The notes under the pieces: generated by a model
What the model was told of the DNA's origin: nothing
The model's input: the letters and a program-made list of their open reading frames with translations, nothing else
Databases searched by the model: none
Translations under genes and position numbers: made by a program
From: Rhodoferax sp.
GTDB taxonomy: Bacteria; Pseudomonadota; Gammaproteobacteria; Burkholderiales; Burkholderiaceae_C
Direction of reading: 5' to 3'
Length of the DNA stretch: 33,049 nt
Assembly (NCBI GenBank): GCA_028292305.1
Contig: JAQGMQ010000588.1
Coordinates: forward strand, 1-33,049
Shown: positions 1 through 33,049 of the stretch, one piece after another
Position numbering within the stretch: the stretch's first letter is position 1
How the letters are laid out: the number at the start of each line of letters is the position of its first letter

Positions 1-41
1 CCTCATCCAAAAATATTGGCCTCACCCATGAACACTCGGAG

Positions 42-281
42 TTAGGACTTGCGGGTCCAGTCCCGGCGCAATTCGTCAGCAACGCCGGCATCGCTAGCAG
101 CAGCGACACCGCTATCCACGTCCTGCCTGGCTTGCGCATTGGCCACCATTTTCTTGAGATCAGCGTTTTCGACTTCCTGCGCGCCGGTTCGCTTGGCGCT
201 GTAGTAGGCGATGCCCAGCCCAGCGATCACCACTGCGGCTATGGCGGTCCACAGCGCCGGCCCGGCTAGGAGTGCCGTCAT
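42..281 (-). CDS. Small TM + helix protein, spanin-like (Rz-type) candidate
   Basis: 79 aa from ATG 281; TM 'LWTAIAAVVIAGLGIAYYSA' then helix and 'VADELRRDW' end; after endolysin. Confidence 0.6.
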   Translation of the reverse strand: MTALLAGPALWTAIAAVVIAGLGIAYYSAKRTGAQEVENADLKKMVANAQARQDVDSGVAAASDAGVADELRRDWTRKS

Positions 282-1060
282 ACCGCGCCCTGCCCGCTGC
301 GAAGCCGTGCAAACGTCGTGAGGGCGGCAGCAACGGCGCCAGCAGCCGTGACGGCCTGGGTGACGTATTGGCCCCAATGCCAGATCAGGAGCGGGGACAA
401 TTGAGTGGCAACCGTGGTGCAGGCCATGCTGAACGCGCCGAGTGCGGTCACAACGGACGCCAAGCCCGTGCGGCTGGACAGCAGTTTAACGTTGACGGGC
501 GAGGCTTTGGCTGTGGGTTCGTTGGCGATCGGCGTTGGCACCGCGCCCATGATCATGTCTTCCGCGTGCTGGCGGACAGTCGCGATGCGCGTGGTCCAGC
601 CTTTGCCGAAACTGGAGAAGTTGGTCAGGGATTCGACGTAAGCCTGGCGCGCATCGCAGTAGCCATTCACCAATCTGCTCACATCCTGTGTGGCGATGGC
701 GGCGAGGGTCTTCACGCCCAGGATGCCATCAGGCGTTGCGTCAACCAGCTTTTGCAACACCTTCGCCGCGGTTGCCGGCCCGCTGTTCACCGCGAAGTCC
801 AGCACCGCATAATCCAGGCCGCTGGGCAGGTCGTTGAACCGAATGGGGTTGGCGTATTCGCTGGCGATGATGGTCTGCGCCTCGGTCAGCGTGAGGGCCT
901 TCACGTCGGCCTCCGTCTGCGAGGCTTTGCGCCAAGCGGTCAGCGTTGCCAGCGTGATTCCATACTTCGTTGGCCCGCCTGGGTCGTTAGCATCGTTCGA
1001 GTAGCCGCCTTCCGAGCCGAAGATCAGGATCAGGGCGGGTTGTAGGTTGGCGGCTGTCAT
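278..1060 (-). CDS. GH108 (DUF847-like) endolysin with hydrophobic C-terminal tail
   Basis: 260 aa; 'ALILIFGSEGGYSNDANDPGGPTKYGITLATLTAWR' (EGGY..d..DPGG.T.yGIT motif); C-term contains 'SVVTALGAFSMACTTVATQLSPLLIW' and 'VTQAVTAAGAVAAALTTFA'. Confidence 0.9.
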   Translation of the reverse strand: MTAANLQPALILIFGSEGGYSNDANDPGGPTKYGITLATLTAWRKASQTEADVKALTLTEAQTIIASEYANPIRFNDLPSGLDYAVLDFAVNSGPATAAKVLQKLVDATPDGILGVKTLAAIATQDVSRLVNGYCDARQAYVESLTNFSSFGKGWTTRIATVRQHAEDMIMGAVPTPIANEPTAKASPVNVKLLSSRTGLASVVTALGAFSMACTTVATQLSPLLIWHWGQYVTQAVTAAGAVAAALTTFARLRSGQGAV

Positions 1061-1067
1061 ATGACGC

Positions 1068-1553
1068 TCACTCGGGCTTGGGTTTGGGATAAGGCGCCTC
1101 AAACGCCGGCAAAATCAGCGGCGTCCAGCCTTTGTGTTCCGCGGCTACTTCGGGCGGCGCGTATTTCATCAGGGCGGACGCGACGGCTTGCGCATTGCGG
1201 GCAATGCCAGCAGCTTCGTGCGCCTCGTTGAACCAGTACCGCCCGATCGACCAGCCGCGATCGCGATCTTCCTCAACCCGGTCGCGCTCGCTCTCAACGT
1301 CGGTGATCCGCTGCCGCAATCGTGCCAACTCGGCATCTTGCCGGTCAAACATCGCTGCCTGCTGCGCAGTTAGAGCGGCACGCTGCGCCTCGATTGCGCG
1401 GACCTCGCGTTCCTCGCGAGAAAGATTGCCTTCGTTACGTTTATCTTTTCGGTCCGCGTTCCACCGGAAGACAACCCAAGCGGCACTGCATGCCGGGACT
1501 ACAAGCGTGGTGTACAAGATCCACCACGGGCCGCCACTACCCGCATCGGTCAT
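1068..1553 (-). CDS. TM + coiled-coil protein, inner-membrane spanin-like candidate
   Basis: 161 aa; N-terminal TM 'WWILYTTLVVPACSAAWVVF' then charged coiled coil 'LARLRQRITDVESERDRVEEDRDRG'; adjacent to endolysin. Confidence 0.6.
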   Translation of the reverse strand: MTDAGSGGPWWILYTTLVVPACSAAWVVFRWNADRKDKRNEGNLSREEREVRAIEAQRAALTAQQAAMFDRQDAELARLRQRITDVESERDRVEEDRDRGWSIGRYWFNEAHEAAGIARNAQAVASALMKYAPPEVAAEHKGWTPLILPAFEAPYPKPKPE

Positions 1554-1568
1554 AATAAGTGATCGGCC

Positions 1569-1982
1569 TTATTGGTAACGCAGCAGGCGTAAGATCGAGA
1601 CGACGTTCATAAGCGCCCAGCCGCACGTCGGAACGATGACCGGCGTAAGGCCAACGGCTGAAAAGATGCCAAGGGCGATGATGGCCCACAGCCACGACAT
1701 ACACAGGGCCATGCCCCAGCGACACCATCTGCGGTCGAACAGCGCCACGGTGAATTGCAGCAACCCGAGGCTCATGCAGATGCCACACCAGAACTGGTCG
1801 TCGCCTATTTGGAGTAGGAGCGACATTGACGGCCACCGTGCCAAATCGCCGGGGGAAATCCAGGCGACCAGCCCCCAAGCAAAAGCGGTGATTGCACCGA
1901 CGATTTCGCCCCACCACGGCGTGCGGATGAACAGCAACCGCATGTATAGGAACGCCGATAAGACGGGGCGGTTGCTGACCAT
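1569..1982 (-). CDS. Membrane protein, about four TM segments, unknown (holin candidate)
   Basis: 137 aa from ATG 1982 (TGATG overlap with previous gene); strongly hydrophobic throughout. Confidence 0.62.
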   Translation of the reverse strand: MVSNRPVLSAFLYMRLLFIRTPWWGEIVGAITAFAWGLVAWISPGDLARWPSMSLLLQIGDDQFWCGICMSLGLLQFTVALFDRRWCRWGMALCMSWLWAIIALGIFSAVGLTPVIVPTCGWALMNVVSILRLLRYQ

Positions 1983-2365
1983 CAAATACCTTCAATCGTT
2001 CTTCGGGCGCACAAATAATATCCGAGAGCCGCGATGCACCCATAAGTGCCCGTTCCAGTCGATACCGTGTTGGCTCGGAACAAACAGATAGCAAAAACGC
2101 CATGGGCCGTGGCTAAGATTAGAACGCTAACAAGCCGCAGCACTTTGCTGCGCGTTACCATTCCTGCGCCGCCAAGAATGCCGACAAAGAAGAAAGCCAT
2201 TGCCCAATGGTCTTCCGTCGCAAGTTCCTGCATGACCGCAAACGACGAGCTTGTATCAAATGTGCTGGCCGGCTGGATCAGCACAAAGCCAAGCCACAGC
2301 ATGATAACCGTCAGTGCGCCATGGATCGCATCGCGTGCATCTGGTGGCCTGTTTGATAGCGGCAC
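1982..2365 (-). CDS. Membrane protein, about three TM segments, unknown (holin candidate)
   Basis: 127 aa from GTG 2365; 'ALTVIMLWLGFVLIQPA', 'WAMAFFFVGILGGAGMV', 'VSVLILATAHGVFAICLF'. Start uncertain. Confidence 0.58.
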   Translation of the reverse strand: MPLSNRPPDARDAIHGALTVIMLWLGFVLIQPASTFDTSSSFAVMQELATEDHWAMAFFFVGILGGAGMVTRSKVLRLVSVLILATAHGVFAICLFRANTVSTGTGTYGCIAALGYYLCARRTIEGI

Positions 2366-2369
2366 CGGG

Positions 2370-2585
2370 TTAGCCCGACGTGGCCTTATCCAACTGGAAG
2401 GGGCAAGCGATCGTGAATGCGTCTCCATAGAGAACAACCATGTTGTCGGTGAATTGGATCGTCGTAATCGAAGGCCCGACAAACTCGACCCTGGCACCGC
2501 GGGGAAACGTGAATTTCGACGCATCGTTGGCCAGCGCAATCGAGGCTGGTGAGACGATCATCTTGGTGATGGCTGGATTGGCCAT
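2370..2585 (-). CDS. Small hypothetical phage protein
   Basis: 71 aa from ATG 2585, MANPAITKMIVSPASIALANDASKFTFPRGARVEFVG; longer tracked start rejected. Confidence 0.62.
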   Translation of the reverse strand: MANPAITKMIVSPASIALANDASKFTFPRGARVEFVGPSITTIQFTDNMVVLYGDAFTIACPFQLDKATSG

Positions 2586-2637
2586 GTCGCCTCCTGTTGG
2601 CCCGGCGAGCGAACCCGCCGGGCCAGACCGCAGTGTG

Positions 2638-3159
2638 TTAGGCGGTCGGCGTGGCCGGTTCGTCAGGCACCGGGGTGAGTTCGACCGGATCAGGTGCAGC
2701 AACCGGGGCTGGATCGGTTGCGACCGGAACCGGGGTGGCCGGCGCCGGATCGGAAGCTGCCGGGGTGTTGGCAGTGGTGGCCGAGGCCAGCGCGGCGGTG
2801 TTCGCCTTGACCGCGCTGTCGAGGTCGGTCAGGGCCTGAAGTTGCTCGGCAGTGGCGCCAGCAGCCTGCGCGTCAGCCAGCGCCTTGGTAAGCTGGTCGG
2901 ACATGCCGGCAATGAACGTCTGCACGCTCGAAACCACAGTGGTCTGAGCGGCAATGTCAGCCTTCAGTGAATCAATCTGTGCGGAGATGTCGATAGCCAT
3001 TTCTTCGATCCTTGCAAGGATGGGTGACAGATCCAGCGTTTCGGCTGGTAGTGCCGGCGGATAGTCGTCCGGCTGTGCGCAGCGACCTGTAAACAGAGCG
3101 CCGACCAGGGTGCGAAGGGCATGCAGCATCTCGCCCTCCGAATGTGGTGAATGGGGCAT
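2638..3159 (-). CDS. Coiled-coil protein with Pro/Ala-rich C-terminal tail, unknown function
   Basis: 173 aa; ATG at 3159 preceded by GGAGAG; 'PAASDPAPATPVPVATDPAPVAAPDPVELTPVPDEPATPTA'. Confidence 0.7.
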   Translation of the reverse strand: MPHSPHSEGEMLHALRTLVGALFTGRCAQPDDYPPALPAETLDLSPILARIEEMAIDISAQIDSLKADIAAQTTVVSSVQTFIAGMSDQLTKALADAQAAGATAEQLQALTDLDSAVKANTAALASATTANTPAASDPAPATPVPVATDPAPVAAPDPVELTPVPDEPATPTA

Positions 3160-3194
3160 CTAACTCTCCGTGGAAGGGGGTCAGAAAGACCCGC

Positions 3195-3482
3195 CTATTT
3201 GCTCCAGCGCCAGAACTCGGTTCCGATGTGCGTGGTCGCGTCCAGCGACATGGTGCAATGATCTTCGGTGCTGCCGAACCGATTGCCGATCCATGTCAGC
3301 GCCGAGCAGACCCACCGACCAATGCGCGCTGGCCCAGGCCCGCCATACTCACGCAGTCGGGCAAATCGCTGGCTAAGGGTTTCGGGCGGGCGACCCAGCA
3401 GAAGTGCGTTCGCAACCACGTCCACAATAATCAGGCCGTTGAGGACGATGGCCGTGACCACACGGCACGGAACGCAGGCCAT
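3195..3482 (-). CDS. Small phage membrane protein, unknown function
   Basis: 95 aa, one hydrophobic segment 'VVTAIVLNGLIIVDVVANALLLG', then 'GRPPETLSQRFARLREYG'; resembles a small conserved phage hypothetical family. Confidence 0.68.
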   Translation of the reverse strand: MACVPCRVVTAIVLNGLIIVDVVANALLLGRPPETLSQRFARLREYGGPGPARIGRWVCSALTWIGNRFGSTEDHCTMSLDATTHIGTEFWRWSK

Positions 3483-3485
3483 TGC

Positions 3486-4790
3486 TCACTTCGCCCCGGA
3501 GACGAAGGCCGGCGATGCGGGAGCGGCAGACACCGCGGTTCCAGACAGCGGCAACCCGGTCAGCGCCACGCCCTTGTCGTTGAAGATCCCGCCGCCAGCC
3601 GCCCACGTCACAGTCAGGCCAGATGCGTTGAAGGTGCCTGCATTGGCGAAGTTGCTGCCGCGGCCGATCCAGATGGAAGAACCCGACCAAGTGGTGTTGC
3701 CGGGGCCTTTTGACACGGATTCTGTGCCATTGCCGAACACGTTCTGGCTGATGGTCGAGCCGACATAGACGCCGCCCGTGATGGTCAGCACGCAGCCGTC
3801 TGCACACTCGACCCAGCGGCCTTCGTTGCTCTTGTTGTAGCCACCGATGACCGTGACCTTGCCAGAGCGGGTCTTGAAGTTGTTGCCGTGGTTGGATCCG
3901 TAGGTGTTGCAATTCTGGATCAGCACCGACTTCGCATCACTCAGATACGTGTCGTGCGAGCCGCCATCTGTCGAGTTGCCCACGAAATCGGACTGGTCGA
4001 TGATGATGTCGGCATTCGGCGCGTTGCTGAAAATGCCGTTCTGGTTGTTCCGGATCATCAGCTTGCGCAGCGTGACCGTGCCGCTGGCACCGTCCACATA
4101 GACGCCGGCCTGGCCGTCATGGTCGTTGACGGCCTTGGTGCCGCCGTCCTCAACATCAAGGTCATGCAGCGTGCCGGCGCTGGATAGATGCACGACGCCC
4201 TTGCCCCATGCCAGCCGCGTCTTGCAGGGACCGCCAGAACCCTGGTTGTTGTCGGACACGGTGCAGCCACCGGAACCTGACAGCTTCACGGTCGCCGCAC
4301 TAACGCCGCCGATGTCCCAACCATCCAAACCCGCAGGCACGTCGAACACTTGGGCGTATGTGCCGGCCGTTAGTGTCAATTTGAACCCCGGCGAGGCGCA
4401 GGCGAAGGACATGGCAATGTTGTCTTTCGGCGTCAGCGATAGCGTGGACCACTTGCCAACCTTACCGGCGCAGGGATCGGCCAACGCAACTGCCGCAGGA
4501 GATACAGCGCCGCCGGCCAGCAACGCTGCCACCTGCGCTTCGAGTGCGGTGATGCGGGCTGTGATAGGCGCGAGGTCGGCGGCAGCACCGTCTTTGCCGT
4601 TGGCGCCTGCGGGACCGGCAGGGCCAGCGACACCAGCAGGGATCGTCACAACCTGCGGGGCGACGGTGAACTTCTGCGCAGGTAGAGAGAAGTTCTGCGC
4701 CGGCAGTGTGATGGTCTGGCCTGGAACAGTGACGGTGGCGGCGGATACTGGGGCGGACAGCAAAAGCAAGCCCAGCAGAAGGCGGTTCAT
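3486..4790 (-). CDS. Secreted right-handed beta-helix protein with collagen-like segment and signal peptide
   Basis: MNRLLLGLLLLSAPVSAATVTVPG signal peptide; GVAGPAGPAGANGKDGAA; beta-helix rungs 'GTVTLRKLMIRNNQNGIFSNAPNADIIIDQSDFVGNST...KSVLIQNCNTYGSN'. ATG at 4790 has AGGA upstream (ORF open to GTG 4814). Confidence 0.78.
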   Translation of the reverse strand: MNRLLLGLLLLSAPVSAATVTVPGQTITLPAQNFSLPAQKFTVAPQVVTIPAGVAGPAGPAGANGKDGAAADLAPITARITALEAQVAALLAGGAVSPAAVALADPCAGKVGKWSTLSLTPKDNIAMSFACASPGFKLTLTAGTYAQVFDVPAGLDGWDIGGVSAATVKLSGSGGCTVSDNNQGSGGPCKTRLAWGKGVVHLSSAGTLHDLDVEDGGTKAVNDHDGQAGVYVDGASGTVTLRKLMIRNNQNGIFSNAPNADIIIDQSDFVGNSTDGGSHDTYLSDAKSVLIQNCNTYGSNHGNNFKTRSGKVTVIGGYNKSNEGRWVECADGCVLTITGGVYVGSTISQNVFGNGTESVSKGPGNTTWSGSSIWIGRGSNFANAGTFNASGLTVTWAAGGGIFNDKGVALTGLPLSGTAVSAAPASPAFVSGAK

Positions 4791-4810
4791 GGGCGAATTC
4801 CTGTGAAATG

Positions 4811-7800
4811 TCACTGCGGGCCAATGACGCCGTAGTCGATCGGCGTGAACCCGGTTGCCGCAGCCGCAGCCGTGCCGCCATCGGAGAAGTTGTAATTCTT
4901 CGTGGATGCGCTGACGAAGTTCGGATTGGCGACGTGCGGGCTGCTGTCAACGATGCTTCCCGCGTTGGGCAACGTGCCCGTCGTCTGGAAGTAGAGGTTG
5001 CCGCTGGTGGCTGGGTTCGTGACGGTCTGGCCGGCTGTGATGAAGTAGGCCCATAGGGTCGAGTTCGGGAACGTTGAGCGTCCGTTGTAGACGACGTTGC
5101 CTTGGAAGGTGTTTCCCGCCATGCCCAGGTTCGTCAGACCTTGGGAAACGACATCCTGATACAGCGCCATGTAGGCACGCGAGCCGGTCACGTCGATCAG
5201 GTTGTGTTCCACCACAAGATGGTCGCCACCGTGATATTGAAGCGGGATCGCGCTGTCGCCGGTCAAGATGTTGCGGCGCAGGATATAGGCCGATGCTTGG
5301 TCATCGAAATACACCTGCCGCGTGTCGCCTGACCCGGCATCTTCCAGCCAATTTTCTTCAATGATCGTTGGGTTAGCCGTGTCGCCATTGTGCCCGCGGT
5401 CGAGGAAGTAAATCATGCCGGTATCGTTGAAGCCCAAGTTGTTAGCACGACGGCAAATGTTGCGCCGGATCGTCATGGTCTTCAGGTATTCGACGTTGCT
5501 GCCGCCAACGAACGTGATGGATGGCCCAACGGTATCTTCAATAAGGTTGTTCGCGATCAGGTTGTGGTCGGTGCAGAACGAACCACGAATGCCACCTGTG
5601 GCACCTGCACCGCCCGATGTGTCACCCGTCACATAGCGGATGTGGTTGTTGGTGATGGTAAACCCGCTGATGGACGCGTTCTGGTATCCGTTCAACTGAA
5701 TTCCCGCTGTCACGGGATGCAAGATCGTCAAGCCGTTGATGGTGATGTTGGTGCAACCAGCGTCGAAATAGAGCGCGTTGGCGACGGTCCCGCCGAAGTC
5801 GAGGATCGGCACCTCGCCAGGATAGCGGGTTAGTTTAATGCCGTTGTCGCGCCACGGCACGAACTGGGCGTTGGTGGTGCGGGTCGGGTAGGTGCCGCCA
5901 CGGAAGCAAATCGTCTTGCGCGCACTGTCGCCGCCCACCGTATCCCGCGCCTTTTCAATGGTCAGGAACGGTGCCTCTTTCGTGCCGGCGGCGCTGTCGC
6001 TCCCGTTCGGCGCCACGAAGTAGGCATTGGCGTTCGTCGGCGCTGTCTCGCTGGCGCCGTTCGTGTTGCTGCTGTTGAGGGTAAAGGCGGTAGCCGTACC
6101 ACCGCTGCTGCCGGTCCCTATGGATTGCGTGAACGACTGGTACGACGAAACGACACGCCCAGCGGCGCCATCTTGGAAGCTGTAGAAACAGATGCCGTTG
6201 CCGCCTGCCAAGTTCTGAATAACGCTGTCGGTCAGAACGAAACTGGACGTGCCCACAAGCGTGCCCGCTGCGAAAGCCGGTGTGGCAGAATCCGTGGCAG
6301 TCCAAAGGCTGGTGGTGACTGTGGTGTGCGTCGCATCCGTCTGCACCGTATCCACCCGGAAGTCGTACCATTGGCCCGACGTGAACGACAGGTCGGAGCC
6401 TTGGCTGGTGCCGAACGCACCCGCTGACCACACCGTCGTCTTCAAAGGCGACGTGATAATCATCGTTGGGTTGTTATCGGCCCCGCTATAGCGCGAGATG
6501 ATGAACGGAATGACGTTGTCGAACATCACTGTGCGAATCTGCACGCGTGACGTGACGACCTGTTCGCCGGCTGCCTTGCGGACGATCTGACGTGTGACCC
6601 AGGCGTTCTCGCCAGCTACGCCGCCGACTTGCAGGAAGTTCTGTGCGGTCTGAGTCCATCTGCTGTTGGGATCTGTCCAACCTTGCCCGACGCTGCCCGG
6701 TGTATTGAGGGCGCCGCCTGTTCCGCTGTAAGTGGCAAGGGCGTTCCAGCCAGTGTTTGTTGGCGTTCCGCCGCCACCTCCCGTGGGTGTCCCGGTGCCG
6801 CCCGCGCTGCCGTCCTGCACCAGCAGGCCGTTTGCCGGCGGGTCATTCTCAGTGCCCGGTGTCGGGTCGCCTAGTCGCAGCAAATCGACGTTATTGATTT
6901 CGCCGCGCCATGCGCTGACTTCTTTGACGAGGAACGTCCAGCCGTCCGGTTCCAAAGCGGTTGGGTCAGGCGTGCCACCCTGCACGCCGCCATAGATGCC
7001 GTCGTTGTCCTGCGGGACCGTGCCATGTTCGATGTCGTACTGGTAGACGTTTACGGCTTGGTTGCCGAGGATGAGGTGCATACCCTGCTTGCGGGTGACG
7101 CCTGTTACCGGATCCACAATGTCTGGGGCTTGGTCGTATTCCATGTACGCCGTTTGGAAGACTTTCGCGCCAAGGCCCGGCACGATCTCCAGGAAGTCGA
7201 TCAGATTCGAGCCGTCGCCGCGCCAGTTGCAATAAATCGTGCGGTCCTGCGTCGTCGCGTCAACCGGTGACACGTTATAGAAATGATCGTGGGGATCGCG
7301 TGAGAACCCGTTTGAGCGGCTGTCGAAAGGCCGATCGGGCCGGCGTCCGGTCCAGACCACGCCGTATTGGCCTTGGCCGCTGTCCGAAGCGATCACCTGC
7401 GTTGCCAAGTGCTTGCCGTGCGGCACCTGATAATCGACCAAGCTGTACTGGTCGTTTACGTCGATCTCGAACTCGTGCCCGTAGGTGGGGAATTCGAACA
7501 GCGACCGGCCATTCGGCTGGGCGTATGGGTCGGTCGTTCCGAATTGCAACGGAGTACGCTGTTCGCCGGAATAGTACCAGATGGGTTGCCAGCCATGCAC
7601 GCCCTTGCCAATCCGGTAGACCACTTTCAACAGCGTGCCGGGACGGAAAGACTGCGGGAAGCGTGCCACGGCAGCCCAGATATAGCCCGGCGCCACCTTG
7701 GTGCGGTTCTCCGCAGACATGGCACTGAGATGCCAGCCGTTCGGTTTCACCCTATGCAGGTCGTTGAAATGGTCGGGCGGGAAGTGACGGCCGCGCGCCC

Positions 7801-8983
7801 AAAATACCTGACCGCCTGAACTGTGCCCCGTGGATACATCGAGGTCGAACTGATTGTTGGGGTTGCCAGTGATGTAGTGGTAATGCGCGATGTTGCGCGC
7901 CTTGGCCGACGTGTCGATGTTGCCGCCTGCGCCGAACGTGTAGGAAAACATCTGCGTCGCGCCGGCCTTGAGCGTGATCCCACCGCCCGGTGTGGCATCA
8001 GAGCGGGTCAGGCCAACGTCGTCTGTCGGATAGTTCGGCGTTGTCAGCATGCCGACAACGGTCTGGTCAGAAGCCGGCGTTGGAATGTAGCTGGACGGCC
8101 CGACCGTGGCTGCAACGACAGAGATGCCATACCGCGCCGACTTGGCTGCGTTCATGGCGTTCATTTGTGTGACAGACGGCGCACCTGCCGACAGTTCGAA
8201 AACGGCGAAGTCCATCTTGCCGTTGTTGAACCAACAGTAAGCCGTGGGCGCCGTCACAAAGCCGCCCGCGTTGACGTCAACCGGCGAGGTAAAGGTCAGG
8301 ACGCCATTGCGATACAGCCGATAGAAATGGCCATCGCAGACGATGTTGATGATTTCCCAAGTGTTCAGGACGGCCAAGCCATTGGAGGCTTCGGTGTAAT
8401 GCAGGTCTACATTCCCCTGCGAGAAATAGATTACGCTGTCGGTTCGGGACGGAACCGTGAAATAGTTATTGGTTCCGCCACCTGATGCCCCGTATTCGCA
8501 CTTCAATATCTGTCCGTCTGCATCACCATCAGTGCGGGGATTCAAGGCATTGTGCCGGCCTACAATCGTTGCCATCCACGGCGCGTTATTCGGCCCCCAA
8601 TGGGAGATGACCGCATCCGGTGGGATCGGCAGGCCATCCCAGCCGCTGTTATACGAGAGCGTCGGGTGCGACCGGAAATACGGGAAGTTGTTCGGGCCAC
8701 CGTTGGCGATCCAGCGCAGAGCGCCGTACGAACCGATGCTGGCGCGATCGCTGACGATCTTTTGCACCGGCTCGCAGACCACCTGCACGGAGTTGGCCCC
8801 GCCGCTGGGATCCGTGAAAAGCTGAATGCCGGCCACGCCATTCGCCGGCCGATTGCTGGATGTCGGCAGGTTCGCGTCGAACGACATCTGCAAGCCGGGC
8901 GCCTGAGCGCCAGAACTCACCGACAGGTTCGCCGCTGCGACAATCGGCGGGGCCGTGAAGAACCCGATAGGAAAGGGCAGCAT
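4811..8983 (-). CDS. Large tailspike: LamG-like N-terminal module, central beta-jelly-roll-like modules, right-handed parallel beta-helix C-terminus
   Basis: 1390 aa from MLPFPIGFF (ATG 8983, TAATG overlap). C-terminal 'NAYFVAPNGSDSAAGTKEAPFLTIEKARDTVGGDSARKTICFRGGTYP...NITINGLTI...NASISGFTITNNHIRYV...NLIANNLIED' is pectate-lyase-like beta-helix. Confidence 0.82.
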   Translation of the reverse strand: MLPFPIGFFTAPPIVAAANLSVSSGAQAPGLQMSFDANLPTSSNRPANGVAGIQLFTDPSGGANSVQVVCEPVQKIVSDRASIGSYGALRWIANGGPNNFPYFRSHPTLSYNSGWDGLPIPPDAVISHWGPNNAPWMATIVGRHNALNPRTDGDADGQILKCEYGASGGGTNNYFTVPSRTDSVIYFSQGNVDLHYTEASNGLAVLNTWEIINIVCDGHFYRLYRNGVLTFTSPVDVNAGGFVTAPTAYCWFNNGKMDFAVFELSAGAPSVTQMNAMNAAKSARYGISVVAATVGPSSYIPTPASDQTVVGMLTTPNYPTDDVGLTRSDATPGGGITLKAGATQMFSYTFGAGGNIDTSAKARNIAHYHYITGNPNNQFDLDVSTGHSSGGQVFWARGRHFPPDHFNDLHRVKPNGWHLSAMSAENRTKVAPGYIWAAVARFPQSFRPGTLLKVVYRIGKGVHGWQPIWYYSGEQRTPLQFGTTDPYAQPNGRSLFEFPTYGHEFEIDVNDQYSLVDYQVPHGKHLATQVIASDSGQGQYGVVWTGRRPDRPFDSRSNGFSRDPHDHFYNVSPVDATTQDRTIYCNWRGDGSNLIDFLEIVPGLGAKVFQTAYMEYDQAPDIVDPVTGVTRKQGMHLILGNQAVNVYQYDIEHGTVPQDNDGIYGGVQGGTPDPTALEPDGWTFLVKEVSAWRGEINNVDLLRLGDPTPGTENDPPANGLLVQDGSAGGTGTPTGGGGGTPTNTGWNALATYSGTGGALNTPGSVGQGWTDPNSRWTQTAQNFLQVGGVAGENAWVTRQIVRKAAGEQVVTSRVQIRTVMFDNVIPFIISRYSGADNNPTMIITSPLKTTVWSAGAFGTSQGSDLSFTSGQWYDFRVDTVQTDATHTTVTTSLWTATDSATPAFAAGTLVGTSSFVLTDSVIQNLAGGNGICFYSFQDGAAGRVVSSYQSFTQSIGTGSSGGTATAFTLNSSNTNGASETAPTNANAYFVAPNGSDSAAGTKEAPFLTIEKARDTVGGDSARKTICFRGGTYPTRTTNAQFVPWRDNGIKLTRYPGEVPILDFGGTVANALYFDAGCTNITINGLTILHPVTAGIQLNGYQNASISGFTITNNHIRYVTGDTSGGAGATGGIRGSFCTDHNLIANNLIEDTVGPSITFVGGSNVEYLKTMTIRRNICRRANNLGFNDTGMIYFLDRGHNGDTANPTIIEENWLEDAGSGDTRQVYFDDQASAYILRRNILTGDSAIPLQYHGGDHLVVEHNLIDVTGSRAYMALYQDVVSQGLTNLGMAGNTFQGNVVYNGRSTFPNSTLWAYFITAGQTVTNPATSGNLYFQTTGTLPNAGSIVDSSPHVANPNFVSASTKNYNFSDGGTAAAAATGFTPIDYGVIGPQ

Positions 8984-10680
8984 TATGCGAAGCCCTTGCT
9001 CAACACGCAGTTCAGCGTCGTGCCGTTGACCGTCGATGCGGTGAGGATATCGACCGCGCCCGCAGCGGTGCTCAACGTCGGCACGGTGCCGCCCTGCCAC
9101 TTGAAGGCGGACCCGTATGCCAGAGTGCGGCCACCAGTGCCGTCCTGCGTGATGGTCCACTGGTAAGTCGCGCCCGCAGCAATGCCGGTCGGGTTCGATA
9201 GGGTCGCGTTCGTGCCCAGCGTGAGGGCAAACATGTTTTGCGCTGATACGTCGGTCGCAATCGTGGCGCCTGACGTCAGTGTGGTCAGGCCCTTGTTGAT
9301 GTCAGCGCGCGACACCGACAACGTGCCGTCACCCGCGATGGCAACGCCGCTGCCCTGCTTCACGCCACCAACCACGCTGGACGTTGCGATGACCGGCGCG
9401 AAGGTGGTGGGCTTGCCGCTGATTGATGTCCAGGCGGGCGTGTAGGCCGAAATCGCCGTGGTGACGTTGGCAGCCGTCTGATACCCGGCGCTGTTGGCAG
9501 CGTCGTAAGCACCCAAGGCAGCCCGCGCGAGTGCCGCCGTGGTGCCGCCTGTGCCGCCCGACGCGATCGGGAGTGCGGTGCCAAGGGTCAGCGTCGTGAA
9601 CGCGCCAGTGCCCGGCGTGGTGCCGCCGATGGGGCCGGGGGCCGCTAGCTTGGTGGTCAGGTTCGCTGCTGTCTGGAAGCCGGCCGGGTTTGCTGCGTCA
9701 TACGGCGTGAAGCCGAGAACCCCGGTCACGTCCGCAGTTACCAAGGTGACGGCGCCCGTCCGACCTTGGAATGTGGAGACGCCCGACGTGCCCGTGGCGT
9801 TCAACGTGCCGTCGCCCAGAACGGTCAGGCCAGTGCCAGGCTTCACGCCGCCAATGACAGAAGATGTCGCGGGCGGGAGCGTGTAGGCAGCCGGGATCGT
9901 CGGCTTGCCCGAAAGGTCCGCATAGGCGCCCGAGGTCGCGATCGTGGCGAACGTCGGCTTGCCGGAAATGCTGCCCCATGCTGGCGCGTATCCACCCAGC
10001 GCGGCCTGCACCTGCGCGGCGGACTGGAATCCGGTGGGGTTGGAGGCATCATACGGCGTGTAGGACAACGCGCCCGTCACATCGCCGGCAGTTAGCACGA
10101 CGGTGCCGCTGCGGGTGTTGAAGGTAGAAACGCCTGCCGACTGCCCGCCCGTCACGCCGGAAATCGTGCCGTCGAGCGCGATGCTGATGTTGGTGCCAGC
10201 TTTGACGCCGCCCAACACGGTCCCGCTCGCTGCCGGCAAGACGTAGGCACTCGGGATGGTCGGCTTGTTCGTCAGGTCGGCGTAGCTGCCCGTGGTGGCG
10301 ACAGTGGCCAGCGTCGGCAGCGTTGGGATCGTCGGCTTGTTGGTCAGGTCCAGATACGAGCCGCTGAACTGCGTTGGGCGCCCAGTGAGGTCGGCATACG
10401 CGCCAGTGCTAGCCACGGTCGAAAGCGTGGGCTTGCCCGACAGATCGGCATACGCGCCGCTGAAGATCACGATGGTGCGCGGCGACCAATTGGTGCCGTT
10501 GAACACCATGTATTGGCCGCTGGTCGCGCCGCCCGGCTGGATGTCGGTTGGCGTGGTCTGCGAGACGATCTGGGCAACATTGATATTGCCGTTTACCGAG
10601 CCATCGTCACCAAGCATCGTGACATTGCGGGCTGGCGTGAGCGGGCTAAGGCCGGTCGGGAAGGTGGTGGTGCCGCTCAT
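8983..10680 (-). CDS. Repetitive tail fiber protein
   Basis: 565 aa; recurrent [SG]-Y-[AL]-D-L-[ST]-[GN]-KPT and GFTPYDA.NPAGFQ modules; C-terminus typical of phage fibers (TLTSGATIATDVSAQNMFALTLGTNATLSNPTG). Confidence 0.83.
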   Translation of the reverse strand: MSGTTTFPTGLSPLTPARNVTMLGDDGSVNGNINVAQIVSQTTPTDIQPGGATSGQYMVFNGTNWSPRTIVIFSGAYADLSGKPTLSTVASTGAYADLTGRPTQFSGSYLDLTNKPTIPTLPTLATVATTGSYADLTNKPTIPSAYVLPAASGTVLGGVKAGTNISIALDGTISGVTGGQSAGVSTFNTRSGTVVLTAGDVTGALSYTPYDASNPTGFQSAAQVQAALGGYAPAWGSISGKPTFATIATSGAYADLSGKPTIPAAYTLPPATSSVIGGVKPGTGLTVLGDGTLNATGTSGVSTFQGRTGAVTLVTADVTGVLGFTPYDAANPAGFQTAANLTTKLAAPGPIGGTTPGTGAFTTLTLGTALPIASGGTGGTTAALARAALGAYDAANSAGYQTAANVTTAISAYTPAWTSISGKPTTFAPVIATSSVVGGVKQGSGVAIAGDGTLSVSRADINKGLTTLTSGATIATDVSAQNMFALTLGTNATLSNPTGIAAGATYQWTITQDGTGGRTLAYGSAFKWQGGTVPTLSTAAGAVDILTASTVNGTTLNCVLSKGFA

Positions 10681-10684
10681 GTCG

Positions 10685-11032
10685 TTACCTCAGAACCAGT
10701 GTTGTGCCATTCCGCAGGTGAAGCGGATTGCCCGAACGCAGCAGCACCGTCTTGCCGCTCGTCGGCGTGACCGGCGTCGTCGTGGAAAAGCCCGCCACAG
10801 CAACGCGCCCGTTGTTGAGCCAGAGGCTGCCCATGGTGCCCGGCTCGGTCTGCGGCAGCGCGTTGACGAGTGTGGTCAGGGCCGACAGCGTGAGTGCCGA
10901 ACCGGTCGATGATCCTGGGTCGCCGGGTGGACCTTTGTCGCCAGTCGGGCCTTTATCGCCGGGCAGTTTCGCCTGTGCCGGCGCACCGCTGTTGCTGTTG
11001 ACAACAACGGCTGTGCGGTAAGCGTCGGTCAC
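10685..11032 (-). CDS. Small fiber-module protein with short collagen-like repeat
   Basis: 115 aa; 'GDKGPTGDKGPPGDPG' Gly-X-Y segment. Confidence 0.65.
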   Translation of the reverse strand: MTDAYRTAVVVNSNSGAPAQAKLPGDKGPTGDKGPPGDPGSSTGSALTLSALTTLVNALPQTEPGTMGSLWLNNGRVAVAGFSTTTPVTPTSGKTVLLRSGNPLHLRNGTTLVLR

Positions 11033-11532
11033 GCCCGCACCGTGGCGCCTGTGGCGAAGATCGTGTCGATCTGCGCGTCAGTGATGCCGAACAGCGCCGC
11101 CATCTGCGCAATCATCGGGCTGTTGCGCTCGAACGTGCCCGCGGTTGTCCATGCCAGCCAAGCCGCGCGCCCTTCGGCACCCGTGCTCTTACCGGCCAGA
11201 ATGGCTGCGTCGATCGTGTCGTAAAGCGACTTGCCGTTCGTGCCGGGCATGCTGTCCAGAACAGCCATCGCCTGATAGCGCGTGATGGAAACCGCCGCTT
11301 GCATCGAGGCCGGCAGCGCAGGAACTTCCGGCCCGGCATCCATAGACACGAGCGTGTGCCCACTGACGCCCCAGTGCCCGCCCTGCATGTGATGCGCCCA
11401 ATCCTGATCCGTCAGTTGCAGGAGATCGGCAGACGGCGGCATGGATGGGTATGCGACGAGATCGGTGTCGTACCAGCCAAGGGCAGGCGCGGGCGCAGGA
11501 GCGTTGTGGTCGTAACGGACGAACTTTGGCAT
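11029..11532 (-). CDS. Tail fiber assembly-like protein
   Basis: 167 aa from MPKFVRYDHNAPAPAPALGWYDTDL; 'LLQLTDQDWAHHMQGGHWGVSGHTL'; follows the fiber gene. Confidence 0.6.
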   Translation of the reverse strand: MPKFVRYDHNAPAPAPALGWYDTDLVAYPSMPPSADLLQLTDQDWAHHMQGGHWGVSGHTLVSMDAGPEVPALPASMQAAVSITRYQAMAVLDSMPGTNGKSLYDTIDAAILAGKSTGAEGRAAWLAWTTAGTFERNSPMIAQMAALFGITDAQIDTIFATGATVRA

Positions 11533-11543
11533 GGGGGAATCCT

Positions 11544-12314
11544 TCAGCGACCGATCGCGCGCCAGAACACGCCAAGGGGGGCGGACTGACCGCCGGAAAA
11601 GTTCTGCCCAATCGCGAACCCGCTCTGGCTTTGAGCGTAAACAGCAACGCCGCCGATCGCCGTTGTGGAGTTGTTCAGGGTCAAGATCACGTTGTCGCAG
11701 GCAGTTGGGAAGGTCAGCGGGAAGGTGATGCCCACCTGGGATGACGCGCCGCCGGCTGGGTAGTAGTAGCCCCACTGTTCAATCTTGCCGCTGGGAAGGA
11801 CTTCGTAGCCGTTTACCCCGAATGAACCGCGCCAAAGGCTATCGGTCCAGATGCGGCCAAGAGCATAATTATCAATGGTCGCAAGTAAGGCGGTGGAATT
11901 CCAACCAAGTTTTACGGCGTTTGTGCTTTGCCCCGCGCCCGTGCCTTGCTGAACCGGCGTGTAACCTAAGTTCGCCTGCTTGGTATTTACCACACCATTT
12001 AGGTAATCGAATGCGGATGCCCGACTGGCAGCTTCCACGTTTACTTGGGCCGTAATCAGAAAGTTAATTGCACTTCGCAATTGGGTTGGTGACGCGTCAG
12101 CAGGTGTGATGCCCGCAACGGCCAGCACGGCTGCGATTTGCCCATACAGCCAATTGTCTTTGTCATCGAGGTTTTGAAACATGGAGTTGAACAACTCCAC
12201 GCTCGGCGGTGTCTCGCCCAGGTAGGCAAAGCCGGCGGCGGACTGCGTATCGGTGGCCGGCAGCGTCGAACCCGTGGATGCCCACTGCTTCGTGAAGCGA
12301 CTAAATCCGGTCAT
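11544..12314 (-). CDS. Tail fiber protein with gp53-like C-terminal domain
   Basis: 256 aa; C-terminus 'GYEVLPSGKIEQWGYYYPAGGASSQVGITFPLTFPTACDNVILT...GFAIGQNFSGGQSAPLGVFWRAIGR'. Confidence 0.82.
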   Translation of the reverse strand: MTGFSRFTKQWASTGSTLPATDTQSAAGFAYLGETPPSVELFNSMFQNLDDKDNWLYGQIAAVLAVAGITPADASPTQLRSAINFLITAQVNVEAASRASAFDYLNGVVNTKQANLGYTPVQQGTGAGQSTNAVKLGWNSTALLATIDNYALGRIWTDSLWRGSFGVNGYEVLPSGKIEQWGYYYPAGGASSQVGITFPLTFPTACDNVILTLNNSTTAIGGVAVYAQSQSGFAIGQNFSGGQSAPLGVFWRAIGR

Positions 12315-12323
12315 GGGTCATCC

Positions 12324-12989
12324 CTAGTTGAAGACGCGCGACAGCGTGCCGACGCCGAAGCCGGCCAAACCTTGGTTCGAGAAGCCGAAATAAACGGGCG
12401 GCGATTCGGTCAGTGTGATGCCCACGCCGGCAGCGCGCGGGATGTAGGTGCTGGCGTGGGCGGCTAGGATCTCGTCTGCCCGCAGCAGTCGCCCAATTGA
12501 CACGCTGATGGTGGCGTTGCCGTTGTTCTGCACGATGACGCGGGGCACCGCGAAAATTGCCTGCGCCGCTTTGATGATCTCCGGTGTCGTACCGTGCCCG
12601 TTGTTTAGCGCGATCTTCAGGTGGATCAGCGCCCGGTAGTCGGCGTCGGACAGAACCACGCTGTCGGCAAAAGACTCGTTGTTCCGGCGCATCGCCGCCT
12701 GGCCGAACCCGCGCCCGGCGTCCTGGCTGCTGAACCCGAAGAACGCCTTGAAGACGCTCTGCTGAACAGTGCGCGGCTGGCCAACGATGGTGCCGATGCC
12801 GTCAAGCTGCGCGCCCTGCGCTGTGGTCAATCCGCGCGCCAGCATCATGTCGCGGAAGGCGGCATCGAGAGGCACGAACGGCGCGAACAGCGAGCGCACC
12901 ACGGGTTCCAGCGCGGGCTTGCCAGCGAACTGGTTCAGCCAATTGCCGAATGCAATTGCGCCGTGGTCCTGCCCGAACGTGAGCGCCAT
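12324..12989 (-). CDS. Baseplate/tail protein (DUF2612-like)
   Basis: 221 aa; 'GAQLDGIGTIVGQPR' and 'DADYRALIHLKIALNNGHGTTPEIIKAAQAIF'. Confidence 0.82.
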   Translation of the reverse strand: MALTFGQDHGAIAFGNWLNQFAGKPALEPVVRSLFAPFVPLDAAFRDMMLARGLTTAQGAQLDGIGTIVGQPRTVQQSVFKAFFGFSSQDAGRGFGQAAMRRNNESFADSVVLSDADYRALIHLKIALNNGHGTTPEIIKAAQAIFAVPRVIVQNNGNATISVSIGRLLRADEILAAHASTYIPRAAGVGITLTESPPVYFGFSNQGLAGFGVGTLSRVFN

Positions 12990-14428
12990 CAGGTCACGCT
13001 GATGCGGGACGGATCGAACACTGCGCGCCCGGTTGCCGGGATGGTGACGTTGCCTGCGGTGTAGTCGCCGGATGCCGGGCTGAACGCGGGATTGCTGCTG
13101 CTGGCGAACGTGATGGCGAGCGAGCCGATACCCGGAACGGCAACATAGATCGGGCCGTAAAACCGCTGCACTACCACGTCGCTGCCGATGTCCAGCGCGT
13201 TGCCGGTGTCAGCGATCACGCCCGCAATGGTGGCCAGCGCGTTGCCGGGAAGGGTTTCTTCGGCAAGCGTAGTGATGACACACTTTGCCCAGATGTAGAC
13301 CTTGGACGGGCGCGAGAACTTGATCGGATGGCTGGCGCCTTGGGTGTCGATCACGGTCATGACGACGCTGCCGTTGTAGTCGATGCCCGCGGCCACAAGC
13401 GTGAACAGCTTCTCCGCAATCGCCTGATCGTCGCCGCCTTCAACCACGGCTTGGACGCTGTGCGGCACCCGGCCATCGGCATCAGTCACGTTGGTGGTGT
13501 TCTCCAAGACGAGCGCCTTGGTCACGCCCTGCACTTCGCTTTCCAGGCCGGCGCGGATTGATGGCAGCACGGCAGCGCCCAGCAAATATACGCCGCTGTT
13601 GTAACGAGCGCGCAACTCGGCATCGTTCTCGCGGTAGCGGCCTGGCAACCCAGGTTGCAGGTTGTCGATCGAGGACCAGCCGGTAATGCGCGTGACCATC
13701 TGGCCTAGGCCGTTGACCGGCACGGCGAACGGGCCGGGTTCGGTGGCGGCAAAGATGCCGGGGCTGCCGAGACTGCCGATCTTCAAGTTGCTGGACACCG
13801 ACACCGAGACCGAAGCGCGGCCATCCGTCTGAATGCGGATGCTCGCGCCATCGCTGCTGATGTTCAGGCCGCTGGTCAGAAGCGCCGTTGCCAGCCCGTT
13901 GATGACTGTGGAAAGCGATGTCGTGCTGCCTGACGTGTAGGTGTAGGCGGATCCACCCAGCGTGACCGCGTAGGCCGTGTTGGGCGTCACCGCAGGCACG
14001 ATGACCGACACATCCACAACGGCGCTGGCGCTGATCGTCGTGGCCGTGGTCAGCGCCAGTTGCACGGAGGAATCGGCCAGTCCGATCAGCGAGCCTGCGG
14101 GAATGGCGGTGCCGTCCACGCCATACAGGACGACGAAGACTTGGGTTGCCGCATCGCCCAGGCGGGTGACGCCAGCGAACGACACGGCGTTGTCGAGGGA
14201 CATGCCGAATGCGGTTGGCGGGTACATCGACCCGTAAACCGCCTCTGCCATCTCCCAAAGCGTCGCCTCGCGCTCGGCGAATGTGTCGATCAGTTGCCCA
14301 ATGATGCTATCAGGCCGCGTCTGCACTTGCCGGCCAAGGCGCGTAGTCAGGTCGCTGACGATCGCAGCCCGAACCTCGTCCAGCCGCATTTTCACAAAGC
14401 CGGTGGGTTGAACGCCGTAATCAGCCAT
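12989..14428 (-). CDS. Baseplate J / gp47-like protein
   Basis: 479 aa; 'SIIGQLIDTFAEREATLWEMAEAVYGSMYPPTAFGMSLDNAVSFAGVTR' baseplate J N-terminus. Confidence 0.9.
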   Translation of the reverse strand: MADYGVQPTGFVKMRLDEVRAAIVSDLTTRLGRQVQTRPDSIIGQLIDTFAEREATLWEMAEAVYGSMYPPTAFGMSLDNAVSFAGVTRLGDAATQVFVVLYGVDGTAIPAGSLIGLADSSVQLALTTATTISASAVVDVSVIVPAVTPNTAYAVTLGGSAYTYTSGSTTSLSTVINGLATALLTSGLNISSDGASIRIQTDGRASVSVSVSSNLKIGSLGSPGIFAATEPGPFAVPVNGLGQMVTRITGWSSIDNLQPGLPGRYRENDAELRARYNSGVYLLGAAVLPSIRAGLESEVQGVTKALVLENTTNVTDADGRVPHSVQAVVEGGDDQAIAEKLFTLVAAGIDYNGSVVMTVIDTQGASHPIKFSRPSKVYIWAKCVITTLAEETLPGNALATIAGVIADTGNALDIGSDVVVQRFYGPIYVAVPGIGSLAITFASSSNPAFSPASGDYTAGNVTIPATGRAVFDPSRISVT

Positions 14429-14789
14429 TCAAAATCACCGAATTGTTGACCACACCGAAGGCCGTCTCTGCCTCAAACACCACGGCCAGACGGCGCAGTT
14501 CGTCGTCAACTTGCAACGTCATGGATGTGACCTTCGACACGTCGGGCACGGCGGTGATCTGGGCGCGCAACACGCTCTCGATCACGGCGCGGTTGGCCCC
14601 TTTGACCAAGATGTAGCGCAGGTATGGAGTGCCGAAGCCCAGATCGAGGAACCATTCGCCCAGCCACGCCAGCAGCGTAATCTTGATCTGCTGCGCCACA
14701 CGCTCGGCGTTGTCGATCAGGATCAGGTCGCCGGATGCGTCGAACACCAGATCGTGGGACTTGCGCCCGATGGCGATGTCGAACGCCAT
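14421..14789 (-). CDS. Baseplate wedge protein, gp25/gpW-like
   Basis: 122 aa; 'GDLILIDNAERVAQQIKITLLAWLGEWFLDLGFGTPYLRYIL'. Confidence 0.83.
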   Translation of the reverse strand: MAFDIAIGRKSHDLVFDASGDLILIDNAERVAQQIKITLLAWLGEWFLDLGFGTPYLRYILVKGANRAVIESVLRAQITAVPDVSKVTSMTLQVDDELRRLAVVFEAETAFGVVNNSVILNG

Positions 14790-15400
14790 CAGGACGGCAT
14801 GCCCGTGGTCCCGCCGCCGGTAACGACACCGCCATGAACGTGGGTCCGGAGGCTTTTACCTGTTGCAATTACGTCGTTTGCCGGCACCACGACATTGCCG
14901 CCGTCGAACTCGAACCCGGATGCGTGGAAGATCATCGTGCCTGCCGGGGTCATGCTGATGCTGGCCGCGCCGAACGTGATGACCATGTTATCAGCGTGCG
15001 CTGCTGGCGTTGCGCCGCCGTGGTTCAGACCTGGCACAGCCACCGCGTCGGATAAGTCGAACTGGCGCGGATCGTCGGGCGTCGCACCGCCAGCGTCGTG
15101 CCATGCTTCCAAGCTGCGTTCGGAGAAATGCAACATCACGCCATCGCCGGGCACGATGGGGAAGGTGATGCCGGCGCGGCCGTTGCTGCCGGTGGGGAAG
15201 ATCACGGGGACCGACACGATCTGCGGTGCCGGCAGCACGCGGCCATCGGCCAACTGCTTTGACAGAGACGGCAGCACAGTCGCTCGCCGGGTTGCAGCGT
15301 CATAGGACACGACAACACCCGGCATCGCTGTATGGACCTCGGCCAGCATCGTGCTGACGGTGTTCTTCACACCGCTGATCGTGTCGCCGCTATCGCTCAT
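14789..15400 (-). CDS. Gp138-like membrane-puncturing spike / baseplate spike
   Basis: 203 aa; 'AMPGVVVSYDAATRRATVLPSL...SVPVIFPTGSNGRAGITFPIVPGDGVMLHFSERSLEAWH' typical Gp138 N-terminal OB domain; His/Gly C-terminus. Confidence 0.87.
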   Translation of the reverse strand: MSDSGDTISGVKNTVSTMLAEVHTAMPGVVVSYDAATRRATVLPSLSKQLADGRVLPAPQIVSVPVIFPTGSNGRAGITFPIVPGDGVMLHFSERSLEAWHDAGGATPDDPRQFDLSDAVAVPGLNHGGATPAAHADNMVITFGAASISMTPAGTMIFHASGFEFDGGNVVVPANDVIATGKSLRTHVHGGVVTGGGTTGMPS

Positions 15401-16395
15401 TAGTGGTGGCCACCGCCAGTTGCGCGGGCTGCCGTCTTGGCCTTCTTGGCGGCAAGATCGGCTTGCTCTTTCGCGTAGTCCTTCGGGTCCAACAAATCGA
15501 ACTGCGTCTGCCAGTCGCCGCCGTGGCTGTCCCCGACGTGGCGCACCTTCTCCACCCGGAACACCTGATTGACCGCGAAACTTTCTAGCTTCACCGGATC
15601 GCCCGGCACGATGGTTGGCTGCAACAGGCTGTTCACCCGCCAGCCGTCATAGTACGGCTTCAAGCCGGCGACGGTCTTCACATGGGGCAGTGCGCCCGTG
15701 GTGGTGTCGGCAACCTTCGCCGTTTCCTTCGCACCCTCGCGTTTACGTTCCGGCGACTTGATCATGCCAGAGGTGGACGAGATGACGATCGCCTGCCGGC
15801 TGGTGGTGCCGTTGCGGGCCACCACCTGCAACGCCTCGTTCTGCACCGACCATTCCAGGCCGGCGCCATCCGTTGCCTTGCGCAGCGCCGTGCGCGCCGG
15901 GCCGTAGTAGCTGAACCCATGCGCCCAAGTGCGATCTGGCGCACTGTCGGGCAGGATCACCGGCAGCCCCATCTGGTTGCCCACGTCTTTGATGATGGCG
16001 TGTGCGCTGGCACCTGCACCCAAGCCCACCGACACCATGGTATCCCGCAACGGCACCTGCCCGTCGTGCATCTCCAGCACGGTCGCCCAATCGGCACCGT
16101 CGCGAACGGTGAAGCCGAACGTCACATTGCCTGACGCCATCAACTGCGCGCCCTGGCTTTCGGTGTATCCGGCATACAGCGCCAGCCGCACATCCGGGGA
16201 TTCCAGCAGTTTCCGTGTCTCGGGTGCGAGGTTGTAGATCGTGACCTTCGACTTGTTCGGCGCTTCCTTCGACGTTTTCTCGATATCGAAGGTGATGCGC
16301 AGGCTCGGCATTCCCGCCTCGCCGCTCGCGATGATGCGCCCGGTGCCGCCAGCAGGCCCGACGATCAGCTTGTAGACGCGATCAAATAACGGCAT
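15400..16395 (-). CDS. Baseplate hub protein
   Basis: 331 aa; 'LRITFDIEKTSKEAPNKSKVTIYNLAPETRKLLESPDVRLALYAGY' typical of phage hub (gp27/gpD-like) proteins. Confidence 0.77.
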   Translation of the reverse strand: MPLFDRVYKLIVGPAGGTGRIIASGEAGMPSLRITFDIEKTSKEAPNKSKVTIYNLAPETRKLLESPDVRLALYAGYTESQGAQLMASGNVTFGFTVRDGADWATVLEMHDGQVPLRDTMVSVGLGAGASAHAIIKDVGNQMGLPVILPDSAPDRTWAHGFSYYGPARTALRKATDGAGLEWSVQNEALQVVARNGTTSRQAIVISSTSGMIKSPERKREGAKETAKVADTTTGALPHVKTVAGLKPYYDGWRVNSLLQPTIVPGDPVKLESFAVNQVFRVEKVRHVGDSHGGDWQTQFDLLDPKDYAKEQADLAAKKAKTAARATGGGHH

Positions 16396-16714
16396 CGGCT
16401 ATCTCGGCTGCGCTGGCATACAGCAGCGTCACGTCGCCAGCAGGCAAGGCCGCGCGCGTGATGCTATCGCGCCGGTCGGGCACCACAACCATCAGGTCGC
16501 CGGGGGGCATGCCCTCTTGGCGGTAGCGGCTTAACAGCAGGGTGTCGGGCACGATCACCACGCCCTCCACCAGCGTGTCATGCGATGCAGATTCGACGCC
16601 CAGTGTCCAGAACTCGGCTTCGGAGTTCCAGGCGAAATGGAGGAAGAACGTCTCGCCCTCCAAGTCGATTTCCAGCAAGCTGTCGTTCTGGTCAGGCACG
16701 CCGATGGCGATCAC
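16382..16714 (-). CDS. Baseplate plug-like protein (DUF6983-like)
   Basis: 110 aa from GTG at 16714 (GTGA overlap with previous stop): VIAIGVPDQNDSLLEIDLEGETFFLHFAWNSEAEFWTLGVES... The tracked ORF extension to 17524 is an artefact. Confidence 0.75.
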   Translation of the reverse strand: MIAIGVPDQNDSLLEIDLEGETFFLHFAWNSEAEFWTLGVESASHDTLVEGVVIVPDTLLLSRYRQEGMPPGDLMVVVPDRRDSITRAALPAGDVTLLYASAAEIADAVI

Positions 16715-17316
16715 TTGGACAGCCCCACGGCCTTGCCGAGTGACTTCAGAATGCTGCCGCCCTTGTCTGCCGTCGCCGCAGCCGGGTCGGTTGCGGTGGC
16801 CTTGCCTGCGGGCGCTTTGGTCGCGCCGGTCTTGGCGGCAACTTTGTCGGCCGGCACGTCCGTCGTTTTCAGCACCACCTTGCGGATCTGAATGAACTCG
16901 GCTTGCACGTCCAGCCACTTGCCGCCCGGCCCTGCGCTGCTGCGGGTCAGGCGGCACGACGACATAGCCATGTTCGGATAGACGCCCAGGCCGGTCACGA
17001 TCGTGATGGGCGTATGCTCGGCGTAGACCTGCTGCAAGGCGGCGATTGCGTCGAGCAATTTGGTTTTGCCCGCAGGTGTGCCGCCGGTTAAAGCGCCGCC
17101 CAGCACCGTTGCCGATGCCGCCGAGACACCGCCTTCGATGGACAGTTTCGGCGCGCCTGGCAGGATCGCATCGCTGATCGGGCTGCCGTCTTCCACCGGG
17201 TATTCCGTGGCGACGCTTGGCAGTTCGATCACTTCGCGCGACAGCGTGTCCAAGCGCAGCGCCGCAATCATGGTGCCGGTCGGGTTGATGCCGAAGATCA
17301 TGTCGAGGAAGGCCAT
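16711..17316 (-). CDS. Baseplate/tail protein, Dit-like N-terminal
   Basis: 201 aa; immediately downstream of tape measure; 'YPVEDGSPISDAILPGAPKLSIEG' typical of this baseplate protein. Confidence 0.7.
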   Translation of the reverse strand: MAFLDMIFGINPTGTMIAALRLDTLSREVIELPSVATEYPVEDGSPISDAILPGAPKLSIEGGVSAASATVLGGALTGGTPAGKTKLLDAIAALQQVYAEHTPITIVTGLGVYPNMAMSSCRLTRSSAGPGGKWLDVQAEFIQIRKVVLKTTDVPADKVAAKTGATKAPAGKATATDPAAATADKGGSILKSLGKAVGLSK

Positions 17317-19016
17317 CAGTCGCGCCTTCCAAATTCCACACCCGGCGTGGCCAGTTCGAGATCACGGCCGACGCTTTGGCGCAGGCCGCTGCGGGTGCCG
17401 TCAGCGGCAGCAGCAGCCACCGCAGCGGGCGTGTCGGAGGTCGTGGTGATGTTGTTGGTGACGGTGGCGGTGACGTTGGAGTTATTCGTGTTGCCGGCGG
17501 TTGGCACCATTGTGGACGGTGCAATCTTGCCGACGTTCTCGTCCCAGATGGCTTCCTGGCCGGTCATGGTGCGGAACTTGTTGGCGAGGGTGCGAATCCC
17601 GTTCATGGGGCTGAAGTTCAGAATCTTGTCCTGCAACCCGTTCAGCCAATCGCTGGCCTCGCGGATGCTGTCAATCATGGTGCGGATGTCGCGAAGGGTC
17701 GCCTTAACCTCGCCGCCAAGCGTCCATCCCGTGCCCAGGTTGGACAGCGACGGGAACAGCAGGTCGATGCCCTCACCCATCAGGTGGAACATCTCAGTCA
17801 CCGACCGAACGGCTTCCTTCAGGTCGCCTAGCGGGTCTTGGCCGTTCCAGAGTGCCGCCCAGGCATCCTTAATGCCCTCGATCTCAGCTTCGTGGCCGCT
17901 GAACGCCTCGGTGACGTAGGCGGCGAACTCGCGAGCCTTGCCGATACCGTAGTCAACCGCGTCTCCGATCGTGGCTTTCCAGCCGTCGATCTTATCCTTC
18001 CACTCGGCAAACGGGCCGATCAGGTCTTCCGTGACCGACGCCGCACCGCGCATCCACGCCAGCACGTCGTCAATCGCCAGCCCAACAGCGACGATCGCCG
18101 CTACCACGCCGGCCCATGGGGTCAGCAGAAGCCCGACCATGGACGCCATGCGGACAAGCATCGCAACGGCGGCAGGCCCAAACAGTGCGACAAAGAAGAT
18201 GCCGGCCAGGCGCAGCAGGTTGCCGTAGCCACCCACCACGTCGGCCATCTCACGCACGCCATCGACTGTCTCGCGGGCTGCCCACACGATGGCGCGGGCC
18301 ATCCACTCCCAGGCGCCCGTAGCCTTCCCGATATCGTAAACGAGCCGTCCGAACAGTGAATGCACCGTTTCAAACGCACGGGCGAACGTCATCGGCATAT
18401 TCTGGAAACGCTGATTGATTTCGTCCTGCGCCTTCAGGAACAGCGCAGCGAACTTCTCCGATGTCATGGTGCCCGCATGCACCATTTCCATGAACGCTTT
18501 CTTGCCGCCGTCCATGGACTTGGCAATCACGTCCACGGCGCCGGGGATGTCGATCATCAGGGCTTTGAGGTGCTGCATCTGCACCGTGCCCAGCGAGAAC
18601 ATTTCCTCGATCTGGATCATGCCGCGACGTGCGCCGGCAGCCGTGCCACCGCCAAGGGTGCCGAGTTTGGAAATGCTCTCCGTCAGTTGCAGGATCTGGT
18701 CAGTGGACAGGTTCAGACTGGAACCCGTGGTCTTCAACTGCGCGAACAGGCTGCCGACGCCTTCAAACGATGCGCCCGTGGCTTCGGCCTGCTTTTGCAG
18801 CACGTCCATGACGCGGGTCGTCTCGGTCACGCTGTCGGTCACGTTCATCACGCGGCCGGCGATCGTGTTCCACTGGTCGGCCAACTCCATGACGTCATGG
18901 GCGGCTAAAACGGCGGCTAGCTTCGCCAGTAGGCCGTTAAGAGCGCCTTCGAACTTGTTGACGCCGGAAGTGTCAGCGTCATATCTCAGAAGCGTAACGA
19001 GTTCCCGAACGATCAT
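17316..19016 (-). CDS. Tape measure protein
   Basis: 566 aa; 'MIVRELVTLLRYDADTSGVNKFEGALNGLLAKLAAVLAAH' and 'VMDVLQKQAEATGASFEGVGSLFAQLKTTGSSLNLSTDQILQLTESISK' tape-measure domain; hydrophobic centre. Confidence 0.9.
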   Translation of the reverse strand: MIVRELVTLLRYDADTSGVNKFEGALNGLLAKLAAVLAAHDVMELADQWNTIAGRVMNVTDSVTETTRVMDVLQKQAEATGASFEGVGSLFAQLKTTGSSLNLSTDQILQLTESISKLGTLGGGTAAGARRGMIQIEEMFSLGTVQMQHLKALMIDIPGAVDVIAKSMDGGKKAFMEMVHAGTMTSEKFAALFLKAQDEINQRFQNMPMTFARAFETVHSLFGRLVYDIGKATGAWEWMARAIVWAARETVDGVREMADVVGGYGNLLRLAGIFFVALFGPAAVAMLVRMASMVGLLLTPWAGVVAAIVAVGLAIDDVLAWMRGAASVTEDLIGPFAEWKDKIDGWKATIGDAVDYGIGKAREFAAYVTEAFSGHEAEIEGIKDAWAALWNGQDPLGDLKEAVRSVTEMFHLMGEGIDLLFPSLSNLGTGWTLGGEVKATLRDIRTMIDSIREASDWLNGLQDKILNFSPMNGIRTLANKFRTMTGQEAIWDENVGKIAPSTMVPTAGNTNNSNVTATVTNNITTTSDTPAAVAAAAADGTRSGLRQSVGRDLELATPGVEFGRRD

Positions 19017-19038
19017 GCAACGAACGCCTCGGGTTTAT

Positions 19039-19218
19039 TCACTGACGGCGCTCAGATTGCTGCCTTTCGGCGCAAGCCTGCATGTCCATCAGCGAGCATA
19101 TTTTCATGAGGTCTAGTAGCGTGGCATCGCCGTTTTTGACCTCGGCTAGCGAAATATGGCCCGCCATGATGGGTCGCCACACTAGCAATTCAGCCGATAG
19201 TTCGTCGTCTAGTTTGCC
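19039..19218 (-). CDS. Candidate -1 frame extension of the tail assembly chaperone; coordinates cover part of the open -1 frame to its TGA
   Basis: Not in the supplied ORF track. Frame reads GKLDDELSAELLVWRPIMAGHISLAEVKNGDATLLDLMKICSLMDMQACAERQQSERRQ*; fills the main gap between chaperone and tape measure. Frame is also open upstream through at least 19320. Confidence 0.65.
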   Translation of the reverse strand, partial: GKLDDELSAELLVWRPIMAGHISLAEVKNGDATLLDLMKICSLMDMQACAERQQSERRQ

Positions 19219-19676
19219 AGGGACATGGCCGTGCGGTCCTTCAGGGCCAACCCAATACGGCTGACCCCGGCGGTAAAAACCTTGGCGTAGTTCACCACCA
19301 CGATCTGAACCAGCAGTTCCACCATTTCGCCAACATCGGCAAACACGCGGTTCTGCACGCCCTCGGTCAGCTTCACGGCATCGCCTGCGCCATCGGCCTG
19401 CACGAACACGTATTCCGGGTTCAGGAGCATGCGGGCGAGGCTGGTGAGGGTCTTGCCATCGAGGCTGCCAGATGCCTGCGTGACGGCCGCTGTGAACGCC
19501 TGCGTGGCCGTGTCCACGTCGCTGGCGCCGCGCACCTGGGACAGCACAGACGCCATCGGGCCAAGCAGGTGCTTCTGCAAATCGCCTAGCACTTCCAGCG
19601 ACTTCAGCGGCTCGAAACGCTTGATGGTGAAAATGTTGTCACCGATCTCGACCGTCTCGCGGTTTGCCTGCGCCAT
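19209..19676 (-). CDS. Tail assembly chaperone, zero-frame product
   Basis: 155 aa between tube and tape measure; 'IFTIKRFEPLKSLEVLGDLQKHLLGPM'. Confidence 0.78.
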   Translation of the reverse strand: MAQANRETVEIGDNIFTIKRFEPLKSLEVLGDLQKHLLGPMASVLSQVRGASDVDTATQAFTAAVTQASGSLDGKTLTSLARMLLNPEYVFVQADGAGDAVKLTEGVQNRVFADVGEMVELLVQIVVVNYAKVFTAGVSRIGLALKDRTAMSLAN

Positions 19677-20114
19677 TTAGCTGACCTCACCGAATACGAG
19701 GCTGGCGAGCGTCTGCTGCACCGCCGTGATCGTCCAAGCGCGGGTGCCGACTTCCTTGCCGAAGCCGGCCTCTGCCGCCTTGGTGATCCAGGCTTGGCCG
19801 GCAAAGAACAGCATGCCGCCCAACAGGTCTTCGATCGCGAGCGGCACAACGCCGGAACCGGATAGCTTGTCCACGCGGTAGAGGGTGGAAAGCACCTGAT
19901 TGGATAGGCTGGTCTGCTGCAACGTGATCACCACGGTGACGCGGGGATCGTTGCTCATGGACCGGGCGACCTCGCCGTCCGCACCAGCCTGCGAGGCAAC
20001 ACCTTCAGTCATCTCAGTGACGGTGACAAAGGTGCCGTCAGCAAAGCCGCTGATCGGAAAGCCGCCGACGCTGATCAGCACCTTTGATGCGTCGTAAGTC
20101 CTAACTTCGGGCAT
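19677..20114 (-). CDS. Tail tube protein (DUF3277 / KPP10_ORF10-like)
   Basis: 145 aa; 'YDASKVLISVGGFPISGFADGTFVTVTEM...GEVARSMSNDPRVTVVITLQQTSLSN'; adjacent to sheath. Confidence 0.83.
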   Translation of the reverse strand: MPEVRTYDASKVLISVGGFPISGFADGTFVTVTEMTEGVASQAGADGEVARSMSNDPRVTVVITLQQTSLSNQVLSTLYRVDKLSGSGVVPLAIEDLLGGMLFFAGQAWITKAAEAGFGKEVGTRAWTITAVQQTLASLVFGEVS

Positions 20115-20125
20115 GATCGCGATCC

Positions 20126-21481
20126 TTACGACAAGCTATAGGAAAGAGTTCCGCTAATGTTTGCGGCATGGATCGCGCCCGCCAGGCGTGCGGTGAATGA
20201 GATGTCGTTCAGCACGCGGTTGGCCTTGTCGTTGAACGACACGTCAGCCGACAGCGGCAGAGACAGCGTGTAGCTGCGGATGATGCGGTTGCTGCTGTCG
20301 AGTTCCTCCGGCGCGATGCCGCCGCGGGCCACGCCCTGATCCAGCGCACCGCGAACCATCGCGCCGACCATGCGAATGCCCACGTCATCGTAGGGAATAC
20401 GGTTGTCCACCATCAGGCCGAACACGCGCACCTTGATCTCTTCTTCCAGCCAGTCGCGGAAGCGAATCACGTCGATCCACTCGCCGCCTGCCACGCGGCC
20501 GTTCTGTGTGATGGCAACGTTCCTGAAGCTCTCGAACGTGTTGCCGTTCTTGTTGAACACGTTCAGGGCGGTGCCTTCGGCCAGCACGTCGGCGTTGATC
20601 GCGGCCAATTCCTGATTGGCCCACGTCTCTTGGCCGGGGTATTTGGTGAACGATTTCGACATGATCGCCGCCTCGGGGAAGTCGCTGACGGCGAGCGGGT
20701 GATACCACCACGCGGTGCGGAAGAACTGGCCGTTCTTGAGCAGATATCCGGTGTCGGTGATGCTGCCGCTGTTGGCCGCGTTGATGTCGGCCACGGAGGT
20801 GACGAACAGCTTCTTCGCGGCTTCGGCCCAGGCGGCAACGGCCAGCACGGTGGCCTGCGTGCGATCGGGCACCACCAAGCCATACCAGCCGTTATTCGCG
20901 CTCTTGCAGGCTGCCAGGGCGATCGTGGCTGTCTCGGTGACGGTCTTTGCACCAAGCGTCAGGTTCGTGGTCACAGGCTTGACGCTGAACGCAGCGCCAC
21001 TGGTGTTGGGCGCGATCTTCAGCGAGCCGGAAACGTTGGTGCCGGTGAAAGGAACGCCAGCGTTGCCCATGGCTGCAATCAGGCCAGTGACGACACCCGA
21101 CGCGCCGGCAACCGTGGCGGTGAAACTGACCGCTGCCGTGGTGGCGCTGCCGTTGACGTTGTAGCCCATGAGCATGCTGAACGTGTCGCCGGCGTTCACG
21201 CTGCCTGGCACGTTCAGCGTCACGTCATCCACCGACTGGCGTCCGATGAACACCTGCCGCACGCATGGGGTCTGCGAGAACGCATCCCGCACGGCCAGAT
21301 ACATCGGGTCATTCTCGTCCATACCCAAGTCCAGCAGATCGTCGGGGCTGGTCACGACCATCACGCGGGCGAGGTCCAGAACGTGCGGGCCGAACACCAT
21401 CATATCGCTGAACGACTGCTGCGCGATCGCTGTCGTGCGCAGCGCAATCGTTACATTAACGATGCGGTCAATGTTGGCCAT
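20126..21481 (-). CDS. Contractile tail sheath protein (DUF3383-like)
   Basis: MANIDRIVNVTIALRTTAIAQQSFSDMMVFG...; 'WYGLVVPDRTQATVLAVAAWAEAAKKLFVTSVAD'; start ATG at 21481. Confidence 0.87.
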   Translation of the reverse strand: MANIDRIVNVTIALRTTAIAQQSFSDMMVFGPHVLDLARVMVVTSPDDLLDLGMDENDPMYLAVRDAFSQTPCVRQVFIGRQSVDDVTLNVPGSVNAGDTFSMLMGYNVNGSATTAAVSFTATVAGASGVVTGLIAAMGNAGVPFTGTNVSGSLKIAPNTSGAAFSVKPVTTNLTLGAKTVTETATIALAACKSANNGWYGLVVPDRTQATVLAVAAWAEAAKKLFVTSVADINAANSGSITDTGYLLKNGQFFRTAWWYHPLAVSDFPEAAIMSKSFTKYPGQETWANQELAAINADVLAEGTALNVFNKNGNTFESFRNVAITQNGRVAGGEWIDVIRFRDWLEEEIKVRVFGLMVDNRIPYDDVGIRMVGAMVRGALDQGVARGGIAPEELDSSNRIIRSYTLSLPLSADVSFNDKANRVLNDISFTARLAGAIHAANISGTLSYSLS

Positions 21482-21998
21482 TGGTAATAATCTCCACGGT
21501 GACGTGCGCAGGAATGGAGGTGCTGACACCGCCGGTTATGGTGCCGTCGATGTTGACGGTTTCGATCAGGCCCACGTCGTCGGTGCTGGCCTGTAGGCGC
21601 CGAATGCCAATTTCGAGCATGCCGCGTGGTTCGTGGAATGCCGTGTCAAGTAGCGCCGTGATGTTCTGCACACCGCCGTGGTCCAGCACCGCAAGATTGA
21701 GCCGCGTGGCCACGTCGATGGTGGTCTGCCAGCGCAGGCGTTGCTTCAGCGTCTCCAACAGATCCACAGCGCCGACGCCGTAGCATTGGATTTCCAGCAC
21801 CACTTCGCGGTGGCTGCGGACAAGCTGAAACCCCGCCTCGTCCACGGGTTCGTAAATCTCGTGTTCCGGCCCGGTGCTGGTGCCCAAGCGTAGCGCCATG
21901 AACGGCTTCACCGGCTGCGGTGCGTCTTGCTCTGCCCACACGACGGCACACCCGGCAGCGGGCGCTACCAGGGCATACACGTCAGCAGCGAAGGGCAT
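21468..21998 (-). CDS. Tail terminator / neck protein (LIC_12616-like)
   Basis: Start MPFAADVYALVAPAAG at 21998 (TAATG overlap); position between neck and sheath genes. Confidence 0.68.
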   Translation of the reverse strand: MPFAADVYALVAPAAGCAVVWAEQDAPQPVKPFMALRLGTSTGPEHEIYEPVDEAGFQLVRSHREVVLEIQCYGVGAVDLLETLKQRLRWQTTIDVATRLNLAVLDHGGVQNITALLDTAFHEPRGMLEIGIRRLQASTDDVGLIETVNIDGTITGGVSTSIPAHVTVEIITNGQH

Positions 21999-24406
21999 TA
22001 TGCGGGTTCCAGGGCTGCCAGATAGCGGTAGTGGTCGATCGACATGCCGCCCAGCCACCGCGCCACGCCGACCACTCGGTAACGTTCCTGGGTGCCGTAG
22101 ATCAGCGGCGGATACAGCACGATGTCGCCGGGTTGGTAGGTGGTTGAACCGTTCGATGTCACGGCGCTGCGGGGATCAGCGATATACAACTCGGTTCCGG
22201 TGTAGACCCGGATCATGCGGGATACGCGGTCGCCGCCGAACTCCGCGTGAATGCGGTCATAGTCGGCTATCGTGGCGGGTTGGATCGTGGCGCTGATCGG
22301 GATGGTGATTTCAGCGCCTGGCACCCATACGCCGTCTATGTAAAGGCCCGGTTGCTGGCGAATGACCGAGTGTGGGCGCCGGAAAGACGTGCCAGTGCCG
22401 ATCGTCGGTCGTGAGCCACCAAGACGGGTGCCTATGGCAGATACCGTGGCCGCACCAGCAGCCGTGCCGCTGGCCGCTGCTATGACCGCCGCCGGCCTAC
22501 CCGATGCGGTTGCAAACCCGACAGCCATGGCCACAGCCGACGCTGTAGCTGCTCCGACGCTGATTGGTGCGCCAGCACCTGCCGCAGTCGCAACGCCACT
22601 CGCAACCGACAAACCAACGCCAGCAGCCGAACTTGACCCGGCAGCCGTGCCAACCCCGGCACCGGTTGCCGCCGTAATGGAGAAACCATCCACCGAAGCT
22701 AGGCCGTCTGACGTTGCCACAGCAGGAGCTAGCCCAACGCCAGCAGCCACCGCCGTGCCAGCGCCGGCAGAAACGGCGACACCAACCGACAAGGCAATGC
22801 CTGCGGCCAAGGCTGCGCCGAAGCCCGCGCCGGCAAAATTGCTGTTGGCCGCTGACCTACCCGTGGCTGAAGCCGCGCTTGAACCCGCCGCCGTGGCGAT
22901 GTTACCCGGCGTGAAGGCAACAGCCGAAGCTGTGCCGACGCCGGTAGATGTGCCGACAGACGCCGCAATCGCCCCGCCTGCGCTGGAAGTGGAAGCAGCC
23001 CCCGTTGCTGTTGCCACCGACTGTGCGGCGCTTGACGCAACGCCTGCGACTGCACCCGTGCCTGTGGCACTGGACACGGCCTGTGATGTCGCAGCACCAG
23101 CAGCGGCTGCCGCGCCAGCACCGGCTGAAGTAGCTGCGGATTGAGCGATCGACCCGCCGACAGCGACAGCCGAGCCGACGCCAGATGACGTGCCCGTCGT
23201 TGTACCGAACGAAAGGGCGGCGGTTGCCAAAGCAGAGCCAGAACCAGCCGCAATGCCGGCTGACGCCGTTGTCGCCTGACCCGTTGCCGCGGCATTGCCT
23301 GCGCCTGCGGATGTCGCACCGCTTGACGCTGTAGCCATACCGGTTGCGTTAGGCGTGCCTGCACCTGCCGACGTGCCTGCTGCGTTTGCAACTGCGTTAC
23401 CTGTTGATGCCGCCGCGCCAGATCCCGCCGACACGCCTGCACTGGAAGCGAGCGCCTGCCCGACAGCCAGCAATCCGCCGACACCGGCCGAAGTGGCGAC
23501 GCTAGAACCGATCGCAGCGCCGGTAGCAACCGCTGTGCCTGCCCCGGATGATGTGGCAGATCCTGCCACCAGCGCCCGCCCAGTCGCGGCAACTGCGCCC
23601 GCGCCTGTAGTGCTGGCGACCGATTTGCGGAGGGCAGAGCCAGCGCCCGATACAGCAGCAGATCCGGCAGAAGTTCCAACGGCGTTGGAAACGGTAGCAG
23701 CCTGCGCCGTGCGCCGCACTTGCACCGGGCGCAGGATGGCATACGGGTTCTGATTGAGGGCGAAAATTTCCGCCGATGACAGCGCGCGGTTATACCAAGC
23801 GACGCAAAGAACCGAGGTTGGACTGTTAAACCCGTCCTGTAATCGCCCGATATTGACGTTCGCTGTCGGCGTTCCGGAGTTCGATATAGACCCGTCCGCA
23901 ACCCCATCCACGAACATACTGAGCGAGGTGCCGTTGTCGGTTAGAACGACGGATTGCACGTTGCCGAAATTAATCGGAACGGCGCCGCCGAATTCCCGCC
24001 CGGTGCCGTATTTGTCGATCCCATAGACATTCGGCGCATTGTAATTAGCGAGAACGCGGACGCCGTAGAAGTCAAGATAGCCCGTTGTTGCGGCTGTGCT
24101 AACCGGGATATGGCTTAAAAACGCGGTGTAAGGTGCGCCAGGCGCTGCCGTCGTGACGGTGGCGCCAACCGTCCCTGCACTGGAAAATGAGATCGCCGCG
24201 CCGGCCTGTGTCGGAACCGATATCCCACCGGAATTTACGAACGGAAGGTTAACCCCAGCCAGGTCTTTGCCGCCAGATGCTGCTGGCAGGTAAAAACTGA
24301 CCAACCCGCGAGCAAGCGGGTGTGTCCAATCAATCTCTACGCGGCCAGTCGGGACTTGCCCTGCAACCCAAAGCCCCGGCGACCGATGCGCGTGGATGCG
24401 CGCCAT
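21998..24406 (-). CDS. LamG-like domain + Gly/Ala/Ser 20-aa repeat region + C-terminal head-closure/neck-like domain
   Basis: 802 aa. N-terminus 'YLDFYGVRVLANYN...QSVVLTDNGTSLSMFVDGVADGSISNSG...NIGRLQDGFNSPTSVLCVAWYNRALSSAEIFALNQNPYAI' is LamG/concanavalin-like; middle is GAG.A.ATG.A...S repeat; C-terminus 'LYIDGVWVPGAEITIPISATIQPATIADYDRIHAEFGGDRVSRMIRVYTGTELYI...YQPGDIVLYPPLIYGTQERYRVVGVARWLGGMSIDHYRYLAALEPA'. Confidence 0.82.
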   Translation of the reverse strand: MARIHAHRSPGLWVAGQVPTGRVEIDWTHPLARGLVSFYLPAASGGKDLAGVNLPFVNSGGISVPTQAGAAISFSSAGTVGATVTTAAPGAPYTAFLSHIPVSTAATTGYLDFYGVRVLANYNAPNVYGIDKYGTGREFGGAVPINFGNVQSVVLTDNGTSLSMFVDGVADGSISNSGTPTANVNIGRLQDGFNSPTSVLCVAWYNRALSSAEIFALNQNPYAILRPVQVRRTAQAATVSNAVGTSAGSAAVSGAGSALRKSVASTTGAGAVAATGRALVAGSATSSGAGTAVATGAAIGSSVATSAGVGGLLAVGQALASSAGVSAGSGAAASTGNAVANAAGTSAGAGTPNATGMATASSGATSAGAGNAAATGQATTASAGIAAGSGSALATAALSFGTTTGTSSGVGSAVAVGGSIAQSAATSAGAGAAAAAGAATSQAVSSATGTGAVAGVASSAAQSVATATGAASTSSAGGAIAASVGTSTGVGTASAVAFTPGNIATAAGSSAASATGRSAANSNFAGAGFGAALAAGIALSVGVAVSAGAGTAVAAGVGLAPAVATSDGLASVDGFSITAATGAGVGTAAGSSSAAGVGLSVASGVATAAGAGAPISVGAATASAVAMAVGFATASGRPAAVIAAASGTAAGAATVSAIGTRLGGSRPTIGTGTSFRRPHSVIRQQPGLYIDGVWVPGAEITIPISATIQPATIADYDRIHAEFGGDRVSRMIRVYTGTELYIADPRSAVTSNGSTTYQPGDIVLYPPLIYGTQERYRVVGVARWLGGMSIDHYRYLAALEPA
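22430..23690 (-). repeat. Degenerate approx. 60-nt (20-aa) tandem coding repeat, Gly/Ala/Ser-rich
   Basis: Successive 20-aa blocks: SVATSAGVGGLLAVGQALAS / SAGVSAGSGAAASTGNAVAN / AAGTSAGAGTPNATGMATAS / SGATSAGAGNAAATGQATTA, continuing with small length drift. Boundaries approximate. Confidence 0.8.
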
Positions 24407-24409
24407 GGG

Positions 24410-24844
24410 TTAAATTGACTGCTCGCCGTAGCGATACAGGCTGCAAACCGAAGTGCTGGTGGCAGGCAAGGCGACGCCTAGGTTGTTCTGGATGACGATC
24501 TTGAACTTGCCCGGCGTCAGGATCAGCCCTTGCACTTGCATAAACTGGATGCTGCCGCCAGCAAATGACCCCGTTCCGCGAAGATAGGACGAACCCGGAT
24601 TGCCCGCCGACGCGACATAGTTGCCAGTGCCGACGTTGGGGATAATGAACACCGACAGGAAAGCCGGGGCCACCGACGTTACCGCAGACGATAAGGCTAG
24701 CTCTAAATCACCGTAGAGATACAGGCCGGTGCTGTTATCGATTTCAGCCCCGTAGGCATATGCGCCGTTGGCGAGCGCGTTCATGGTCGCGCCTGCGACG
24801 GCAGTATCCGCGGTGTTGTATACCGTCCACTTCGAAACCGTCAC
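24410..24844 (-). CDS. Hypothetical phage structural protein, beta-rich
   Basis: 144 aa, 4-nt start/stop overlap with the upstream gene. Confidence 0.7.
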   Translation of the reverse strand: MTVSKWTVYNTADTAVAGATMNALANGAYAYGAEIDNSTGLYLYGDLELALSSAVTSVAPAFLSVFIIPNVGTGNYVASAGNPGSSYLRGTGSFAGGSIQFMQVQGLILTPGKFKIVIQNNLGVALPATSTSVCSLYRYGEQSI

Positions 24845-25296
24845 GGCTGCGCCCTCGCGGTCTGGATATCACCCGCCGTCACCGCAGGCTGCCAGACGGG
24901 CCGGGTGACATTGCGCATTCCAAGCAGCGTCGAGATCGTCGTATCGGACAGCACGCCCGCGCCCTGCGACCCCAGCGCACCCAGCAATGTACCGACCTTC
25001 GCCACCACGGCGTCGTCGCTGGTGTGCAGCGTCTCGGTCAGCGTCAGCGTGTCCCGCAGCACGATGGCCGCACCCACAATCTGTGCCGGCAGGGACGTGG
25101 AAGGTGCGCTGTTGGACAAGATCACGACGCCGCCCCACTCGCCCGACACCAGCAGCACTTCGCGGGCATCACGGCTGGCAATGTCGATCGTGACCGCCCG
25201 CGTCTGCGCGTTCAACGCAGCAGCGGCTTCATCGACCGGCAGCGGCGCATCCGGCAACGCAGCGTCGGCAGCTTTGAGCGCGGCGTAGTCGGTCAT
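24841..25296 (-). CDS. Hypothetical phage protein in neck/tail accessory cassette
   Basis: Starts MTDYAALKAADAALPDAPLPVDEAAAALNAQTR; ATG at 25296 preferred over TTG at 25311; tightly packed. Confidence 0.7.
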   Translation of the reverse strand: MTDYAALKAADAALPDAPLPVDEAAAALNAQTRAVTIDIASRDAREVLLVSGEWGGVVILSNSAPSTSLPAQIVGAAIVLRDTLTLTETLHTSDDAVVAKVGTLLGALGSQGAGVLSDTTISTLLGMRNVTRPVWQPAVTAGDIQTARAQP

Positions 25297-25323
25297 GCCG
25301 GAACCCCGCAATAATCGTTACGA

Positions 25324-25752
25324 TTATGTTTCTGTGATCGTTGAGGCGGTCGTAAGCTGGGGAGTTATTCCTGTTCCGGTTACGATCGAGGGCGAGATAG
25401 CACCGGAATACAGGATTTTTGTCGCGCCAGTGGACGCCACGCCGACAGACCAGAACGTGGCGGTGCCGCTGCCGCCAGTGCCTGCCGGGAACGCGATGGT
25501 TGCAGCCGGCACCACGGTGTTCGCGCTGACAGTCCAGCCGCCAGAGGTGCGCGCAACGGCGGCGCGGGCGTAGCTGGTGTATGTGACCTCGCTGGACGAC
25601 TGCGTGCCTGACGCAGTTGGGTCAGCGGTGTGGAGCGCCACATACAGGTTCGTCAGCGGAGAAGTGCCCGCGTTGTCAGCCATGTTCGCGATCGGCGTTG
25701 CGTTGAAGATCAACTTGAGCAAATCCGAATCGAATGTCAGACCCTTGGCCAC
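25324..25752 (-). CDS. Phage tail fiber-like protein (Gp80-like small structural protein)
   Basis: 142 aa; 'SPLTNLYVALHTADPTASGTQSSSEVTYTSYARAAVARTSGGWTVSANTV' is typical of this small structural family. Confidence 0.7.
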   Translation of the reverse strand: MAKGLTFDSDLLKLIFNATPIANMADNAGTSPLTNLYVALHTADPTASGTQSSSEVTYTSYARAAVARTSGGWTVSANTVVPAATIAFPAGTGGSGTATFWSVGVASTGATKILYSGAISPSIVTGTGITPQLTTASTITET

Positions 25753-25775
25753 CGATGTAATCCTTTACGAGTGTG

Positions 25776-26240
25776 TTACCGCTTGCCGCGCTGCACGACG
25801 TAGCGGATGGCATTCACCATGCGGCTGTGGTCGATCAAGGGCGTGGCGCTGCGTTTCAGCTTGATGGTCAGCGGCGAGTTGGGCACCCACGGCCCATCAC
25901 GCAGCACGCGCTTTTGCATGTCCTGATACCAAGTGCCGACCACACCCAGGCAGCGCATCGCCGTGCCGCCGCGCAAGATGCCCTCGTACGCCGCCATGGC
26001 CACCTGATGAAGCTGGCCGCGGTAATTGTCGGCCATTCTGCGGAAAAACGGGCGGGAAGGAATGTGTTCGGTGCCAAACTCGTTGTAGATCGCCACGTCC
26101 ACGATCGCGGTGCCGTTGTCTTCCTCGCCGGCATCGGTCTGGATGCCAACCTTGATCGAGCGACCATCAAGTTGGCGGATCTCGGCCATGATGCGGCGGT
26201 GCCCGTGATCGACGGTGCGGGTGTGGCCCCTTAGAGCCAT
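25776..26240 (-). CDS. Head/tail completion protein, HK97 gp10-like
   Basis: 'VKVGIQTDAGEEDNGTAIVDVAIYNEFGTEHIPSRPFFRRMADNYR'-type EFGT...IPxRPFxR motif (ORF reads IKVGIQTDAGEEDNGTAIVDVAIYNEFGTEHIPSRPFFRRM). Start may be internal MAEIRQ at 26189. Confidence 0.78.
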   Translation of the reverse strand: MALRGHTRTVDHGHRRIMAEIRQLDGRSIKVGIQTDAGEEDNGTAIVDVAIYNEFGTEHIPSRPFFRRMADNYRGQLHQVAMAAYEGILRGGTAMRCLGVVGTWYQDMQKRVLRDGPWVPNSPLTIKLKRSATPLIDHSRMVNAIRYVVQRGKR

Positions 26241-26686
26241 GGGAAGCTGCTCAATCGACAGCTACCCAACGCCGGCCGTGGCGTGCGCGCCAGGATCGCA
26301 CCGTATCCCATCAGCCGGGCAATCGCGTCGTATCTCGCTTTGTAATTGCCACTATTGGCCGTCACCGCACTGCTGGTGCTGGTGCTTGTGGTGCCACCGG
26401 TTGCCGGGGAGTATTGGCGCGTCAGATCACCCTCTTTTTCGAGGATCAGAACGCCACCGGCCGTTGGTCCCGTCGTGCTGCTGGTGCTGCCAGCCACGCC
26501 GCCGATGCCCTGCGCGGAGAGAACCCACGCGGCATACAAGGCGGTCGCTTCGTCAATCTTGTGCTGCGGCATATCCCAAGCGGCCGTTTCCAGACTGCCT
26601 AGGTATAGCGCCGCTGCAATGTTGCCCGCCGACTTGTCTGCCAGTTCGGGAGCGAACAAGGTCAACAAGTCGGCAGGCGTTAGCAT
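26231..26686 (-). CDS. Head-tail connector/adaptor (DUF4054-like)
   Basis: 151 aa; 'LFAPELADKSAGNIAAALYLGSLETAAWDMPQHKIDEATALYAAWVLSAQ' typical DUF4054-like; follows capsid gene. Confidence 0.75.
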   Translation of the reverse strand: MLTPADLLTLFAPELADKSAGNIAAALYLGSLETAAWDMPQHKIDEATALYAAWVLSAQGIGGVAGSTSSTTGPTAGGVLILEKEGDLTRQYSPATGGTTSTSTSSAVTANSGNYKARYDAIARLMGYGAILARTPRPALGSCRLSSFPWL

Positions 26687-26688
26687 GG

Positions 26689-26964
26689 TCAGGACTTCTT
26701 CGGCTTGTCGGTCATTGGCGTGCCGTCCGGGTTCTTCCCATCGGCAGCCATGCGTGCGGCAAGTTCGGCTTCCTGCTTCTCCTGGTCGGCCAGTTCTTCA
26801 GGGGTCGGCTCGCCTTCGTGAAGATAGCCGGCGTCCAGCAGGGCCTTAAAGCCCTTCGCCTTCAGCAGCGGTTCGCGGCTGTCCACAGTGGCGGCTTGAC
26901 CGGGAACGATCAGCACGCCGCCGACGTGAATCGGCGCCGTGGTCGTGTTCGTGAACGTGGGCAT
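26689..26964 (-). CDS. Small conserved phage protein, unknown function
   Basis: 91 aa MPTFTNTTTAPIHVGGVLIVPGQ..., ATG at 26964. The longer tracked ORF (to 27210) overlaps the capsid gene and its N-terminus looks spurious. Confidence 0.7.
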   Translation of the reverse strand: MPTFTNTTTAPIHVGGVLIVPGQAATVDSREPLLKAKGFKALLDAGYLHEGEPTPEELADQEKQEAELAARMAADGKNPDGTPMTDKPKKS

Positions 26965-26968
26965 GGGT

Positions 26969-27946
26969 TTAAGTCCCCGACACTTTGATGAAGGCCAGCG
27001 GGTAGTAGACCTGCACGCCCGCCGTCCGTGCGGTGCAGTTGATGATCGTTTCGAGGTTGCGCAACTGCGGCGGCTCGGGTTCGAAGTCCTGCGGCACTTC
27101 GTGGCTGGCGTTCTCGCTGTTGATCTCGCCGCAGAAGACCAGATCGGCGCCGGACGTGCCCGCGCCCACCAATTCGATGGCCGAAGCAAGGTTGAACCCA
27201 GCGTTGCCAAACGGGCCGCGCACGACGGACAGAAAGGCTTCGCCTGGGCTGCGCGTGTCGTCGCTGCTCATGCGGGTACTGAACGCGCGTGAAAGCGCCG
27301 TGGGCGTCATCACCATACCGGTCGGCCGGTGCTGCTGAAGCGACTGGTTGACCACCGCGTTGTAGATGATCATCAGGTCGTCATAGATGACCGACCCGGC
27401 TGTGGTCGCCCACCCACCGGTGATAACCGCGGTGCCGATATTCGGGTGGGTCAGGATGCCTAGCAGGCCGAAGTCGGCATCACCGACCAGGGCGACGCGA
27501 TTCAGCTTCAGGTCAACCGCCCGGCTCGCGGCTGCGGCCCGGCGTCCGTCAAGATTGGCGCCCGTCGCCTGGGAAGCGCGAATCTCAGCCTTGTTGTACC
27601 CGTAGCTGTCACCGACTGTCTTGACGGTGAATCCGGCCTCACGGCCGAACACGTCAACGCGCGGCAGATCGTCGGCGTAGTTGGCAATGACCTTGGCGTA
27701 TCCGACCTGATCATAGGTGCGATAGACGCCAGATTCGGCCCAGGCCGGCAGTTCCGACGTGCGCGGCACCAGCAACCCGGCCGCAGGTGCCGGATACTTG
27801 GCGTTGTAGACGCGCGCCTTCACGTAATCCAACTGGCGGGCGAAAAACACCGCTTCGCCGGCATCGCCGCGCCAGCCGTATGCAGGCGCGATGCTGGCAG
27901 TGATGGCCGCCAGATCGGCTTCGTCGTAATGTTCGTGGTCGCTCAT
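26969..27946 (-). CDS. Major capsid protein (DUF2184-like)
   Basis: 325 aa; 'YDQVGYAKVIANYADDLPRVDVFGREAGFTVKTVGDSYGYNKAEIRASQATGANLDGRRAAAASRAVDLKLNRVALVGDADFGLLGILTHPN'; position after cement protein. Confidence 0.87.
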   Translation of the reverse strand: MSDHEHYDEADLAAITASIAPAYGWRGDAGEAVFFARQLDYVKARVYNAKYPAPAAGLLVPRTSELPAWAESGVYRTYDQVGYAKVIANYADDLPRVDVFGREAGFTVKTVGDSYGYNKAEIRASQATGANLDGRRAAAASRAVDLKLNRVALVGDADFGLLGILTHPNIGTAVITGGWATTAGSVIYDDLMIIYNAVVNQSLQQHRPTGMVMTPTALSRAFSTRMSSDDTRSPGEAFLSVVRGPFGNAGFNLASAIELVGAGTSGADLVFCGEINSENASHEVPQDFEPEPPQLRNLETIINCTARTAGVQVYYPLAFIKVSGT

Positions 27947-27959
27947 TGATCTGGCTCCG

Positions 27960-28382
27960 TTACAGCGTCGGGTCGTGCAGTTCGATCAGAACCACGTTGC
28001 CCATCGGGCCTGGTTCGATCGCGGACTGGAAACTGGCGTTGGGGAAGGTGTTGGTCGCGGCGCTGTCCCAAGTGCCGGCGGCGGCGTATTTCGCCACGCC
28101 GCCCACGGTGATGGCACCGGCAGCGGTGACGGGCACCCAGATCCGGCCGCGACGCAGCACCGCCACGGCAGACATGGGCGGATAGCCCGACAGGTGCAGC
28201 GCGTCCAGAATGGCGACGCCATAGGCAACGCCAGTGCCCGGCATCACCGCCCGGCCGTTCAGGAAGTGGACCGGAAAGCCGCAGCCGATCGCCACGGCGG
28301 CGGCGAGGGTGCGCTTATCGGTGAAGCCATCATCGGCCAGCATGCCCGGCAGGGCCTTGGCCATTTCGTACGGGTAAGCCAT
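27960..28382 (-). CDS. Capsid decoration / structural cement-like protein
   Basis: 140 aa, 'AVMPGTGVAYGVAILDALHLSGYPPMSAVAVLRRGRIWVPVTAAGAI' resembles phage cement/decoration proteins encoded just upstream of DUF2184 capsids. Confidence 0.65.
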   Translation of the reverse strand: MAYPYEMAKALPGMLADDGFTDKRTLAAAVAIGCGFPVHFLNGRAVMPGTGVAYGVAILDALHLSGYPPMSAVAVLRRGRIWVPVTAAGAITVGGVAKYAAAGTWDSAATNTFPNASFQSAIEPGPMGNVVLIELHDPTL

Positions 28383-28388
28383 CGTTCG

Positions 28389-29519
28389 TTATTCCTTCGT
28401 CTGGCCAAGGCGACGCGAGATGTAGGCGGCGCGGGCCTCGGCCGCCGACATGCTGCCGCTCTTGCCGCTGTTGCCTGCGTCCTGACGCTGACCCGGCCTA
28501 CCGGTGCCACCCGTGTTGACCTGCTGGCGCTGGCTGCCGGCAGAATCCTGACGCTTCACGCCATCTTCCACCGCAAGGTCATAGGCCGCCGAAACGTAGT
28601 CGGGCGACTTGCCGGTAAGGTCCAGCGCATCGCCGCGCACCTTGCGGATGACCGCCACTCGCAGATCGTGATCGGTGCTGCCGGTGGCCACGGTGACGCC
28701 CAGAGCGGTGGCCTTGGCTTCCATGTCCATGCGGGCGCGCACAACGCCCACGGCATCGGCACGCACCTTGGCCAGTTCTGCTTCGTGGTTCACCTTGGCG
28801 GTGTCCAGCGCAGCCTTCGTGCTGTCGGCGGTGGCGGTGGCAGCGTCGGCGCGGCTGACCGCGGCGGCGAGGTCGGCTTGCAGCTTCGTTACGGCATGCA
28901 CCACTTCCGGCGCCGCCTTATAGGTGATGCCGGTGTCCAGACGAACATCGGCCAGTTTTTCGTCTGGCATGGTGACAGTATCTCCGGGGGTGAAATCGGC
29001 TAGGGTTACGTCAGCGGCATCGAGGTTGAGGCGGCTCACACCCGCCCTTCCTTTCCGCACGATCGCAAGGTGATTGATTCTCGGTTTGCGCTGGATCGCG
29101 TCGTATTTCAGCCCATTCCACTCGCCGGGCGTTTCTTCCAGTTCGACCGAATAACCGAGAGACAGTTCGGTCAGGCCGTCATCGACTGCTGTGGTGTCGT
29201 AAATCATGACATCACCCAGCGCGTTGTCGCCGTCCTGCCGCCCTTGGCTTAGAAGTGAACCAACAACGTGTTGCTTGGCGTTCTTGGAGTGAACCATGCC
29301 GGGATGGCCGACAGTGATTGGCTTGCCCAAGTAGCTGGCAAGGCTGTCGGCGTGGAACACTTCTTCCGGCAGGCGCAATTCGCGCCGCGTTTTGCCGGTG
29401 ACAGGGTCGCGATAGTCGAACACGCCGACGCGGGTTAGGATCGGAGTGTCGCTGATGTAGCCCTCCGGCGTACGCACCGCTCGCATAGCGGTGACATCGT
29501 AACGGCTGACTTGATCCAT
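28389..29519 (-). CDS. DUF2213-like capsid maturation protease with coiled-coil, scaffold-like C-terminus
   Basis: 'MDQVSRYDVTAMRAVRTPEGYISDTPILTRVGVFDYRDPVTGKTRRELRLPEEVF' N-terminus; coiled coil 'TKLQADLAAAVSRADAATATADSTKAALDTAKVNHEAELAKV'. Start at ATG 29519 with GAAAGG upstream. Confidence 0.82.
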   Translation of the reverse strand: MDQVSRYDVTAMRAVRTPEGYISDTPILTRVGVFDYRDPVTGKTRRELRLPEEVFHADSLASYLGKPITVGHPGMVHSKNAKQHVVGSLLSQGRQDGDNALGDVMIYDTTAVDDGLTELSLGYSVELEETPGEWNGLKYDAIQRKPRINHLAIVRKGRAGVSRLNLDAADVTLADFTPGDTVTMPDEKLADVRLDTGITYKAAPEVVHAVTKLQADLAAAVSRADAATATADSTKAALDTAKVNHEAELAKVRADAVGVVRARMDMEAKATALGVTVATGSTDHDLRVAVIRKVRGDALDLTGKSPDYVSAAYDLAVEDGVKRQDSAGSQRQQVNTGGTGRPGQRQDAGNSGKSGSMSAAEARAAYISRRLGQTKE

Positions 29520-29538
29520 TGGGTCGCCTTTCGGGCAT

Positions 29539-29560
29539 AAAAAAGGGCACCGAAGTGCCC
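29539..29560 (-). terminator. Rho-independent terminator, GGGCAC-UUCG-GUGCCC followed by six U on minus strand
   Basis: Plus strand aaaaaa gggcac cgaa gtgccc; on the minus strand a perfect 6-bp GC-rich stem with C(UUCG)G tetraloop then TTTTTT. Confidence 0.85.
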
Positions 29561-29585
29561 ATTTCCGCGCCATATCGTCAGCCTG

Positions 29586-29927
29586 TCACCCTTGAGGATG
29601 ACAGAGTATTTGTTCCACCCGTTTGTAATCCGGGTCATCACCCAGCAGAGCCACCCCGTCTTCTTCACGGGCATAGATGAACGTAAATTTGTTCAAGCCA
29701 TTGCCAAAATGGCCCGCTCCGCAAACAAACAGCTTGCCATCAACTTGCACCGCGTAACGGGCGCCCATCGCCACGCCATTACCCAGCCGCTCGACTAGAG
29801 CGTTGTAGGCCCGATCATACAGAGCGCGCTGCGCATCTTGTGGGATGCGGGCATAGATCGGTGGAGATTGCGAGTAGGCGGGCGAAGTGATCGCAATGGC
29901 CATAAAGGCTGCTGTGAGGGTTTTCAT
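29586..29927 (-). CDS. Small secreted protein of unknown function (moron-like), signal peptide
   Basis: MKTLTAAFMAIAITSPAYSQ looks like a Sec signal peptide (AYS-Q cleavage); sits between head genes; ORF open to 29951, ATG at 29927 preferred. Confidence 0.72.
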   Translation of the reverse strand: MKTLTAAFMAIAITSPAYSQSPPIYARIPQDAQRALYDRAYNALVERLGNGVAMGARYAVQVDGKLFVCGAGHFGNGLNKFTFIYAREEDGVALLGDDPDYKRVEQILCHPQG

Positions 29928-29961
29928 GGCCGGGAGCGTAGCCCCCGACATCTCAGGTTGT

Positions 29962-30780
29962 CTAAGGCTGTATCAGCCCGTCAATATGTGCCAATTCTGG
30001 CCAAATAGCTGTGGCCCAACACCTGCACCGATACTCGCGCCCAGGTCCGCCGAGAGGTGGGTTCTTCCAACTGAACACCACGCCTTCTAAAGCGCGATGC
30101 GTAGGTCTCTCACGACGGTCGAGCACCCCAGACCACCTAGCATGCGTCACGCCTAGTCCAGTCTGCCGCGCTTTCGTCAAATCAGCATTCAACTTGCTGA
30201 TCTGATCCTGCGCAATCAACTCAGCCCGCGCCTGGGTCACATCGGACACCGCACGAATGGCTTTCACAATCTCCGACGTTGGCTTGCCGGCCCGCAGCGC
30301 CTCGTTGATTACACCTTGCAATTTGGCGACGTGCTGTTCGGGGATGGATTTAATCAGGCGAAGGTTTTCCGCTTCCCATGTGCGGATTTCAGCGTTCAGC
30401 CACGGTTCGGACTTGAACACGTCCACGCCGAATGCGGCTCGCACACCCAGGTGGAACTGCTTGTCGTTGAACGCCACCGTGTCGGCGCCGAACTTCTTGG
30501 CCAAGTCCCATAAGTTCGAACTGTGCTGCGCTATCTTGCGCACCAGGGAGTTCACCGCCTCGGTCAGCGCCGCGTAGTATGTGCCTTCAGCCGCGGCAGC
30601 CACATCATCGTCAGCATCAGGCCGAAAATCATGCGCCAGTGATCGGATGAACGCGACCTGCGGCACCAGCACCGTGTCGGTGTCGGCTTTGATCTGCCGA
30701 ACGTAGGCGCGGGCTGCCCGCATATACGCCTGTTCGATCGCGGTCGGATGCAGCCAGACCCTTTCACGCTTCTTCCGCAT
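29962..30780 (-). CDS. Phage head morphogenesis protein (Mu gpF / SPP1 gp7-like minor head protein)
   Basis: C-terminal 'THARWSGVLDRRERPTHRALEGVVFSWKNPPLGGPGREYRCRCWA' is the MuF-type motif; start chosen at MRKKRERVW (ORF open to 30834). Confidence 0.85.
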   Translation of the reverse strand: MRKKRERVWLHPTAIEQAYMRAARAYVRQIKADTDTVLVPQVAFIRSLAHDFRPDADDDVAAAAEGTYYAALTEAVNSLVRKIAQHSSNLWDLAKKFGADTVAFNDKQFHLGVRAAFGVDVFKSEPWLNAEIRTWEAENLRLIKSIPEQHVAKLQGVINEALRAGKPTSEIVKAIRAVSDVTQARAELIAQDQISKLNADLTKARQTGLGVTHARWSGVLDRRERPTHRALEGVVFSWKNPPLGGPGREYRCRCWATAIWPELAHIDGLIQP

Positions 30781-32140
30781 AGGCCGCCGCTGCCGCCGCC
30801 GTGTCGATCGGCGCCTCCAGATCGTATTCGCCACGCTTGGTCAGGTCAGCGCGCACTTCGTCAGGCGTGATGGCACCTGCGGTGGCGTAGGTTTCGGCTG
30901 CGGCGGCTTCGGCTTGCTTCGCCTGGGCACGGGCCAGTTTCGCCTTCGCTTGCTCCGCTTCAGACGGCAGCCACAAAGGATGGAACTTGACCGCCCACTG
31001 ATTTGGCCTGGCGCCGGCAAATGACACCTGGGCCAGCACCAAAGCGATCAGGCGTTCCAGGGCAGGACGCACGTCATTGCGTTGCACGTGGTCAACAATG
31101 CGGAAGTAGCCCGCGGTGTCATTGTCGCCAGTGCTGTTCAGGCCGCTGGGAGATGTGCCGAACAGCGCCGTAACCGGGAAGCCGGTATCAGCGCAGATCG
31201 CGGTCTGGCTGTCTTTAATCGCGTCGGTCACACCCATCAGGGAGAGGTCTTTGACCTCGTAACTGTCGCCACCCACGCCGCCTTCGCCGCCGTCGATCAC
31301 CACGGTGTTCAACACGCTGCGCGCCATGTCCACCCGGTCGATCCGGGCAGATACGCGGTCATCCATGCCGGCAGCCAACAGCGCGGCTAGACCTTCCATG
31401 GTGAAGACCGCCTGCTGTTTCCGTTCCAGCATCCGTTCGGTCCACGCCATCGCGGCATCGTAACGCATGATGGATTCATAGCAGCCGTCCAGCGCACCAC
31501 GACCGCGGAAAGGCACGCCACCGAAGCGGGTTCGGGTCAGGCGGCGCGGCAACGGGTCGCCGCTGAAGACGATCAGGCGGCTTTGATGCACGCGGAAGTA
31601 GCCGCCAGTGTTCGGGCTGCGCACGTCATAGAACTGCGGCTCGTCATAGTTTGCCGCTTTTGGGTCGGTGTAGGTCAGGCCGATGGGCACCGTCAGGTCG
31701 GTGACGTCGAACACGCGCAGTTCGGTGATCAGACCCAGTGATAATTCGTTGATCGGGTATTCTAGGCTGTCGGCGCCGTCTTGGGTAATCAGCAGGATGA
31801 CTGACCCACCGAACAGACGCGACCACCGCAAGGCTTCGGTGATGCGCTGGCCGACCTGTAAGCGGTCCAGTTCGTCACCGATGGCGTTTTTCACGTCGCC
31901 CTCGATCTCATAGCCGCGGGCCAGAGCGTCATCGGCCGGCATGTCCACGATGCGAGCAGCCACACCACTACTGTAGTACAGATCACTGATCTGATCGGCC
32001 AGTTTCATGGCGTCGGTATTGCGAAACCGCGTCGTGCGGTCCATGGCGGGGTTGTTCAGACCACTGGCGCCGTTGCCATAACCTGCCCGGCGGAAGCTGT
32101 TCAGCACCGCCCCAATCAGGCCGTCAAAGCGACCAGTCAC
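30764..32140 (-). CDS. Phage portal protein (DUF1073 / Phage_portal_3-like)
   Basis: 458 aa directly after TerL; 'DQISDLYYSSGVAARIVDMPADDALARGYEIEGD', 'WSRLFGGSVILLITQDGAD' typical of this portal family; position in head module. Confidence 0.88.
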   Translation of the reverse strand: MTGRFDGLIGAVLNSFRRAGYGNGASGLNNPAMDRTTRFRNTDAMKLADQISDLYYSSGVAARIVDMPADDALARGYEIEGDVKNAIGDELDRLQVGQRITEALRWSRLFGGSVILLITQDGADSLEYPINELSLGLITELRVFDVTDLTVPIGLTYTDPKAANYDEPQFYDVRSPNTGGYFRVHQSRLIVFSGDPLPRRLTRTRFGGVPFRGRGALDGCYESIMRYDAAMAWTERMLERKQQAVFTMEGLAALLAAGMDDRVSARIDRVDMARSVLNTVVIDGGEGGVGGDSYEVKDLSLMGVTDAIKDSQTAICADTGFPVTALFGTSPSGLNSTGDNDTAGYFRIVDHVQRNDVRPALERLIALVLAQVSFAGARPNQWAVKFHPLWLPSEAEQAKAKLARAQAKQAEAAAAETYATAGAITPDEVRADLTKRGEYDLEAPIDTAAAAAAYAEEA

Positions 32141-33045
32141 GATGATAGGGCCTCGAAGCGGCTGCGATAATCCAGCTTCATGCCCAACATGCTGAACGCC
32201 CGCGAGAGTGCATCAACCTGATCGTCCTTTGATCCACCGGGGAATGACGCGAGTTCGTCAATCAGTTTGTGGCACCAGTCATTGCCGCCAACCACAGACA
32301 GGTTGCCGACGTTGGCCTGTGCCGCCATCGGTGCAGCCCGCGTCACCTTGTCGCCGGTTTCCGTGCTGGATTCGACGCGGAAGCCTTGCAGCTTGCGGGT
32401 CAGGTAAAGCACCTGCGTCTTGCCGGCCTGTCCTGGGTCTTGCGGCAAGCCGATGCGGACGGATAGGCCATCTCGCTTGGCCGTGTTCACGATGGTGGCT
32501 TCAACCTCATCAGGGCCGCCGCGCACACGCACGACATCCAACACGATGAACCGGCCTTCCGCCGTTCGCATCAGCTTGATGCCGGCAGTCCAGTCGGGAT
32601 CGCGTGTGCCAATTTGTTTGGTCGCGGCCAAGTCCCAGGCCCGCACAACCTGGCCGGTAACGGCGGGCGCGGCCTCCAGCGTTTCCACCATTCCAATCTT
32701 GAACAACGACCCTTCGGCGTTCGTGGGCTGCTGCTGATACAGCGCCGACCAGTCACGCATTGCGCCGGATGCTTCGGCTTCGGCGTAGGCTGCACGGAGT
32801 TCTTTCCCGTAACCGTATTTGGGGTCTTTATCCCAAAGCCATTCGCCCGGCTTGCGGCCAAGCGGGTCATTATCTCCCGCAATGGCAGGGATCGACACCA
32901 CACGCCACAAGCCCGGCTGTCGCTCCAATAGACGCCCGCCAAGGTCGTCCGGGTGCCAGCGTGTCATAACAACCACCACACCAGCACCGGGCTTCAGGCG
33001 GGTGCGGAGGTCTGCGGTGAACCAGTTCCACTGGCTTTCGCGCAC
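32137..33045 (-). CDS. Phage terminase large subunit, C-terminal (nuclease) part; 5' end truncated by window edge
   Basis: Translation has TerL-like 'VVVVMTRWHPDDLGGRLLE', 'SALYQQQPTNAEGSLFK', 'RAWDLAATKQIGTRDPDWTAG', 'KDDQVDALSRAFSML'. Frame stays open to the window end, so the ATPase half is outside. Confidence 0.93.
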   Translation of the reverse strand: MRESQWNWFTADLRTRLKPGAGVVVVMTRWHPDDLGGRLLERQPGLWRVVSIPAIAGDNDPLGRKPGEWLWDKDPKYGYGKELRAAYAEAEASGAMRDWSALYQQQPTNAEGSLFKIGMVETLEAAPAVTGQVVRAWDLAATKQIGTRDPDWTAGIKLMRTAEGRFIVLDVVRVRGGPDEVEATIVNTAKRDGLSVRIGLPQDPGQAGKTQVLYLTRKLQGFRVESSTETGDKVTRAAPMAAQANVGNLSVVGGNDWCHKLIDELASFPGGSKDDQVDALSRAFSMLGMKLDYRSRFEALSS

Positions 33046-33049
33046 AACC

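Follow-up and report, generated by a model that had tools for sequence, protein, structure and literature searches.

A LamG-tipped repeat stalk fused to a head-closure homologue: a candidate neck whisker in a contractile-tailed phage

In the E217 virion, six copies of the stopper gp28 lie below the dodecameric adaptor (PMC10329688). In phage 812, the stopper gp97 forms a hexamer whose N- and C-termini touch the outer decoration proteins (PMC12886913). The stopper N-terminus of E217 and R4C is a helix that lies against the adaptor and aids adaptor binding (PMC10329688, PMC10276861). The neck can also carry carbohydrate-binding modules (CBM). In a 936-type lactococcal phage, the CBM of the neck passage protein binds host cells, weakly, and TpeX is a CBM fused to a tail ring protein, added to the end of the major tail protein through a programmed frameshift (PMC6669499). 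The carbohydrate-binding module of the A-1(L) neck fibre failed to bind the host (PMC10966104). Taken as analogues, these precedents point both ways on ligand binding by neck modules. In phage GP4, chain g of 8JOU is described as a fibril that joins the adhesin to the tail nozzle collar (PMC13243795). Neck whiskers are already known, and in the cases compared here they are separate proteins hooked to the collar or adaptor.

The window analysed here is a whole contig of 33,049 bases from an uncultured source; the genome bin consists of 958 contigs. Its minus strand carries the virion module of a contractile-tailed phage. One part of the module encodes the large terminase, portal, head morphogenesis protein, protease, major capsid protein, adaptor and Neck1. 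The other part encodes an 802-aa fused ORF, the tail terminator, a DUF3383 sheath, a structural protein in the DUF3277 slot, a chaperone, the tape measure protein and baseplate proteins (Table 1). The large terminase gene is truncated by the contig edge, and the remaining stretch (32137-33045) covers only the C-terminal part of the family. Thus, the phage genome is incomplete. The stop codon of the fused ORF shares one base with the ATG of the tail terminator (TAATG), and the preceding gene ends 3 nt ahead of the ATG of the fused ORF, which places it within a tightly packed operon. The position of the two small genes before the fused ORF suggests that they may be further parts of an appendage cassette. 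Downstream of the tail-fibre genes, an ORF of 1449 aa (4811-9160) and one of 442 aa (3486-4814) matched no Pfam or PHROG family.

Table 1. Features of the neck region and of the fused ORF, with positions in the window
Feature	Position	Strand	Basis or remark
Head maturation protease	28389-29573		phrog_530; upstream of the fused ORF
DUF4054 head-tail adaptor	26231-26686	(-)	phrog_302, E=6.7e-6; PF13262 below cut-off; AAM37 has an annotated adaptor in the same slot
Neck1 / gp10-like tail-completion protein	25776-26240	(-)	phrog_222, E=6e-38
Gp80-like protein (GP4 fiber I family), 142 aa	25324-25752	(-)	PF23140, phrog_240, 8jou_a
Small gene, up to 156 aa	24841-25311	(-)	without Pfam or PHROG match
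Small gene, 144 aa, directly upstream of the fused ORF	24410-24844	(-)	no Pfam match; marginal PHROG of unknown function
Complete fused ORF (LamG, 20-residue-repeat stalk, stopper domain), 802 aa	21998-24406	(-)	
LamG (concanavalin-A-like) domain, residues 70-214	23765-24199	(-)	Pfam PF13385
Ala/Gly/Ser/Thr stalk of degenerate 20-residue repeats, residues ~231-665 (~435)	22412-23716	(-)	autocorrelation
Head-closure (stopper, Hc1) domain, residues ~666-802	21998-22411	(-)	phrog_939, alignment, PDB profile matches
Tail terminator	21468-21998	(-)	phrog_7975, E=2.2e-30; PF23961, E=3.8e-18
DUF3383 tail sheath	20126-21487	(-)	phrog_205, E=1.8e-103

The original prediction described a LamG-like domain, a long Gly/Ala/Ser repeat and a neck-like domain joined in one reading frame, and each of these elements was recovered. 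The frame runs uninterrupted for 802 codons from the ATG at 24406 to the TAA at 21998, with no stop or split. Each of the other five frames along the ORF contains 13-27 stops, and the codon preference of the ORF frame exceeds that of both other same-strand frames in all 80-codon blocks. A Pfam search with the N-terminal part by itself assigns residues 70-214 to Laminin_G_3 (PF13385; E=8e-7, 29.8 bits; cut-off 27.6); the same search with the whole ORF finds no match. The LamG part had zero tblastn relatives in 50,697 phage records, and neither the LamG part nor the sheath picked out a relative in the genome contigs scanned. The stalk consists of 33% Ala, 18% Gly and 15% Ser. Its self-identity is 0.296 at a lag of 20 residues and 0.281 at a lag of 40, and the maximum of shuffled sequences is 0.257 (n=200). 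Since the repeat copies are only ~62-78% alike in DNA, the repeat is old and not a recent or assembly-made expansion. Single-sequence AlphaFold2 runs on the stopper domain and the stalk separately gave a pLDDT of 33-34 (33 for the stopper).

The C-terminal domain had been called a head-closure or neck protein by eye, and profile searches now give this call a firm basis. Residues 674-800 align with positions 12-119 of 126 of PHROG 939 ('head protein'; E=1.6e-15). The same PHROG is matched by the stand-alone homologues of POR1, MiCath, phiEt88, AAM37 and D'Alembert, two of whose records use the gene name "head closure". In an alignment of nine sequences (A2), the window domain included, all five invariant columns are kept in the window protein. 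The A2 profile matches the PDB chains 9mt4_E (7.6e-14), 9zbs_Y (1.4e-13) and 9c39_E (4.1e-12), and the matched chains are titled 'Head-closure protein' and 'Head-tail joining protein'. Neck chains of Phi92, PhiTE and Pam3 are matched more weakly. As a lone query, the window domain found no PDB neck protein, so its link to the solved structures goes through the family profile, which includes it. By homology, the C-terminal ~135 residues are a complete head-closure (stopper) protein. The predicted position, between the gp10-like gene and the tail terminator, is correct in one respect: the gene lies after the adaptor and Neck1 and directly before the terminator, as the stopper does in relatives. 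It does not adjoin the gp10-like gene, because three accessory genes are inserted after Neck1. Neither the window nor the genome bin contains a second stopper or head-closure gene; within the window, such a gene would have spoken against the original prediction.

The stand-alone homologue of about 130 aa, expected at the same locus in relatives, is present as a protein of 114-152 aa in eight related annotated phages. In six of them (POR1, MiCath, phiEt88, MII_001, DIBBI and AAM37) it occupies the same slot, and D'Alembert and Ab3 have it in a related gene order. In the six phages the capsid gene is followed by small genes and then by adaptor, Neck1, stopper (114-152 aa), terminator and sheath; these roles come from the annotation, a PHROG match or the position. 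Genomes sampled from the class, order and phylum contain 15 further PHROG 939 loci, whose open frames are 113-155 residues long. At a sixteenth, weak locus (G1158) the frame is 255 residues long. We rejected it as a second fusion, since this is a stop-to-stop count and a gene of normal length with its own start lies within it. The sole long frame among the PHROG 939 loci of the sampled genomes is that of the window (803 codons). Its stopper domain has no tblastn relative across 200 related genomes.

The explanation that we consider reasonably probable is that the ORF encodes a neck whisker, anchored through fusion to the stopper hexamer and present in six copies. The last ~135 residues would fold as an ordinary stopper, and the hexamer would have the DUF4054 adaptor ring on one side and the tail terminator on the other. 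The ~665 preceding residues would exit the ring at the N-terminus of the domain and project outwards from the neck, forming a repetitive stalk with the LamG lectin-fold head at its tip. Each virion would then carry six whiskers, for which the neighbouring Gp80-like protein is possibly a partner. The whiskers would probably add weak, multivalent attachment to a surface glycan. The three segments, the continuity of the frame, the domain identities, the gene slot and the lack of a separate stopper start can be read directly from the DNA, and the fused ring domain points to the neck as the location of the predicted whisker. We infer the hexamer and the outward exit by analogy with solved relatives: since the stopper termini of phage 812 reach the outer decorations, an N-terminal extension can exit the neck on the outside. 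The N-terminal helix of the E217 and R4C stoppers counts against an easy fit, as a bulky extension would have to leave the adaptor contact free. The exact LamG-stalk-stopper fusion is known from one sequence, which also counts against the whisker. We suppose that the chain enters the virion at full length, without cleavage, and likewise that its LamG domain might bind sugar. An anchor of this kind would set the copy number at six and link lectin-fold display to the completion of the head. It would be a simple architecture for placing binding heads on the neck rather than on the baseplate.

The Gp80-like protein is a candidate partner of the appendage. It matches PF23140 (E=3.2e-13, above the cut-off) and phrog_240 (E=3.8e-15), and a profile of its relatives matches the GP4 chain 8jou_a (E=7.4e-8). 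Chains a and g of 8JOU are probably the same protein, judging from a table that gives the sequence ten chains. The Gp80-like protein also matched 8fre_A; we rejected this match because the target is a repeat protein and the alignment is a short stretch that recurs. Members of the Gp80/fiber I family occur in 363 phage records, of which 286 are mycobacteriophages, and are mostly annotated as 'head protein' or hypothetical. The present locus offers a lead on the role of this widespread, poorly understood family. In RXM, Lacusarx, Mae-JY04 and ctIqW946, which have close relatives of the window's Gp80-like copy, the Gp80-like gene is followed by the gene of a large Ala/Gly/Ser-rich protein with an N-terminal globular region. 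The 20-residue period is significant in the window and in Mae-JY04, and also at a Mu-like locus of one genome (G135) and at a locus of another (G525). The stalks of RXM and Lacusarx have no clear period of this length, and the periodicity of the short stalk in ctIqW946 does not exceed shuffles. For G135 and G525, the gene order places the Gp80/stalk pair between adaptor or closure genes and tail genes, and the repeat of their stalk proteins has no convincing Pfam match. These strong 20-residue repeats (L041:5707-7230 in G135, L042:4043-4828 in G525) adjoin Gp80-like genes, and the phages or prophages that carry them differ in other respects. None of the repeat-stalk proteins beside Gp80-like genes in the compared phages is fused to a stopper. 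The stalk pairing is not universal: the Gp80-like genes of Pam2 and ctuNt529 have other neighbours.

A parallel fusion was found in the unrelated siphophage ctIqW946 (MW202657). There, the Gp80-like gene comes after those of Ad1, Hc1 and Neck1 and is followed by a gene (L035:6387-8027) that encodes a protein of 546 aa with an Ala/Gly/Ser stalk and a C-terminal tail-terminator domain (residues 419-544; phrog_179, E=1.4e-8). A second, similar terminator domain lies in front of the first, and the two are 28% identical (E=1e-8). With such a duplication, three chains could make a six-domain ring. As in the window, the Gp80-like gene lies upstream, and an N-terminal globular region is followed by an Ala/Gly/Ser stalk and a C-terminal neck-ring domain. 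Unlike in the window, the ring protein is the tail terminator, apparently duplicated, and not the stopper, and the N-terminal region is not recognised as LamG. As a single analogous case, ctIqW946 supports the attachment of stalks to the neck through fusion. It is possible, although we put this forward only tentatively, that a Gp80-like protein and a repetitive stalk protein form a modular neck cassette in which the C-terminus of the stalk is repeatedly fused to the neck ring protein encoded next. If so, cassette fusion would be a general means of placing a fixed number of adhesive whiskers on the neck.

Three other readings of the long frame have to be weighed, and each seems less likely to us than a neck-anchored whisker. 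A real stalk gene and a separate stopper gene could have been merged by a sequencing or assembly error, or their junction could have decayed. The bin is fragmented and comes from an uncultured source, the fusion has no second example, and an alternative frame is closed by a TAG at codon 658, ten codons ahead of the stopper domain. However, the in-frame repeat pattern can be followed to residue ~655, and the stopper domain starts at ~667 without a change of frame, which leaves ~12 codons in which an indel would have to lie. The stopper would still be left without a start codon. The DIBBI and AAM37 proteins begin M-IGNGPFNKFRKDH and the window reads SRP-T-IGTGTSFRRPH, so that codon 668 (ACG, 22403-22405) is aligned with the start Met of these Dibbivirus homologues. 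The closest in-frame ATG upstream of the domain is codon 627, within the stalk and without a ribosome-binding site. An artefact thus requires two independent errors, which makes it highly improbable. The loss of a single stop as the origin of the fusion was considered as well and dropped, because the nearest stop before the domain is out of frame and a shift would also be required. None of the in-frame starts around the junction has a ribosome-binding site, and the junction is read in one frame; therefore, a separate stopper is not obviously made. There is a slight chance that one is started from the ACG at codon 668. The slimmest chance, in our view, is that the fused protein only decorates the neck, as an accessory, and that the working stopper is encoded in the phage genome outside the contig. 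The break inside the large terminase gene would allow this, but the fused ORF is found in the canonical stopper position, directly ahead of the tail terminator, the examined relatives have one stopper in that slot, and the bin holds no other match.

Another explanation is that the 802-aa chain is a polyprotein and that a cut near residue 660 separates a LamG-stalk fibre from an ordinary stopper. The fibre would then need a different attachment, such as the Gp80-like protein, as in unfused relatives. A head maturation protease is encoded upstream, and the stalk is a separate protein in relatives. However, there is no evidence of a cleavage site, and the 1:1 production of fibre and stopper would bring no clear gain. 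Prohead proteases are also normally active within the procapsid, ahead of neck addition. We therefore consider cleavage unlikely. The remaining alternative contests the function and not the architecture: the whisker would be real but mechanical, serving tail-fibre attachment or retraction like T4 fibritin, or neck reinforcement, instead of glycan binding. Such a role has been proposed for T4-type whiskers, the decorations of phage 812 are thought to stabilise the neck (PMC12886913), and the A-1(L) module failed to bind its host (PMC10966104). On the other side, LamG is commonly a binding fold, and the 936-type module does bind host cells, if weakly. We regard a purely mechanical whisker as somewhat unlikely.

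The anchored whisker can finally be set beside the known systems. The stoppers of the DUF3383 myophages POR1, phiEt88, DIBBI and AAM37 (POR1_10, phiEt88 gp13, DIBBI gp14 and AAM37 gp14) resemble the window domain in their match to phrog_939, in the retention of the whole domain and in their slot between Neck1 and the tail terminator. They are proteins of 114-152 aa with their own ATG, whereas in the window the domain follows a lectin-stalk of 665 residues. E217 gp28 has the same role as that predicted for the window stopper domain, seen in a solved virion. The R4C adaptor with its peripheral Ig-like domain and the 812 stopper with its external beta-sandwich carry an outward extra domain, as the window protein would (PMC10276861, PMC12886913). 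Unlike the window's extension, these domains are small and close-packed, without a stalk or lectin, and that of R4C is thought by its authors not to serve adsorption (PMC10276861). As analogues, the lactococcal 936/TP901-1 neck passage structure and TpeX resemble the predicted whisker, which may likewise place carbohydrate-binding heads on stalks at the neck. The neck passage protein differs in having its own N-terminal collar domain and the opposite polarity. GP4 podophage fiber I (Gp80, PF23140, 8JOU) has a homologue encoded three genes upstream of the fused ORF. The GP4 fibre is built from several separate proteins, whereas in the window the stalk is covalently part of the stopper; what would be new here is that the DNA-retention ring itself serves as the anchor.
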